Shown piece by piece: positions 1 through 63,286 of a stretch of DNA of 63,286 nt. Both the position numbers and the translations under genes were made by a program. Origin of the DNA: Kamptonema formosum PCC 10802 (GTDB taxonomy: Bacteria > Cyanobacteriota > Cyanobacteriia > Cyanobacteriales > Oscillatoriaceae); contig NZ_KB235948.1 in the NCBI RefSeq assembly GCF_000332335.1, positions 4,086,611-4,149,896 of the forward strand. Reading direction: 5' to 3'. Each line of letters starts with the position of its first letter. Position 1 is the stretch's first letter. The notes beneath the pieces were generated by a model. It was given only the letters and a program-made list of their open reading frames with translations, had not been told where the DNA came from and did no database searches.

Positions 1-257
1 CCCCACCGGCTTTTTAGGGATTTAGGTTATAGAACCCCTCTATTATTGAAGTGTAACACAGCCCTCAAACGGCGCAAATTCGTTGCTACTTGCAATCGCT
101 TCTCAATTATTTTTTAACCCAAGCTTAACCTTTATTTGTTCTTTGTATCAATACGCCGAGCCAGCATTACTTTTTCTTATACCTAGGGCCTCAGTGTCAG
201 TAGGGGTGCCAGGTGCCGGAAAGCTGTACACTATTAAGATGCCTTATTATGCCAGTT

Positions 258-286
258 AAAGCCCCTTATCGCACTTGGGCTTTTTT
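258..286 (+). terminator. Rho-independent-type terminator, repeat unit 1
   Basis: A stem AAAGCCC/GGGCTTT with a 12-base loop runs into six or more T residues. The same structure recurs at 674-702, 1090-1118 and 1505-1533 in the other units. Confidence 0.7.
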
Positions 287-673
287 GTCAAGCACCTCTC
301 ACCCCCACCCGCCAAAAACTCGTCACTCGTCCTAACTTTCCGCTGCCTGAGGAACCCGCACCCCTTGTGACAGTTAGCACGACAGAATCGGGGTTTCAAC
401 CGGCACTCCCCAGCCCCCCACCGGCTTTTTAGGGATTTAGGTTATAGAACCCCTCTATTATTGAAGTGTAACACAGCCCTCAAACGGCGCAAATTCGTTG
501 CTACTTGCAATCGCTTCTCAATTATTTTTTTAACCCAAGCTTAACCTTTATTTGTTCTTTGTATCAATACGCCGAGCCAGCATTACTTTTTCTTATACCT
601 AGGGCCTCAGTGTCAGTAGGGGTGCCAGGTGCCGGAAAGCTGTACACTATTAAGATGCCTTATTATGCCAGTT

Positions 674-702
674 AAAGCCCCTTATCGCACTTGGGCTTTT
701 TT
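674..702 (+). terminator. Terminator, repeat unit 2
   Basis: Same AAAGCCC/GGGCTTT stem and T-run as in unit 1, 416 bases downstream. Confidence 0.7.
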
Positions 703-1089
703 GTCAAGCACCTCTCACCCCCACCCGCCAAAAACTCGTCACTCGTCCTAACTTTCCGCTGCCTGAGGAACCCGCACCCCTTGTGACAGTTAGCACGACA
801 GAATCGGGGTTTCAACCGGCACTCCCCAGCCCCCCACCGGCTTTTTAGGGATTTAGGTTATAGAACCCCTCTATTATTGAAGTGTAACACAGCCCTCAAA
901 CGGCGCAAATTCGTTGCTACTTGCAACCGCTTCTCAATTATTTTTTTAACCCAAGCTTAACCTTTATTTGTTCTTTGTATCAATACGCCGAGCCAGCATT
1001 ACTTTTTCTTATACCTAGGGCCTCAGTGTCAGTAGGGGTGCCAGGTGCCGGAAAGCTGTACACTATTAAGATGCCTTATTATGCCAGTT

Positions 1090-1118
1090 AAAGCCCCTTA
1101 TCGCACTTGGGCTTTTTT
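1090..1118 (+). terminator. Terminator, repeat unit 3
   Basis: Same stem and T-run, 416 bases after the unit 2 copy. Confidence 0.7.
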
Positions 1119-1504
1119 GTCAAGCACCTCTCACCCCCACCCGCCAAAAACTCGTCACTCGTCCTAACTTTCCGCTGCCTGAGGAACCCGCACCGCTTGT
1201 GACAGTTAGCACGGCAGAATCGGGGTTTCAACCGGCACTCCCCAGCCCCCCACCGGCTTTTTAGGGATTTAGGTTATAGAACCCCTCTATTATTGAAGTG
1301 TAACACAGCCCTCAAACGGCGCAAATTCGTTGCTACTTGCAATCGCTTCTCAATTATTTTTTAACCCAAGCTTAACCTTTATTTGTTCTTTGTATCAATA
1401 CGCCGAGCCAGCATTACTTTTTCTTATACCTAGGGCCTCAGTGTCAGTAGGGGTGCCAGGTGCCGGAAAGCTGTACACTATTAAGATGCCTTATTATGCC
1501 AGTT

Positions 1505-1533
1505 AAAGCCCCTTATCGCACTTGGGCTTTTTT
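1505..1533 (+). terminator. Terminator, repeat unit 4
   Basis: Same stem and T-run, 415 bases after the unit 3 copy. Confidence 0.7.
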
Positions 1534-1662
1534 GTCAAGCACCTCTCACCCCCACCCGCCAAAAACTCGTCACTCGTCCTAACTTTCCGCTGCCTGAGGA
1601 ACCCGCACCCCTTGTGACAGTTAGCACGACAGAATCGGGGTTTCAACCGGCACTCCCCAGCC

Positions 1663-2012
1663 CCCCATTTATTGAAAGTTTGCATAAAAGCCCCCGCTAA
1701 TGATTAGGCAAACTTATACACCGGCACCCCGCCATCGGGAAATTTGGATCGCGATTAACCGGAAAACGTGTAACTTTGCCAAGCGTAGCTATTGCTCTGT
1801 AAGAGTTGCATAACATAAAGTTTTATTAATTCCGGATGATTGATTTGTGTATGCTTCCAAAGCGGGGGAGTGGCCGATCTGAGCCAGAGCCGGCCCGCCG
1901 GGGGGTTTGTAAACTAATTAAACAGAAAATGTCTAATTTTAGGGAGTGAAACTATTGTAAAATAGAGGAGAGTGAAGGGAGCTGTCTTCTGTTTAAAAGG
2001 GTTAAGATTTGA
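1663..2012. other. Non-coding leader between repeat array and ABC gene
   Basis: About 350 bases with no convincing ORF. It is presumably the upstream region of the ABC ATPase gene. No strong promoter was identified by eye. Confidence 0.5.
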
Positions 2013-2789
2013 GTGTCAAACTTGACAATTGGACAAAATCCGCTGCTGCGGCTGGCGCGAGTGAGCCTGAGCGTGCCGGTGAGGGGCAGCTTCTCCGGCG
2101 GGACGCCGGTATTGCGCGACATTTCTTTTGAGGTATTTGAGGGCGAGCGCGCCGCAATTGTTGGCCCGTCGGGTGCCGGCAAAACCTCTCTGTTGCGGCT
2201 GCTCAACCGGCTGAGCGAACCGACAGGGGGAGCAATTTATCTGGAAAATCGAGATTTCCGGCAAATCCCTATTATAGAGCTGCGCCGGCAGATCGTGCTG
2301 GTGATGCAAGAGTCAAAGCTGTTGGGGATGCCGGTGCGAGAAGCCCTCGCCTACCCCTTGAAGCTGCGGGGGGTGAAAACAGCAGAAATTGAGCGGCGGG
2401 TGGCAATGTGGGTGGAGCGGTTGCGAATACCCAGCGACTGGCTGTGGCGAACAGAGGTGCAGCTGAGTGCCGGTCAGCGGCAGCTAGTAGCGCTGGCGCG
2501 GGCGCTGGTGCTGGAGCCGAAAGTTCTGTTACTGGATGAGCCAACTTCCGCCCTGGATGCCGGTCGAGCTTCCGAGCTGGTGCGAGTGCTGGCGCAACTG
2601 GATGAAGGTAAGGCGACAGTTCTGATGGCGAACCACCAACTAGATGTGGCGCAGCAATTTTGCACGCGGGTGCTGCATTTGCAAGCTGGGGAACTTGTTG
2701 GGAATCTGCCGGTTCAAGACATGGATTGGGCGAAATTGGGGGAAAGCTTGATTGAGGCAGAAGCCAGAGAAGTCAGCGAGTGGAGTTAA
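2013..2789 (+). CDS. ABC transporter ATP-binding protein
   Basis: A 258-residue single nucleotide-binding domain that would power a transporter at the cytoplasmic membrane. Visible motifs are Walker A GPSGAGKT (51-58), Q-loop Gln near 99, signature LSAGQ (151-155) and Walker B with DEPTSALD (about 171-182). The start is GTG; the preceding Shine-Dalgarno is weak. No permease or binding protein lies next to it, so the substrate is unknown. The short length and lone-domain form resemble the FetA/YbbL-like or phosphate-type ATPases, but this is only a guess. Confidence 0.9.
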   Translation: MSNLTIGQNPLLRLARVSLSVPVRGSFSGGTPVLRDISFEVFEGERAAIVGPSGAGKTSLLRLLNRLSEPTGGAIYLENRDFRQIPIIELRRQIVLVMQESKLLGMPVREALAYPLKLRGVKTAEIERRVAMWVERLRIPSDWLWRTEVQLSAGQRQLVALARALVLEPKVLLLDEPTSALDAGRASELVRVLAQLDEGKATVLMANHQLDVAQQFCTRVLHLQAGELVGNLPVQDMDWAKLGESLIEAEAREVSEWS

Positions 2790-2907
2790 TTCCTAGTTAA
2801 AAAGGGTGGGGATTTCGGGAGGCGGAGCTTCTGGAGGGGCGTTTCCAGGCGGAGCCGGGGAACGAGTACCTGAGAGTAGGCTAAATTTAAAATTCATATT
2901 TTCCGGA

Positions 2908-3681
2908 TTACATTTCGGCAGCAGCTACTGGGGAAAAAGAGCGCACCGGCTCCCTGTGGGAATTTGCCGGCCCTGCCGGTGTGGCAAGATTGGACTTGAG
3001 AATTTCCAGGTTGAGCCGGTAGCCCACATTGCGAACCGTTTGAATCAGGCTGGGCTCGTGGGGGTCCGTTTCAATTTTCTTGCGCAAGGAGAGGACGTGA
3101 GTGTCAATCGTGCGGGGATTGTCAATAGCGTCAGGCCAAGCGCGGCGCAGCAATTCCGCGCGGGAGAGGGGCGTCCCGCCGGCTTGCGCCAGGACATAGA
3201 GCAAACTGAACTCTTGCGGAGTCAGCTCAATCAGTTGCCCCTGAAAGCGGACGCGCCGCTGCACGAGGTCAATTTTCAAGTGGCCATAATCCAAGCTGAC
3301 AGGGTGTGGGACAGTTCTCTGGCGTCGAATCAGGGCTTCGACTCTGGCGAGAAACTCTTGCATGCCAAACGGCTTTCTCAGGTAATCGTCCGCCCCAGCT
3401 CTCAAGGCTTCCACCACATCGGTTTCTGCAGTGCGGGCGGAAAGCATCAAAATCATGGACATTTGCTGCCGGTGAAGCCACCGGCAAAACTCCAGCCCGT
3501 CACCGTCGGGCAGTTCTGCTTCCAGGATCACCAGCGAGGGCTGGCGATTGTAGAAAACATCCCTGGCGTGGCGCAAGTCGGGGGACTGGTGGACGGTGTA
3601 GCCGACTTGCTGCAAGTGCCATCCTAATAGCGAGCGCAAGTGAGGGTTGCCCTCGACGATTTGAATACAAGCTGATCCCAC
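2908..3681 (-). CDS. OmpR/PhoB-type response regulator with atypical receiver
   Basis: A 257-residue protein with an N-terminal receiver domain (about 5-120) and a C-terminal winged-helix DNA-binding domain (about 128-225; LTPQEFSLL, RTIDTHVLSLRKKI, VRNVGYRL). At the phospho-acceptor position, before the LPDGDG turn, there is Glu54 instead of Asp. The acidic pocket reads IVEGN rather than a V-D-D form. Ser81 and the Lys103-Pro pair are kept. It may therefore act without phosphorylation or as a built-in phosphomimic; that is inference. The start is GTG behind an AAGGTG-type site. No histidine kinase is adjacent. A tail of about 30 residues follows the winged helix. Confidence 0.9.
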   Translation of the reverse strand: MGSACIQIVEGNPHLRSLLGWHLQQVGYTVHQSPDLRHARDVFYNRQPSLVILEAELPDGDGLEFCRWLHRQQMSMILMLSARTAETDVVEALRAGADDYLRKPFGMQEFLARVEALIRRQRTVPHPVSLDYGHLKIDLVQRRVRFQGQLIELTPQEFSLLYVLAQAGGTPLSRAELLRRAWPDAIDNPRTIDTHVLSLRKKIETDPHEPSLIQTVRNVGYRLNLEILKSNLATPAGPANSHREPVRSFSPVAAAEM

Positions 3682-4508
3682 AGAAGTTCACCTTCGCGTC
3701 GGTGGTCGTAAGCGTAACAGAGCATTTGTCAGGATTCTGTAACTTGGACTACTGCTTGTTTAAAACAACAGAGAAGTTAGGCCGAGAATCGGTAAAGATT
3801 CGGTCAAATCTAAGGGCCCGCTGGCTAAAGATGGCAAGACTCGGCTGACATGCCGTTACAATAATTTATATAAGTCATGCTCCAGTTTGAGCAACTTCAT
3901 GCATAAACAGTCCATTTCCAGCAATATCCCGCGCGACGCCAGCCGGTGCGCTCACAGGCAGGGCTAAAGGCCAACTACAAACTTTTGGGCTAAAGCCCAA
4001 CTACAAACTTCTGGGCTAAAGCCCAACTACAAACGGCCCGCAGGCCGCCCCGAGCGCTGTCTGGGGGAGTGCCCGGAACAGAGCTGCCCAAACTGAGAGC
4101 GCTGAAAAAAGGCCACGCGCGCCCAAACTGGCCTCCCCTACCTGAGGAAAGTCCCTCCCCGCTTGCTACTGGAGCAATTTGGCATTTCGGCAGACGCTGT
4201 TGTGAATCCTTTGTTAGACTACAAATCCAATACCCCTATGAGCTACTCGCTCGCCCAAAATGACCGAAGTGCCACTGTGCCGGTCGGCTCTCCCAAGTCA
4301 GCCGAGACGCCAGACAGCCTGAGCCGGACACGCTGAAGCCGCCGGTTTGACCGAAGGAATCAGCCACAACCGGATTGCTTCAACCGCCCGCCGAACTATC
4401 TAGCAGCGGGGAGCGTCGATGAAGCCAAAGCCGCACCAACGCCCCAGCTGACCGGGCCCAAATAAACTCGTTTTGCTTGACTCCAGTTATTTATTCAGAG
4501 GTCAGACC
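3682..4508. other. Non-coding gap with a short palindromic repeat block
   Basis: About 830 bases without a credible gene; the ORFs here have odd composition and no recognisable domain. At 3961-4034 it holds three copies of the 26-bp GGGCTAAAGCCC repeat that is also found nine times near 24.8 kb. Confidence 0.5.
3961..4034. repeat. Three copies of the 26-bp GGGCTAAAGCCC repeat
   Basis: Each unit has the self-complementary core GGGCTAAAGCCC (the first is degenerate, with AGGCC) followed by AACTACAAAC. It is the same unit as the array at 24804-25037. Confidence 0.85.
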
Positions 4509-4757
4509 ATGCTTCAAGACACTCAAACGATCCGTCACTATCAAAAGCTTACCGACGCTCTGGTCGAACTGTGGAACAGAGGCTATCGTTTCGATGACCT
4601 GAGAATGTATTTGGATGGCTATTTAGCCGCCCTCCGGCACTCCAATGCCCTCACGCCCTATCTCATCCACCGGCTCGAAGAAGACGCAACCCGCTACCTC
4701 TATGATACCTCTAACTTTGAAATGCCGGTGCCTCAGCCGGAATCAGATTACTATTAG
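4509..4757 (+). CDS. DUF6761-like small cyanobacterial protein
   Basis: An 82-residue protein with sequence typical of a small conserved cyanobacterial family (DUF6761, recognised from memory). It is rich in charged helices: HYQKLTDALVELWNRG, then MYLDGYLAALRHS and LIHRLEEDATRYLYD. ATG at 4509 is chosen over an in-frame TTG at 4473 because a GAGG site lies seven bases before it. No signal peptide or membrane segment is seen. The function is not known. It stands alone, with long non-coding DNA on both sides. Confidence 0.8.
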   Translation: MLQDTQTIRHYQKLTDALVELWNRGYRFDDLRMYLDGYLAALRHSNALTPYLIHRLEEDATRYLYDTSNFEMPVPQPESDYY

Positions 4758-4966
4758 TAATTTTTTAGTGTCAGGGGAAGCATCAGCGATGTCGCCATAG
4801 CGCGATTCCTGAAAGTGTGGGGGCGACTGAAGTCACCTCCGCACCAGCGCAGCCGCCCTTAGCGACTTCCTGCATTGAAGCTGCCAAGGCAAGAGTTTCA
4901 AAAGTCCGCGCCGGCGGAGGCAAGGTATTTTGGATATTATAGCAATAAACAGTAAGTTTAGGACAT

Positions 4967-5069
4967 GGGCGATGGGGCAGTGGGCGATGGGACAGTGGGC
5001 GATGGGGCAGTGGGCGATGGGGCAGTGGGCGATGGGGCGATGGGGCAGTGGGCGATGGGGCAGTGGGCA
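4967..5069. repeat. Short tandem repeat, unit about 14 bp
   Basis: Repeated GGGCGATGGGGCAGT-like units, about seven copies with small variations. Similar low-complexity blocks occur near 14.5, 21.4 and 28.6 kb. Confidence 0.85.
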
Positions 5070-5148
5070 TTGCTGTGAGTCTTCCCCATGCGCCATGCCA
5101 TTAATGTCCTATCTATTTCAACTTTTTTATACCAGCGAACAAAAACTG

Positions 5149-5196
5149 AAAATCCCCTTGCGAGTGGGTGCGACCGGCTTCTTGAGGGGATTTTTT
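5149..5196 (+). terminator. Terminator-like hairpin without an obvious gene
   Basis: A perfect 10-bp stem (AAAATCCCCT at 5149-5158, AGGGGATTTT at 5185-5194) with a 26-base loop and a T-run. The nearest upstream gene on this strand ends about 390 bases earlier, so it may end an unannotated transcript. Confidence 0.55.
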
Positions 5197-5220
5197 ATTG
5201 CGTTTTCCATATTGGGATTG

Positions 5221-5253
5221 AGAAACCCGGTTTCTTGAAGAAACCGGATTTCT
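5221..5253. repeat. Dispersed palindrome AGAAACCCGGTTTCT
   Basis: Two near-complementary 15-base arms around TGA. It belongs to the family also seen near 9.3, 13.0, 15.8, 37.3 and 45.6 kb. Confidence 0.8.
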
Positions 5254-5289
5254 GGGGCGTGAGAAACGCTCTATACGGAGAATAAAGCG

Positions 5290-5613
5290 TTAGGAAGCGA
5301 GAGCGACTGTTACCATTTCCTGCAATTCGCCCTTTTTATACAGCTCAACCATGATATCTGAGCCGCCGATAAATTCGCCATTAATGTAAACTTGGGGAAT
5401 GGTTGGCCAGTTAGCGTATTCTTTAATGCCCTCACGGATCTCCCAATCCTCAAGAACATTAACTGCCTCGTAGGAGACTCCCAGTATGTTGAGAATTTGC
5501 ACGACGTTGTTGGAGAAACCGCACTGGGGCATCAGCTTTGTGCCCTTCATAAAGACCAAAATCTTGTTCTGCTTCACGAGATTGTCAATTCGCTCTTTCA
5601 GTTCAGGAGTCAT
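5290..5613 (-). CDS. grxD: Monothiol glutaredoxin, Grx4 family
   Basis: A 107-residue glutaredoxin with the CGFS active site (Cys31), a preceding FMKGT (Lys24 region) and the [18 protein letters not shown] glutathione/cluster-binding segment. CGFS glutaredoxins bind [2Fe-2S] clusters with glutathione and act in Fe-S transfer and iron sensing. The gene lies 91 bases downstream of bolA on the same strand. BolA is the known partner of CGFS glutaredoxins, so the pair probably forms a heterocomplex. Confidence 0.95.
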
Positions 5614-5704
5614 GGCTGTGCTTGGAATTGCTTTGCGATTGTGTGAATTTAGGGTGCGGATTGGCTAGAAACCGCGACTGTTCATTAGTTTAACGCTCTG
5701 GAAG

Positions 5705-5959
5705 CTAAACCGGCCCGCCGGTAGCCGCCCAGGATTCGGGCGTGTACGTCTTGAGGGCGAGAGCGTGGAGGACGTTGGTGTCGATGGCCTGGCGCACGGC
5801 ACCGTAAACAAGCTGGTGCTGCTGCACGAGGCGTTTGCCTTGAAACTGCGATGAGACGACAGTGACTTCATAGTGTTCGCCGTCGCTGCTTTGAGCGTAC
5901 ACCAAGGCGTCGGGCAGTTCCGCCTTAATCATCGCCTCAACCTGATCTGGACTAACCAT
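5705..5959 (-). CDS. bolA: BolA family protein
   Basis: An 84-residue BolA-fold protein (MVSPDQVEAMIKAELPDA, then HYEVTVVSSQFQGKRLVQQHQLVYGAV). The ATG at 5959 is chosen because family members begin about here and an AGGA site precedes it. The frame stays open to 6076, but that extension has no BolA similarity. The protein likely binds the downstream CGFS glutaredoxin to form a cluster-bridged complex in iron or redox homeostasis. The bolA-grxD order suggests co-transcription. Confidence 0.93.
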   Translation of the reverse strand: MVSPDQVEAMIKAELPDALVYAQSSDGEHYEVTVVSSQFQGKRLVQQHQLVYGAVRQAIDTNVLHALALKTYTPESWAATGGPV

Positions 5960-6540
5960 TCGTATTCCTGCAGTGTGGATTCTCAGTCTAATGTAACTTT
6001 CGCGGGGGGTGACACCGGCAGCTGAGAGCGGAGAGCCGGCGGCAAGCTGGGCTTGCGGCACCCCCCTCCGGAGCATTCTGCCAAACAGTCCGGTTTCGGT
6101 TGCAGATGTCAGCCCGCGCGCAGTTGCCGGCAGTTTTTCTGACAGTAAAATATTATATCGCCACCGGCAGCCAACTCAAGCAACTGTCACCGGCTCGCCC
6201 CCGGGCGGTTTAGCGGGGATAGTGCCGGTTGGCCCCTCCCCCATCCCGTCACCGATACCGCACCTCGGGGGGGGGAGCGGGTTTATCAATGTTATCTATA
6301 GAGTTTCTCAATAATTTCTCAGCCCTCTAGGTGTGGCCAGAAACTCACGCTCTCAAAGAAATCGGGTTTCTCAACGCTAACAATTCACATAGAAACCCTC
6401 TATATGTGACAGGTATTTTGGGCGAGCCCGCTTTAGGGTGGGGGCGGGTTTATCAATATTCTCTATTTCTAGCAAGGCTTTCGGGCGAACCCGCCCCTAC
6501 CGGATATTTTTTCACAAATTGGACTCCCTGATTGAATCGC
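5960..6540. other. Non-coding gap before the IS element
   Basis: About 580 bases with degenerate repeats, including two copies of a GCGGGTTTATCAAT motif and a partial AGAAACC palindrome. The ORFs in this stretch are not credible. Confidence 0.5.
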
Positions 6541-6549
6541 CGGCAACAG
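6541..6549. repeat. Target-site duplication, left copy
   Basis: CGGCAACAG is found immediately outside the left inverted repeat and again at 7715-7723. Confidence 0.9.
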
Positions 6550-7714
6550 CACAAGTGTTGAATCTTAACAATTCGACATAAAAAAAGCGCCCAAAACGTG
6601 CTATGATTTGGGCTACGGTCAAATCAATCCTGTTAATAACCTGTGCTCAACTCATTCTCTAAGATTGTCCAAAATCGTTTGGCTTCTTTGCCTAAAAATG
6701 ATTATCCTGTCCTTAACACCCGCTTGTTTATATCCATATGGTTGAGCTATGCAATGGATAAAAGCTTGACCAGTATGAGAGATATATTCAAGCGACTAAA
6801 TGGAACTGGCTATGAGCTAGATATTTCAACTTTCTCCAAAGCTAATGCGTCCAGAAGTCAAGAGCCATTTCTGAGACTTTATCAACAACTTAATGAGGAA
6901 ATTTGCCGTCAAAAAAGCCTTCAAAAATATGAGCTGTGTCCTATTGATTCAACTGTCATTACTCTAACGAGTAAATTGCTATGGCTGCAAGAATACTACC
7001 AAGTCAAGCTTGTTAGCTCCTTAAATTTAACCACAGGAGTTCCAGAAGAAAACTTAATAAATTTTGGATACGACTCTGACTACAGATATGGAAAAGAGAT
7101 GTTAGCTAGTTTGCCCCCAAACGGTGTAGGGGTAATGGATCGGGGCTTTTCTAGTTTAAAATTTTTACGGCTCGCCCAGCAGTCAAACAAGTATTTTGTC
7201 TTGCGCATACCTAACAACTACAAACTTCAATTTTCTGAAAATAAGGGGCAGTTTCTAGTTGGGACAGGCAAGGACTCAGGAATATATAGAGTTGTTAACT
7301 TTTGCGATCTTGAAAAGCGTGCTGAGTATAGATTGGCCACCAATTTGGAGCGGGCCGAAGTCTCTGATGAAGAGCTTATGGAAATCTACAAATATAGGTG
7401 GCACATAGAGTTGCTATGGAAGTTTCTTAAAATGCACCTTAAGTTGGATAAGCTGATTACTAAAAATGTAAATGGTATAGCTATACAAATTTATGTTTCG
7501 CTGATAGCTTACCTGATATTAAAGATAGTAGATATTCCTAAAGAATGGGGGACTACGCTACTAGATAAACTCCGCTATCTTCAATGTTGTATGTGTCAAG
7601 AAATCAGCTATGTCCACTGGATAGAACGACTTCTCTCTGGCTAAGCATTTTTACTCAGGGCAGGATAAATGTAAGCTAAAATGTAAAGTTTTGTGACAGA
7701 ATTCAACACTTGTG
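6550..7714 (+). mobile_element. Complete IS4-type insertion sequence, 1165 bp
   Basis: Terminal inverted repeats share a perfect 14 bases, CACAAGTGTTGAAT, at 6550-6563 and, inverted, at 7701-7714. A 9-bp direct duplication flanks the element. It is AT-rich compared with its surroundings and carries one intact transposase. Perfect ends and target duplication suggest a recent and possibly active insertion. Confidence 0.93.
6643..7644 (+). CDS. IS4 family transposase
   Basis: A 333-residue DDE transposase that cuts and joins the element ends. The catalytic residues are visible: Asp102 in CPIDSTVI, Asp166 in GVMDRGFS and Glu256 in the IS4 signature Y249-(2)-R252-(3)-E256-(6)-K263. The start is GTG. 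The frame is intact and fills the element between its inverted repeats, so it is probably functional. Codon use is more AT-rich than in the neighbouring host genes. Confidence 0.95.
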   Translation: MLNSFSKIVQNRLASLPKNDYPVLNTRLFISIWLSYAMDKSLTSMRDIFKRLNGTGYELDISTFSKANASRSQEPFLRLYQQLNEEICRQKSLQKYELCPIDSTVITLTSKLLWLQEYYQVKLVSSLNLTTGVPEENLINFGYDSDYRYGKEMLASLPPNGVGVMDRGFSSLKFLRLAQQSNKYFVLRIPNNYKLQFSENKGQFLVGTGKDSGIYRVVNFCDLEKRAEYRLATNLERAEVSDEELMEIYKYRWHIELLWKFLKMHLKLDKLITKNVNGIAIQIYVSLIAYLILKIVDIPKEWGTTLLDKLRYLQCCMCQEISYVHWIERLLSG

Positions 7715-7723
7715 CGGCAACAG
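7715..7723. repeat. Target-site duplication, right copy
   Basis: CGGCAACAG repeats the sequence at 6541-6549. Confidence 0.9.
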
Positions 7724-7853
7724 GATATGCCACGGCTGGCGTTTAGCGCTGAGGGGCGTCAATTCTAACCGGCGAGTATCTGGAATACGAATACAGCGCC
7801 GGGGTAGAACAAAATTCTAGGTTAGATTGCTGAGTCTTGCGGTTGCCGGACGC

Positions 7854-8192
7854 TTATTCGCTGACAAGCAGTGTGACTTCCACTTTTTTAAGTTCGTACA
7901 GAGCCTGCTTACAAATTGCCAGGGGTGCTGTGGTGGAATAGCCCCACACCTGTCTCTCAAACCCGACTCCAAAAGGGTTTCCGGGTAAGGCTTCCTTCTC
8001 GGATCGGAACATAGCGAAGTAAGGATAATCTGTGTTTTCCATCGCCCATACAACCAGCTCAAAAGCCGCTCTAATATCTTTTGAGTAGGGGCGTTCAGGT
8101 AACTCGAATCTTTCCGCAATTAGAAGGTCTAAATCCTTGAGCGATTCCAGCTGTACGTGTTCAAAACCGTAACGGTCAAACGAACCTTCCAT
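7854..8192 (-). CDS. Hypothetical protein, 112 residues
   Basis: A small soluble protein with no signal peptide, membrane segment or motif I recognise. The sequence looks like a real fold: regular alternation, an aromatic central stretch (YPYFAMFRSEK) and a helical N-terminus (LESLKDLDLLIAERF). The start is ATG, with no clear Shine-Dalgarno. It stands alone between the insertion sequence and non-coding DNA. The function is unknown. Confidence 0.6.
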   Translation of the reverse strand: MEGSFDRYGFEHVQLESLKDLDLLIAERFELPERPYSKDIRAAFELVVWAMENTDYPYFAMFRSEKEALPGNPFGVGFERQVWGYSTTAPLAICKQALYELKKVEVTLLVSE

Positions 8193-8692
8193 AAGAGTGC
8201 AATTCCCTTGCGCATTTGGATTGTTTCGGGATTTCTAGAGAGTCGGTCAAGGAATCCTAGAAACCGGGGTTATTTTGGCACAGACAATCACAGTTTTCCA
8301 GGGATACAAGCCATATTTCCCAGCCACGATTTTTAAGAAACGACCGGCGCTCTAGGAATATAATACTAGAGCCAAACCCAGCCCGTCAATTGTTGAGATT
8401 TATAACAGGAGAGGGGAGAGGCGTCAGAGAGAGTGTCCTTGCCGGGAGCCGGCGCTGTGGGTTTGGCCATTTGCGGTGAGCGCCAGGGTATGAGTGGGGT
8501 GGGTTGCCCCTGCGGCTCTGCGGGGGGAGCCGGCAGGGATTTGGCGCGCCAGCCGGCATCATCCGGCAAGCCGCCGCACAAATTGAGCGAGATCGAGGTA
8601 AAATGTGGGAGTGGCGCTGGTGCCGGTTGAGACAAGCCGCTGGGCGCAGGACGCCGGATATCTCCCATTCCTGGTTTTTTGGGCTGCAACCA
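8193..8692. other. Gap with no clear gene
   Basis: About 500 bases. The reading frame of the next gene is open through most of it (from 8504), but this part is GC-rich with repeat-like composition and is probably untranslated. Confidence 0.4.
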
Positions 8693-9190
8693 ATGACTAA
8701 CGTTCTTTTAGGCGTTGCGTATTCCTGGGATGAACCCCACCCCCCAACCCCCTCCCCGCCGGCGGGGAGGGGGAGACAGAGAAGGGGGTTTCGATTAAGG
8801 TATTGTGGTTCAGCTCTCTTTCTAATCTGCAACGCCCTTTTTTACACCGGCACGCTCACTGCAATCTTTGCTGTGAGATACCCTGCGCATGCCCAGTCAC
8901 TCCCCCAGCTGCGCCAAGGGATGACCTACAGTGCTGCCAGAACTATGTTAATTGAGTCTGGCTGGCAAGCTGTCTTCAATTCCCAACTGCTCAATACTCC
9001 GAGTGCGAGCGGGGCTGTCAATTACTTTTTTAAGGAAAAACAATATACAGAAATTGTCGATTGCGCCGGCACGGGGATGGGGCTCTGTCTTTTTGAATTT
9101 CAGAATGCGGCAGGGAAAAAACTCTTTGTAATTACGGCCAATAATGAGCCCGACCGAGAGAGCGAAGTTTTTGACTGGAGGCTTGAGTGA
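8693..9190 (+). CDS. Small exported hypothetical protein
   Basis: About 165 residues if begun at ATG 8693. A hydrophobic segment (LFLICNALFYTGTLTAIFAV) ends in AHAQS, a likely signal peptidase site. The mature part of about 105 residues contains LRQGMTYSAARTMLIESGWQ and CAGTGMGLCLFEF, a pattern I associate with small cyanobacterial secreted proteins of unknown role. The start is uncertain: residues 14-30 encode a PPTPSPPAGRG stretch that comes from a GC-rich dispersed palindrome near 8741-8780, so translation may begin later at a non-ATG codon. Confidence 0.65.
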   Translation: MTNVLLGVAYSWDEPHPPTPSPPAGRGRQRRGFRLRYCGSALFLICNALFYTGTLTAIFAVRYPAHAQSLPQLRQGMTYSAARTMLIESGWQAVFNSQLLNTPSASGAVNYFFKEKQYTEIVDCAGTGMGLCLFEFQNAAGKKLFVITANNEPDRESEVFDWRLE

Positions 9191-9842
9191 TGCCCATTTT
9201 GGATTTTTGATGTCCGGAGTTTGGATTAAAAAACGCGGCAGAAAAGCATGTTCATCCCCATTTAAAATACTATAGCGTTTATCATATTAGTGAGGTACTG
9301 AGAAACCCGGCTTCTTAAAGAAACCGGGTTTCTCACGCGGCTCTCATCCAACTGAGAACCGCAATATCTATCCCAACTTGGTGTGAGATGGAGTTTGGTT
9401 GTGCCGGTTGGGTACAGACTAAAATAATATGAAGCCATAAGAGGTTGACTGCATGTTGGTGACGGGAATTCCAAACCGCACAGGAGTTGAGGCATCACGC
9501 ACCGGCACCAAGCTTTCAAACCGGATGCCACCCACTTCAACCGCATTGCTGTCGTTTGATTCCAGAGAGTCACTCAATCATGCCAGATAGCTGAGTGCCA
9601 TCCCCCCAGAAACCGCTAACCGTTTAGAGTGGCAAAACTTCGCTTAAGCAAACAAACGGATATTGTCGCAGATAGATATGCCAGACTGCTGATGGCTATA
9701 GCCTATAAGCGAGCCTTTAAGATAAAATCCGATAAATTAATTTATCAATAACTTAGGGCGGTAGCTGAGTTTTAGCTCATGTCACAGCAAGCACCGGCAC
9801 AGGCTCAGGGATGCCGGTGCCCACAACAGAGCCTCAAACAGA
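9191..9842. other. Non-coding gap with one dispersed repeat
   Basis: About 650 bases with no credible gene. It holds the inverted copy of the roughly 80-bp dispersed repeat at 9283-9362. Nothing else was recognised. Confidence 0.5.
9283..9362 (-). repeat. Dispersed repeat of about 80 bp, copy 1 (inverted)
   Basis: Its reverse complement matches 13001-13077 and 15739-15818: a GCGGTTCTCAGTTGGATG-like left part, a central AGAAACCCGG palindrome, and a CTCACTAATAT right end. Confidence 0.85.
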
Positions 9843-10526
9843 TTATTTATCCGGTTTTTGCGGCGGAGTCGAGCCGGACTCATCGGCGCGGGGGCGGGGG
9901 TAGGGCGTATCGACAAAACCCAACTCAAACAGCTGCTGGTAAGCCTTCTTGCCCAACTCGCGCGTAGGCTGCTGAGAGCGAATAATCTGAACCAGCAAAG
10001 GCACAGCCAGCTCCGGCTTATTTTGCGCCCGGTGGACCAGAGCCAGCTGGTAAGTCGCCTGATCCCGCATCTGCGCCGTATCGAGAGCCTTGCGGCGCAG
10101 GCTGTCAGCAATCCGGTTGTCAATCCCCGAAAAAGTGCCCCCCAGTTCCTGATAAAAATTGGACAGCTGATTGAACACCTGGCGAGCGTCCACAAGCTTC
10201 TTCGCCGCCCCATCATAATCTTGAGCCGCAACCGCCTTGCCTGCTTCATCCATCAACCGCTGCCCCCCCTCCAGACTCAAAAGAGTGCTCTCAAGCACCA
10301 GAGGAGGGGAATTGTTGGGATCTGCCGGTGCCGGCAGACTGGGAGCTGCCGGCACTGCAGGCGGTGAAGCCGGCACAGGCACAGGCACCGGCACCGGCAC
10401 AGTTCCTGCAGGCTGCGCGGATACCTGCGCCCGGGCACTCATCGGTGGCAATAAGGTAACACTTGCCACCACCGGCAGCAGGGATGTCAAGCAGAAGAGG
10501 CGAACAGTTCCAGATGCCATGAACAA
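9843..10526 (-). CDS. Exported helical repeat protein, hypothetical
   Basis: A 227-residue protein with an N-terminal signal peptide (hydrophobic core LFCLTSLLPVVASVTLL, likely cleaved after ARA). A Pro/Val/Ala linker (PVPVPVPVPASPP) follows, encoded by a GGCACC-type microsatellite at about 10373-10403. The rest is helical and TPR-like (AAQDYDGAAKKLVDARQVFNQL; ATYQLALVHRAQNKPELAVPLL). The start could be ATG 10526 or ATG 10520. It is probably periplasmic. The exact function is unknown. It is divergent from the downstream protease. Confidence 0.75.
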   Translation of the reverse strand: MFMASGTVRLFCLTSLLPVVASVTLLPPMSARAQVSAQPAGTVPVPVPVPVPASPPAVPAAPSLPAPADPNNSPPLVLESTLLSLEGGQRLMDEAGKAVAAQDYDGAAKKLVDARQVFNQLSNFYQELGGTFSGIDNRIADSLRRKALDTAQMRDQATYQLALVHRAQNKPELAVPLLVQIIRSQQPTRELGKKAYQQLFELGFVDTPYPRPRADESGSTPPQKPDK

Positions 10527-10831
10527 CCTTTGTGTGCTAACAGAAACAGGAGCGATACAAACAAGGGGTATCTTAACATTGCTTTAACTTAACTGCGTTA
10601 GAGGCGGACCCCCAAGCAAAGTTAGCTGAAGCAAAAACCGGCACCCCGAAGTCTTAAACCAGGCAGATCCCGACAGCCGCCGGACATGGGCGCGGAACCC
10701 TAACAGACAAAAATCACCCGCAAGCAGGAGACAACAGTCTACCGGCAACACCCATCTTTGCGCAAGCGTTGCAGCTCCGCAAGAGCGGCGCGCCCAGTCT
10801 GTCACAAACACTACCAGAGAACATCCCTTTT
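10527..10831. other. Divergent intergenic region
   Basis: About 305 bases separating the exported helical protein (minus) and the subtilase (plus); it should hold both promoters. No consensus pair was identified. Confidence 0.4.
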
Positions 10832-12952
10832 ATGATCGATCCTCTCAATCCGCTCAACACTCCCAACGCCCCCCTCCCACCGGCAGGTGGCGGAGTTCCG
10901 GAAGAGAGTGCCGGTTTCATCTTGCAGCGAGGGGGTGAAGAACTCGCCCTCGAAAAAGTCTGCGATCGCTTCACTGTGCTGCCCACCGGCACCCCATCCC
11001 CAGATAACTGGACAGCCCGAGTGCCCGTCCAGTTTCGCGGAATCGCCGGCAGGACCAAACTCGAAGAATACAGCGTCGAACCCGCCCACCTGGAACAAGC
11101 CATGCAAGCCGCGCGGGAATCCCAAGCCATCGCCTCTGTCAGCCACGTCTACCAACTCAAGAACAGCCCCCAAACCCTAATCTACCTCACAGACGAAATC
11201 ACAGTCCAATTTAGCGAGCCGGTAGACGAAACCACAAGAAAAGCCATCGCCGCATCCGTCGGGTGCCGCGAACTCCAACCCGTCGGAGGCATTTCCAACG
11301 CCTTCATCTACCAAGTCACCAAACTCGCCACAGAAAATCCCATCAAAATCGCCAACCGGCTGGCAGGGCGAAAAGAAGTCCTCACCGCCGAACCCAACAT
11401 CGTAACCCTTGCCGCCCCCCACTACCGCCCCAAAGACACCCTCTATCCCAAACAGTGGTATCTCCACAGCAGCGACGGGCCAGAAATAGCAGCCGGCGCG
11501 CACATAGACATCGAAAAAGCGTGGGACATCACCCGTGGCGTGCGTTCCGTCGTCATCGCAGTCGCCGACGATTCCGTTGACCTCAACCACCCAGACTTTC
11601 AAGGCTCTGGTAAAATTGTAGCCCCAAAAGACTTTAAAGAAAAAGACTTTTTGCCCCTGCCCGGTGCGGAAGAAGACAACCACGGCACAGCTTGCGCCGG
11701 CGTTGCCGTTGCCGAAGAAACCGGCACCGGCATCGTTGGAGTCGCCCCCGGTTGCGCCCTCATGCCCATCCGCACCACAGGCTTTCTCGATGACAGCGCC
11801 ATTGAAGACCTGTTTAACTGGGCTACTGACAGGGGAGCCTCAGTCATTTCCTGCAGCTGGGGACCTTCTGCAGTGTACTTCCCCCTGTCCCTGCGGCAAA
11901 AAGCCGCCCTGCACCGCGCCGCCACCCAGGGGCGCAACGGCAAAGGCTGCGTTATCGTCTTCGCTGCCGGCAACGCCAACCGCCCCACCACCGGCACCAC
12001 CGACGAACAGGGCTGGCCCAAAGACGCCCTGCACGGGCCCACCAAATGGCTGGGCGGTTTTAGCGTTCATCCAGACGCAATCACCGTTTCTGCCTGCACC
12101 AGCTTAAACAAAAAAGCAGCCTACAGCAACTGGGGGCCAACCGTATCCGTCTGCGCCCCCAGCAACAACGCCCCGCCGGGGATTTGGCTGCAAGAAACAG
12201 GGTATGTCAGCACCCCGCCCGAAATCCGGACCGCCCTTGCCGGCGAAGGGATTTTCACCACCGACCGGCTGGGCGCTGCCGGCTACGATCCGGGCGATTA
12301 CACCGGCTACTTTGGCGGCACCTCCAGCGCCACCCCCGTCGTTGCCGGTGTGGCAGCCCTCATCCTCTCCGCCAATCCCGACTTAACCGCCCTGGAAGTC
12401 AAGCAAATCCTTCAGAATACTGCGGATAAAATTATTGACCCCGCTCCCGACCCCCAGCTGGGCAATAGCCTGGGCACCTACGACGAAAACGGGCACTCGC
12501 AGTGGTTTGGCTACGGCAAAGTGAATGCCTTTAAAGCCGTCCAAACCGCGCAGAAGCAGCTAGCGGCATTTCATATTTCCAGACAAATTCAGGGGCAAAA
12601 TAACCAGAGTGTAGCGATTCCTGATTTTCCTGCTGAGGGATGCCGAAGCGACATCCGGATCGGCGAGTTTGGCACTGTGCGAGACATCCGAGTCAGCCTG
12701 GATATCGAACACAGTTTTATGGGCGATCTGGAGGTGTATTTAATCTCGCCCGCCGGCACGAAAGTCCTGTTGCAAAACCGCACCTTAGGCAGTTTCACCA
12801 CATTGCATATCTCTTATTCCTTGCAAAGTTCGCCGGTGCTGGGGTTGCTGCTCAACCAGCCGGCGAGGGGGCTGTGGCAGCTGCTTGTAGCTGACTGCGC
12901 CTTCGGAGACACCGGCACCCTAAAAAGCTGGAAATTGACGCTGGGCGTGTAG
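10832..12952 (+). CDS. PrcA-like subtilisin/kexin-type serine protease
   Basis: A 706-residue S8 protease. The first 220 residues are a non-catalytic N-terminal region without a signal peptide. The catalytic domain follows: Asp246 in VADDSVDLNHPDF, His284 in DNHGTACA, and the Ser of GGTSSATP. A P-domain typical of kexins and the cyanobacterial calcium-dependent protease PrcA ends the protein (DIRVSLDIEHSFMGDLEVYL through GTLKSWKLTLGV). PrcA-type enzymes are calcium-stimulated proteases; that role here is by similarity. ATG 10832 is preferred over the upstream in-frame TTG 10769. Confidence 0.9.
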   Translation: MIDPLNPLNTPNAPLPPAGGGVPEESAGFILQRGGEELALEKVCDRFTVLPTGTPSPDNWTARVPVQFRGIAGRTKLEEYSVEPAHLEQAMQAARESQAIASVSHVYQLKNSPQTLIYLTDEITVQFSEPVDETTRKAIAASVGCRELQPVGGISNAFIYQVTKLATENPIKIANRLAGRKEVLTAEPNIVTLAAPHYRPKDTLYPKQWYLHSSDGPEIAAGAHIDIEKAWDITRGVRSVVIAVADDSVDLNHPDFQGSGKIVAPKDFKEKDFLPLPGAEEDNHGTACAGVAVAEETGTGIVGVAPGCALMPIRTTGFLDDSAIEDLFNWATDRGASVISCSWGPSAVYFPLSLRQKAALHRAATQGRNGKGCVIVFAAGNANRPTTGTTDEQGWPKDALHGPTKWLGGFSVHPDAITVSACTSLNKKAAYSNWGPTVSVCAPSNNAPPGIWLQETGYVSTPPEIRTALAGEGIFTTDRLGAAGYDPGDYTGYFGGTSSATPVVAGVAALILSANPDLTALEVKQILQNTADKIIDPAPDPQLGNSLGTYDENGHSQWFGYGKVNAFKAVQTAQKQLAAFHISRQIQGQNNQSVAIPDFPAEGCRSDIRIGEFGTVRDIRVSLDIEHSFMGDLEVYLISPAGTKVLLQNRTLGSFTTLHISYSLQSSPVLGLLLNQPARGLWQLLVADCAFGDTGTLKSWKLTLGV

Positions 12953-13000
12953 CTTTTCTCTTTAAACCCCAGAAATTCAAATATAAAGGCAAATATAGGG

Positions 13001-13077
13001 GCTCTCAGTTGGATGAACTCTGGTTCAGAAACCCGGTTTATTTAAGAAACCGGGTTTTTCAGTCCCTCACTAATATT
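13001..13077 (+). repeat. Dispersed repeat of about 80 bp, copy 2
   Basis: Matches 15739-15818 directly and 9283-9362 in inverse orientation, with a central palindrome AGAAACCCGGTTTAT/TTTAAGAAACCGGG. It lies between the convergent protease and acyltransferase genes. Confidence 0.85.
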
Positions 13078-13099
13078 ACTGGCGCTATAAAAGCTGCTA

Positions 13100-13924
13100 T
13101 TATCTGTGTGCATCTGCGTTTATCTGCGGTTGCAATTCCCAGCTATTTCCTGTTACTGGATGCGAAATGTCGTTCGCCGCATCCAATTGTTTAATAGCGG
13201 CTTCCAGAGCGTCAGTCAGCTTTTGAGCGCTCTGTTTTGTCGATTCCTGACAGCAGTAATCAGCCACCTGAAGCGGTTCGCCAATGTGGATACTGACACC
13301 GCAGCCCCAACCTGGAATCAGCTGGCCATAACGGATGCTAACCGGCACAATTTTTGCGCCCAAACCGGGCTGGCTGGATTCCGCTTGCATGGCAATGCGA
13401 GCCAAACCCGGTTTGAGCCGGTGAAGCTGACCGTCGCGAAAGATGCCGCCTTCTGGAAAAATCACCAGCATCTGCCGGTTGAGCAGCAGTTCGACGCCGT
13501 GACGCAGACTGGAAATCCCCGGCTGTTTGATGTTCACCGGAAACCCGCCGAGTCGCCGAATGAACCATCCTTGCAGTCCTTGGACTTCATCTGCGGATAC
13601 CATAAATCGCGGGTGGCGACCGGTAACGTGCCGTCCTGCAGCGTAGGGCACGATTAGCGCATCCCAGCGAGAGCGGTGGGAGGGAGCTAAAATCACGGGG
13701 CCATCGTTGGGGAGATGTTCCTGCCCAGTCACCTCAATCCGGCCAAAATAGAAGGGCAGGACAGCAAAACGACCCAAAGGATAGAGCAAGGACATCAACC
13801 AAGGGGAAACGCGAGAAGCCACCGGCTGTCCCTTGGGGGATGCTGTGGTGTCCAGAGAATGTTCGGAGGTATTGCGCTGCATAATGGCCATATGGGGGCG
13901 ACTGTGGCTAGGAGAGACAAGCAT
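13100..13924 (-). CDS. 1-acyl-glycerol-3-phosphate acyltransferase (PlsC family)
   Basis: A 274-residue membrane-associated acyltransferase that adds an acyl chain to lysophosphatidate-type acceptors in phospholipid or glycolipid synthesis. The block I motif H-(4)-D is visible as His83-RSRW-Asp88, and block III as FPEGG at 156-160. Hydrophobic segments near 43-60 could anchor it. The first 35 residues are poorly conserved in type, so the true start may be a later ATG such as Met12 or Met15. Cyanobacteria often carry several PlsC paralogs, so the exact substrate is open. Confidence 0.88.
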   Translation of the reverse strand: MLVSPSHSRPHMAIMQRNTSEHSLDTTASPKGQPVASRVSPWLMSLLYPLGRFAVLPFYFGRIEVTGQEHLPNDGPVILAPSHRSRWDALIVPYAAGRHVTGRHPRFMVSADEVQGLQGWFIRRLGGFPVNIKQPGISSLRHGVELLLNRQMLVIFPEGGIFRDGQLHRLKPGLARIAMQAESSQPGLGAKIVPVSIRYGQLIPGWGCGVSIHIGEPLQVADYCCQESTKQSAQKLTDALEAAIKQLDAANDISHPVTGNSWELQPQINADAHR

Positions 13925-13992
13925 CTTTAATCAATGCTTAACTCTACCGTAAGATAGTTTGCCGGCGCTGCCTTCTTGGATACGGACAGTTT

Positions 13993-14598
13993 CTACATTG
14001 TCCTGTCGCTGTCAGCGCCGCCTGAACCGCGCCGGCGGGCGAACCAAGCTTGCAGCTGCTGCCGGCAGGCTGATTCCAGGATGCCGCCGAGTACCGGCAG
14101 CCGGTGGTTGGAGCAAGCGCTGTCGGGAATATTGGCCACAGTGCGAATCGCGCCGGTTTTTGGGTCATCTGCTCCATAGACGAGAAGCCCGAGCCTCGCG
14201 TGGACGATAGCGCCGGCACACATCGGGCAAGGTTCCAGGGTGACGTAGAGGGTGCACTGGTTGAGGTGCCAGTTCCCCAGGACTTTGCCGGCTGCCCTGA
14301 TGGCAACGATTTCCGCGTGGGCTGCCGGATCGCAGTCGCGCTGTTTGCGATTTTCCCCAACGGCTATCAAGTTGCCGGTGCTGTCAACTATCACCGCACC
14401 CACCGGCACCTCGCCGGCATCCCCGGCGGCTTGTGCCAGTTCCAGGGCCTGGCGCATCCAGTGCCGGTGGGCTTCAAGATTGTGGATTGGGGGATCACAA
14501 TTTTGGATTTTGGATTTTGGATTTTGGATTGGGGTATTGGGCATAGGGCATGGGGCATTGGGGCCAGACTGTGTGGGCTGCGCACAATTTGTACACAT
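13993..14598 (-). CDS. tadA: tRNA(adenine-34) deaminase TadA
   Basis: A zinc-dependent deaminase that converts A34 to inosine in the tRNA anticodon wobble position. The zinc motif HAEI (in PAAHAEIVA) and PCPMC are visible, with EVPVGAVIVD and the GAIRTVANIPDS region typical of TadA. The conserved part begins at HRHWMRQALELAQ. The start is unclear: ATG 14598 and ATG 14544 are both in frame. The extra N-terminal residues are encoded by a low-complexity ATTTTGGATT repeat and by the edge of the 225-bp repeat block, so the long form may be an artefact. Confidence 0.9.
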   Translation of the reverse strand: MCTNCAQPTQSGPNAPCPMPNTPIQNPKSKIQNCDPPIHNLEAHRHWMRQALELAQAAGDAGEVPVGAVIVDSTGNLIAVGENRKQRDCDPAAHAEIVAIRAAGKVLGNWHLNQCTLYVTLEPCPMCAGAIVHARLGLLVYGADDPKTGAIRTVANIPDSACSNHRLPVLGGILESACRQQLQAWFARRRGSGGADSDRTM

Positions 14599-14600
14599 TC

Positions 14601-15170
14601 CTGGTTTCCGGTAGAAAGCATATATACAAAACCCGTCTCAAGCCGTGTTTTGTAAATTTTATTCATTCGGATTTCTTAAAATTTAAGGGGGTTTGTCCCC
14701 CGTGTGAGCGTCCTATCCCTCCCCAAACCTGGCCCTTAGCCCCTAAATGGGGCATCGGACATGGGGCGATGGGCAATTCGGCACCCAACTGTCCCCTTTC
14801 TTGTGGGCCCAAGACGGTCACATTTCTAGTTTCCGGTAGAAAGCATATATACAAAACCCGTCTAAAGCCGTGTTTTGTAAATTTTATTCATTCGGATTTC
14901 TTAAAAGTTAAGGGGGTTTATCCCCCCTGTGAGCGTCCTATCCCTGCAAAAAGCTGGCCCTTAGCCCCTAAATGGGGCATCGGACATGGGGCGATGGGCA
15001 ATTTGGGCCAGACGGTGCCAGCTATTTTCAGCAAAAATCGGGAACTTTTATGCTTTCCGGAAGAAAGCATATATACAAAACCTGTCTGAAGGCGTGTTTT
15101 GTAAAAACTGTTCTTCCGGAGTTCATTAAAGAAGATGGATTGTACTGAAGCCTCACCCCTGACCCCTAAA
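14601..15170. repeat. Tandem 225-bp repeat, about 2.4 copies
   Basis: The TTTCCGG(T/A)AGAAAGCATA segment recurs at 14605, 14830 and 15054, a period of 224-225 bases, with long near-identity between the first two copies. Each copy has an ACAAAAC...GTTTTGT inverted repeat and an ATGGGGCATCGGACATGGG block. A 179-residue frame at 14550-15089 only reflects this periodicity and is not taken as a gene. The array fills the gap between grxC and tadA. Confidence 0.88.
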
Positions 15171-15172
15171 CC

Positions 15173-15493
15173 CTAACCAGAAACAGCGGGTTCGGTGAGG
15201 AGCCGGTCGAGCTGTCCCTCTCTATCGAGCTGGTAGAGATCGTCACAGCCGCCGGTGTGCCGGCTGTTGATGAAAATCTGCGGCACAGTTCGCCGCCCGT
15301 TGGCGCGTTCAGCCATTTGAGTTCTGGCTGCTTCATCGCCATCAATTTTGTATTCCGTGTAGCTGACGCCTTTCCACCAGAGCAGCATTTTGGCCCGGAT
15401 GCAGTAGGGGCAGGTTTGCCAGGTGTATATCTCCACATTGGCTTTGATGCGCTTGGGATGGCGACCGAGAAGGGGGTTGAGAAAGTCCAGCAT
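15173..15493 (-). CDS. grxC: Glutaredoxin 3 (dithiol)
   Basis: A 106-residue dithiol glutaredoxin, a glutathione-dependent disulfide reductase of the cytosol. The active site is CPYC (in YTWQTCPYCIRAK), followed by the cis-Pro motif TVPQIFI and the GGCDDLYQLD glutathione-binding end. About 18 extra residues precede the usual start of the fold (MLDFLNPLLGRHPKRIKA). It stands alone between repeat blocks. Confidence 0.95.
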   Translation of the reverse strand: MLDFLNPLLGRHPKRIKANVEIYTWQTCPYCIRAKMLLWWKGVSYTEYKIDGDEAARTQMAERANGRRTVPQIFINSRHTGGCDDLYQLDREGQLDRLLTEPAVSG

Positions 15494-15535
15494 TTTCTTT
15501 TCCTTGCGGGTGGCGGGAAATGTTACATTTCTACA

Positions 15536-15590
15536 TCTAGCTTAGATGATGCGCTTGGAAAAGGAGATGCTGGCGGGGAGTGCCGGTGGG
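15536..15590. repeat. 55-bp direct repeat, copy 1
   Basis: TCTAGCTTAGATGATGCGCT and the following AAAGGAGATGCTG and GGGAGTGCCGGTGGG recur at 16485-16539 with about four mismatches. The two copies bracket the 121-residue hypothetical gene. Confidence 0.85.
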
Positions 15591-15738
15591 GCTCAGGGGG
15601 CGACGGGTTGGCGCAGCAGCAACAACCCCAGCCGGCGGGCACCGCAAAGGTGCCGGTGCTGTATTAAAAATTGAGGGGTGAGAAACTGGGTGTCTCAAAA
15701 GAAAGCCGGTTTTTCAGATTTATGGACCGGCATTTACA

Positions 15739-15818
15739 GCGGTTCTCAGTTAGATGTACTCTGGTCCAGAAACCCGGTTTCTTAAAGACACCGGGTTTCT
15801 CAGTACCTCACTAATATG
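15739..15818 (+). repeat. Dispersed repeat of about 80 bp, copy 3
   Basis: Same layout as 13001-13077: left part GCGGTTCTCAGTTAGATG, central AGAAACCCGG palindrome, right part CAGTACCTCACTAATATG. Confidence 0.85.
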
Positions 15819-15865
15819 AGAAAGGCTACAGAATGCCGGCAGAAACGCCCCCTCATCACGCCCCC

Positions 15866-16231
15866 TCACAAGGAGTGAAGGGATGCAATATCACCGGAGG
15901 TTTGGCTTTCAGTTGCCTTGTGTTCCAGTAGCTCCTCTATTGTCTCCAAGTGCCCTATAATGTGAGGGATAGAGCCATATTGAAAGGAGTCAAAGATTTC
16001 TGGAAGCTGTCCCACAGCAGCCTCTTCTGTCGCCGCCTCGATTAGCTCAGCGGCAAGCCTTTCAATATCCAAACTGATTTCTTGGAGGTTAAAGAGCAGC
16101 TGTTCTATTTGGCTCGGACTGAATTTGGATTCTAGTTTATCGCGATGCCGGTGCAGCGTGTTGATAGCTTCTCGCAGGGATTTCACTTCAGAAACCATGA
16201 GGTTCACCTTTTGAGTTATAGCAGCAGTCAT
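15866..16231 (-). CDS. Hypothetical coiled-coil protein, 121 residues
   Basis: A mostly helical, acidic protein with heptad-like Leu spacing (SEVKSLREAINTLHRHRDKLESKF and IEQLLFNLQEISLDIERLAAELIEAA). No signal peptide, membrane segment or known motif is seen. The start is ATG. It is flanked by a pair of 55-bp direct repeats, so gene and repeats may have moved or duplicated together. The function is unknown. Confidence 0.65.
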   Translation of the reverse strand: MTAAITQKVNLMVSEVKSLREAINTLHRHRDKLESKFSPSQIEQLLFNLQEISLDIERLAAELIEAATEEAAVGQLPEIFDSFQYGSIPHIIGHLETIEELLEHKATESQTSGDIASLHSL

Positions 16232-16587
16232 ATTGGTTAGAACAATAGAAGCTTCGGGAGCGGGGGAGCAAGGGAGGCCGGAATGTAGGTTTTCTAAATG
16301 CTTACTGCTATATAGACGTAGGGCAGGCGTCCCGCCCCCCCTGAAGGTTTAATGTTCTAACCTAAGTGGCTACTGCTATAGGCTTTTAACCTGCTTTTCC
16401 GTTGAAAGGAAGCAGAGCCTCTAGATTGCGTTCCCAGGCTCTGCCTGGGAACGAGACACATTTCTAACGAGACAAATTTCTAAGTCTAGCTTAGATGATG
16501 CGCTCGAAAAAGGAGATGCTGCCAGGGAGTGCCGGTGGGTGAGTGCACCGGGAGGGAAAACCGCTCCAAAATACAACAAAGTAGCCC
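16232..16587. other. Non-coding gap
   Basis: About 355 bases with fragments of dispersed repeats: a GGCAGGCGTCCCGCC palindrome remnant, a TAATGTTCTAACC element, and copy 2 of the 55-bp repeat. Confidence 0.5.
16485..16539. repeat. 55-bp direct repeat, copy 2
   Basis: Matches 15536-15590 in the same orientation, 949 bases away. Confidence 0.85.
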
Positions 16588-19131
16588 CTACAGCCAATTC
16601 CCCACCAAGACATAGGGGGACCAGTAAATCGGATGCCGGTACTCAGGATATTTGAGAAGAGACAGCTGGGCGCGACGGAGGGCTTCAGCTTTAGTCACCT
16701 TGGCGTCTGTTAACTCGCGATAGAACTCACTCATCAAAGGTGCCGTAGCGGCATCATTGATATACCAAAGCGTTGCCAGGGTGCTGCGAGCCCCCGCCCG
16801 CACAGCCACCCCAGCCAGTCCCAAAGCCGCCCGATTATCGCCAGCAGCGGTTTTGCAAGCACTCAAAACCAGTAATTCAATAGCGCGATTGTTGCTGCGG
16901 CGTTCATCTGAAGCCCGGAGCAAACTATCGAACTCAGTGACATTAATGCGCCCGTCCCAAGTCAGAATAAAAGTATCCTCGGCTTTAGAACTGAACTCGC
17001 CGTGAGTGGCAATGTGAATCACGGGGAAAGAAGACTGAGAAATTTCTTTTTGCAGGGCTTTGCTGGTAAACTGCTGATTCAGCAGCACCTCACCCGGCAG
17101 CTGAGATTGGATTCGCTCCACTTCCACAGCCACATTTGGCAGCGCCGAAAAGCCCGAACGCTCTTCAGTCAGCCCAGCGGTCAAAGCCTTTAACTGCCCC
17201 CGCTGCAAGGGTTTCGCTTCTAGCAGCTGCAGCCCCGGGGTCAGGGCGATGCCATACTTCTCGACAAGATACTGCTTGCCGTCGTGGAGCGCCGCCATCG
17301 GAATATTGCGCAAGGCACCGTCGAGGATAAACACCAGCGTTTCTATTTTGCTGCTTGCTAAATCTGCCTCAGCCGGCTGGATTAACCACTGGTAGACCTT
17401 TTGAGACAGCGGCAAAAAGTCTTTCGAGGTTCGAGTTACCAAAGCTTTCCGCAGCTCAATCAGAGTCTCTTCAACTTTACCGGCTTCCAGAGGCACCGCC
17501 CAGTAGCGGAGATTTTCACCGGGCAGCGACAGGATAACTGCCAGCCTATTTTCCAAAATAATCGGATAAAAAACGGCTGCCTTAGGGTCAACCCTGTCAA
17601 TTTCAACCGGCTTAGTATCCAAACAGGCATCCCGGAAGAAATTGTCAAGTTCAGCCAGCTGCAGCGATTCAATCACCGCACGCGCTTGCTTGAGGTTTTT
17701 TTGACTCGGCTGCTTGTCTAGCAGCAACTCAACCAGCTGCCGGTAAACTGGTTCGACGCTTTCCCGAAACGAAAATTGCAACTCTTGATTGATAGCGACC
17801 AAATCAGTGCGCAGAGATTGCAGGGTGCTGACGGCCTGACTGTAAGCTGAAATCGCCCCCTCAACGTCTCCCCGGGCTTTCAGGAGGCGTCCCAGCTGCC
17901 ACTGCCAGCGGTAGGCAATATCTGGCGCATTAATCGCCTGAGCTTTCAGCAGGGCTTGCGCAGTCAATTTCTGGGCGTAGGACCACTGCTGGGTTCTTTC
18001 GTAGAGCTCGCCGAGAAAGCCCAGCGCGTAAGCTTCTGAGCGAGTGTCTCCCAGATTTGAAGCCTGTTGGGCGGCGGTAGCGAGCAACCGCGCAATCTCC
18101 TCAGTCGAAACTTCATTGCTGCGGTCTTCTGATAGCTTCCTGAGGTTTTCGGCAAAGTTAATCTGGGCGTAAACTGAGGTGCGGCTCTGGGGCAAACTGG
18201 CTATCTGCAACTGAATTTGGGGCAGCAAAGACCGGGCTGCTGGCCAGTTTTTGCTTTCCACCAAAAGGCTCAGCTGATTCAAAAGGCTCTCTGCCTTTGT
18301 CTTAGGTGAAGTGGACTCGGTAAAAGCCTGTTGAAAGTAATCTAAAGCAGCAGCGTGTTCCTGTGAGGCGTAAGCGGTATTGCCCAAACTGAACAGGGCA
18401 TCACTTTCGGCTTGCTTTGATAGCAATCTTTGGGCGATATCCAAACTTTGCTGCAGCACTTGCTGCGACCTTTTCAAGTCACCTGTCAAGCGCAGGGCGT
18501 CGCCGAGGCTGCGCAATCCAGCGGCTTTGAGCGGGGAGTCCGGTTGCGGTTCCAGGGTTTGGCTGACAAGTTCTAGCGCTCTCAAAGCCCGCCGGTATTG
18601 ACCTAAAGCTTGCAGGGCCTGCGCTTGGTTAATGGTAGCGCTGGCCGCACCGGCCCGGTCCCCTACTTGGCGGTAGGCGTCCGCTGCTTGCTGCCAGCTT
18701 GCTAGAGCTTGTTCTGGCTGTCCGGTAGCTAATTGCAAACTCCCTTGAGTGTTGAGGGCTCGGGCTCGCTGCACTGCGGTGGCGCTGCCGGGGGCACCGG
18801 CCTGCAAAAGTTTCAAACTGGATGCGACCGCACTTTTCGCCTCCTCCCACCTGCCGAGCTGCTGCAGCGCTGCCGAGAGATTGCTCAGTGCGATCGCCCT
18901 TTGGCTCCCGTCTCCGAGGTTCTCGTAAATACCGGCAGCCTGCTGCCAAGCCGCCGCCGCCTCGGCAAAGCGGTGAGCCTCATAGAGTTCTTTGCCGGCG
19001 CGCATCAATTCCACCGGTGCGCTTCTGGTCAGCGAATCTGCAATGTTTGAGGCGCTTCCTGGGGTGAGAGCTAACCCCAAAAACAAGGAAAAAGGTAAAA
19101 CCCAAAAAGTTAGCCAAGTGCGAGTCTTCAT
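16588..19131 (-). CDS. TPR-CHAT domain protein, exported
   Basis: An 847-residue protein with an N-terminal signal peptide (LTFWVLPFSLFLGLALTPGSAS), a long series of TPR helices (about 35-460) and a C-terminal CHAT caspase-like domain. The catalytic dyad positions are His710 in IATHGEFS and Cys759 in LVLSACKTA. The signal peptide places it in the periplasm or outside. It follows the TpsB transporter gene by 32 bases and is surely co-transcribed. CHAT proteins often accompany two-partner secretion systems in cyanobacteria and may process the secreted partner; that role is inferred. Confidence 0.93.
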   Translation of the reverse strand: MKTRTWLTFWVLPFSLFLGLALTPGSASNIADSLTRSAPVELMRAGKELYEAHRFAEAAAAWQQAAGIYENLGDGSQRAIALSNLSAALQQLGRWEEAKSAVASSLKLLQAGAPGSATAVQRARALNTQGSLQLATGQPEQALASWQQAADAYRQVGDRAGAASATINQAQALQALGQYRRALRALELVSQTLEPQPDSPLKAAGLRSLGDALRLTGDLKRSQQVLQQSLDIAQRLLSKQAESDALFSLGNTAYASQEHAAALDYFQQAFTESTSPKTKAESLLNQLSLLVESKNWPAARSLLPQIQLQIASLPQSRTSVYAQINFAENLRKLSEDRSNEVSTEEIARLLATAAQQASNLGDTRSEAYALGFLGELYERTQQWSYAQKLTAQALLKAQAINAPDIAYRWQWQLGRLLKARGDVEGAISAYSQAVSTLQSLRTDLVAINQELQFSFRESVEPVYRQLVELLLDKQPSQKNLKQARAVIESLQLAELDNFFRDACLDTKPVEIDRVDPKAAVFYPIILENRLAVILSLPGENLRYWAVPLEAGKVEETLIELRKALVTRTSKDFLPLSQKVYQWLIQPAEADLASSKIETLVFILDGALRNIPMAALHDGKQYLVEKYGIALTPGLQLLEAKPLQRGQLKALTAGLTEERSGFSALPNVAVEVERIQSQLPGEVLLNQQFTSKALQKEISQSSFPVIHIATHGEFSSKAEDTFILTWDGRINVTEFDSLLRASDERRSNNRAIELLVLSACKTAAGDNRAALGLAGVAVRAGARSTLATLWYINDAATAPLMSEFYRELTDAKVTKAEALRRAQLSLLKYPEYRHPIYWSPYVLVGNWL

Positions 19132-19163
19132 TGTTTTACTTTTAATATTTCAGGGAGAATTCT

Positions 19164-21275
19164 TCAGAAGAAGCTGCCCACAATGGAAAAATAAATCCCC
19201 TGTTCTTGCCAGGTCCTGTCCGAGGATTTAATATCAATTAAAGGGATGCCGTATTCCAAGCGGGCGGTGAGCCGGTCTCCGAGCTGGAAGCGCAAACCCA
19301 GACCGACAGACAGCAGGGTGCTATCGTCAGGTGCCTGATTGCCGGAACTGTTCCAAACGGTGCCGGCATCGATAAACGGCGTCAAGAGCAAAACACCCTG
19401 CCGGTCGGGCAAACGGTAAATGGGAACCCGGACTTCTGCGGAGCCAAAAATGCCACTGTCGGTCAGCAGGGCGTCCTGCCGGTAGCCCCGGACACTTTCA
19501 AGGCCACCTAACCCAAACTGCTCGATCGGCAACATGGCCCGGTCAGAGATTTGCGCGTCGGAACGCAGCACGAGTACGGTGTCCGGAGCCAGCAGGCGCA
19601 CCCACTGCATCTGTCCGCGCCAGGAGAAAAAGCGGCTGTCGGGAGGGTCGTCGTTGACCGTCGCCCTCCACCCCACGCCCACACTAAACTGGGAGCGGGC
19701 GGCGAAGACTTGATTCGCGCTGCGCTGGGTGTATTCTTGGAAAAACCTGAGTGCGTTCAGCCTGGTTTTCCCCTCTTCGCTGGCTCCGGGCGAAAGGCGA
19801 AACGGGACACCCAGCAGGGTGGTGTCGCTTTCTCGGCGAGTCGCGGTCAGTCCGAGGGAGATTTCTTGCCGGGGGCTCTGAACCACCGGCTGGCGCACGG
19901 TGAGTTCGTAGTTGCGGGAGGTGGCTTCGATATCCACCGGCTCGAAGGGAGGCTCAATGATATTGCTGTCTGTGCGGCTGATGAAAACGCTGACGGTGCC
20001 GTTGCGGGCGTTGAAAGGCAAAGTGTAGCTGCCCTCGATGGCGTTGCTGCCCTCGGTGTTGGTGTAGGTCAAACTGAGGCTATCTCCTCGCCCCGTCAAA
20101 TTGCCCTCGCTCAAGCTGAGCTGGCGGCGAAACGTGCCAACGCTGGGAGAGCGGCCATTATCGAGAGTGAGTTGCAGGTCGAAAGACTGGGCCTCGGTGA
20201 TGGTGACCTCTAGCAAACTGCTGCCGGCACGGGAACCGGCAGACAGTTCAGCGGAGATGGTTTCGATCAGGGGGTTGAGTTGCAGCAGTTGCAGGGTTTC
20301 TAGCAGCCGGTTAACATTGAGCGGCTTGCCGGCACCGAGGGCTACGCGGCTGCGCACGTAGTTAGGGTCAAGATTCTCGCTGCCGGTGATGTTGATCACT
20401 TCCACTTCCCCTTCCACCACCTGAATGGTCACAACACCTGCGTTCAGGGTTTGGGGTGGGATCAGGGCACCCGAGGTAATGTACCCCGCGTCGGTGTATT
20501 TCTTGGTAATAAGAGAGCGGGCTTCCAGCAGTTGGGCAAATGTCACAGACGTGCCGGTGAAGGGTTTGAGTACCTCCCTGAGCTCTTCATCGCTGAATGC
20601 GGTATTGCCCTCGAACTCGAATCGCTCCACACGGATGGTGCCAGGAACGCCTTCCGGAAGCTGTTCAGAGGGTTGAGGCGCTGGGGCACCGGCAGGAGGC
20701 TGTAGCAGTTCTTCTGGGGGCGGCAGCTTTGGAGGGGAAAGCGGTTCGGGCAGGGGCGGTGGCGGCAGCGGCTCAACCGGCCTGGGAATGCGAGATGGGT
20801 CAACGGCCTGCGCTATGGCCGGCCCTCCGGATATCTTAAAAATTAAACGTTTTTCAGGCGTTTGCGCTTCGGACTGCAAGGTGGGGGGCTGCAAGGTGGG
20901 GGGCTGCCACGGGGGGCTGCCCCTGCCCTCTGCCGGCTGGGGAATTTCAGAGGGGTCCGCCTCTGTAGCTCCGCTGCTGTCAGCCGCCCGCACGATTGCC
21001 GGCCCGCCGGACTGCGTAAAACTTTTTTCAGGCGTTTGTGCTTCGGGCTGCAAGGTGAGGGGCAGCCACGGGGGGCTGCCCCTGCCCTCTGCCGGCTTGG
21101 GAATTTCAGATGTTGGTGACGCTGGCGCTACACTGCTTTCAGCCGCCTGCGCCGCCGTTCCGCCACTGCCATTAAACATTAAACATGAATAATTTAAAAT
21201 TAAAAGTCCCTTCTTTATAATTTTAAATTTTGTCTTTATAATTTCTGGCTGTAGCTTGGGAAGTTTATATAGCAT
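19164..21275 (-). CDS. TpsB/ShlB-family outer-membrane secretion protein
   Basis: A 703-residue two-partner secretion transporter. The N-terminus is a long Pro/Ser/Ala-rich region with two direct repeats of about 50 residues (each with AEGRGSPPW and EAQTPEK). A POTRA domain follows (IRVERFEFEGNTAFSDEEL to VEGEVEVINITGS), then a 16-strand-type barrel with the VRGY motif (ESVRGYRQDALLTDSG) and a C-terminal Phe. It should move a filamentous-haemagglutinin-type partner across the outer membrane, but no such gene lies here. ATG 21275 has an AGAGG site. It heads an operon with the CHAT gene. Confidence 0.93.
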   Translation of the reverse strand: MLYKLPKLQPEIIKTKFKIIKKGLLILNYSCLMFNGSGGTAAQAAESSVAPASPTSEIPKPAEGRGSPPWLPLTLQPEAQTPEKSFTQSGGPAIVRAADSSGATEADPSEIPQPAEGRGSPPWQPPTLQPPTLQSEAQTPEKRLIFKISGGPAIAQAVDPSRIPRPVEPLPPPPLPEPLSPPKLPPPEELLQPPAGAPAPQPSEQLPEGVPGTIRVERFEFEGNTAFSDEELREVLKPFTGTSVTFAQLLEARSLITKKYTDAGYITSGALIPPQTLNAGVVTIQVVEGEVEVINITGSENLDPNYVRSRVALGAGKPLNVNRLLETLQLLQLNPLIETISAELSAGSRAGSSLLEVTITEAQSFDLQLTLDNGRSPSVGTFRRQLSLSEGNLTGRGDSLSLTYTNTEGSNAIEGSYTLPFNARNGTVSVFISRTDSNIIEPPFEPVDIEATSRNYELTVRQPVVQSPRQEISLGLTATRRESDTTLLGVPFRLSPGASEEGKTRLNALRFFQEYTQRSANQVFAARSQFSVGVGWRATVNDDPPDSRFFSWRGQMQWVRLLAPDTVLVLRSDAQISDRAMLPIEQFGLGGLESVRGYRQDALLTDSGIFGSAEVRVPIYRLPDRQGVLLLTPFIDAGTVWNSSGNQAPDDSTLLSVGLGLRFQLGDRLTARLEYGIPLIDIKSSDRTWQEQGIYFSIVGSFF
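20825..21112 (-). repeat. Intragenic direct repeat in the TpsB gene
   Basis: Two copies of about 130-150 bases encode the AEGRGSPPW...EAQTPEK...GGPAI segments at the N-terminus of the transporter. They lie at roughly 20992-21112 and 20825-20960. Confidence 0.75.
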
Positions 21276-22267
21276 CGGGTGGCACCTCTAGTCGGGAGTC
21301 TCTCACAACTATACTGGGTCGGCGAGCCGGCGGGCATTCCAACTTCACTCAGGAAGTGTCAGCCCATCTCTACAAAGGTGAGATGCACCCATCTGCTTGA
21401 GAATTGGGCATCGGGCACTGGGCATCGGGCATCGGACATCGGGCACGCTGGGCACTGCTGAAAATCTTTCCCATGCCCCCTGCGCCATGCGCCCTGCGCC
21501 ACGCCCCATCCGCCATGCCCCATCTGCCATGCCCCATCCGCCTTGATATCTTAGCGTCCGGCCTTTTCCCGTCAGGCACAGAGCCCGCGCTGCCCTTGTT
21601 CAGTGCGCCCTTTAGGGGCCCGGGGAGGTTTTGAGCTTGCCCGCAAGGGAACCGGCAGACTGCTCCCGCTTGAGCGTTGGGCCCCCCTGAACGCGCCGTG
21701 GCCTGTTGCCTGACGGTGCTATTGACAGCCGGCGGATCATCGGGTATAATTTATTATGCACTTAATAGTGTCTGGGAAAAACATCAGATAGAAAGACTGC
21801 CGGCAATCCAGAATCGGTAAGTTATCAGTTGGATTGAGCAGTTTTGCAAGCGTTGCCACAGGGCTGCAACAGGCCGGCAGGGTGTGAGGGGGCGCTTGAG
21901 ATGGGGGGGGAGAAAGATTTTCATTTTTTTGCTGCGCCCAAAAGGCAGAGAGGGCTGACGGGAAAGCCCATACAGGAAAAACATTTCTGGGCGACTTCCT
22001 TGACATCTCTCAAAAAATGTGGTAAGGGAGTTGCACAATCGCGAGCCGGTGGCGGCTGGCGGCAGCAGATTTGAGGCTTTGTGTGGCCAGAGGGCGGGGA
22101 GTTGGGCAGCCCGCAGTGGCGGGCCGGCAGGGGGGGCGATCCCGCGCAGCAAAACTTAACACAATAGGAATAAAGACTCTTCTTTCGAGAGTGTCCTCCC
22201 TCTGATAGACTTTAACACTTGAGGTAGGTCATAAAATGACGCCAAATCAGCAGTTGGGAGGACAGTC
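21276..22267. other. Divergent intergenic region with low-complexity repeats
   Basis: About 990 bases between the TpsB operon and glpX. At about 21405-21545 it holds GGGCATCGGGCA and CATGCCCCATCCGC tandem repeats. The rest has no credible gene. It presumably carries the promoters of both operons. Confidence 0.55.
21405..21545. repeat. Low-complexity tandem repeats
   Basis: Short GGGCATCGG-type and CCATGCCCCATC-type units, imperfectly repeated. Confidence 0.8.
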
Positions 22268-22274
22268 TTGTTAG
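22236..22274 (+). other. Possible 12-codon leader ORF before glpX
   Basis: An ATG at 22236 opens a 12-codon frame that stops with TAG at 22272-22274, overlapping the TTG start of glpX at 22268. It could couple translation, but there is no proof it is translated. Confidence 0.3.
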
Positions 22275-23308
22275 AAAGTACCCTTGGGCTAGAAATCATT
22301 GAGGTAGTGGAGCAGGCCGCGATCGCGTCGGCCCGGTGGATGGGCAAAGGCGACAAAAACACAGCTGACCACGTAGCGGTGGAAGCGATGCGGGAGCGGA
22401 TGAACAAAATTCACATGCGCGGACGCATCGTGATTGGAGAAGGGGAGCGGGATGAAGCGCCGATGCTCTATATCGGCGAAGAAGTAGGCATCTGCACCCG
22501 CGCCGACGCCAAAGACTACTGCAATCCGGACGAACTGGTGGAGATCGACATTGCGGTTGACCCCTGCGAAGGCACCAACCTGGTCGCCTACGGTCAAAAC
22601 GGTTCGATGGCGGTGCTGGCCATTTCCGAAAAAGGCGGGCTGTTTGCCGCACCTGACTTCTACATGAAGAAACTGGCCGCCCCGCCCGTGGCCAAAAACC
22701 ATGTCGATATCCGCAAGTCAGCCACCGAAAACCTGAAAATCCTCTCGGAGTGCATGAATCGCTCCATTGAGGAACTGGTGGTGGTGGTCATGGACCGCCC
22801 CCGTCACAAAGAACTGATCAAGGAAATCCGAGAAGCTGGGGCGCGGGTGCGCCTGATCAGCGACGGTGACGTGTCAGCGGCGATCTGTTGCGCTTTCTCC
22901 GGCACCAACATCCACGCGCTGATGGGGATTGGCGCTGCCCCAGAAGGAGTGATCTCAGCGGCAGCCATGCGCTGCCTGGGGGGACACTTCCAAGGCCAGC
23001 TGATCTACGATCCAGAAATCGTGCAAACTGGCCTGATTGGCGAAAGCAAGGAGAGCAACCTGGCTCGCCTGAAGGAAATGAACATTACCGACCCCGACAA
23101 GGTTTACAGCGCTGAAGAGCTAGCCTCTGGCGACACGGTGCTGTTTGCCGCTTCCGGGATTACCCCCGGCACCCTGATGGAAGGCGTCCGCTACTTCCAC
23201 GGCGGGGCGCGGACTCAGTCGCTGGTAATTTCCACTCAGTCAAAAACCGCGCGCTTTGTTGACACGATCCACTTGTTCGAGCAGCCAAAGTCTCTGCAAT
23301 TGAGGTAA
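22268..23308 (+). CDS. glpX: Class II fructose-1,6/sedoheptulose-1,7-bisphosphatase
   Basis: A 346-residue GlpX-type bisphosphatase. In cyanobacteria this enzyme removes the C1 phosphate from both fructose-1,6- and sedoheptulose-1,7-bisphosphate in the Calvin cycle. Motifs are [23 protein letters not shown] and [15 protein letters not shown]. The start is TTG (22268), supported by GGGAGGA seven bases upstream and by similarity to family N-termini ([14 protein letters not shown]). It lies 139 bases upstream of hemA on the same strand. Confidence 0.96.
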
Positions 23309-23447
23309 GAGGCGCTCTCGCGCTATGAAGGGCTGTGGGCTGCTGGGGCGAGAGATCGCAAGACTCTTTGCCCAGCCCCCAGTCCCCAGCCCCCACTCTG
23401 CAGGAGTCAATTAGCAATTAGGTTTTGAGAAATTAGCAAAGGGTAAT

Positions 23448-24746
23448 ATGAATATTGCGGTTGTAGGTCTTAGCCACAAGACAGCCTCCGTTGAAATTCG
23501 GGAAAAACTCAGCATTCCAGAACAGCAGATAGAAACAGCGAGCGCTGCCCTGAAAGCGTACCCGCACATCGAAGAAGTGGCCATCCTCAGCACTTGCAAC
23601 CGCTTAGAGATTTATCTGGTAACCAGTGAGACGGAGCAAGGCGTGCGGGAAGTAACGCAGTTTCTGTCTGACCACAGCAAACTTCCAGGACACCACTTGC
23701 GCCAGCATTTGTTCATCTTGCTGCACCAAGATGCGGTAATGCACTTGATGCGAGTGGCTGCCGGTCTGGACAGTTTGGTGCTCGGAGAGGGTCAAATTTT
23801 GGCTCAGGTGAAAAACACCCACAAACTGGGCCAGCAGCACAATGGCGTCGGGCGGATTCTCAACCGGCTCCTCAAGCAGGCGATCACCGCCGGCAAGCGA
23901 GTCCGCACCGAAACCAATATCGGCACCGGCGCGGTTTCTATCAGCTCCGCAGCGGTGGAGCTCGCCCAGCTGAAAGTGCAGAATTTGGCCGGCTCTCGGG
24001 TGACGATTGTCGGTGCCGGCAAAATGTCCCGCCTCCTGGTACAGCACCTGCTCTCCAAAGGAGCCACCCAGATCTCGATTGTCAATCGCTCAGCGCGGCG
24101 AGTTCAGGAATTGACCGCCCAGTTCCCGGAGGCCGGCCTGCGCTATGTGCCCCTGCCGGAAATGATGCCGGCGATTGCCGAAACCGACATCGTGTTTACC
24201 GGCACGGCAGCTACAGAACCCCTGCTCGACCGCGCTAAACTAGAAGCCTTCTTAGACCCCAACCAGCCTTTGATGCTGATCGACATTTCCGTTCCGCGCA
24301 ACGTGGCGGCAGATGTCAAAGGGCTGCCCAACGTTCGCGCCTTTAATGTGGACGATCTCAAAGCAGTTGTGGCTCAAAACCAAGAAAGCCGGCGGGCTAT
24401 GGCAATGGAAGCAGAAGGGCTGCTCGAAGAAGAGGTGGAAGCGTTTGATGTCTGGTGGCGCTCTCTAGAAACTGTCCCCACGATCAACAGTCTGCGGGAC
24501 AAAATCGAAACCATCCGCGAGCAAGAGCTGGAAAAGGCCCTCTCCCGTCTCGGATCTGAATTCGCTGAACGTCACCAAGAGGTGATTGAAGCTCTGACGC
24601 GGGGGATTGTCAATAAAATCCTGCACGACCCAATGGTGCAACTGCGGGCCCAGCAGGACATCGAGGCCAGACGCCGCGCTATGGAAACCCTGCGCCTGCT
24701 GTTTAACCTCGATTCGGAAGCTGTTTCCAGCGAGCAATACAGCTGA
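23448..24746 (+). CDS. hemA: Glutamyl-tRNA reductase
   Basis: A 432-residue enzyme that reduces glutamyl-tRNA(Glu) with NADPH to glutamate-1-semialdehyde, the first committed step of tetrapyrrole (chlorophyll, haem, bilin) synthesis. The N-terminal catalytic domain has Cys50 in [10 protein letters not shown] and the [15 protein letters not shown] signature. The Rossmann domain contains [14 protein letters not shown], and a helical dimerisation domain ends the protein. ATG 23448 follows an AAAGGG site. Length is normal for the family. Confidence 0.97.
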
Positions 24747-24803
24747 GCTGGTGGGGGCGTAGCTCCGATTTGGATCTGTCAGCTGTCAGTTATTTTCGTG
24801 AGT

Positions 24804-25037
24804 GGGCTAAAGCCCAACTACAAACTTTTGGGCTAAAGCCCAACTGCGAACTTTTGGGCTGAAGCCCAACTACTAACCTTTGGGCTGAAGCCCAACTACT
24901 AACCTTTGGGCTAAAGCCCAATTACGAACTTTTGGGCTAAAGCCCAACTACGAACTTTTGGGCTGAAGCCCAACTACAAACCTTTGGGCTGAAGCCCAAC
25001 GGCGAACTTTTGGGCTAAAGCCCAACTGCGAACTTGA
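24804..25037. repeat. Nine tandem 26-bp palindromic repeats
   Basis: Nine units of TTTTGGGCT(A/G)AAGCCCAACTACAA-type sequence, each with the self-complementary core GGGCT(A/G)AAGCCC. They end right at the -35 box of the next promoter. Three more copies lie at 3961-4034. Confidence 0.92.
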
Positions 25038-25040
25038 CAG

Positions 25041-25070
25041 TTGACATCTCTCTGAGCTGCAGTGTATAAT
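25041..25070 (+). promoter_or_regulatory. Consensus sigma-70-type promoter for the UPF0182 gene
   Basis: TTGACA at 25041-25046 and TATAAT at 25065-25070 with an 18-base spacer. The expected transcription start is near 25077, only about five bases before the ATG at 25082, so the mRNA may be nearly leaderless. Confidence 0.65.
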
Positions 25071-25081
25071 ATAAAATTTGT

Positions 25082-28000
25082 ATGCAGGCAAAGTCTTGGA
25101 ACCGGCAATTGCGGTGGGCTGCACTGCTACTGGGGCTGTGGCTGGGATTCGATTTAGTCGCTCACCTGGTGGCGGAAAGTTTGTGGTTTCAAGAAGTCGG
25201 CTATTTTGAAGTTTTTTTATTGCGAATACAAACTCAGGGCGGATTGTGGGCAGCCGGGTTTGCAATCACTGGCGGCTTTCTCCTGGGAAATTTGGCGCTG
25301 GCGCAAAAGCTCAAGCACCCAAACCCTCAAGACATCCCCCGTGCCGGTGGGGGCTTTCCGCCACGAGAAGTCATGGGGTGGCGCTTGCTGCTGCCCTTGG
25401 TGCTGGGGCTAGAACTGTTGCTTGTGCTGGTGCTCCTCCACTATGGCCAAGAGGCGGTCACATACTGGCATCAGGATCTGAGCAACCAGAATGTCTCTCC
25501 CCCCTTACCCTCGCCGTTCCGGCCTGAGTCTGTCGTCCCAATTGTCCGCCACCTGCGCTCCCAGTCTTGGCAGCTGGGGGTGCTGCTGGCACTGGCAGTC
25601 GCCTTGCTGATTAAACCCCAGTTTGTCTTGAGCGCGATTGCGGTAGCTCAGAGCTTGGGGTTTGGTATGGTTCTCTCGGCACACTGGGCCAAAGTGTTGC
25701 AATATTCCCACCCGATCGCCTTTCAGAGCACTGACCCCCTATTTCACCTGGATATCAGCCGGTACGTCTTTGCTCTGCCCATCGGGGAACTGCTGGAATT
25801 TTGGCTTTTCGGACTGTTTTTGTACGCGCTGCTGGCGGTATCCCTGATTTACCTGCTTTCCGGCGATTCCATCTCTCAGGGCAGTTTTCCCGGCTTTTCC
25901 CAGGAACAGCAGCGTCACTTGCACGGGTTGGGCGGATTGGTGATGCTGGGGGTGGCGCTTTCCTACTGGCTGCGCCGCTATGAGTTGCTGTACTCCCCGC
26001 GTGGGGTGACATACGGCGCGAGTTACACCGATGTCACGGTGCAGCTGCCGGCTTATACAGTGCTGAGTCTCCTGGCAGTTTTCCTCGGCGGGTGGTTGCT
26101 GTGGCGGACGATTTTCTGGACTCCCACCCAGTGCCGGCTGCCAAATCCGGAAGAAATAAGGAAAAGAAAAGGAAGTCAGGGCAACCGTGCCGGTGGCCCG
26201 ATAGGAAATTGCCCCTACCCACCGCAACTGGTTTATGGCTTGACAGCCTATGTGGCGATCGCAGCAGTGGCGGGCGGAGTGTTACCGGTCGCGGTGCAGA
26301 GACTGGCGGTGCAGCCCAACGAGCTGGTGCGGGAGCGACCCTACATTGAGCGCAGTATCGCCTTCACCAAAGAAGCTTTTGATTTGCACAATATCGAAGA
26401 AAGAACCTTCGAGCCAGAAGGCTCCCTCACCTTAGCTGACTTGCGGCGCAATAGCGAGACGATCCGCAACATCCGCCTGTGGGACGCTCGCCCGCTGCTG
26501 GAAACCAATCGCCAGCTGCAGCAAATCCGGCTTTACTACAAGTTCCCCAGCGCCGACATTGACCGCTACACCCTGAAGAAAGAGCAAAGAAAACCCAGGC
26601 AGACCTCCCGCCAGCCGGAGCGGAACACAGGGGGCTCAGCGGTTCCGGAGAGAATTTCCCCCCAACCTGTGCCGGCAACTGAAAAGCAGCAGGTGATCCT
26701 GGCGGGGCGGGAGCTAGACTACAGCGCAGTGCCTCAGGAGGCTAAGACCTGGGTTAACAAACACCTGGTCTACACCCACGGCTACGGTTTTACCATGAGC
26801 CCGGTGAATACGGTTGGGCCAGGGGGGCTGCCAGACTATTTTGTCAAGGATATTGGGGAGGGAGCGCAGACGCTGCGCACCTCCAGCGAGCGGATTCGGG
26901 ACAGCATTCCCATTGACCACCCCCGGATTTACTACGGCGAAATCACCGACACTTATGTGATGGCACCCACTAGGGTGAGGGAGCTGGACTATCCCAGTGG
27001 GGAGGAAAATGTCTACAACACCTACGACGGCACCGGCGGGGTGCCGGTTGGCAGCTGGTGGCGGCGGGGGCTGTTTGCCAAGTACCTCAATGACTGGCAG
27101 ATGGTGTTCACCAGCAATTTCACTCCCGAGACGAAGGTGCTATTCCGCCGCAATATTAACGAGCGGGTGCGGGCCATCGCGCCGTTCCTGCGCTACGACA
27201 GCGACCCCTACCTAGTCGTCGCTCGGGCCAAGATATCCAAGGCGGCACCGGCACCGGGGGAGAACAGCAACCTCTACTGGATTGTTGACGCCTACACCAC
27301 CAGCGATCGCTACCCGTATTCAGATCCGGCTAAAGAGGGATTTAACTACATCCGCAACTCTGTTAAAGTCGCGATTGACGCCTACAGTGGCAGTGTTGCT
27401 TTCTACGTGGCTGACCCCTCTGACCCGATTATTGCCAGCTGGAATGCCATTTTCCCCCATTTGTTCAAACCGCTGCGCGACATGCCGGTGACTCTGCGCA
27501 CTCACATCCGCTATCCGCTGGATTTGTTCGACATTCAGTCGGAGCGGTTGCTGACTTACCACATGACCGACCCGCAGGTGTTTTACAATCGGGACGACCA
27601 GTGGCAGGTCCCCACCGAAATCTACGGCAGCGAAATCCGACCGGTGGAGCCGTACTATTTGATTATAAAACTGCCCACCGCCAAGTCAGAAGAATTCATC
27701 CTGCTCCACCCCTTTACGCCCACAAAGCGGAACAATCTTATCGCTTGGCTGGCGGGCCGGTCGGACGGAGAAAACTACGGGAAGCTGCTGCTGTACCAGT
27801 TTCCCAAGCAGCGGCTGGTCTACGGGCCCGAACAAATTGAGGCCCGCATTAACCAAGACCCAATTATCTCCCAGCAGATTTCTCTGTGGAACCGGCAGGG
27901 TTCGAGTGCTATTCAGGGGAATCTGCTGGTGATTCCGATTGAACAGTCGCTGCTCTATGTGGAGCCCCTGTATCTGGAAGCGACGCAAAATAGCTTGCCA

Positions 28001-28168
28001 ACGCTGGTGAGGGTGATTGTTGCCTATGAAAACCGCATTGCTATGGCAGAAACCCTGGAACTGGCACTGGAAGCGATTTTCCAGCCGGAGACAATCAAGG
28101 TGCCGGTGATTGTCAGTCCCATTGAGGGCGGGGAGGTGCCGGTGCCGGCTGTACCGCCCCAGCGCTAG
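25082..28168 (+). CDS. UPF0182 family membrane protein
   Basis: A 1028-residue protein. The N-terminal third has about seven transmembrane helices (for example [39 protein letters not shown] and [21 protein letters not shown]). The remaining 650 or so residues form a large domain expected outside the cytoplasm. This matches the UPF0182 (COG1615) family, common in cyanobacteria and actinobacteria and of unknown function. A low-complexity insert lies near residues 500-545 ([20 protein letters not shown]). No Shine-Dalgarno fits before ATG 25082, which agrees with a near-leaderless transcript. Confidence 0.93.
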
Positions 28169-28781
28169 GCGGTCTGGCGTTGGGTTATATAGCAATGGAC
28201 AGGAAGTTTAGGACATTAGGACAGGCGAGACGCCTGTCCTACGTCCTGCGAAGTATAGGCGTAGGTACGGCGTTCGCCGGGCCTCAGGATCTAATGTCCT
28301 AACCAATGTGGCTTGTGCTATAGCAGTAGACAGTCTGTTTAGTACAAGGTATCTCACTTGTTAGTAGAGATAGGGAGCGGAGGGAACGCCTGTCCTACGT
28401 CGTAACCTGAGTTTTGGGCCGGAGAGACTTTTGGCTAAGTCTTCAAACATATTTTATGTATTTTTTGGCGTTAAAAGCTTTATGCAGAGTAAGATAGGGC
28501 TAGTCTAATTATATAACTTACGGATAATTCGCGATCGAAAAGACTGCCGGTGCGACCCGAGTGCCGGCGATAACTGCCGGGGGAGCGCGGTGGCTCTGGA
28601 AATTGCCAATGCCCCATGCCCAATGCCCCATGCCCGGTGCCCCATGCCCTGGCGGAGGAATCCCGTCAGAGGGGTGACATTGTTAAAATTCTGCGGATTC
28701 TGGCGCAGCCAGCTATCCAGTCCGATAAACTGCTCTCGGTAGACTTGTGATTGGTGAAAAAACTATAAGTTGAGGCTTGTT
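28169..28781. other. Non-coding gap with dispersed repeats
   Basis: About 610 bases. It includes an AGGACAGGCG palindrome (28218-28240), a TCTAATGTCCTAACCAAT element near 28292 also found near 59455, and CAATGCCCCATGCC low-complexity repeats at about 28610-28650. Confidence 0.6.
28218..28240. repeat. AGGACAGGCG palindrome
   Basis: AGGACAGGCG and CGCCTGTCCT surround AGA. The same element occurs three times at 53024-53130 and as a variant near 56745. Confidence 0.85.
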
Positions 28782-30371
28782 ATGGATGCTGCTGCTCTCT
28801 GGCAACGATATCAGGACTGGCTCTACTACCATGAGGGGCTGGGATTTTACCTGGATGTCAGCCGCATGAGATTCGATGACGCTTTTGTGGGAGCTTTGAA
28901 GCCCAAGTTTGAGAAGGCGTTTAAAGATATGGCGGCTCTGGAGGCGGGGGCGATTGCCAACCCGGACGAGAACCGCATGGTTGGCCACTACTGGCTGCGC
29001 GATCCAGATTTAGCGCCATCACCGGCACTCAAGCAGGAGATTGTGGAAACCCTGGAGCAGGTGGAAGCCTTTGCCGAAAAAGTCCACACCGGCGCGATCC
29101 ACCCCCCCTACGCCCCCAAATTTACCGATGTCCTCTCTATCGGGATTGGCGGTTCTGCCCTCGGACCGGAATTTGTGGCGGCGGCGCTCGCGCCAGATTT
29201 ACCGCTGATGGGGATTCACTTCATCGACAATACGGACCCCGCCGGCATTGACAGCACGCTCTCCCAGCTGAAAGACCGGCTGAAGAGTACACTGGTAATC
29301 GTGATTTCCAAATCTGGGGGAACGCCTGACACCCGCAACGGCATGGTTGAGGTTCAGCACGCTTACTCGCTTCACAACCTGAACTTCGCCCAGCATGCGG
29401 TGGCGATTACCGGACACGACAGCGGTTTGGACAAACTCGCTAAGTCAGAGGGCTGGCTGGAGACGTTCCCCATGCACGACTGGGTGGGGGGGCGCACCTC
29501 GGAAATGTCTGCGGTGGGGCTGCTACCGGCAGCTTTGCAGGGAATTGGCATTGGCGAGATGCTTGCCGGTGCGAAGGAAATGGACGTGGCGACTCGGGTG
29601 GCGGAGATTAAACGCAATCCAGCCGCTCTGCTGGCGCTGAGCTGGTATTATGCCGGCAATGGGCGCGGCGAAAAGGACATGGTGGTGCTGCCTTATAAAG
29701 ACTCCCTGCTGCTGTTCAGCCGGTATTTGCAGCAACTGGTGATGGAATCTCTGGGGAAAGAGAAAGATTTGGAGGGGAATACTGTCTGCCAGGGGATTGC
29801 GGTTTACGGGAATAAGGGTTCGACGGACCAGCACGCCTACGTGCAGCAGTTGCGGGAGGGGGTGCCGAATTTCTTCGCCACCTTTATTGAGGTTTTGGAG
29901 GACAGGAATGGGCCATCTCCGGAGGTGGAAGCCGGTGGGATTACCTCGGGGGATTACCTGTCGGGTTTCTTGCAGGGAACGCGAGAGGCGCTGTTTGAAA
30001 ATCTGCGCGATTCGATTACGGTGACAGTTGGGCAAGTCAATCCGGGGACGGTTGGGGCGTTAATTGCGCTGTACGAGCGAGCGGTTGGGTTTTACGCTTC
30101 TTTGGTGAATATTAACGCTTATCACCAGCCGGGTGTGGAAGCGGGGAAAAAGGCGGCGGCTGCGATTTTGGATTTGCAGAAGCGTGTTTTGCAGGTGCTG
30201 AAAGCGGAGGGTGCGCCGATGACTTTGGAGGCGCTGGCGGAGCGTGCCGGTGTTCCCGATCGGGTAGAGTCGATTTACAAGATTGTGCGCCATCTGGCGG
30301 CGAACCGGCGCGGTGTGGTGTTGCAGGGAAATCTTGCTGAGCCGGCGAGTTTGAGGGTTTCGGCGAGTTAG
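28782..30371 (+). CDS. pgi: Glucose-6-phosphate isomerase
   Basis: A 529-residue enzyme that interconverts glucose-6-phosphate and fructose-6-phosphate in glycolysis, the oxidative pentose phosphate route and glycogen metabolism. Family motifs are [27 protein letters not shown], the [10 protein letters not shown] segment and [18 protein letters not shown] 28782 is preferred over an in-frame TTG 12 bases upstream because a GAGG site lies six bases before it. A strong terminator follows. Confidence 0.96.
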
Positions 30372-30379
30372 GGTGAGAG

Positions 30380-30412
30380 ATCGGGTTTCTGATGGGAGAA
30401 ACCCGATTTTTT
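30380..30412 (+). terminator. Terminator of pgi
   Basis: An 11-bp stem (ATCGGGTTTCT at 30380-30390, AGAAACCCGAT at 30397-30407) followed by six T residues, nine bases after the stop codon. It appears to be a co-opted member of the AGAAACCCG palindrome family. Confidence 0.8.
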
Positions 30413-30784
30413 ACGGGGGTTGATATGGGGGTGCGGTTGACCTGGAAATGTGCTGGCAATCTTTGTTAAGTAGAAGCCGAATAATTATAGCCTAAATGTG
30501 CGTCCTTAGTCTTAATATTGCGAGCAATTGGCGAGGCCGCACAACCTTAGCTGGTGGTAGGTGCACCGACTGGCGCTGCAAACTTGGCACAGTCAAGAGC
30601 AGCACTAGCAATCGAGGGGCAACTCCCAGACCTTCCAGGGGTAAAATCGCCCCTCAAATGGCTAATTTACACTGCGAACATCCCGTTCTTGTCTTTGCGC
30701 CGGCGTCCTGGCCCGCTATTGTTATAGAGGAGAGCGGGCGAGATGCCTGCCCTACTGAGGACGCCGGCGTTAAAACTCGTCTTC
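30413..30784. other. Gap with nothing recognised
   Basis: About 370 bases between the pgi terminator and the 3' end of the metalloprotease gene. An ORF at 30496-30873 has no domain and overlaps the protease antisense, so it is not accepted. Confidence 0.5.
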
Positions 30785-33202
30785 TTACGCACTTTGGGAA
30801 CTTCCATTTTGCCGAGCGACGAGCTGCGAGTTCTGAGACGGCAGGCTATACTCTTGTGCAGCGCCGTAGTTAACGTTAAAACCGATATCCCTTAAAGTGG
30901 CAACCGTCAATTGGCTGGTGAGTTGCTTCTCGTCCTTACTACCCGATTCAACCATTATTTCGATGTCAAAGTCTGGGATCTTGCGCCAGTGACCCAAGTC
31001 AGAACCTTCACCTTCGCCAACAGTTAGCTCCACAGGAGTTTCTGAGAACGTACCCAGAAGTTCTCCATAGTAAGTGCCAGCGTAGGAATCTTGCTTGTAA
31101 AGTCCCTTTTTCGAGTCAGCAATCAAGTTCCGATCCTCCCAGAGAGTACCAATACCCAGAACGTGCGCGAACTCATGAATCATCGTGTCATACAAGAATC
31201 TCTGATTGGCACGGGTGTCACTTTGAGGATTGCTGTTGAGAGAAGCCTCACCAACAATAGCCATCTCGCGGCGATTCAAGTCAACAGAAACCTGTCTCGG
31301 CCCCGCTGAAGCCAGCACATTTGCATCCTGATTTTTAGCAGTAGCATCAATTCTTATCGTGTGCGGGCCCTCAAAAGTGCTGTAGGAAATCAGTTGTTCG
31401 ATCCTGTGGGCAGCTTGGCGTATGGTATTGCGCTCGGTTTCAGTAAGGTCTTGCGTTCCCTCGCCGAAGTTGAGGTCAATAGAAAATTTCCGAAGATCGC
31501 TAGCCGCCGGCGTGAAATCCGTGCTCACCGTGTAGTTGGCTGTTTGTTGGTTGAAGCTCTTAACTTGCAGAAAATAACTAGTTGACGGCTGGAGGAAGGC
31601 GCGAATTGACTCGTTGCCGGTGCCTCGCTCCCACTGCCAAGCGACTACCTCTATTTCATCATCATCGATAAAGCCATTGCCGTTGCGGTCTGCTACTGGA
31701 TCGACTTGACCGTTCCCGTTGAAATCCCGGATCAGCCGCACGTCAGCATCGCCGGTCAAACCCGTCAGGTCAGCGGTGAAGATACCAGACTCACCCACTG
31801 TAAAGCTGTAGTAGCTGTCAGATTTGCTAGCACTGACCTGTCCGGTTTCCGAGAATTTTGCTGAATTTTCAACTTTCGCCGCTGTCAAAGCAGAGTCGGG
31901 AGTTCGAGCCGGTGGGGACGGTGGGGGTGTTGGGGCGCTCACCGATAGGCTAAGATTGTAGGTGGTATCGCCGTCGCCCTTATTAACTGCGATAAAGTAA
32001 GTGCCAGCGGGCAAAGCGTTTGTCGCAATCGCTTCTGCAGCGTTACCCGGCGATGCGGAAGACTCGATCTCCTCATTCTCGTCGGCAACGCCATTGCCGT
32101 TTGTGTCCTGAATCAGTTTCAAGTCGGCATCGGCGCTCAAGTCTTGCAGGTTGACGCTGAGGTTCCTACTCTCAGAGAGAGTGAAGTGGTAGACGTCTTG
32201 TTCATCTGCGTCTCCCACGAACTCATTCAAGGTCTTGCTGCTACTGAGGGTGCCCAGATCCGTGGCTGTGTTCAGGGTATTGCCGGCAGTATCTGCCGGT
32301 GGCGTGAAAGGCGTAGCTGACAGGCTGAGGTTATAGTTGGTATCGCCCTCGAACTGCTCAACCAGAACATAATAGGTGCCTGGGGACAACAGGCTGCTAA
32401 TTTCTTCGGGAGCCGCACCTTCAGCGCTTGAGGCATCCAATGGCTCATATTCATCTACCACGCCATTGCTATTGGAGTCTTCTATGAGCGCCAGATCGGC
32501 ATCCGCACTCAAACCGTTGAGGCTCAAAGTGACGGTGCTGGCTGTATTCAGGGTGAAGCTGTATATCTTCTCGGTGCTAGCATTGCCCACGAAGCCACTT
32601 CGGGTTGCGGAGCCAAGGGTTCCCAGGCTCTCCGCTGCGCTCAGGCTGATTTCCGGAGGTGGCGGTTCGCTCTGCCGGCCCTCCTCTATACCAAATTGAC
32701 GGTAGTGTTTAATAGCGCTCAATCCCCCCGGGCTGACCGCTTTAGCCACATCTGGGTTCTGCTGCATATAATAGCCGGTATCGAAGTCAGGGCCAAAGTT
32801 GCGGTTTTCATATTGACCGTATTTGACGAAGTGTTCCATGCCGGTGAGGGGATCTTTTTGACCCGCGCTCGCTTGCACGGCTGCGGCGACATCAGGGTTA
32901 TTGGCGATATAATCATCGGTATAGAATTCTGCCATCGTGTCGCGCTTTTCAAATTGACCGTTGTTTACGAAGTGGTCGATGGCTGTAACTTGCCCTTTTT
33001 CGACTGCTGTAGCGACATCTGAGTAAAATTCCAGATAAAACGTCGTGTCAAACAGGGCGCTGGGGTCCCGCTTCTCAAATTTACCGTACTCTTGAAAGTG
33101 TTCCAACCCACTGCTGAAACCGCCAGAGGAAACTGCCTGCGCCACGTCCTGGTTCTGGGCGAGATAAAAGCTTTCGTCGAATAGAGCGTTGGTGTCTAAC
33201 AT
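30785..33202 (-). CDS. Multidomain leishmanolysin-like metalloprotease
   Basis: About 805 residues. Four repeats of about 45-50 residues come first (FDxxFYLxxNxDVAxAV...HFxxxGxxEkR type). Three pre-peptidase-type beta domains follow, each with a DxNxNGxxDxxE calcium-binding-like loop (DSNSNGVVDEYE, DTNGNGVADENEE, DRNGNGFIDDDE). The C-terminal zinc protease has HEFAHVLGIGTLW and a downstream GHWR likely giving the third ligand, as in leishmanolysins. There is no signal peptide, so type I-like export is plausible. ATG 33202 is chosen because the repeat begins here with AGGAA before it; the frame stays open to 33268. Confidence 0.88.
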   Translation of the reverse strand: MLDTNALFDESFYLAQNQDVAQAVSSGGFSSGLEHFQEYGKFEKRDPSALFDTTFYLEFYSDVATAVEKGQVTAIDHFVNNGQFEKRDTMAEFYTDDYIANNPDVAAAVQASAGQKDPLTGMEHFVKYGQYENRNFGPDFDTGYYMQQNPDVAKAVSPGGLSAIKHYRQFGIEEGRQSEPPPPEISLSAAESLGTLGSATRSGFVGNASTEKIYSFTLNTASTVTLSLNGLSADADLALIEDSNSNGVVDEYEPLDASSAEGAAPEEISSLLSPGTYYVLVEQFEGDTNYNLSLSATPFTPPADTAGNTLNTATDLGTLSSSKTLNEFVGDADEQDVYHFTLSESRNLSVNLQDLSADADLKLIQDTNGNGVADENEEIESSASPGNAAEAIATNALPAGTYFIAVNKGDGDTTYNLSLSVSAPTPPPSPPARTPDSALTAAKVENSAKFSETGQVSASKSDSYYSFTVGESGIFTADLTGLTGDADVRLIRDFNGNGQVDPVADRNGNGFIDDDEIEVVAWQWERGTGNESIRAFLQPSTSYFLQVKSFNQQTANYTVSTDFTPAASDLRKFSIDLNFGEGTQDLTETERNTIRQAAHRIEQLISYSTFEGPHTIRIDATAKNQDANVLASAGPRQVSVDLNRREMAIVGEASLNSNPQSDTRANQRFLYDTMIHEFAHVLGIGTLWEDRNLIADSKKGLYKQDSYAGTYYGELLGTFSETPVELTVGEGEGSDLGHWRKIPDFDIEIMVESGSKDEKQLTSQLTVATLRDIGFNVNYGAAQEYSLPSQNSQLVARQNGSSQSA

Positions 33203-33801
33203 TTCCTGACAGATGAGCCTTGATTTATAGAGAGAAAATAGAGCGGACTTGTGTTTATCCTGTTGCAAACAACTTGTGCCGAAGGGGAGAAGGCTTGTCC
33301 TGCTAGTCCCGACATCCAGATGTCCGCGAACAAACCTGAGTTAAGTCTCCTGTTCGGGGAGATGATGATTTTCTCTCCCCTGATTTCTTTCCCCTAATAA
33401 TCATTAAAGCTTCCGCCCTAAATATCAAGCACATTTCCGGATCACTTTGCCAGAATCAAATGATCCAGATTTGTTCTTGACACAGCTTTTATCAAAAAGT
33501 ATAATTTTAAACCCTAAAATCCTAACCCCTGAGACAGCGGGGGGTGAGACAACCCACAGAGCCACCGGCACAAGCAGAGAGTTCCACACTCGCCAACGCC
33601 TCAAACCTGCGAATTTCCGGGCTTTTTGCCCAGTTCTGCCTCCCGTGCTGGAAATTCTCGGGCGTGGCACAATTCTGCGTTTCCCGCCCCGTCTCCCTCA
33701 AAACACCGGCAGTTCACCCAGTACATTTCCGGATCACTTCGTTCCAGTGTAAAATGATCCACACATCATCCCAAAAAAACTATTGACAATAAATTCAGTA
33801 A
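33203..33801. other. Gap with a decayed copy of the next gene's 5' region
   Basis: About 600 bases. The part at 33431-33722 resembles the region 33723 onward. The rest shows no gene. Confidence 0.5.
33431..33722 (+). pseudogene. Decayed duplicate of the STAND gene 5' end
   Basis: ACATTTCCGGATCACTT at 33431 recurs at 33723, each followed by an AAATGATCC. Between them, one frame reads LKPANFRAFCPVL...EILGRGTIL, similar to IKPTNFQAFCQVLGLNWLEVVEGDTI of the downstream NB-ARC protein. The copy is frame-broken and truncated. Confidence 0.55.
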
Positions 33802-35481
33802 ATGGTAATAGGGAGAACTCTCAAAGCATCTACTCCAGGACTGACAAGGATCAAGCAAGCCAGAGAGCGAATCACCCAGGAAACCGGGTGGGCTGTCAAT
33901 AACGAACAGTGGCTGCTGGAAGCAGGCAAGTTCCTGCCGCCAGTCAGAAGCGGGAAAAACATCGTTGCAGGAGCCGTGTCCATTGGGACTTGGAAGCGGT
34001 TCCTCACCGGCAAACCCATCAAACCCACCAATTTCCAAGCTTTCTGCCAGGTTTTGGGGCTGAACTGGCTTGAAGTCGTCGAGGGGGACACCATTCCGGG
34101 CGCTCGGGGGGAAAAGCCGCCTTCCCAAATCGCCGCCCCCCCACACCCGCCGGCGGGAGACTCTCGGCTCGCCTCCCCCGCACCGGCACCGCGCCAAGAC
34201 TGGGGAGAGGCGATAGACGTCTCCTTATATATAGGGCGCACCTGGGAACTCGCCACGCTGAAAAAATGGATCGTGGATGACGGCTGCCGGCTGGTGGCCC
34301 TTTTGGGGATGGGCGGCACCGGCAAAACCTCTCTGTCCGTCAAACTGGCACAACAGCTCCAGCACGAATTTGAATTTGTCATCTGGCGCAGTCTCCAAGA
34401 TGCCCCTCCCGTCAGCGACACGCTCGCCACTCTGCTGCAATTGCTGTCCAACCGGCACGAGACGGATGCCGGTTTGCCCGAAAGCACAAGTCAGAGAATC
34501 ACGCGACTGATTGATTGCTTGCGCCGGCACCGCTGCTTGCTCGTACTCGACAGTGCCGAGTCCATCATGCAAGCCGGTGCAAGCGCAGGACAGTATCTCA
34601 AAGGCTATGACGGATATGGAGAATTAATCAAACGAGTCGGAGAAACATCCCACCGCAGTTGCTTGGCACTCACCAGTCGCGAGAAGCCTCAAGAGCTGGC
34701 ACTGCTGGAAGGAGAAACCCTACCCGTTCGCTCACTGCAGCTGACTGGTTTGAACGAGGAAGAAGGACGCTCAATTTTTCAAACCAAGGGAGCCTTCGCT
34801 GGGACACCCGATGAATGGAAAGAAGTAATTCAACACTACGCCGGAAATCCGCTAGCCTTAAAACTTGTTGCTTCCGCCACTCGCGAGGTATTTGGCGGCA
34901 GCATTTCCGAACTTGTCAAATATTTAAAATCAGGGTGTTTTCTTTTTTCTGATATTGCTCAACTTCTAGACCGGCAATTCAATCGCCTGACAGATGCGGA
35001 ACAAGAAGCGCTCTACTGGCTAGCGATAAACCGCGAACCGATTTCTTTCGCAGCCTTAAAAGAGGCTCTTGTATCCCCCGCTTCAAAACACGAGTTACTA
35101 GAAACTCTGAAATCCCTGAAAAGGAAATCGCTGATAGAAACAAGAAGTAACGCGATCTTCACGCTACACCCGTTTGTCAGGGAATATGCGAGCGCCAGAT
35201 TAAGATCCCAAATTTGTAAAGAGATAAAAACCGAAAAGCTTGCCCTTTTCAACAGCCACGATCTGCTACAACCTCAGGCAAAAGACCGCTTGAGGGACAT
35301 TCAGACCCGCCTCATCCTGCAGCCGGTCAAGGACAGACTGCTCAATCTTTTTGGGGGCAAAAGCAATGTAAAAGCTCACCTGAATCAACTTCTCTCAGAG
35401 TGGGGCAGCAAATATCCGCAAACACCCGGCTATACCGCCGGCAATATTTTATCCCTGCTCAGCCTGCTGAATCCAGACTGA
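33802..35481 (+). CDS. NB-ARC STAND protein, truncated (WD40 part lost)
   Basis: 559 residues. The N-terminal 95 residues look like a degenerate helix-turn-helix (TPGLTRIKQARERITQETG to FQAFCQVLGLNWLEVVE). A Pro-rich linker follows, then an NB-ARC ATPase with the P-loop GMGGTGKTSL (about 170-179), LLVLDSAE as Walker B and a GNPLALKL motif. A winged-helix-type segment lies near 400-470. Intact relatives in filamentous cyanobacteria usually continue into WD40 repeats; here the frame stops and a WD40 fragment lies in another frame at 35540-35710. It is probably a decaying gene of a sensor or defence-type NTPase. Confidence 0.85.
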   Translation: MVIGRTLKASTPGLTRIKQARERITQETGWAVNNEQWLLEAGKFLPPVRSGKNIVAGAVSIGTWKRFLTGKPIKPTNFQAFCQVLGLNWLEVVEGDTIPGARGEKPPSQIAAPPHPPAGDSRLASPAPAPRQDWGEAIDVSLYIGRTWELATLKKWIVDDGCRLVALLGMGGTGKTSLSVKLAQQLQHEFEFVIWRSLQDAPPVSDTLATLLQLLSNRHETDAGLPESTSQRITRLIDCLRRHRCLLVLDSAESIMQAGASAGQYLKGYDGYGELIKRVGETSHRSCLALTSREKPQELALLEGETLPVRSLQLTGLNEEEGRSIFQTKGAFAGTPDEWKEVIQHYAGNPLALKLVASATREVFGGSISELVKYLKSGCFLFSDIAQLLDRQFNRLTDAEQEALYWLAINREPISFAALKEALVSPASKHELLETLKSLKRKSLIETRSNAIFTLHPFVREYASARLRSQICKEIKTEKLALFNSHDLLQPQAKDRLRDIQTRLILQPVKDRLLNLFGGKSNVKAHLNQLLSEWGSKYPQTPGYTAGNILSLLSLLNPD

Positions 35482-35539
35482 ACCGGCTGTGAATTGTCTC
35501 ATCTAACAGTTTACCCTAACTGCCGGTGCGTTTTACTGA

Positions 35540-35710
35540 CACAGCTCCGATGGAGAATTTTTAGCTGCCGGTGGCGCTAAAGGAGAAATCCACCTGTGGC
35601 GAGTTGCGGAGGGCCAGCAAATTTTGACCCTTGAGGGACACGCCGGTTGCGTGCGTTCAGTCGCCTTCAGTCCCGATGCTAAAACCTTACCCACCGGCAG
35701 TTCCGGTTGA
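35540..35710 (+). pseudogene. WD40 repeat relic
   Basis: A frame different from that of the NB-ARC ORF reads SSDGEFLAAGGAKGEIHLW, then GQQILTLEGHAGCVRSVAFS followed by PDAKT, before a stop at 35708. This is a classic WD40 repeat. It is the remnant of the C-terminal sensor of the upstream STAND gene, separated by frameshift and deletion. Confidence 0.85.
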
Positions 35711-35881
35711 TTTTTAAACCGCAGAAGGGGAGACGCAGATGAAGGCGGAATTTATCTCTAGAACGCCGGTTTATTAAAAAAATCGGGTTCCTTAACCTCA
35801 CTGCAAACATTGTAGGGGGCCGCACTCCCAGAGAGCGGTTCCCTACTTTTTTACGAACTGGCATCACCGGTTGGGGTCAAG

Positions 35882-36472
35882 TCAATAAACTTTTTGCCCG
35901 ATATAATTTCCCTTGGGATTGTACTGACAAACTAAGTAGTCGTTCCCGCCGCCAGTAGCCAAAGCGCACCCCACTTCTGTGGTATTGCGCCAAATGACTT
36001 GGGTGTAGTGACCGACATCTTGCCAATTCCCACTACTGGAGACATTTGGAAAAGTGCCGGCGACGAAAAATTTCTTTTCGTTGCCCCAACTCTCTACCAT
36101 CTGCGTGAAAGAAAAAGCTCCGGCAGTCCCCATCCAGAGGTTTTCTCCATAAGAGGCAGATCCACTGTGTTTAAATTGACCTGTTGAAGCCAGTTGTTCT
36201 GCCCACTTCTGAGCCGCAGTTGCCACAGTGTCAGACCATTTTAGTGCGGGCACGCCCACTTCTTGCCGGTATTTATTGTGAGCGGCTAAAATCTCATCTT
36301 TGTTAATTGTTCGCGTGGTTTGTGCGAACAGCTGGGAGGAATCAGATATCTTTTGAGTCTTCGCTGTTGCCGGTGCCTGCGCCGCTAGATTAAAACTCGC
36401 TGTGATAGCAGCAAACCCTAAACCAATTCCAGCGGCTAGTGCCAGAAAAGTTTGCTTGTATAGTTTACGCAT
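35882..36472 (-). CDS. CAP (SCP/PR-1) domain secreted protein
   Basis: A 196-residue protein with a signal peptide (FLALAAGIGLGFAAITASFNLAAQA) and a CAP domain of about 135 residues. Motifs are AAHNKYRQEVGVPALKWSD, GENLW, GHYTQVIWRNTTEVGCA and VCQYNPKGNY. It is secreted or periplasmic; bacterial CAP proteins have varied and mostly unknown roles. ATG 36472 follows a GAGGAG site. It appears to be a single-gene unit. Confidence 0.93.
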   Translation of the reverse strand: MRKLYKQTFLALAAGIGLGFAAITASFNLAAQAPATAKTQKISDSSQLFAQTTRTINKDEILAAHNKYRQEVGVPALKWSDTVATAAQKWAEQLASTGQFKHSGSASYGENLWMGTAGAFSFTQMVESWGNEKKFFVAGTFPNVSSSGNWQDVGHYTQVIWRNTTEVGCALATGGGNDYLVCQYNPKGNYIGQKVY

Positions 36473-36645
36473 GATGGATAACTCCTCACTAATGAGATGT
36501 GTGCGGATCTGATTGCGCCTAACAGGTTTGTGGCCATAAATCAGGAAACTTTAACAAACCTGTTTTTCCCTTGTTACCAGCCTGAAGCTGAGAACGATAA
36601 CTCGCCGGCTCTGCCGGCAGATGATCGAGCGGACTAATGTATGTT

Positions 36646-37149
36646 TTATTTTCCCCCCTTACTGCTAACATCTGAAAGCTGATTGCCCACAACTTCCTGC
36701 AGCAAGCCGTCACAGGCATCAAAAAGCAAATCGATGACTTGATTAAATCCCTCTGGCCCGCCATAGTAGGGGTCGGGGACTTCCTGGAGGTCATGGTGCG
36801 TGCAAAAGTCGCACATCATGCGCACTTTGTCGCGATATTTGCCGGCGGGGTCAAGGTAAAGAATATCCCGGTAATTCTCCCGATCCATCGCCAGAATTAA
36901 ATCAAATTTCTCAAAATCTGATTTTTGGAACTGGCGAGCTTCACCGGTGAAGGTCATTCCCCGCGCAATGGCGGCGGCGACCATGCGCCGGTCGGGGGGG
37001 CGGCCAATGTGATAGCCGCCGGTGCCGGCGGAGTCGCAGACAATCCGGTCGCTGAGATTAGCTTGCTCAATCAAGTGATTCATGATATTCTCAGCTGCCG
37101 GTGAGCGGCAAATATTGCCGAGGCAAACAAACAGGAGCTTGTAGGGCAT
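36646..37149 (-). CDS. Low-molecular-weight protein-tyrosine phosphatase
   Basis: A 167-residue phosphatase that removes phosphate from tyrosine via a cysteinyl intermediate. The P-loop is Cys9-LGNI-C-Arg15-S at the N-terminus, and the general acid is in the VPDPYYGG loop. It is cytoplasmic. The start is ATG. It may act on tyrosine kinases of exopolysaccharide export or on other signalling proteins, but no partner gene is adjacent. Confidence 0.95.
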   Translation of the reverse strand: MPYKLLFVCLGNICRSPAAENIMNHLIEQANLSDRIVCDSAGTGGYHIGRPPDRRMVAAAIARGMTFTGEARQFQKSDFEKFDLILAMDRENYRDILYLDPAGKYRDKVRMMCDFCTHHDLQEVPDPYYGGPEGFNQVIDLLFDACDGLLQEVVGNQLSDVSSKGGK

Positions 37150-37502
37150 CAGGGATTCTTGCGCTTTGTACAGTAGAAAGTCCGCACAATTCCTGTCAGC
37201 GAGGCGACAAACACCGCCTCGGGCTGTCTCGTAGCGGACTGTCTTCTATCTTAAGATAGAAAGAAACCAAGGTTAAATTCTGCAACTAATTTGTCCTATA
37301 AACGTTAAGAAAGCCGGTTTCTTAAAGAAACCGGCTTTCTCGCCGCGCGGGGTTTTCCCACTCTCCCCGAAAATAAGAGAAGCCGGCGGCTGACTTGCCC
37401 TTATCACAAAATGGAGGCTTTGTCAACTGCCGCCAGGCAAATTATCCAGCAAGCGTGCCGGTGTTCAACCGCTAGGGAGCCCAGCCACTTTGTGAAAGGA
37501 AA
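37150..37502. other. Non-coding gap with a strong palindrome
   Basis: About 350 bases with a 15-bp stem hairpin at 37308-37340. No gene is seen. Confidence 0.6.
37308..37340. repeat. Perfect AGAAAGCCGGTTTCT palindrome
   Basis: 15-base arms at 37308-37322 and 37326-37340 with a three-base loop. It is a member of the dispersed AGAAACCCGG family and could serve as a transcript end for ybaB. Confidence 0.85.
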
Positions 37503-37847
37503 TTACAGACCCGGGAGGTTGAGTCCCCCTGTGAGTTCTTCCATGCGCTCCCGCATCGTGGCGGTGGATTTGTTGTAGGCATCTTTCATCGCCGCCAAGA
37601 CGAGTTCAGAAACCACGTCCGCTCCTTCTCCCAGCGCATCTGGTGAAACTTCCACCCCACGGGGTTCTTGGTTCCCACTCAGGTAAATCTTGACCAAACC
37701 GCCACCGGCTTGTCCCTCGATTTCCATTTGGTCGAGTTCTTCCTGGAGCTTTTTCGCTCCTTCTTGTACCTGCTGGGCTTTCTTAAAAGCTTCGGTCAGC
37801 TCTTTCATTTTCCCCAGACCGAAGCCAAATCCCTGTCCTTTTGTCAT
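37503..37847 (-). CDS. ybaB: YbaB/EbfC nucleoid-associated protein
   Basis: A 114-residue small DNA-binding protein. The coiled helix [29 protein letters not shown] is followed by the [31 protein letters not shown] core typical of YbaB/EbfC dimers. It is thought to help organise DNA. It sits downstream of murC-murB on the same strand, separated by 411 bases. Confidence 0.94.
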
Positions 37848-38258
37848 AATTCCTTGACTCTGTATCGATTAGGCTTGTTTTTGACAGACTCTCATCTAAG
37901 CGCTGGGCGCTTGCAGCGGGCTGATAGACCGGTCGAGTGTGAGCGACCAGCTCGTTCTCACCGGCGCATGGGTGGGGGCAGCGTGAACTGGCACGCCAGC
38001 GCGGACTCCCTGCGATTTTACCAGAGAGCGAGGTGCGGGCGACCGACGGGTGCTACAGATAACCATCTTATCAATTGCGACTGCCCCTAGGAGAAGGACA
38101 GGCGAAATGTCACCGAAAAAGCCAAGAGTGAAAAGTGACCGCCACAAACGGCGCTAACTTTTCACTCTTGACAGAAATGGTCCCCCGCCGCACCGGCGCA
38201 GCCGCCGGCACTGTCAGCCAGCTCAGCTGCGAGTCACGGCGCGAATGGCGCGAGATGG
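37848..38258. other. Gap between murB and ybaB with a hairpin
   Basis: About 410 bases with no gene. It contains a perfect 14-bp inverted repeat at 38123-38170. Confidence 0.6.
38123..38170 (-). terminator. Probable terminator downstream of murB
   Basis: CAAGAGTGAAAAGT (38123-38136) pairs with ACTTTTCACTCTTG (38157-38170), with an inner CGCC/GGCG stem. On the minus strand it is followed by GCTTTTTC. It lies about 90 bases after the murB stop. Confidence 0.5.
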
Positions 38259-39263
38259 TTAAATCGGTTGAAATTCTCCGATGATCTTAACTTCTGGTTC
38301 TAAAAGCAGAGACCACTGCTTTTCCACCTGCTCCTGAACGTAGCGGATCAGCTGGAAGATGTCGCTGGCTTTCGCCCCACCACAGTTGACAATAAAATTA
38401 GCGTGGCGCTGGGCGACTTGGGCACCGCCTATCTGGTAGCCCTTCAGGCCGGTGTGTTCAATTAACCAGCCGGCTTTGTGGGGAGTGGGATTGCGGAAGA
38501 CACTGCCACAGCTGGGCAAGTGATAGGGTTGGGAGTTCTGCCGCTGCTTGAGATGGTGTTCCGTTTCCGCCATCACCTTAGCGGGATCAGCGCCGGGGCG
38601 CAGCTGGAACGTCGCCTGGGTGACCAGGCGATTGCCGCCTTGCAGCACCGAGGTGCGGTAGCGGTAGCCCAGGTCTGGAGGGGTGAGAATTTCAACCCTG
38701 CCGTCAGGATTGAGGACGTGGGTGTTCACCAAGATATCTGCAGCGCAGCTGTGGTGGGCACCGGCATTCATCACCACAGCGCCGCCAACGGTGCCGGGAA
38801 TGCCAACCGCCCACTCCAGCCCTTGCCAGCCGCGCTCAGCAGCTTGCCAAGCGAGGCGGACGAGAGGTTCGCCGGCAGCCACCGTCACCGTGCCGGTTTC
38901 GGCATCGAAGTGGGTGTGGCGCAGGTAGCGAGTGCAGATCGTCAGCCCGGGGAGCCCCCGATCGCTGACGAGCAAATTGGAGCCGGCACCTAAAACCGTC
39001 ACTGGCAGCCCTTCAGAGAGCCCCCAGTAGAAACCCGCTTGCAAATCTTCCAAGCGGCGGGGAGCGAGATACCACTCAGCCGGCCCGCCCACGCGATAGG
39101 ACGTTAAAGTCGCCAAAGGCACCCCGTACTTGATCTGGCAATCCGTTCCGGGCAGGGAAATTGGAGAGCGTTTCAGCGTCTCTTGTTTCAAAAAATTGGC
39201 CTCCGGAGTGGCGAGCGCACCAGAAGCGTTGAGGGCAACAGCAGGATCGTAGGAGAGAGTCAT
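38259..39263 (-). CDS. murB: UDP-N-acetylenolpyruvoylglucosamine reductase
   Basis: A 334-residue FAD enzyme that reduces UDP-GlcNAc-enolpyruvate to UDP-MurNAc in peptidoglycan synthesis. FAD-binding motifs are [33 protein letters not shown] and the catalytic [10 protein letters not shown]. It follows murC by 100 bases on the same strand. The first 37 residues before [20 protein letters not shown] are variable. Confidence 0.96.
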
Positions 39264-39363
39264 GATAATCCCAATGCTTGAATTCTTATAGACCTACTTT
39301 AAAAGTTGGTCAAAGAGATTTGGTTCAGGTTGTCTTAGCGGACTTGCAGCCTGCGCCTTTCGG

Positions 39364-40923
39364 TTAGGCCGGATATCGGTTTTCCCCAGCTATGTGCCGC
39401 TCAGCGGTTTGATAAAAGGCCATTACCTCTGGAATTACCTGATTCAAGTTGCCCGCTCCCAGAAACAGGGCGATGTCACCCGGAAGCAGCGTTTCAGTCA
39501 GGAATGCAGAGACTGACTTGAGGGAAGGTTGATAGTGCACCTGGGGGTGGACAGAAGCAATCAAATCTGCAACTAGCTGGCCGCTGACTTGGCCCAAGTC
39601 GGGCTCACCGGCGCTGTAAATATCTGTGATCGCAACGATGTCGGCATCGTCAAAAGACTCGGCGAATTCATGCAAAAATGCCAGGGTGCGGCTGTAGCGG
39701 TGGGGTTGAAAGATCGCCACAACTCGCCGCCCGGCAGTTAACCCCTGCCCTCTGGCGTGCAGGCGAGCCGCTGCCAGGGTGGCGCGGATTTCGCTGGGGT
39801 GGTGGGCGTAGTCATCCACAAACAGGATGCCGCTGCACTCGCCCCGATGCTCAAAGCGGCGGCGAGCCCCCTCGAAGGTGTGCAGCCCCTGAGCGATCGC
39901 GGAAAAGTCTAAGCCGAGCTTTCGACCGACTGCCACTGCAGCCAGGGCGTTGCTGAGGTTGTGCTGGCCGAGCACCTGCAAGTTCAGCTGGCCGAGAATT
40001 TCTCCGCGCTCCCAAATCCTAGCCGTGGTGCCGTCAGACCGGTATGCCACGCAATCTGCGGTGTAGTCAGCGCCCGAATTTGGATCGAGGCTGTAGCTAA
40101 TTGCCGGTTTGAGGCGGTCGCGGACGGTGGGGCAGTCGATGGAGCCCACCACCGTCTCACAGTTTTGGGCGAACACCTGGAAGGTGGAGATCACCTGCTC
40201 CAGGGAAGAGTAGTGGTCTGGGTGATCGTGCTCGATGTTCGTCACAACGCCGATCAGGGCGGCGAGCTTGACGAGAGATCCATCCGACTCATCCGCCTCT
40301 GCCACCAGATAGGGCCCTTCTCCGAGACGGGCATTTCCTTCCCAGGCACTCACCTCTCCTCCCACGACTACCGTTGGGTCGAGGCCGGCATGGAGCAGCA
40401 GATACCCAATCATGCTGCTGGTGGTGGTTTTACCGTGGGTGCCGGCGACGGCGACGCTCTGATAATTCTGAATCAGGGCGGCCAGCAAATCGGACCGGTG
40501 AAAAATTGGGCATCCCAACTCCAGGGCGGCTCGATACTCGGAGTTAGCCGGATTGATGGCTGTTGAGCAGATTACCTGCGGCGAGTATGCCTGTGCTGGT
40601 TTTGCGCCGCCGCACCGGCCTGAGTGCCTCAAAGTTTCAGCTGTCTCACCGGCCAGTTCCCCCTGACGGGCGGCCACTGCGGCCAAGACTTCTCCCTCGG
40701 CCTCCCCTGCCGGCTGAAATGCTTTTAAATTGCTTGCGTCCTGACGCCAAAAGATATGAGCGCCGATTTGCTGCAACCGCTGAGTAATGTGGCTGGAGCG
40801 AAGATCCGAGCCATACACAGGCAGCTGACGCTTAGCCAGAATATAGGCGAGGGCTGACATTCCAATTCCGCCAATTCCGATGAAATGGAATGGCCTGCCG
40901 CTGAAATCCACAGATGTCGGCAT
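39364..40923 (-). CDS. murC: UDP-N-acetylmuramate-L-alanine ligase
   Basis: A 519-residue ATP-dependent ligase that adds L-Ala to UDP-MurNAc in the cytoplasm. Motifs are FHFIGIGGIGMSALAYILA at the N-terminus, the ATP loop VAGTHGKTTTSSM, and VDDYAHHPSEIRAT. ATG 40923 is chosen because AAGGAG lies six bases upstream; an in-frame start at 40944 lacks this. An Ala/Gly/Glu-rich stretch of about 45 residues (AGEAEGEVLAAVAARQGE onward) sits between NLKAF and VICSTAI, longer than I would expect and probably a surface loop. murC-murB look like one operon. Confidence 0.96.
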   Translation of the reverse strand: MPTSVDFSGRPFHFIGIGGIGMSALAYILAKRQLPVYGSDLRSSHITQRLQQIGAHIFWRQDASNLKAFQPAGEAEGEVLAAVAARQGELAGETAETLRHSGRCGGAKPAQAYSPQVICSTAINPANSEYRAALELGCPIFHRSDLLAALIQNYQSVAVAGTHGKTTTSSMIGYLLLHAGLDPTVVVGGEVSAWEGNARLGEGPYLVAEADESDGSLVKLAALIGVVTNIEHDHPDHYSSLEQVISTFQVFAQNCETVVGSIDCPTVRDRLKPAISYSLDPNSGADYTADCVAYRSDGTTARIWERGEILGQLNLQVLGQHNLSNALAAVAVGRKLGLDFSAIAQGLHTFEGARRRFEHRGECSGILFVDDYAHHPSEIRATLAAARLHARGQGLTAGRRVVAIFQPHRYSRTLAFLHEFAESFDDADIVAITDIYSAGEPDLGQVSGQLVADLIASVHPQVHYQPSLKSVSAFLTETLLPGDIALFLGAGNLNQVIPEVMAFYQTAERHIAGENRYPA

Positions 40924-42306
40924 ATTTAGCTCCTTACACACCACACCACGCCAATGACACGCGATATCATATCAAGAATTTCTTTTTTGCGATACAGCCC
41001 TCAAGAAAATTTGCGTAATTTCCCCTAGGCTGTTTGGGCCGATCCAGACAGGCGACTGCGCTGGAAACTGCGATTCTTTGATTATTATTTATCTATCCTG
41101 CGACTCTGTATATCTTTAGGTTCTAAATACATGGCTCCTCCAGCCTTTTCCTGACAAACTGCGGGTTCCGCTGGCTGCCGCGACTTAGCCTTTGAGCTGT
41201 CTCGACACCCATCTTAACGGCGACTGACACGACTGTCCAACAATCCAGCCTGACTTGAGCTTTCAGGCTAACAATTTAATGCGCCACGGGAACCGCCGCA
41301 CTCGCGACGAAAGCCTTCTGGCTTTCCCCGGCGTTGAATCTTTCAGTTGCCTGCCGGCAAAATTAATTTTTTTACGCTTGCTTAATTTCCTTATCCCCCC
41401 AGGCGAGATCGGGGCCCCCGCTTGGCCTGCTGGCTGCCCGCTCGCCATTATACTGGTCAGGCTCCCGATTTTCCTCTGCCGGGCGAGAGGGACGCCAGAT
41501 TGTATTAAAATTAATTAAGCGGATTTCATGTCAGGTCGCAGCGCTGCGGCTATGTCTCCTTCCCCGGACGGTTTTGGCGCGCCTCAAATGGCCATTTGAG
41601 CCGGCTTGTGGCGGAAGCTGGCTGGAATCCGCTGGCTGGGGCGAGGCCAATCTGGGTTGGCCACAGCCCCCGCTGCCACTTTTGCCATCGCCCCAAGGTT
41701 TAAGGCCAACCTCGGGGCGAATGTTCGCCACACCGGCACTCTTGGGTGCCCCAGGAGAGCCGGTGCAATGTCCAGCGCTCTCCGCACGACCCATCGCACC
41801 GGCCCTGTCCTGGGCCACCGGCACCCCACGCGCTCTCGGCGGTAGCGGCCCACAGGCCCCCCCACACGAACAGCTGGCGCAGATGCGCTGTCAACTTCAC
41901 CATGATGGCACCGGCGTCCAGGAACTCTCGGCGGCTCTCTCTCAAATCCGGTTAATTGCTTTTCATGTTTTGCCAAGTGGCCAAAACCCCTGAAGATGAT
42001 GCTGGCAAGAATTTTAACGGATGGAAGCCGCAAGAGAATATAAAATAAATATAAAATTTGTAAAATTTAAGGCGGCTGGGAATGGCCGGCAGGCCCAGAC
42101 TCGGGCCTTGTGGGGGGGGGCCGGTGCTGCCGGTTGGGCCAGGGCCGACGTCGTGGAGGAAGCAGTTTGAGGGACTGACAGCCGGGATTGGGGAAATGGG
42201 GATCGGGGAAATTTTACCTGAGATCGGGGGGAAAGATTGTACACCCTTCGCGATATGATGTGGGGATTACCGGGTATTTGTTTAATTACACAGAGGGCAA
42301 GACGCA
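40924..42306. other. 1.4-kb divergent region between murC and gap2
   Basis: No gene could be supported. 40980-41500 is AT-richer; 41530-42000 is GC-rich with several overlapping frames of unusual composition. A minus-strand frame at 41700-41945 begins with a weak signal-peptide-like stretch (FVWGGLWAATAESAWGA) and could be a decayed gene, with low confidence. A perfect 18-bp palindrome lies at 41583-41600. Confidence 0.4.
41583..41600. repeat. Perfect 18-bp palindrome
   Basis: CTCAAATGGCCATTTGAG with no loop. It could be a regulator site or the remnant of a mobile element. Confidence 0.8.
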
Positions 42307-43326
42307 GTGATAAGAGTCGCGATCAACGGTTTTGGGCGCATTGGACGTAACTTCATGCGCTGCTGGCTTGGCAGAACTAACAGCCAACTCGATCTCGTTG
42401 GTATCAACGACACTTCCGATCCAAAAACCAACGCTCACTTGCTGAAGTATGACACGATGCTGGGGACGTTGAAGGATGTGGACATCAAGGCTGATGACAA
42501 TTCCATCACCGTCAACGGCCATACAGTCAAATGCGTTTCGGATCGCAACCCCTTAAACTTGCCCTGGGCGGAATGGGGAATTGACTTGATCATTGAAGCC
42601 ACCGGCGTGTTTGTTGACACTCCCGGCGCATCTAAGCATATGCAAGCAGGGGCGAAAAAGGTGCTGATCACGGCTCCCGGCAAGGGTTCCGACATCGGCA
42701 CCTACGTCATGGGCGTCAACGATAAAGACTACGAACACGACAAGCACAGCGTCCTGAGCAACGCCAGCTGCACGACTAACTGTCTGGCACCGGTGGTTAA
42801 GGTGATCCACGAAAACTTCGGGATTATCAAAGGCACGATGACCACCACCCACAGCTACACCGGCGACCAGCGGCTGCTGGACGCCAGCCACCGGGATGTC
42901 CGGCGGGCGCGGGCTGCGGCGATGAATATTGTGCCCACCTCCACCGGCGCTGCCAAAGCGGTGGCTCTGGTAATCCCTGAAATGAAGGGCAAACTCAATG
43001 GTATTGCCATGCGGGTGCCCACCCCCAACGTGTCGGTCGTGGACTTTGTGGCTCAGGTCGAGAAAAAGACCTTCGTTGAGGAGGTCAATCAAGCCCTGCA
43101 GCACGCTGCTGAAGGCCCAATGAAAGGCATTCTGGAATACAGCGATCTGGAGCTGGTTTCCTGTGACTATCGCGGTCACGATGCCTCATCAATCGTGGAC
43201 GCCAGCCTGACGATGGTGATGGATGGCGACATGGTTAAGGTTGTCTCTTGGTACGACAACGAGTGGGGCTACAGCCAGCGGGTTGTTGATCTGGCTGAAC
43301 TGGTGGCTCAGAAGTGGCCTAAATAA
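42307..43326 (+). CDS. gap2: Glyceraldehyde-3-phosphate dehydrogenase, photosynthetic type
   Basis: A 339-residue NAD(P)-dependent GAPDH. The N-terminal Rossmann motif is [11 protein letters not shown], the catalytic Cys155 is in SNASCTTNC and the catalytic His is in [10 protein letters not shown]. The [16 protein letters not shown] segment is typical of the Gap2 enzyme that runs the Calvin cycle reduction step in cyanobacteria and chloroplasts. The start is GTG 42307, as expected from the family N-terminus. It is convergent with thiL. Confidence 0.96.
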
Positions 43327-43377
43327 CAGTGCCTTCGTTCCCAGTAGGGGCGCACCGGCTGTGATTGGTGTCAAGTT

Positions 43378-43470
43378 AAGATCCGGGCGATTGAAATCGC
43401 GGCTATACACTTAAGCTCCCGGCGATTGAAATCGCGGCTACACAAACCAAGTCCGCCTGCGCGGACTTAA
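43378..43470. repeat. GCGATTGAAATCGC / GCGGGCTT-type dispersed repeat
   Basis: Two copies of GGCGATTGAAATCGCGGCTA, then an AAGTCCGC/GCGGACTT hairpin. Related copies lie near 45.5, 52.4, 52.9, 59.35, 59.5 and 63.2 kb. Confidence 0.85.
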
Positions 43471-43538
43471 GAGAAGAGCGGGACTTGACACAGATGAATG
43501 GCTGTTCGCCCCTACCGCCCGGGAACGAGACAATACTT

Positions 43539-44549
43539 TCAAAAATGCTGAAAGCCCCGGCTGAGCGTCAGTTGCTCGTCGGGATTTTTGCGTGTGCTGT
43601 CTGCTAGCCAGACACCAGCTTCTGTTGTGGTCCTCCCCACTATCGCCGCACCGGCACCGAGTTTCATTATAAATCTCTCGGCGGCTCCCACCGGCAAGCA
43701 CAGCACCAGTTCAAAGTCTTCTCCCCCGTACATAGCCCACTCCAGCGCGCGCTCTGCGGATACCAGGCGGCTGAGTGCGGGCGGTACGGGAATTTTGCTG
43801 CGCTCAATTCTGGCTCCCACTCCGCTGGCTTGGCAGATTTGCAGGATGGCGTCTGCTAGGCCATCGCTGCTGTCCATGCCGGCCACTCGTGGGGAGTCGC
43901 CGGTGGCATACCACAAAAAAGGCAAACTGTCAAGCCGGGGTTTGGGGCGCTGGTGAGCTTGAATGAGGGCCTCTCGCTCCACTTGAGTGAGGTTTTGGCC
44001 GAGTTCTGGGTGGAGGAGCAATTCCAAACCGGCGCGGGAGGCTCCGTGGGAGCCGGTGACGATAATAGCGTCTCCCGGTTGGGCGGCTGAGCGGCGGATG
44101 GTGCGTTTCGGATCGGCTTGGCCAAAAGCAGTGATAGAGAGGGTGTTGACCGGCGAGCGGACGACATCGCCGCCGACGATAGCAGTATTGTACTGCTGGA
44201 GGCAGCCGGTGATTCCCTGGTAGAGGCGCTGCACCCAGCTCACAGGAGTGCTGCCGGTGACGCCCAAACCGACGGTGATCGCCAGGGGGGAGGCTCCCAT
44301 TGCCGCTAAGTCGGACAAGTTGGCGGCGGCGGCGCGCCAGCCGGCATCTTCTGGGGAGGTAGTGCGGTCGCTAAAATGCACGCCATCTACCAGCATATCA
44401 GTTGTGACGACTAAAGATTGTGCCGGTTGGATGTCAATAATTGCAGCGTCATCCCCCACGATTTCTGGGGGACAGAATTGCTGCAAGAGTTTGAGGAGTC
44501 CTTGCTCTCCGATGTCTCGAACTTGCGGGGAAGGGGATTGATTGGTCAC
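43539..44549 (-). CDS. thiL: Thiamine-monophosphate kinase
   Basis: About 336 residues. ThiL phosphorylates thiamine monophosphate to thiamine diphosphate using ATP. Motifs are VRDIGEQGLL at the N-terminus, GDDAAIID, AAANLSDLAAMGASP, and YGGEDFELVLCL near the C-terminus. The frame is open to an ATG at 44783, but that would add 78 residues unlike ThiL and overlap the next gene. GTG 44549 is preferred, though no good ribosome site precedes it. Confidence 0.92.
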   Translation of the reverse strand: MTNQSPSPQVRDIGEQGLLKLLQQFCPPEIVGDDAAIIDIQPAQSLVVTTDMLVDGVHFSDRTTSPEDAGWRAAAANLSDLAAMGASPLAITVGLGVTGSTPVSWVQRLYQGITGCLQQYNTAIVGGDVVRSPVNTLSITAFGQADPKRTIRRSAAQPGDAIIVTGSHGASRAGLELLLHPELGQNLTQVEREALIQAHQRPKPRLDSLPFLWYATGDSPRVAGMDSSDGLADAILQICQASGVGARIERSKIPVPPALSRLVSAERALEWAMYGGEDFELVLCLPVGAAERFIMKLGAGAAIVGRTTTEAGVWLADSTRKNPDEQLTLSRGFQHF

Positions 44550-44762
44550 GAGTTTTTGGGTGAGTGGGGGGGAATGAACCGCCTTAGACGCCAAGACGCC
44601 TAGAGGGGATAGAAGAGAGGCAGAGGGAAGTTCGCTCTCAGTCAAGTTTACTTTTTTAGGGTATCTTATAGGAAGATTCTGCTGTTCCGCTCTATGGCGC
44701 GGGCCAAGAGGGCAGCCAGACTCTAGTAGTGTTTTCAGTAGAGGCAAATTTTGGTGAGTTCC

Positions 44763-45419
44763 ATGCAAGTAACTACTGAACAAAATATTTATCCTTCAAG
44801 TGACGGTCAGCCGATGGCGGATAGCACAATACAGTACCAGTGGATAACCACGATTAAAGGCGGTTGTGACGCCCTGTTCAAAGACATCGAGAATGTGTTT
44901 GTCGCGGGAGATTTGCTCTGGTATCCGGTGGAGGGAAACCCGAATATCTGCCAAGCGCCCGATGTGATGGTGGTGTTTGGCAGACCCAAGGGAGACAGGA
45001 AGTATTACGGACAGTGGCTAGAGGAGAATATAGCGCCGCAAGTGGTGTTTGAGGTGCGCTCGGAAAGCGACATCCAGATAAAGATGGATAAGAAATTCGC
45101 ATTTTACAGTCGCTACGGAGTGGAGGAATATTACCTGTATGACCCAAAGGATAGGGAGTTGAGAGGGTGGCTGCGCACGGAGGGAGTGTTAGAGGTGATT
45201 GACCCAATGGCGGGGTGGGTGAGTCCGCGTTTGGGGGTGCGGTTTGAGTTGGGTAAGGAGGGGTTGGAGCTCTACACTCCCAATGGGGAACAGTTTCTTG
45301 ATTATCTGGACCTGTATGAGCTGAAGGAGTTGGAACGAGAGCAAAAGGAGTTGGCGGAACAGCGAGCGGAACGATTGGCGGCGCAGTTAAGAGCTGCTGG
45401 GATTGAACCGGAGGTGTGA
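44763..45419 (+). CDS. Uma2 family (DUF820) putative endonuclease
   Basis: About 218 residues. The PD-(D/E)XK-like Uma2 fold is suggested by APDVMVVFG, IAPQVVFEVRSESD and the FAFYSRYGVEEYYLYD segment. A charged C-terminal helix (LKELEREQKELAEQRAERLAAQLRAAG) is typical. These genes are present in dozens in cyanobacterial genomes and their role is not settled. ATG 44763 is chosen over TTG 44751. It opens the divergent strand next to thiL. Confidence 0.9.
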   Translation: MQVTTEQNIYPSSDGQPMADSTIQYQWITTIKGGCDALFKDIENVFVAGDLLWYPVEGNPNICQAPDVMVVFGRPKGDRKYYGQWLEENIAPQVVFEVRSESDIQIKMDKKFAFYSRYGVEEYYLYDPKDRELRGWLRTEGVLEVIDPMAGWVSPRLGVRFELGKEGLELYTPNGEQFLDYLDLYELKELEREQKELAEQRAERLAAQLRAAGIEPEV

Positions 45420-45451
45420 TTCCAATTTTCTTTGGGGATTAAAGAGAATAC

Positions 45452-45505
45452 GGCAGGTTGAAACCTGCCGCTATACAGACAAAGCCCGCCTGCGCGGGCT
45501 AAATT
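45452..45505. repeat. Dispersed GCCCGCCTGCGCGGGC repeat
   Basis: GGCAGGTTGAAACCTGCC palindrome, CTATACAGACAAA, then GCCCGCCTGCGCGGGC hairpin. Same layout as near 52.9, 59.35 and 63.2 kb. Confidence 0.85.
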
Positions 45506-45837
45506 GGATTGCGGTTAATTAACGTGGCATAATATAACAGGTTGGTGGCGGGAGCGTTTCTATTTGATTTGTGAAAGGGTAGAAACCGGGGAACTTCGGC
45601 GAAACCCGGTTTCTGGCTACAAACAGAGGTTTCATATTTTGAACCGCTATAAAAACCAGGTTTCTTTAAGAAATCAGGTTTTTTGGTGTTGAGGTGTGAG
45701 AGGAGTGAGGGGAGGGGGTAACACCGGCGCGGGGGGTGGGACGCAGGTGGTAGTTAGCCAATGCCGGTGGGGATTGCCGGCAATTGGGGTGTGGGCAGGT
45801 GCCGGTGGTTCGTTGAGGTGTTCCACCCTGTTGGGGG

Positions 45838-45896
45838 GTGCTGCCGGTGACTGTGCAACCGGCAGTCATGGCGAGGGGGGAGGCTGGGATTGCGGC
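45838..45896 (-). pseudogene. Short thiL-like relic
   Basis: About 59 bases resemble thiL at 44248-44306. One minus-strand frame reads AAIPASPLAMTAGCTVTGSTP against AAMGASPLAITVGLGVTGSTP in ThiL. The surrounding frame is broken. It may be a partial duplication, or chance similarity in GC-rich DNA. Confidence 0.35.
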
Positions 45897-46207
45897 TGTG
45901 TTGCACATGTGGGCGCTGGCAGTGCTAGCCCGCGACACATGCGCCACACAATCTGCTTGAACTGTTTTGTGGGGAACAGCACCGGCGCTTAATTGACTGC
46001 GGGCGGACGCACTTCTGGACATCTGAGCTGGGGATATTGGGGGCCATCTGGCTCGGTGGGTTGCGGGCACGATACCGGCTGCGAACTGCCTGAAAAGTTA
46101 AGTTTTATTACAGAGAGGTGTGTGTCTATCAAACCATGATAGATTCATAAATGATGGCAATAGCTTGTCGGGACAGAAACTAACTAAGTGACTTTCTTGG
46201 CAAGGTC

Positions 46208-47398
46208 ATGGGGGAATGGTGTAAAAAGCTACAATCTGCAAACATGGACTTTTTTGAGATTGCGGGTGAGCCAGAAAGCCGGTATGATCGGCACTATTTA
46301 ATAGACTGGTGGGATCAGGGAAGGCTGAAAGTGGCCAGAGTGCTGGTTGCCGGTGCCGGTGCTTTGGGCAACGAGGTGCTGAAAAATTTGGCGCTGGTGG
46401 GTGTCGGAAATATCACCGTCATTGACTTCGATACGGTTTCGATTACCAACCTGACTCGCTCGGTTCTATTTCGGGAGTCGGATGTGGGCGTGCCAAAAGT
46501 AGAGGTGGCGCGTCAGCGGGCGCTTGAGATTAATCCAGAGATAGCGATTCGGGCCATTTACGGCGATTTGGAATTTGACCTGGGGATTGGAGATGTTCGG
46601 GAACATGATATTATTATTGGGTGCTTGGATAGCGTGAATGCGCGGTGGGCGATTAACCAGATGGCGTATCGTGCCGGCATTCCCTGGATTAATGGCGGGA
46701 TTGGTGTGGCGGAGGGGGAAGTCAGTTTTTTTGACCCCAAGACTGAGGCGGCTTGTTACGAATGTACGATTTCTCAGCAGATGTGGGAGCGGCGCAACCA
46801 GCGATACTCCTGTCAGGGGATGAAACGGGATATCCCGGAAGCGGCGATGCCAACAACCGCGACGATTGCCTCAATTGCCGGTGCCATGCAGGTTCAGCAA
46901 GCGCTATTATATATACACGGTAAAACGGGGTTGTTGAATGCGGGGGAGAAGGTTTTTGTGGGGTTGAACTCTTGGACAGCTTTTAAGGTAGAAATTCAGC
47001 GACAGGAGGATTGTCTCGCCCACGACATGACTGTTGAGCCGAGCCTGCGCGTCAAGTACGAGCCAAATCTCAGGGTTCGAGAGATTCTACAAAATCTGGA
47101 GGAGTCTGGGTTTTCCGAGCCGGTGCTCTGGCTGCGCAATGAAGTGATAGGGATGATGCGATGTCTGAATCCAGATTGCAGTCACGAAGAGCGAGTGAAT
47201 GCTCCTCTGCGCCAATACCCAGAAGCCAAGCGGGCTTGTCCGAGATGCGAGAGCGAGCGAGATTTTGAGGCGATCGGGAATCTGTCGCTAGAATCTCGTG
47301 CGGATATTACCCTGGGAGAGTTATGCCTGACGGCGAACGAGATTTTGCACTGCGAAACCGCGAAAGGTCAAATAGCAATACAATTTTGCCAAGCCTAG
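46208..47398 (+). CDS. E1-like (ThiF family) ubiquitin-like activating enzyme
   Basis: 396 residues. The adenylation domain shows GAGALGNEVLKNLALVG (49-65), DFDTVSITNLTR (73-84) and the MPTTATIASIAGA segment (214-226). Cys183 and Cys186 form one CxxC pair, and CPRC (about 343-346) with the earlier CLNPDC forms another; zinc binding is likely. Cys202 in RYSCQGMKRD sits where E1-type enzymes of E2-containing operons carry the thioester Cys. It should adenylate the UBL encoded next and pass it to the E2. ATG 46208 has an AAGG site; Met13 (46244) is an alternative. First gene of the cluster. Confidence 0.9.
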   Translation: MGEWCKKLQSANMDFFEIAGEPESRYDRHYLIDWWDQGRLKVARVLVAGAGALGNEVLKNLALVGVGNITVIDFDTVSITNLTRSVLFRESDVGVPKVEVARQRALEINPEIAIRAIYGDLEFDLGIGDVREHDIIIGCLDSVNARWAINQMAYRAGIPWINGGIGVAEGEVSFFDPKTEAACYECTISQQMWERRNQRYSCQGMKRDIPEAAMPTTATIASIAGAMQVQQALLYIHGKTGLLNAGEKVFVGLNSWTAFKVEIQRQEDCLAHDMTVEPSLRVKYEPNLRVREILQNLEESGFSEPVLWLRNEVIGMMRCLNPDCSHEERVNAPLRQYPEAKRACPRCESERDFEAIGNLSLESRADITLGELCLTANEILHCETAKGQIAIQFCQA

Positions 47399-47406
47399 GA
47401 GGAAAC

Positions 47407-47667
47407 ATGGCTGATTCACTTTCTTTGATTATTCGCACGGCTGATAGCACCCGTAAAAATGGCGTTAATCTGCCGGCAACTCTCACAATTGGACAGCTTT
47501 TGCAAGCGGCACAGCAAAAGTGGAATCTGCCGGCAACTTCTGACTATGCTGTCCGTTTAGAGCGAACAGGTCAACAGTTAAGCCCTTCAGCAACTCTTGC
47601 TGCAGGGGGAGTTCAGATGGATGATGTTCTTACGGTTTTCCCGATTATTGAGGCTGGGCAAAAATGA
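47407..47667 (+). CDS. Small ubiquitin-like protein (YukD/UBL type)
   Basis: 86 residues with a beta-grasp pattern: SLSLIIRTAD strand, a TIGQLLQAAQQKW helix, then YAVRLERTGQQL and a VQMDDVLTVFPI final strand. It ends EAGQK, with no di-glycine; a single Gly84 lies two residues from the end. ATG 47407 is fixed by a GGAGGAAAC site; a longer in-frame start at 47323 lies inside the E1 gene. The stop overlaps the E2 start (ATGA), showing tight coupling. It is the presumed modifier of the system. Confidence 0.85.
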   Translation: MADSLSLIIRTADSTRKNGVNLPATLTIGQLLQAAQQKWNLPATSDYAVRLERTGQQLSPSATLAAGGVQMDDVLTVFPIIEAGQK

Positions 47668-48200
47668 GCGTGCGAGAAAAAAGACTCGAAAATGAATTTA
47701 AGGCGCTGTCCGAATTAGTCGCTAATTCAGGAGGGACGCTGGCGATTGTTTCAAAGAGCGGCAATCCGCCGTATCAATATGTCATCGAATATCGCTGCCG
47801 GGGAATAGAGCGGTTGCAGGGAAACGAGCCGGTATTCCGAGACACTCACCGGGTAGAAATTACTCTGGGCAGCAATTATCCAAAAGAAAAACCAGCGGTT
47901 AAATTTCAGACTCCCATTTTCCACCCCAATGTTTGGGAGGATCGGAATGTCTGTATCGGCAGTTATTGGATAATGGCGGAAACCCTGCCTGAACTGGTTC
48001 TCAGAATTGGCAAACTTATTCAGTATGCGGATGACATAACTAATTTGGATAGTCCAGCTAACTCGGCAGCCAAAACTTGGGCAGCCAGTAATAGGGGGCG
48101 GTTTCCGGTGGACACTCAGACATTCAAATCCCAAATTCTTTGGGACGATACGCCCCCGTCTAGTGGTGGGGGAGTAAATATTTCTTTTCTAGACTTATAG
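47664..48200 (+). CDS. E2-like ubiquitin-conjugating protein
   Basis: 178 residues with a clear UBC fold: HRVEITLGSNYPKEKPAVKFQTPIFHPNVWEDRNVCIGSYW. HPN at 87-89 and Cys97 match the E2 HPN motif and catalytic cysteine. The N-terminal helix and beta-meander are present. A tail of about 40 residues with a Ser/Gly-rich end (PPSSGGGVNISFLDL) follows the core. It should take the UBL from the E1 as a thioester. It overlaps the UBL gene by four bases. Confidence 0.88.
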   Translation: MSVREKRLENEFKALSELVANSGGTLAIVSKSGNPPYQYVIEYRCRGIERLQGNEPVFRDTHRVEITLGSNYPKEKPAVKFQTPIFHPNVWEDRNVCIGSYWIMAETLPELVLRIGKLIQYADDITNLDSPANSAAKTWAASNRGRFPVDTQTFKSQILWDDTPPSSGGGVNISFLDL

Positions 48201-48210
48201 GAGGACAGTC

Positions 48211-49647
48211 ATGGCACGAGGGCCAGGTTTACCAGATTTCCCCGGAGGCAATAACCCTATCCGGAGGACTCCAGGTTCCGAGCAGGAGAACCAAATTATC
48301 TGGGGGGAAGAGTGTGAGGATGTTTACAAGCCAATCCTGAAGTCGATTCGGGAATTTATAGCTGAGCGTGGCATCAGTAATGAAGTCAGGCCAGTCAGGG
48401 AAGTCTATATAAAAGAGGATGCCCTTGCTAATCTGAAATCGCATTTAGCGTCGAATCTAAGAGTCGAGCAAGGCGGCATACTTTTGGGTAACGCCTACAG
48501 AGATACGCAGAATGGGATCTATGTGGAGATTACGGCATCAGTAGCCGCCCCAGCAACGATTGGGACGGGAGCGCACCTGGAATTCACGCCTGATTCCTGG
48601 CAAGGAATTATGGATTATGCGAGAGCCGCACATCCCCAGGAAAATATTGTGGGCTGGTATCACTCGCATCCGAGTATTGGCGTGTTCATGTCAGGAACAG
48701 ATATGAACACTCAGCGGGCATTTTTCTATCACCCTTGGTGTTTGTCAATTGTTTGCGATCCTGTGAGAAAGCAGATTGGATACTTTTTGGGGAAAGAAGC
48801 AGTATCAGTTAACCCATTTATATTGAGGAGGGTTCCAGAGTCGGGGCTGCCGGGATATCCGGAGCCACAGGACATGTCGCGTACCGACTATATAACCAAT
48901 ATGTCGCTCCCACAAGGGTTTCCAACATCGAAGATTGACTGGATAGAAAATCCCGACAGCAAAACTGAAGGCGCGACTGATGCGACTCCGAAAAATCCAA
49001 TAACTAGAAGATCGCCAGAGACATCCAGCAGGCAATTTATACTCCCCGCCGCAATACTCTTTGTCTTGCTGGGGGCAATTATTTTCATCCAGTTGAGAAT
49101 CCTATTTCCCGCAGCAATAAGTAGTCAATCAGCTCCCGCCTTCAGTGTTCGGTATATGAGCATGCCGGCAAGGGTACTTTCTCAGTTTAAGGATAATCCA
49201 GACATCCTGCGCTATAAGATTGTAAAGGCGGGGGATAAAATTGGTACAGGAGATGAAGTCACTCTGCTGGTTATCTCGCCCGCAGGTCAGGAGAAGGTTG
49301 ACGATGTTCAGTTGGAGGTAGAGCAAGTTGTCCCGACTCAGGATGTGGGAGTTGAAAATTACGTTAAAATTAAGGAAGAATCCCTCACAGAGACTAATTC
49401 AACTAAGCAGTTGCAGTTAGTTCGTCTTGATTCTTTAAACCCAGGAGAAGGGGTACTGGTTCCAGTCTTTAGTTCTAAAATGTCCAGCTCCCCGGCTTCC
49501 CAAGATTCTGAACAAGCAACACAGCCTAAAAGAGTGGTGCGTGAGATTGTTTATATTCCGCGCCGGCTACTCTATAAAGACAGCAGCCAAAAGCAGCAAG
49601 AAATGGACTTAAAATATGTCCTAAAAAATGCCTCAAAATCAAAATAA
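48211..49647 (+). CDS. Membrane-anchored JAMM/MPN (Mov34) peptidase
   Basis: 478 residues. The JAMM zinc-protease motif is complete: Glu86, then His151-x-His153-(7)-Ser161-(2)-Asp164 in WYHSHPSIGVFMSGTD. Such enzymes trim UBL precursors or remove UBLs from targets. Residues 276-300 form a transmembrane helix (FILPAAILFVLLGAIIFIQLRILF), followed by about 175 residues of unknown fold rich in beta strands. The catalytic part should face the cytoplasm and the tail the other side. An AGGAGG site lies just upstream, ten bases after the E2 stop. Confidence 0.9.
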   Translation: MARGPGLPDFPGGNNPIRRTPGSEQENQIIWGEECEDVYKPILKSIREFIAERGISNEVRPVREVYIKEDALANLKSHLASNLRVEQGGILLGNAYRDTQNGIYVEITASVAAPATIGTGAHLEFTPDSWQGIMDYARAAHPQENIVGWYHSHPSIGVFMSGTDMNTQRAFFYHPWCLSIVCDPVRKQIGYFLGKEAVSVNPFILRRVPESGLPGYPEPQDMSRTDYITNMSLPQGFPTSKIDWIENPDSKTEGATDATPKNPITRRSPETSSRQFILPAAILFVLLGAIIFIQLRILFPAAISSQSAPAFSVRYMSMPARVLSQFKDNPDILRYKIVKAGDKIGTGDEVTLLVISPAGQEKVDDVQLEVEQVVPTQDVGVENYVKIKEESLTETNSTKQLQLVRLDSLNPGEGVLVPVFSSKMSSSPASQDSEQATQPKRVVREIVYIPRRLLYKDSSQKQQEMDLKYVLKNASKSK

Positions 49648-49660
49648 TGGCTGAGGCGGT

Positions 49661-50110
49661 ATGGGCTGCTTAATTATTGTATGCCTTTTGCTCGGTTTTG
49701 CGCATCCAGGATGGTGGGTAGCAGCATTCGTCTTAATGATTATTACTGGCAATTCCCAGTCTTCCTCATCTTCTTCAAGCGGAAGCTCCTCTTCGAGTGC
49801 TCCATCATCTGCAACTGCTACCCTCTCTCCACCGGCACCTGACGATCTGGACAACCTGCTGGTGGATATTAGCAGAGGGCAAATAAAAGATCCTGTCACT
49901 CAAGAGATATTTCAGCCCGGGCAAAAAGTCTACTTGTGTTACACTCACCGGCTCGCCTATCACGAGGACAGCTGGAAAGAAATGGAATGCAAGTGTATGG
50001 TGTGCAACCATGATAGAATGGTCAAGGCTCACATATTGCCGGTTCCCATTGATTTTAAGAAAAGGGACTTGGCTAAGGAATTAGGCATTGAGTTTAGGGA
50101 TCTGGAATAG
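49661..50110 (+). CDS. Membrane protein with RING/U-box-like Cys/His module, paralog A
   Basis: 149 residues: an N-terminal transmembrane segment (about 3-29), a poly-Ser linker, the shared PDDLDNLL motif (60-67) and a metal-binding-type module DPVTQEIFQPGQKVYLC. The ligand candidates are Cys93, His96, His101, Cys110, Cys112 and Cys115. The DPVT start and C-x2-H-x4-H-x8-C-x-C-x2-C pattern recall RING/U-box or treble-clef folds. In a UBL operon an E3-like role is attractive, but this is inference. It starts 13 bases after the JAMM gene. Confidence 0.8.
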   Translation: MGCLIIVCLLLGFAHPGWWVAAFVLMIITGNSQSSSSSSSGSSSSSAPSSATATLSPPAPDDLDNLLVDISRGQIKDPVTQEIFQPGQKVYLCYTHRLAYHEDSWKEMECKCMVCNHDRMVKAHILPVPIDFKKRDLAKELGIEFRDLE

Positions 50111-50125
50111 TCAGCCACTGGCAGT

Positions 50126-50605
50126 ATGACAGAGTTAGCGATCATAGGATTGGTATTAATGGCGATTCTTGGCGCAGTTATCTACGCCAAGAACCGCTTT
50201 CTCCCGCCCTCAAACAGAAACTTTCTAAGAACTTCATCTCCTCCTGAGCGAAACACGCCTCCTTCCCTGACAGGAGATGAGCAAATTGTATGGAGAGACA
50301 TAAATGTCCCTGGAGATGCCGGTGAAATTGAATGGTTTGAGCTTGAGCCAGGGGACGATACCCCTGTTTATGAGCCTTTCTTGGACCCAGATGTACCTGA
50401 CGATCTAGATAACATATTAAGGGAGGTGATAGGAACAAAAGACCTTTGCAGTCAGGAGAGATTTCATCCAGGGGAAAAGGTTTACTTGTGCCGGCTGCAC
50501 AAACTAGCCTATCACGAGAACAGCTGGAGATACTTGGGATGTCAGTGTCCAGTGTGTGGGAGTCCCGCCCACACGGGAGATTACACTCTACCCGGTTCGA
50601 TTTAG
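50126..50605 (+). CDS. Membrane protein with RING/U-box-like Cys/His module, paralog B
   Basis: 159 residues and clearly related to the preceding protein: an N-terminal transmembrane helix (LAIIGLVLMAILGAVIYA), an acidic linker, PDDLDNIL (91-98), and a module with Cys108, Cys122, His125, His130, Cys139, Cys141 and Cys144 (KVYLCRLHKLAYHENSW, GCQCPVCG). It has one more Cys (108) than paralog A at the start of the module. It lies 15 bases after paralog A. The tandem pair suggests duplication and division of labour. Confidence 0.8.
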   Translation: MTELAIIGLVLMAILGAVIYAKNRFLPPSNRNFLRTSSPPERNTPPSLTGDEQIVWRDINVPGDAGEIEWFELEPGDDTPVYEPFLDPDVPDDLDNILREVIGTKDLCSQERFHPGEKVYLCRLHKLAYHENSWRYLGCQCPVCGSPAHTGDYTLPGSI

Positions 50606-50654
50606 TTTGAAGGGATGAGGATAAATTGCCATCTGTAAAGCCTGATAAATGCTT

Positions 50655-50660
50655 TATAAT
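50655..50660 (+). promoter_or_regulatory. Possible -10 box before the last two cluster genes
   Basis: TATAAT in a 113-base gap. No good -35 hexamer at the right distance was seen, so an internal promoter is only possible. Confidence 0.25.
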
Positions 50661-50718
50661 GGAGAGTGGGTTTGACGCCCAGACTTAAATCCAGTAAGAC
50701 TAAGCGGGGGCATGTGGT

Positions 50719-51306
50719 ATGAAAATATTGTACGGCATAGAGCCAGATTTATGTATTAGCCATCCTGAACTTGTAGCCGGCTTTGGCAAAGACCTCGTAT
50801 TGCCCAAGTATTTTTACAGTCAGCTGGCTTATCTCAAGGATGGTAATTTTCCGGCGGCTACCGAAGCCGCCACAACAATCCTGACTTCTTTAAACCGGCA
50901 ATCGGCTTCAGAGTTGCTGGTATTTACAAGCCTTGGCGGGGGGACAGTCTATTTCCACGACCAAGAACTCAACCCTGAGATCCTTGAGACAAACCGCGAA
51001 ACATTTGACATCAGAAACCCGCTAGACCGCTACTTGTTAAGTTTATTTAAGCTAGCGGAGTGTCTGGAATCCAAGGTGTTCTTTCTCCCCCAATCTGCCG
51101 GTGTGATTCGGAAATGCCTTAGCTTGCAGTTTGAGGTGGCCATTTGCGAAGATTTTTCCACTCCTGGTGAGTCGTGGTTAGCGCCTGAAATGTTAGCCGA
51201 TATCCCAGCAATGCTTGACCCACTGGCACAGGTTCAGTGGCAAGAAGATACAGATGATTTCGTGGAACAGGCAGACAGTATTCAGTGGATAGATATAATA
51301 AACTAA
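50719..51306 (+). CDS. Unknown protein sharing a C-terminal tail with the adjacent kinase
   Basis: 195 residues, soluble, with no known motif recognised. The N-terminal 150 residues have an alpha/beta look (MKILYGIEPDLC, SASELLVFTSLGG, NPLDRYLLSLFKLAECL); a PIN-like nuclease fold is conceivable but not shown. The C-terminus reads DPLAQVQWQEDTDD...SIQWIDIIN, closely matching the end of the kinase that follows (DPLSQVQWQEDSDIQWTDL). The shared tail may be a docking or substrate tag. Confidence 0.7.
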   Translation: MKILYGIEPDLCISHPELVAGFGKDLVLPKYFYSQLAYLKDGNFPAATEAATTILTSLNRQSASELLVFTSLGGGTVYFHDQELNPEILETNRETFDIRNPLDRYLLSLFKLAECLESKVFFLPQSAGVIRKCLSLQFEVAICEDFSTPGESWLAPEMLADIPAMLDPLAQVQWQEDTDDFVEQADSIQWIDIIN

Positions 51307-51340
51307 GACTGCTATAAATGGCAAACTTACCTTGTGAAAT

Positions 51341-52294
51341 ATGACTGTATGCCTCAATCCCGCTTGCCAGAATACCCAGAATTCCCAGCAGGCGCAACTG
51401 TGTCAAAGGTGTGGATCGAAATTGCTGTTAGGCGAGCGCTACCGGGCCATCAAACCCATCGGTCAAGGCGGCTTTGGCAGAACTTTCTTGGCTGTGGATG
51501 AGCACAAGCCATCCCAACCGCACTGCGCAATTAAGCAGTTTTTACCCCAAGATCAAGGCACCGGCAATGTTCAGAAAGCTGCTGAGTTATTTCGCCGAGA
51601 AGCAGTGCGACTGGATGAGTTAGGCAACCATCCCCAGATTCCGGAACTGCTAGCGTACTTCACCCAAGACGGGCGACAGTATTTGGTGCAAGAATTTATA
51701 GAAGGGGACAATCTCGATCAGGAATTAGCAGCCCAGGGGGCTTTCACGGAAGCCAAGATTTTGGAAGTCCTCAATGACTTGCTGCCGGTGCTGCAATTTA
51801 TACACAGCCATCAAGTGATTCACCGGGATATCAAGCCGGAAAATATCATTCGCCGCCGTGAGAACCGTCAGCTCATTTTAGTCGATTTTGGTGCTTGTAA
51901 GTTTGCCCCCGGCACACCGGCAAAACCCGGTACAGTAATTGGAAGTGCTGGGTATGTTGCTCCAGAACAAGCTGTAGGTAAAGCAGTTTTTGCCAGCGAT
52001 ATATACAGTTTAGGCGTAACCTGCGTTCATCTGCTGACTGGAATTCCCCCCTTTTCCCTGTTCAACAGTCGAGAAGGCATCCAGGGGTGGCGGAATTACT
52101 TAGGTGAAAATCCAGTCAGCAGTCAGTTAGGTCGGCTTCTGGACAAGCTTGTGGAAATTCCCATCCTGCATCGCTATCAATCAGCGGCGGAAGTTCTCAC
52201 AGACTTACAGACGCCGGTGCTTGAGCCAGATCCCCTCTCACAGGTTCAATGGCAAGAAGATAGCGATATCCAGTGGACAGACTTAACCCGTTGA
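51341..52294 (+). CDS. 4-Cys Ser/Thr protein kinase
   Basis: 317 residues. The N-terminal zinc ribbon has Cys4, Cys9, Cys21 and Cys24. The Hanks-type kinase follows: glycine loop GQGGFGRT (41-48), Lys65 in AIKQF, HRDIKPEN from 161, DFG at 182-184, and the APEQAVGK segment. Cyanobacteria have several such 4-Cys kinases without a transmembrane helix. The C-terminal tail is shared with the preceding 195-residue protein. It probably phosphorylates a component of the same cluster; that is inference. Confidence 0.92.
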   Translation: MTVCLNPACQNTQNSQQAQLCQRCGSKLLLGERYRAIKPIGQGGFGRTFLAVDEHKPSQPHCAIKQFLPQDQGTGNVQKAAELFRREAVRLDELGNHPQIPELLAYFTQDGRQYLVQEFIEGDNLDQELAAQGAFTEAKILEVLNDLLPVLQFIHSHQVIHRDIKPENIIRRRENRQLILVDFGACKFAPGTPAKPGTVIGSAGYVAPEQAVGKAVFASDIYSLGVTCVHLLTGIPPFSLFNSREGIQGWRNYLGENPVSSQLGRLLDKLVEIPILHRYQSAAEVLTDLQTPVLEPDPLSQVQWQEDSDIQWTDLTR

Positions 52295-52410
52295 TTTCCT
52301 CCCACTCACCCCTAAATTCCTTAAAACACCCCTCACCTGCTTCCCTGACAGCAATCTTGACAGGATTCTCTGTAAATAGCACCGGTATCTAGGTTCCAGC
52401 TATACAAAAA

Positions 52411-52461
52411 AAGTCCGCCGGCGCGGACTTAAGTCCGCCAAAACCCGCGCAGGCGGGTTTT
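52411..52461. terminator. Paired hairpins, probably bidirectional terminator
   Basis: AAGTCCGC/GCGGACTT (52411-52430) and AAAACCCGC/GCGGGTTTT (52440-52461) lie between the convergent kinase and the 100-residue gene. They are members of the dispersed GCCCGCCTGCGCGGGC repeat family. Confidence 0.6.
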
Positions 52462-52494
52462 GTCTGTATAGCTGCGGTTTCAACCGCCGTAGCC

Positions 52495-52797
52495 CTACCT
52501 CTGCGGAGGAAGCTGCAGTTTGGGAAACCGGTAAAACGTATCCCCATCCGCATCCACTTCCAAAGTTGCCGCAAAAGCCTTTGCTTGACGTTCCAAATAC
52601 TGCTTAGCAACTTCCGCATCAACTCGGGCACCGGCAGCCAGCTGAATCAGCGAAATCTGCCCATTTTGCGCTTGTAGCAGCCGGTAGAAAGCATCGTCTA
52701 ACTGTCGCTGCTGCTGGCTTGACCTAGCAGAATTGAGAGCGCCCAAGACTAACAGCACCCCAACGCTAATTACAAACACAAACTCAACAATTGCCAT
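52495..52797 (-). CDS. Small membrane-anchored hypothetical protein
   Basis: 100 residues: an N-terminal transmembrane helix (VEFVFVISVGVLLVLGAL), then a soluble part with a winged-helix-like stretch (ISLIQLAAGARVDAEVAKQYLERQAKAF) ending DGDTFYRFPKLQLP. It looks like a conserved cyanobacterial family of unknown role. The start is ATG. It is convergent with the kinase. Confidence 0.75.
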   Translation of the reverse strand: MAIVEFVFVISVGVLLVLGALNSARSSQQQRQLDDAFYRLLQAQNGQISLIQLAAGARVDAEVAKQYLERQAKAFAATLEVDADGDTFYRFPKLQLPPQR

Positions 52798-53184
52798 AAA
52801 ATCACATCACAGAAACGACTGGTATTAAATAGTGGATTCATACGTCTTATATTAGGTCGGGTTAATTAACCTCAAGAAAAGTTAGCCCGCGCAGGCGGGC
52901 TTTGTCTGGATAGCGGCAGGTTTTAACCTGCCGTATTGTGGGTATATAGCCCGACATGATATTCCCCCACACTTGCATTGAATAGTCTTGCCTTATATGC
53001 CCCCTCCCCCTTTTTGGAACCGGGGACAGGCGAGACGCCTGTCCTACGCCGAAATTCCCGTTTTGGGGACAGGCGAGACGCCTGTCCTACGCCAAAAGGC
53101 CCGTTTTTTGGACAGGCGAGACGCCTGTCCTGCTCTTATTCCCCCTCTGCGCACGCGGAGAGGGGGTTAGGGGGTGAGGTTCCC
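52798..53184. other. Non-coding gap with repeats
   Basis: About 390 bases. It includes a GCCCGCGCAGGCGGGC element (about 52882-52935), three GGACAGGCG palindromes (53024-53130), and a CCCCTCTGCGCACGCGGAGAGGGGG palindrome-like stretch near 53145. Confidence 0.65.
53024..53130. repeat. Three GGACAGGCG palindromes at 43-bp spacing
   Basis: GGACAGGCG-AGA-CGCCTGTCC occurs at 53024-53044, 53067-53087 and 53110-53130, separated by diverged 22-base spacers. Confidence 0.9.
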
Positions 53185-54294
53185 CTAAGCTACTGACGGT
53201 TGCACGAGATTTTCCGCCCCATCAATCACCTTGGCGGATTCAACTACATCTCCCTGCTTGAGCTTCTCCAAAACTTCCTTACCCTCCACCACATAGCCAA
53301 ACACCGCATAGCGACCGTCCAGCAAATTCAGACCGGCAGGCGTAAGTTCCGGCTCAAACAAGAAGAAGAAAAACTGCGAAGAACCCCCATTGGGTTGCGA
53401 TTCCGGACGCGCCATCGCCACAGTACCGAAGGCGGAGAAAGGAAGCACCGGCTGGTCGCGGTAACGACCGGCATCTTCCAAAGTAATCCCGTAAGTCGGT
53501 GCCGAATCCCCCCTCACCAAAATTTCCAAGGGAACGCTGCGGTATTTGCCGGTAGCTGGGTCAATGAACCCCTGTTCGGGCCCGACAGGATCGCCGGTTT
53601 GCAGCACATAAGATTCTTCCGAGCGAATAAACGGAAGCCCGTTATAAAAACCCCGCTCAACCAGATCCACAAAATTGCCGGCAGTCACCGGCGCACTGTA
53701 GCCGTCCACAACCACAGTCAGCGCGCCCTTATTCGTCGCGATCTCCACCGTAGCGCGACCCTTGAGTTGGGGCAGATTGCTGTATTCTGCCGGCACCTCA
53801 AACGGGAATTCTCTCACCATTAACCCTTGCAGCTGTCCCACCAGAGACAGTAGGTTTCCCCGCAGCGTCCTGGTTTTTTCCTTATCTTTAGCGTCCGCTG
53901 CTTGTCGCAGCGAAACGAGCCCCTCTTTCAACTGGGCGATCGCAGATTCTGCTTCGGATTTTTTCTCCGGGGCTACACTAGCCAGGACTTCTGACGGGCG
54001 ATTGAGAATCTTTTCCGCCTCGGCAATGTCTTTCTTCACCGCGCCCCAGCGCCGGTTCGCCCGCAGTTGCGTGGCGATATCTTCCAGACTGGTTTGCAGT
54101 TTTCGCACCGGCTTGTTACCCACCGGTAGGGAGTAGCGCAGCAGCGCTCTGCCATCCGTAATCGCATTCCCCGCCGGCAGTCCGTAATCCCGGTTCGCTG
54201 CAGCGCTCAGCCCCACAGATAGGACGAGCAGCAGCGCTATAATGCCCGTGCGGGCCAAGCGTTTGCCAAAATTGAGCCAGTGGTTGATAAGCAT
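53185..54294 (-). CDS. Thylakoid-lumen-type cyclophilin (TLP40/CYP38-like)
   Basis: 369 residues. An N-terminal signal or transmembrane segment (TGIIALLLVLSVGLSAAA) exports the protein. A helical domain (about 50-175) precedes a cyclophilin peptidyl-prolyl isomerase domain (about 190-369: RATVEIATNKGALTVVVDG, FVDLVERGFYNGLPFIR, SSQFFFFLFEPELTPAGLNLLDGRYAVFGYV). The two-part layout matches plant CYP38/TLP40 and its cyanobacterial counterpart, which assist photosystem II assembly. Isomerase activity in this group may be weak. It is divergent from efp. Confidence 0.92.
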   Translation of the reverse strand: MLINHWLNFGKRLARTGIIALLLVLSVGLSAAANRDYGLPAGNAITDGRALLRYSLPVGNKPVRKLQTSLEDIATQLRANRRWGAVKKDIAEAEKILNRPSEVLASVAPEKKSEAESAIAQLKEGLVSLRQAADAKDKEKTRTLRGNLLSLVGQLQGLMVREFPFEVPAEYSNLPQLKGRATVEIATNKGALTVVVDGYSAPVTAGNFVDLVERGFYNGLPFIRSEESYVLQTGDPVGPEQGFIDPATGKYRSVPLEILVRGDSAPTYGITLEDAGRYRDQPVLPFSAFGTVAMARPESQPNGGSSQFFFFLFEPELTPAGLNLLDGRYAVFGYVVEGKEVLEKLKQGDVVESAKVIDGAENLVQPSVA

Positions 54295-55186
54295 AAAAAT
54301 ATCCCTGAGTGCTTGGATGCCATAACGCTTGAGGCTTGCGTCAGCCCAGAAACGCCATTTTTAATCTTGCCACACCGGTGCGCCTGGTTCTCCAGTATCC
54401 GCTTCTGACTGGAACTCTTTCTGGAATCGACCCATCGCAGACACTCGCGCAGCGCGCAACGCATCGCAACACATCGCTCGCCACTCACAGGCCACGCTTA
54501 TCGCTCACCCTCTCACCCACAATACAATCTGGGATTGCCTCTGGCAACAGCAGGCTGACTGGCTAACCCCTCACCCCTCTGTTCTCAGGGGCAGATATTT
54601 GACTGGAGCCTGTCCCTGCTTGAGGGGCCGAAAATCTGATTTTTCTCTCCCTCAACACACCTGTAAAGAACAGCGCGAATCGCCTATTTTCTCCCCTTAC
54701 ACCTCTGGAACGCGCTTCTTTTTTTCAGCTTTTTTCAATCCGTTCCGACTGGCGGGGAGAGTGAGTCACGCTGAATACTGCCGGGGAGGGTTGACATAAA
54801 GGATATTTTACCCTAGTGGCAATGGGAGTGTGGCGGGCTGCGCCGGCGAATTTGCTGACCGCTTCACTCCGCTCCGGGCTCTGTCCCCTTTTAGCGGCGG
54901 GTTAATGCTTTGTAACCGGTGCCCTGCTTTCGGGTTAATCTATTCTAGGTGCGGCTGGCACTTCTCTGACATGGCCCGACAGGGGAACTCACGCTTCAAG
55001 TCAAGGGGATGGTAAAATCCCCCTACAGATCGTTGGAACTCTTGCTGCTCCAGGTTTCTGGGGTTTACTGAGCTTTTAGTGACAAGGGCCCCACAGACAG
55101 AAAGTTGCGCCTGGAGAGCCAAACCCTGAAAGCCTTGCTGTGGCTGCATTCCAAATTTAAAGTATCTAGCTGAAAAAGTCAAGTCC
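54295..55186. other. Divergent intergenic region, cyclophilin to efp
   Basis: About 890 bases with no supported gene; the short ORFs here have no domain. It must hold both promoters. Nothing else was recognised. Confidence 0.5.
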
Positions 55187-55744
55187 ATGATTTCTAGTAA
55201 CGACTTTCGACCGGGCGTCACAATTGAATTAGATAACTACGTTTGGCGAGTGGTGGAATTCCTGCACGTCAAGCCCGGGAAAGGATCTGCCTTCGTGCGG
55301 ACAAAACTGAAAAATGTGCAAAACGGCAGCGTCATTGAGCGGACGTTCCGAGCCGGTGAGACGGTGCCTCAGGCCACCCTGGAAAAGAGTACCATGCAGC
55401 ACACCTATAAAGAGGCCGAAAATTTCGTCTTCATGGATATGGAGAGTTACGAAGAAACCCGCCTCAGCGCATCACAGATTGGGGAGCGCGTCAAGTACCT
55501 CAAGGAAGGAATGGAAGTCAACATCGTTCGCTGGGGCGAGCAGGTGCTGGAAGTGGAACTGCCCAATTCCGTGGTGCTGGAAGTGGTTCAAACCGATCCG
55601 GGCGTCAAAGGGGACACCGCCACCGGCGGCTCGAAGCCCGCTAAGGTTGAAACCGGCGCTCAGGTGATGGTTCCCCTGTTTATTTCCCAGGGAGAGCGGA
55701 TTCGCATTGACACCCGCACCGATACCTATCTGGGGCGCGAATAA
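55187..55744 (+). CDS. efp: Elongation factor P
   Basis: A 185-residue EF-P that relieves ribosomes stalled at poly-proline. The three-barrel fold is clear: [21 protein letters not shown] at the N-terminus with the [15 protein letters not shown] loop around the modifiable Lys, and [17 protein letters not shown] at the C-terminus. It is followed by accB after about 108 bases, an arrangement I know from other cyanobacteria. Confidence 0.97.
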
Positions 55745-55852
55745 AACAGCAGGCAACCGGCTGCAGGCTATAGCAGACCTATGGCTGGTGGCCCATTGCC
55801 CATCCCCCACCCCCTTTTTGCCTGTAGCCTATCTGAGAGGAACGCACCAGCC

Positions 55853-56395
55853 GTGCAACTGGACTTAAATCAACTCCGCGAACTGCTAGCGGATTTCGAC
55901 AAGACTGACATTTCCGAGCTCACCCTAAAAAGTGGCGATTTTGAGCTGACGGTGCGCAAGGACTCTCATCTGCGAGAGCGCCTGACGCCACCGGCACCGC
56001 CGCCACCGGGCGCTGCCCCGGGCTGGCCTGCAGCCCCACCGACACCGCCACAACTCCCAGCCGCCCCTGAAGGCTTGGAGGCCAGAGGTACTGCAGGGGC
56101 CGGCGTCAGCGCCCCCCCCGCAAGCGCCGGCGCACTACCGCCACTCGACAAAAAGTGGGTCGATGTGATTTCCCCAATGGTGGGCACCTTTTATCGGTCA
56201 CCGGCACCGGATGAGCCGCCGTTTGTGGGTGCCGGCGACCGCATCAAGACGGGCCAGACTGTCTGTATTATTGAGGCGATGAAGCTGATGAATGAGATAG
56301 AAGCCGAGGTGTCCGGACAGGTGATGGAGATTTTGGCCCAGAATGCCGAGCCGGTGGAGTATGGCCAAGTCTTGATGCGGATTAACCCCGACTAG
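55853..56395 (+). CDS. accB: Biotin carboxyl carrier protein of acetyl-CoA carboxylase
   Basis: A 180-residue carrier that holds biotin for the first step of fatty-acid synthesis. The N-terminal part (QLDLNQLRELLADFDKTDISELTLKSGDFELTVRK) and a Pro/Ala-rich linker lead to the biotinyl domain with EAMKLMNEI, whose Lys is biotinylated. GTG 55853 is chosen because a GAGAGGAAC site precedes it and family members begin here; an upstream ATG at 55781 is in a non-conserved stretch. Confidence 0.95.
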   Translation: MQLDLNQLRELLADFDKTDISELTLKSGDFELTVRKDSHLRERLTPPAPPPPGAAPGWPAAPPTPPQLPAAPEGLEARGTAGAGVSAPPASAGALPPLDKKWVDVISPMVGTFYRSPAPDEPPFVGAGDRIKTGQTVCIIEAMKLMNEIEAEVSGQVMEILAQNAEPVEYGQVLMRINPD

Positions 56396-57012
56396 AGAGC
56401 GAAGGGCGAGGGGCTTCAGGTGAGAGAAGATAGAAAGCCAGTCACCACAGCGCCGGTCTTGCAATCAGCTGTAGGCTAATCATGCTGCTTGTCCCTTAAA
56501 AGGAGGCAGTCGCTTTTCTTGCTGGGCACACCACCACGAATGAAAACTTGCCCCACTGCGGGCAAGCCGGTAGGGCCGGTAGGGCCGGTAGGGGCGGGTT
56601 TACCTAAAATGTCTCTGCGAAGTAGCTCCCACCGGGTGCGCTACGCTATCAGATGTTGGTGAACTCGCCCCTACAAACATTTTCACGCCAGAGCTTGGGA
56701 ACGAAGGTTCCGAGGTTCAGCGGCGTCTGTAAAAAAAAAGACGTAGGACAGGCGTCCCGCCTGTCCTATTTTCAAGTCAGAGCCTCCAGAACGGCGTTCC
56801 CAGCTTGAGTTGGGAACGAGGGATAAAATTGTGGCCTTCTAGCCGTAGGGGATCGTCCCGCCGCGCCACCGGGTTTTTATCACTCCAGAAGAATACTTGA
56901 GCGCCTCTCCCGCCACTCTCCTCGGGCTGCCGGACTTTGGGCGTCAATCACTCTATTGTCACAGACAAATTAACTGCTACAATCTGGGGATCAGTTCTTT
57001 CAGGTCGATCCC
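56396..57012. other. Non-coding gap with repeat fragments
   Basis: About 620 bases. It has a short GGTAGGGCCGGTAGGG tandem repeat near 56570 and a GGACAGGCGTCCCGCCTGTCC palindrome near 56747. No gene is seen. Confidence 0.6.
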
Positions 57013-57366
57013 ATGAAATCAGCGCCGCCTGTCCCACAAGAAGTCGTGCAACAAGTTGCTGAGTATTTCAGCATTTTGAGTGAGCCGATGCGACTCAAGA
57101 TTTTGAACTTCCTGCGCGACGGCGAAAAGTGCGTGCAAGAGCTGGTCGAAGCGACTGACACCAGTCAGGCCAATGTCTCCAAGCATCTGAAAGTCATGCT
57201 GCAAGCTGGGATCGTCAGCCGCCGGACCGAAGGCACCTCCGCCTACTACCGGCTGGAGGACACGCTGATTTTCGATCTGTGTCACTTAGTTTGCGACCGC
57301 TTGGCCACCCGCATTGAACAGCAGGCCCGCGACTTCCGCACTTTTAGCTTGGCGATGAAAAAATAA
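57013..57366 (+). CDS. ArsR/SmtB-type transcriptional regulator
   Basis: A 117-residue winged-helix protein. The helix-turn-helix is QELVEATDTSQANVSKHLKVMLQAGIVSRR, preceded by ILSEPMRLKILNFLRDGEKCVQEL. Cys residues in GEKCVQ and in DLCHLVCDR could bind metal or sense thiols, but the classic SmtB metal sites are not fully clear. It may regulate itself or a distant gene. A 13-bp stem hairpin lies 30 bases downstream. Confidence 0.93.
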   Translation: MKSAPPVPQEVVQQVAEYFSILSEPMRLKILNFLRDGEKCVQELVEATDTSQANVSKHLKVMLQAGIVSRRTEGTSAYYRLEDTLIFDLCHLVCDRLATRIEQQARDFRTFSLAMKK

Positions 57367-57396
57367 GATAATTTACGGATAAAGATTTATATAAAC

Positions 57397-57425
57397 TGGG
57401 GCGGGCGTTGGAAACGCCCGCCCCA
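57397..57425. terminator. Hairpin after the ArsR-type gene
   Basis: TGGGGCGGGCGTT and AACGCCCGCCCCA pair perfectly around GGA. No T-run follows, so its role as a terminator is uncertain. Confidence 0.4.
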
Positions 57426-57613
57426 GATCCCAGATGCCGTAATGATGACTTTTTAAAAGTGTTTTAAATCAGCACATCAGAAGCTGCACCCGCTCTCGCC
57501 CCTAGCGCGCGAACTGCAAAAAGCCAGACTGAATGCCGTAGCCGGCCTGGCGAAAAGTCTGCCGGCTAAGGCATCCAGCCTCGGACAGCCCGGGTTTGGG
57601 ACGGGAGTCGGGA

Positions 57614-58249
57614 CTAGAGGGAAAAGTTCTTCCGGAAGCTTTGGCGGGTAATCGGCTGAGCAATCTCCAAACCCTCACCCCCCAAAACTTCTAAACGTTT
57701 CCCATCCACAGAAATCCAGACCTTGGCACTCTCATCTAAACTGGTGGCCGTGTAAATCACCTGGGCCAAACGAGAGATCATCGAGGCACTGCCGCCGCCT
57801 TTCTTAAATTCCCCGGACAGATTCACGTGGACACCATCATTCTTAACCTCCACACTCCGCAGTTTTGTCCCCTGGGGAATGGAGCTAGAGACACCTGCAG
57901 GCACAGAACCGCTTAACAAGCGATTGAACGCTGCTGTCAAAACAGCGTTGGGCTGGCTGGCCTTGTCCACATTAATCTGGCCCGGAACCAAATCCAGGTT
58001 GGTGCCGGCATCCCTAACCCAGAAAACTTGCACCGCCTTTTGCCCCGGCTTCAGTGGCACAGAAGGCAGGACAGTCGGCCCGACAGCTGAGGGTGCGGGA
58101 GTCACAGGTATCGGCACAGGACGAGTTTCAGGGCCCGCCCCTGGGCGCGTCAGCCACCAAGCGGTGCCGCCACCGGCAGCCAAAATCAGCGCCGCACCGC
58201 CAGCCAACAGGCCCGGTGAAATGCGACGTCCGGATTGTTGCTCTTGCAT
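57614..58249 (-). CDS. GerMN domain protein, membrane-anchored
   Basis: 211 residues: a transmembrane or signal segment (GLLAGGAALILAAGGGTAWWL), a Pro-rich linker, then a GerMN domain (VQVFWVRDAGTNLDLVPGQ, AFNRLLSGSVPAGVSSSIPQGTKLRSVEVKNDGVHVNLSGEF, AQVIYTATSLDESAKVWISVDGK). It likely lies on the periplasmic side of the membrane and may bind cell wall material. The role in cyanobacteria is unknown. Confidence 0.9.
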   Translation of the reverse strand: MQEQQSGRRISPGLLAGGAALILAAGGGTAWWLTRPGAGPETRPVPIPVTPAPSAVGPTVLPSVPLKPGQKAVQVFWVRDAGTNLDLVPGQINVDKASQPNAVLTAAFNRLLSGSVPAGVSSSIPQGTKLRSVEVKNDGVHVNLSGEFKKGGGSASMISRLAQVIYTATSLDESAKVWISVDGKRLEVLGGEGLEIAQPITRQSFRKNFSL

Positions 58250-58511
58250 ACAAAAGCTCTCCTTAAGGATTCAACGGGATTCACTGTGAGGGTAAGCAAT
58301 CAGCCTTTACTTGGCAAGTCTTAAGCCTCCGGAGATTTTAGATTGGCCGCAGTAAATCTAAAATCTCTGCCGGCATCTCTCAACTCGCCCTCAAGCTTAA
58401 AGCTGTACCCAGATAGCTTACATGTGAGGAGACCTTGCTGAAAACTACACCAGCGAAACGGCACCTTCTGTAAAACGGCCACAAATTTCAGCAACGCCCT
58501 CCCGATACAAT

Positions 58512-59306
58512 TCACCGGCGCTCCACTCGCGCAAATGCCGCCAGCTCCAATTCATCTGGAGTCACATTCAATTGTAAAAGCCGCGCTGTAATTCCGTAAC
58601 GCTCCAAGGTGCCGGTGTCACTGCGCCGGCTCACCCCCGAAGCCAGCCCCGCCACCAGCCTTGCCGGTGCCGGCTCCCCATTCACCAGCACCACCGGCTC
58701 TGCCAACTCAATCCGCCGCCCCGAAACAATCCTAACTCCTGACTCTACCACCACCGCCAGCCGCTCCGGGTCCCCTCGCTCCTGAATTTCCCCGCTGAAG
58801 CGCAGCCGGCTGTTTTCCAAAAGCTCCAGCCTCGGATTGAGAACCTCGTAGCGCTCTACCCCCTGACGCTCAGCAGCGCCGGCCAAGCGCGCTCCCAGAT
58901 TGCGCAACCGGCTCGCCACCTCAGGCGACTGCAGCGCCCGGTTGATATCTCCCTCAGTTAGCACCAAACGCACCATCCCCTGCGCCGGCTCGCGCAAAGC
59001 TTCCCGCAGCTGCGTCTTCCCGCCCCGCCTCAAACGCCGCACGTCCACATCAATCGGATCGGTTTCCACCTCCAGCGCCGCAATCCGAATCTCCCGCGTC
59101 AGCCGCATCCCCCGACCGGCAACCCGCACCCGCTCCACTTTGCCTTGCGCAAGCTGGTAGCTGGGGGTGTTGTCGATGCGCACTTGCAGCTGATCCACGG
59201 ACTCAAAGCGCTGGCGGATGGCGTCAGCCACTACCTTGTCGGCGACGAAACCCGCCGGTGAGACTACAGCCAGCAGGATAGATAAAAGGACGCTCAGGAA
59301 TTCCAT
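58512..59306 (-). CDS. DUF2993 (LmeA-like) protein
   Basis: About 264 residues with an N-terminal hydrophobic signal (MEFLSVLLSILLAVVSPAGFVADKVV) and a DUF2993 domain (QLQVRIDNTPSYQLAQGKVERVRVAGRGMRL, LTEGDINRAL, LLQLNVTPDELELAA). Related LmeA proteins bind phospholipids in the periplasm. ATG 59306 is chosen because the longer frame (to 59405) runs into a dispersed repeat. Confidence 0.88.
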   Translation of the reverse strand: MEFLSVLLSILLAVVSPAGFVADKVVADAIRQRFESVDQLQVRIDNTPSYQLAQGKVERVRVAGRGMRLTREIRIAALEVETDPIDVDVRRLRRGGKTQLREALREPAQGMVRLVLTEGDINRALQSPEVASRLRNLGARLAGAAERQGVERYEVLNPRLELLENSRLRFSGEIQERGDPERLAVVVESGVRIVSGRRIELAEPVVLVNGEPAPARLVAGLASGVSRRSDTGTLERYGITARLLQLNVTPDELELAAFARVERR

Positions 59307-59337
59307 CGATCGGGTGGCGGTAAGATTATTATCCGGC

Positions 59338-59395
59338 GACTGTAAGTCGCGGCTATACAAACAAAGCCCGCCTGCGCGGGCTATAACAGATTGTA
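59338..59395. repeat. Dispersed repeat GCGGCTATACAAACAAAGCCCGC type
   Basis: CCGGCGACTGTAAGTCGCGG palindrome, then CTATACAAACAAA and GCCCGCCTGCGCGGGC. A related copy lies at about 59487-59535 in the opposite orientation. Confidence 0.85.
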
Positions 59396-59559
59396 ACTGA
59401 CTCAACGCTTACGCTATGGACGCGGAGCGGCTTCCTGTTTTCTTGCGCCGGGACGTCTAATGTCCTAACCAATATGGCTAGTGCTAGAGTCCGCGAAGGC
59501 GGACTTCGTTTGTGTAGCCGCGATTTCAATCGCTAGGTAGCTATAAGCTAAGATCGCAA

Positions 59560-61377
59560 TTAAGCGGAAGTATTCTGAAGGGCGGCATCAATCCACTGCT
59601 TTAAGGTGGGCAACACTTCACCGACCGGCATTTCCTGGGATTTGCGGGTCGCCCGCTCCACCACTTCTACTTTGCCATCTTTGAGAGAGCGACCGGGGAC
59701 AATCCGGTAAGGAATCCCAATCAAGTCGGCATCTTTGAATTTAACACCGGCACGCTCGTCGCGGTCATCCAGCAGGGTTTCGATGCCGGCTTTATTCAAC
59801 TCCCCGTAGAGCTTTTCCGCCGCCTCCACCTGTTTGCCATCCGTGATGTTGGGGATAGTAATTATAGCATGGTACGGCGCAATTGCCACCGGCCAAATAA
59901 TCCCGTCTTTATCATAGGATTGCTCCACCGCCGCTTGAGCCAGCCGCGAGACGCCCACGCCGTAGCAGCCCATTACCAGGGGGACTTCTTCGCCCTGTTC
60001 GCTGGTGTAGGTGGCTCCCATAGACTGAGAGTATTTCACGCCCAGCTGGAAGATGTGGCCCACTTCAATGCCGCGAGCACTTTCCAGGGTTTGGCTGGGG
60101 TCATGGGTGGCGCGGTCGCCCGGTCTAGCCTTGCGGATGTCCACCACCAAAGCCGGTTGCTGGAAGTGTTCGCCCCAGTTAGCACCGGCAACGTGGTAGC
60201 CGGTTTCATTAGCACCCGTGACGAAATTTGTCAAGTCTACCGCTGTCTTATCCACCAAGCGCAGAAACTTCGGTGACAGGTTTTTCTCCGAGGTGATGTA
60301 ACTGTCTTCCAGATTGGGGGCGATGTAGCCCAAAGGCAGGGGTTTCGCCGCCCATTTCTGCTGCGCTTGGGCGTCCGGTACGGTGAGGGAGAGGACGGCT
60401 TTGCCTCCGAATTGGCTGGCGAGCTTGGTTAGCTCATTTTGCAGCTTGACCTCATTAACCTCTTGGTCGCCCCGGATGCTGACGATCGCCAGCACAGTCA
60501 TGCCGCTATCATACACAGCTTGATAGAGGACATTTTTCACCACTTGCGTGGGAGAGCACTTGAAAAATTGGCAGAGTTTCTCAATGGTATCCGTACCGGG
60601 GGTTTCCCGCTTTTCATAAGTGGAAAACGGCGAAGGAACGGCGTCAGCCGGGAGGGAGACAGCTTTTTCCACGTTGGCGGCGTACTTGCCATCCGGGGTG
60701 TAGAGCACCTCATCCTCACCGGCATCCGCCAGTACCATAAACTCTTGGGAGCCAGAGCCGCCAATCGCCCCTGAGTCGGCTTCCACCGCTCGGAATTGCA
60801 AACCGCTGCGGCGCAGCATGTTGCTGTAAGCCCGGTTCATGTCCTGGTAAGTTTTTTTCAGACTTTCCGAGTCGGTGTGGAAAGAATAGCCATCTTTCAT
60901 AATGAATTCGCGCCCGCGCATTAAGCCGAAGCGGGGGCGAATTTCATCGCGGAATTTAGTTTGAATTTGGTAGAGGTGGAGGGGGAGTTGCCGGTAAGAG
61001 CGAATCATCTCTTTGGCAATGGTGGTGATCACCTCTTCGTGGGTTGGGCCAAGTCCCAGCTCTCGCTCTTGCCGGTCGGTGAGGGCGAACATGATGCCCT
61101 CCGCTTTGGTGTAGGTGTCCCAGCGACCGGACTCTCGCCACAAGTCGGACGGTTGCAGCTGCGGGAGGAGGCATTCTTGCGCGCCGGTGGCGTCCATCTC
61201 TTCGCGGACAATTTGGGATACTTTTTTCAGGACGCGCCACATCAGGGGCAAGTAAGCATAAATGCCGCTGCCAATCCGGCGGATGTAGCCGGCGCGCAGC
61301 AGCAGTTTGTGGCTGGGGATTTCCGCTTCTGCTGGGTCTTCCCGCAGCGTCACGAATAACATCGAAGACAGTCGCAT
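59560..61377 (-). CDS. proS: Prolyl-tRNA synthetase, bacterial type
   Basis: A 605-residue class II synthetase that charges tRNA(Pro). Motif 2 lies in [22 protein letters not shown], motif 3 in [14 protein letters not shown], and the anticodon-binding domain is at the C-terminus. The inserted editing domain between motifs 2 and 3 (around residues 240-390, with [12 protein letters not shown]) is present, so mischarged Ala-tRNA can be cleared. Length is normal for the family. The start is ATG 61377. Confidence 0.96.
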
Positions 61378-61439
61378 CGCTTATTTCTTTTACAGGCAGG
61401 ATGATTATTATCGCAGATTGCCGGTCGGGAGGGATGGGC

Positions 61440-61468
61440 CGGGATTTGGGGATTTGGGGATTTGGGGT
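61440..61468. repeat. Short GGGGATTT tandem repeat
   Basis: GGGATTTGG repeated about three times in the gap between proS and the ligase gene. Confidence 0.7.
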
Positions 61469-61482
61469 GCGGGCGAGGGGGT

Positions 61483-63060
61483 TTAGTGGCGGGCGAGGAG
61501 CTTGTGGAGAGCGGGATATTCAATTTTAGCATTGTGGCGCTTGTCTGTGGGGATTTTTGGCAGGACTTTGATGGCGCTGATATGAGCCCATTTCAGGGAG
61601 TTCAGGAGTGCGGGCAGGGAGAGGTGAGTTTTGTGCCGGCTGAGTTCAACGGCTAGAATCCGTTTTCCTTTGTGTGAGATGGCGGCGCACCGGCGAATTC
61701 CGGGGTAGTGGTGAGCGACGCACTCAACGGCAAAGGGATAGAGGGTTCCCCAGGAGTCTTCGATGCGGGCGGAACAGCGCCCCATCAGCCAGAGGCGGCG
61801 GTCGGAGTCGAGATAGCCGGCATCGCCGGTGCGGTGCCAAGAAGTGCCGTCTGCGGTAAATTTGGTTTCGCGATCGCCGTATCCGTAGAGATAGCCGGGT
61901 AAGACGTGTTCGCCGCTGACGGCAATTTCCCCAACCGCACCGGCACTCAAGCAATTTTCTGCAAATTCGGAGCCGGTGAGGGGACCGATGGGTGTGCCCC
62001 ACTGCTGGCGCAGAATGGCGACTTTGATGGCGGATACGGGATGTCCGACGAGCAAGCCTTTTCCGCTGAGTGTGGCGGTTATGTCTTGAAAGCATATTTG
62101 TGAGTTGGAAATGTGAGCAATAGGTTCGGCTTCGGTGGAGCCGTAGACGACGGTGATTTCGGCGTTGGGGGCGATTTGCTGCAATTGAGCGAGCAAGTTT
62201 GGCATTACGGGTGCGCCGCCGCAGAAGATTTTTTGCAGGCTGGGGAGGGTGAGCCGGCGCGTCAGGCCATACTCTGCTAAGCGCTCTAAAAAGGCGGGGG
62301 AGGCGGCGGCGCGAACCGGCCCGATGGCTTGTATTTGAGCGATAGCGGCACCGGCACGGATCGCGCCGGGAAAGCGCAAATCCACATTGGGAATCAGGCT
62401 GGTTAAGCCGGAGGCGAGATTGGCGAGGAGAAAAATCGGCAGCGTGGTGAGGTCTATTTCTGCCGGTTTTAGCTGTAATGTTTCGGCTAGTATTCGGTGC
62501 TGGGCGAGCAAAAAGCCGTGGGTTCTCAGGGCTGCTTTTGGCTGTCCTGTACTGCCGCTGGTAAAGGTTAGCAAGGCGGGGGTGTCTGGGGTGCAGGGGA
62601 TAATGTGGGTGCCGGGTTTCACCTGTTGGGCGCTGCGCCAAGAAATCGCCCCGGGTACGGGGCAGCCAATGGCAATTTTTATGGGAATCTGCCGCAGCGC
62701 CGGCGATTTCAGGCGCAACAAATGCGCTTGGGTGCTGGCAATTAGGAGTTTGGGCGGGTAAAGGGCGCAGCAGCGTTCGATGTGGTCCGCACCGGCACCC
62801 GGATCTAGGAACATGGCAACCATTCCCAGGCGAAATAGGGCGGCGAGAGCAATGTAGAGTTCTGCGGACATGGGATGAAAAATCAGGGCGGCATCTCCAG
62901 GCTGCAAACCGTTCTGGCGCAATAACGTGGCGGCGCGACCGGCTGCTGTTTCTAAGCCGGCAAACGTGGTAGTGCGGCTGCGACCTTTGTGAGTGTCGAT
63001 AATGGCTGGAATTTCTGGATGAGTGGCAGCTCGCTCTTGCAGGATAGTAGCAATGTTCAT
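61483..63060 (-). CDS. AMP-forming acyl ligase (OleC-like)
   Basis: A 525-residue ANL-superfamily enzyme that activates a carboxylic acid with ATP. The P-loop is LTFTSGSTGQPKAA (about 170-183); VVYGSTEAEPI, HRTGDAGYLDSDRRLWLMGR and the final Lys motif PTDKRHNAKIEY are visible. The overall pattern recalls fatty-acyl ligases such as OleC of beta-lactone/olefin pathways, but partner genes are not in the window. It is probably transcribed separately from proS, 105 bases away. Confidence 0.88.
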   Translation of the reverse strand: MNIATILQERAATHPEIPAIIDTHKGRSRTTTFAGLETAAGRAATLLRQNGLQPGDAALIFHPMSAELYIALAALFRLGMVAMFLDPGAGADHIERCCALYPPKLLIASTQAHLLRLKSPALRQIPIKIAIGCPVPGAISWRSAQQVKPGTHIIPCTPDTPALLTFTSGSTGQPKAALRTHGFLLAQHRILAETLQLKPAEIDLTTLPIFLLANLASGLTSLIPNVDLRFPGAIRAGAAIAQIQAIGPVRAAASPAFLERLAEYGLTRRLTLPSLQKIFCGGAPVMPNLLAQLQQIAPNAEITVVYGSTEAEPIAHISNSQICFQDITATLSGKGLLVGHPVSAIKVAILRQQWGTPIGPLTGSEFAENCLSAGAVGEIAVSGEHVLPGYLYGYGDRETKFTADGTSWHRTGDAGYLDSDRRLWLMGRCSARIEDSWGTLYPFAVECVAHHYPGIRRCAAISHKGKRILAVELSRHKTHLSLPALLNSLKWAHISAIKVLPKIPTDKRHNAKIEYPALHKLLARH

Positions 63061-63286
63061 TCTCTCACGCGGTAAAATGTTGAAATAGGCCCCAGAAACC
63101 CGGTTTCGTAGGGGCGGTGCCCCCGTGCCACTGGTGTCAACTTAAGCTCCCGGCGATTGAAAGAAGCTGTTGGCGAATCGGTGAGGGGTTAGACCTCTGG
63201 CTAGTTGGCAAGGTTCCAGGCGATTGAAATCGCAGCTATACAGACGAAGCCCGCCTACGCGGGCTAAGAGTAGAGCAAGATTCTCA
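63061..63286. repeat. Dispersed repeats at the window end
   Basis: A partial AGAAACCCGGTTTC arm near 63100, GGCGATTGAAA near 63152, then GGCGATTGAAATCGCAGCTA and a GCCCGCCTACGCGGGC hairpin near 63219-63266. Nothing coding is seen. Confidence 0.75.

Follow-up and report, generated by a model that had tools for sequence, protein, structure and literature searches.

A ubiquitin-like conjugation cluster in Kamptonema formosum, most of whose proteins share a short motif that may dock on the UBL

In Kamptonema formosum PCC 10802, a window of 63,286 nucleotides (the whole stretch of DNA that was analysed) includes eight neighbouring genes for an E1, a UBL, an E2, a JAB peptidase, two membrane proteins (R1 and R2), a PIN-fold protein (U) and a kinase (K). 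The question raised by this locus is whether these genes constitute one system and, if so, what could hold such dissimilar proteins together. The first-pass annotation had placed eight co-directional genes here, the first six separated by 15 bases or less or overlapping. All eight appear at those positions in the ORF list of the window, on the forward strand (Table 1), and the coordinates bear out the spacing: 8 bases between E1 and UBL, a 4-base overlap of UBL and E2, 10 bases from E2 to JAB, 13 from JAB to R1 and 15 from R1 to R2, with 113 bases between R2 and U and 34 between U and K. One boundary has to be moved, because the E1 start proposed at 46208 more likely lies at 46244, where most homologous ORFs begin.

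Table 1. Genes of the cluster and copies of the shared motif, in coordinates of the window
Feature	Coordinates	Strand	Remarks
E1-like adenylating enzyme, ThiF family	46244..47398	+	ThiF E 1.5e-54; homologue starts
UBL, 86 aa, one domain, C-terminus EAG-QK	47407..47667	+	weak YukD/Rad60-SLD; profile match to ubiquitin
E2 (HPN, Cys97)	47664..48200	+	UQ_con 2.3e-10
E2 tail motif ILWDD	48135..48149	+	
E2 C-terminal motif ISFLDL	48180..48197	+	
JAMM/JAB peptidase, TM near residue 273	48211..49647	+	JAB 3.5e-11; residues; TM by hydropathy
JAB N-linker motif IIWGEE	48295..48312	+	
R1, TM and Cys/His U-box/RING-like module	49661..50110	+	aligned with R2
R1 C-terminal motif IEFRDL	50087..50104	+	
R2, TM helix 2-24, low-confidence linker 28-87, folded module 92-159	50126..50605	+	AF2 model
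R2 linker motif IVWRDI	50285..50302	+	genome-wide tandem match; mostly pLDDT <50
R2 linker motif IEWFEL	50327..50344	+	genome-wide tandem match; pLDDT about 50
U, PIN-fold protein, disordered tail	50719..51306	+	PIN fold
U tail motif VQWQED	51232..51249	+	pLDDT <50
U tail motif IQWIDI	51280..51297	+	pLDDT <50
K, 4-Cys-prefix Ser/Thr kinase, HRD and DFG present	51341..52294	+	Pkinase 1.6e-39, 4Cys_prefix_kin
K tail motif VQWQED	52244..52261	+	no tandem match elsewhere in genome
K tail motif IQWTDL	52268..52285	+	

The cluster is real and conserved. Of 20 loci of the cluster type, 13 combine genes for E1, UBL, E2, JAB, R and U; two decayed loci (L025 and L028) are excluded from the 20. Co-occurrence therefore holds for this six-gene set; the full set of eight, with a separate tailed kinase, was found in the window alone, among whole genomes sampled from Cyanobacteriota only and in an all-species search that covered close relatives only.

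Operons that combine E1, E2, JAB and RING genes are already a known kind. Burroughs, Iyer and Aravind reportedly described prokaryotic E1/E2/JAB/YukD-like Ubl/RING operons in 2011, and the cluster resembles them in its standalone E1, its UBL with a weak YukD match, its E2, its JAB and its RING-like gene. The Bil operon (PMC11354881) also brings together a UBL, an E1, an E2 and a JAB protein, as is the case here. There, BilA contains a pair of UBL domains and BilD couples an inactive to an active adenylation domain, whereas the cluster encodes a single UBL domain and a single ThiF domain and adds membrane, PIN-fold and kinase genes; its 86-aa UBL is not the two-domain protein of a Bil-type operon. 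FtsH ternary systems with a Ubl tri-ligase, described by Kaur et al. (2020; PMC7159879), have E1, E2, JAB, RING and UBL components as well, but with EAD1, UBL and E2 fused in one protein and with vWA, MoxR and FtsH genes present, whereas UBL and E2 are separate ORFs here. Two of our loci, L041 and L105, do look like that type and share a different matched E2/JAB string; in L041 a single protein combines EAD1, a YukD-like domain and a UQ_con domain. Finally, Iyer et al. 2006 (PMC1779556) define classes 6a-6e as E1-JAB-E2-UBL neighbourhoods predicted to be signalling systems. These are mostly E1-JAB or E1-E2 fusions or poly-UBLs, with separate JAB, UBL and E2 in class 6d, whereas the genes of the cluster all stand alone, with kinase, PIN-fold and RING-like genes in addition.

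As expected for a UBL conjugation operon, E1, UBL, E2 and JAB are all present with their catalytic residues. The intact nucleotide motif attributed to the E1 reads VAGAGALGNE, the HPN motif of the E2 (His87-Pro88-Asn89) and its Cys97 are in place, and the JAMM motif is complete (Glu86, His151, His153, Ser161 and Asp164). The E1 shares 72-80% identity with its eight full-length relatives, and H87 and C97 are invariant across 10 aligned E2s. Searching PDB sequences with alignment profiles supports the UBC fold predicted for the E2 (UBE2B, UBE2A and Rad6 from E 1e-14) and the ubiquitin-like fold predicted for the UBL (single ubiquitin-like chains from E 4e-4); the matches of the UBL itself to YukD (0.0019) and Rad60-SLD (0.0027) lie below the cut-off. 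Its C-terminus carries one glycine, not GG. Most type A UBLs terminate in PxLEAG, some relatives end at EAG, and three loci (L096, L098 and L103) have two UBL genes, one copy in each lacking the terminal glycine.

The distinct, membrane-linked character of the cluster, which had been proposed at first pass, is supported by hydropathy, which places TM segments in 23 of the 25 R proteins and 9 of the 16 JAB proteins. R1 and R2 each have a single membrane helix and a weak U-box/RING-like module. This module shows a weak U-box/RING fold match when structures are compared with the R2 model, but has no family match at cut-off, and no convincing sequence relatives of R were found in the PDB. The suggestion that the R proteins are E3-type parts of the system is plausible. 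U has a PIN fold, with no Pfam family and no convincing sequence relatives in the PDB, and is probably catalytically degenerate; its second PIN acid position, assessed by eye in an alignment of nine, is an invariant Gln35. The genome contains 78 matches to K-like kinases (two of them pieces of one frame), so the match of K to the PADLOC PD-T4-6 model (E 4e-130) need not be specific. Of the signalling parts that had been proposed, the kinase holds up, since U-K fusions bearing the same tail exist in two loci, L020 and L092.

The tail that the first-pass annotation had noticed in U and K is indeed present, but is not confined to them. A motif of the form [IVL]-x-[WF]-x-[DE] occurs in tails or linkers of six of the eight proteins (E2, JAB, R1, R2, U and K), and no such tail motif was found in the E1 or the UBL. 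The six proteins contain 12 motifs in 1,476 aa versus 2.7 expected, a count that is partly circular because the motif was defined on these same proteins; two of the 12 (JAB 242 and U 77) lie away from the conserved places. Tests on other loci matter more. Two models give the motif regions of U and R2 low confidence, with pLDDT of about 50 or below. The tandem form was sought as a DNA pattern limited to [VI]xWx[DE] copies 3-33 bases apart, which does not cover the F and L forms. It has three matches in the 8.59-Mb genome, all inside the cluster, and the reversed-pattern control has five. No K-like kinase other than K has a tandem match among the 78 in the whole genome. Tandem tags outside operons were also sought in 14 type A genomes, in several of which matches were near control level; a pair in genome G603 was discarded as chance, as it lies inside a 4,774-aa ORF.

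The motif recurs at fixed places in related operons. In type A it is found in the C-terminal 32 aa of 19 of 21 E2s, in all 21 JAB linkers, at the C-terminus of 12 of 13 U proteins and anywhere in 26 of 30 R proteins, versus a background of 22/299 ORFs at either end; eight of the 22 C-terminal background cases belong to such operons as accessory proteins. The type A motif also occurs in a family whose relationship is at phylum level only. Other operon types carry altered forms (LNWRD; VKWHK), with an acidic motif in type A and a strongly basic one in type B2. Across 37 operons, E2 tails match the JAB linkers of their own operon at 21.65 versus 18.05 +- 0.56 for permuted pairs (p=5e-5; type-level rank 1/120). 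Type B E2 tails score 17.9 with their own linkers but 19.7 with the long ones of type C. Because the type C JAB contains an E2-like part and its linker may be derived from an E2 tail, this type was omitted from the repeat test. With type C removed (n=33), and after thinning for close relatives (n=27 and n=18), each test gave p=5e-5 and a type-level rank of 1/24, with 22.07 versus 18.10 +- 0.68 for n=27; the operons are related, so that independent cases are fewer. For E2 residues 31-62, used as a control segment, p was 0.06, so composition may contribute. Shuffle tests on single operons fell below p=0.05 in 10 of 37, a count in which some type C loci entered with the wrong E2 (type C JAB proteins match the E2 model too), an error corrected in the permutation test on 37 operons; in several operons another pair outscored the motif. 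Exceptions are L104 with mixed motifs, L101 with a weak E2 tail and L020, whose E2 is missing the acidic residue of the motif.

By sequence, the motif resembles SIM and LIR motifs. Two accounts (PMC12751080, PMC12582063) describe these as short motifs in disordered regions with a hydrophobic or aromatic core and acidic residues, and a third (PMC8255673) describes an E2, Atg3, that bears WEDL for Atg8. The cluster motif shares this make-up and by analogy might bind a bacterial UBL; the LIR core W/F/Y-x-x-L/I/V fits only six of ten window motifs. It differs from the SUMO-SIM and Atg8-LIR pairs in that almost every enzyme carries it and in that its form varies with operon type. A 2025 review states that the SIM-binding groove of SUMO has no counterpart in any known prokaryotic system, and no prior description of the motif in such operons was found in the literature searched.

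We lean slightly toward the view that this is a complete bacterial UBL conjugation and deconjugation cluster held together by docking of the shared motif on the UBL. JAB would process the UBL precursor (EAG-QK in the window) as far as the C-terminal glycine and also strip UBL from targets; the E1 would adenylate the UBL, which Cys97 of the E2 would then receive, and the membrane-anchored R proteins would act as E3-like scaffolds. The one or two beta-strand-like motif copies in each of E2, JAB, R1, R2, U and K would dock non-covalently on the UBL by strand addition, as SUMO is bound by SIMs and Atg8 by LIRs. In this way the UBL, whether free or conjugated, could gather the E2, the protease, an E3-like scaffold, U as a PIN-fold adaptor and the kinase, as a possible output, at one place on the membrane, and the tandem motifs of R2, U and K would favour clustered or chained UBL. 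In support of UBL as the receptor, only the E1 and the UBL lack the tail motif, and of all the proteins the UBL is the one for which contact with every other is required. We give an even chance to a broader motif code, in which the strand-forming motif of each operon type, carried by E2, protease, E3-like scaffold and effectors, reads that operon's own UBL non-covalently, and a kinase, PIN-fold protein, conjugation ATPase or TPR scaffold becomes a new effector of the system by acquiring the tag.

Motif charge and UBL beta1-beta2 charge are anticorrelated (rho -0.60, 35 rows), and the beta2 window RKNGVN gives the most negative correlation of 77 UBL windows (-0.81). Windows of E1 and E2 likewise reach about -0.80; the anticorrelation is unspecific to the UBL, and phylogeny therefore explains much of it. 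Charge covariation was accordingly dropped as proof of UBL docking and kept as consistent with it.

Anti-phage defence like that of Bil, with the UBL conjugated to virion proteins and the motif merely tuning the cascade, is a serious if somewhat doubtful candidate for what the cluster does in the cell. This proposal concerns biological role and is compatible with docking on the UBL. Bil employs the same kinds of enzymes (PMC11354881), a related operon type sits on a mobilizable plasmid, and distribution is patchy, with E2 matches (E 0.001) in 15/386 genomes of the phylum and 30/388 of the order when all operon types are pooled. On the other hand, PADLOC matches are to generic E1-E2, E2, JAB and kinase models (among the best 25 of 33 for E1), and all five genomes of one family related only at phylum level have the operon, which is more like a core function. 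E1-type matches turned up in 16 phage records, all of them spanning less than 80% of the query.

It is unlikely that the motif docks instead on another common partner, most probably the E1 or else an R scaffold, with an E1-centred complex collecting the factors. The E1 too has no tail motif and belongs to the same operons, its windows show charge correlations as strong as those of the UBL, and its C-terminal Cys pairs look zinc-ribbon-like by eye. However, proteases, kinases and PIN adaptors are not known to need an E1, the R proteins bear the motif themselves, and the glycine-less UBL copies of the two-UBL loci fit a non-covalent role of the UBL.

Homotypic motifs match within rather than between systems, and the presence here of one motif in several operon proteins, matching within rather than between operon types, could suggest that strands of different proteins stack as in amyloid-type signalling motifs or effector-associated domains. 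We consider this improbable, as the motif has 5-6 residues only, is not N/Q/G-rich, and carries an acidic (type A) or strongly basic (type B2) charge that makes like-with-like contact electrostatically unfavourable. Coincidence or composition bias of disordered tails is highly improbable: the motif is short, and the single-operon tests and control segment leave room for it, but its places are fixed across loci, the permutation result survives thinning, and the tandem matches in the genome are confined to the cluster.

If the motif binds the UBL, as we favour, then bacteria too read UBLs non-covalently through short motifs, and the origin of SUMO- and Atg8-type recognition becomes directly testable with 5-residue peptides. 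The operon tag would also be a practical key, in that tag-bearing proteins are predicted partners of that system. A motif shared among floppy tails may be how a bacterial tagging machine assembles; bound to the UBL, it would make this cluster a membrane-anchored conjugation and deconjugation platform and give bacteria their own counterpart to recognition by SIMs and LIRs.

The eight ORFs at 46208-52294 lie in one direction, as the first-pass annotation had placed them, and the complete JAMM motif and E2 catalytic residues that it described are all present. Pfam cut-offs were passed by E1, E2, the JAMM peptidase (JAB), and the Ser/Thr kinase (K). Matches of the ubiquitin-like protein (UBL) to YukD and Rad60-SLD both fell below the Pfam cut-off, and in the PDB a profile from its 12-row alignment retrieved single chains of the ubiquitin-like kind at E values from 4e-4, with polyubiquitin scoring more strongly. 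The E2 profile retrieved UBE2B/UBE2A/Rad6 in the PDB from about 1e-14, and His87 and Cys97 are invariant among 10 aligned E2s. This enzyme set is of a known kind, and the nearest paper is probably that of Burroughs from 2011. Operons with this set were predicted by Iyer 2006 (PMC1779556), the Bil system as reviewed (PMC11354881) has a UBL with two domains, and two of our loci (L041, L105) resemble the FtsH ternary type with EAD1-UBL-E2 fusions described by Kaur 2020 (PMC7159879). A putative Uma2-family endonuclease is encoded upstream of the cluster. Dispersed intergenic repeats matching the Rfam CRISPR-DR28 model, two of which flank the cluster in opposite orientations, are probably not a CRISPR array because they are single copies.

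Across 84,980 species genomes, a pattern-based search that can recover only close relatives yielded 13 E1 relatives: eight near full length and four partial (L025-L028), all cyanobacterial, and one distant (L029). With an alignment as the query, E2s (all operon types taken together) were detected in 15 of 386 phylum genomes and 30 of 388 order genomes, and all five genomes of a more distant family, related no more closely than by phylum, also had them. Leaving out that family and the decayed loci L025 and L028, there are 20 nonredundant loci of the window's operon type (type A), the window included. As a complete set, the eight genes are not conserved, but a six-gene core is, because 13 of the 20 loci share E1, UBL, E2, JAB, R (the transmembrane, weakly U-box/RING-like protein), and U (the PIN-fold protein), and the tailed kinase is a separate gene only in the window (in L020 and L092 it forms one protein with U). 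Among the other seven, L088 and L089 lie at contig ends, L093 is without U, and L019, L026, L027, and L095 are incomplete or decayed. The number of R copies ranges from one to three, and in four loci (L017, L021, L022, L024) R is fused to TPR arrays, an architecture that calls to mind the TPR-U-box ligase CHIP. A single ORF on the Cuspidothrix contig (L028), with an E1 N-terminus at its start and a two-motif U-type tail at its end, seems to have arisen by deletion as the locus decayed.

Six of the cluster proteins carry a short motif, [VIL]-x-[WF]-x-[DE], identified by a scan of their tails. E1 has three matches, all within its ThiF region, and a scan of the UBL sequence gave none.

Motifs of the cluster proteins and positions of features in the window and in related loci (L-numbers)
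Feature	Position	Motifs
E1, probable start from homologue starts	46244	
E2		ILWDD, ISFLDL
JAB		IIWGEE
R1		IEFRDL
R2		IVWRDI, IEWFEL
U		VQWQED, IQWIDI
K		VQWQED, IQWTDL
Uma2-family endonuclease, putative	44751-45419	
CRISPR-DR28-like repeats	45478-45501, 52883-52906, 59360-59383	
E1/U-tail ORF	L028:8001-8468	
Cys-rich protein, plasmid type	L096:11713-12111	two WRD motifs
257-aa ORF	L138:1485-2258	

Across type A operons the motif occurs within the C-terminal 32 residues of E2 (19/21), the JAB linker (21/21), U tails (12/13), and anywhere in R proteins (26/30). Of 299 background ORFs, 22 have a C-terminal copy, and 22 have one within their first 90 residues. The DNA pattern for two close copies has three matches in the 8.59-Mb genome, namely R2, U, and K; the reversed control pattern has five. 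K has 78 matches in this genome at E 1e-30 or better, counting itself and two pieces of one frame, many of them in much longer open frames. The two nearest are 69-70% identical, and their alignments end at residue 290-292, ahead of the tail. The genome of L092 also contains, away from the operon, a 257-aa ORF with ISWQERPRPRIYWQDL near its start, a possible further carrier.

The motif varies with operon type. In type B, the tail of a T4SS-type ATPase (Pfam, L097) carries LNWRD-like repeats (L037 has three, and L097 has four if LTWRD is included), most E2s end in LNWR, the start of JAB is LQWRD or LKWRD, and two copies are present in a third protein. One type B operon with this ATPase (L106; NC_019754.1, pCRI9333.03) is on a mobilizable plasmid of Crinalium epipsammum PCC 9333. 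Basic versions (VKWHK, VRWHK, IKWGK, IRWRR) make up nearly all copies in the two B2 loci (L039, L098). In two further types, E2 tail and JAB linker have other strings in common (KFxIQ-like; KLNIKRL/KFQIRRL). The Cys-rich protein of L096 has a weakly Prok-RING_1-like part and a hydrophobic C-terminus, the same build as R2 in reversed order.

For each of 37 operons, this matching was scored as the best 6-residue similarity of the E2 tail to the JAB linker; being related to each other, the operons represent fewer independent cases than their number. Own-operon pairs scored 21.65 versus 18.05 +- 0.56 for permuted partners, and none of 20,000 permutations scored as high. With type-averaged scores, the matched pairing came first among 120. 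As a control, a segment from inside E2 gave p=0.06, and single-operon tests gave p<0.05 in 10/37. The type C match may reflect descent, because type C JAB proteins (L038, L040, L094) are in part matched by the E2 profile as well, which suggests a fusion with an E2-like domain. Without type C, all three versions of the test (n=33; n=27, after thinning of close relatives; n=18) gave p=5e-5 and rank 1 of 24. The E2 profile search detected no E2-like part in JAB of types A, B, B2, and D, and common descent therefore does not readily explain their match.

Several lines of evidence bear on the partner of the motif. The motif regions of U and R2 have pLDDT of about 50 or below, and the eukaryotic SUMO- and Atg8-binding motifs (SIMs and LIRs) are described as sitting in disordered regions (PMC12751080, PMC12582063). 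The cluster motif has a hydrophobic core and acidic residues in common with SIMs, and 6 of the 10 window motifs contain the W/F-x-x-L/I/V core of LIRs. Atg3, the autophagy E2, is described as having a WEDL motif for its own UBL, Atg8 (PMC8255673). Only the UBL, itself without the motif, has to come into contact with every one of E1, E2, protease, and ligase. Three loci (L096, L098, L103) have two UBL genes, one copy being without the terminal glycine (in L103 the other also is without Gly-Gly), and such sequences are consistent with a noncovalent role. For these reasons, the UBL is the predicted partner on which the motif most likely docks. Motif charge is opposite to that of the UBL beta1-beta2 region (rho -0.60, 35 rows), a correlation that cannot discriminate the partner because those for E1 and E2 are equal.

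At the level of titles and abstracts, we found no report of motif-based recognition in bacterial UBL systems, and a 2025 review places the SIM-binding groove of SUMO in no known prokaryotic system. The cascade itself is ordinary; what is new is a tag that is common to the cluster proteins and specific to the operon type. Phage defense and stress are candidate functions. The patchy spread and the plasmid-borne relative favor a role in conflict or mobility, and the presence of E2 throughout one family favors a core function.
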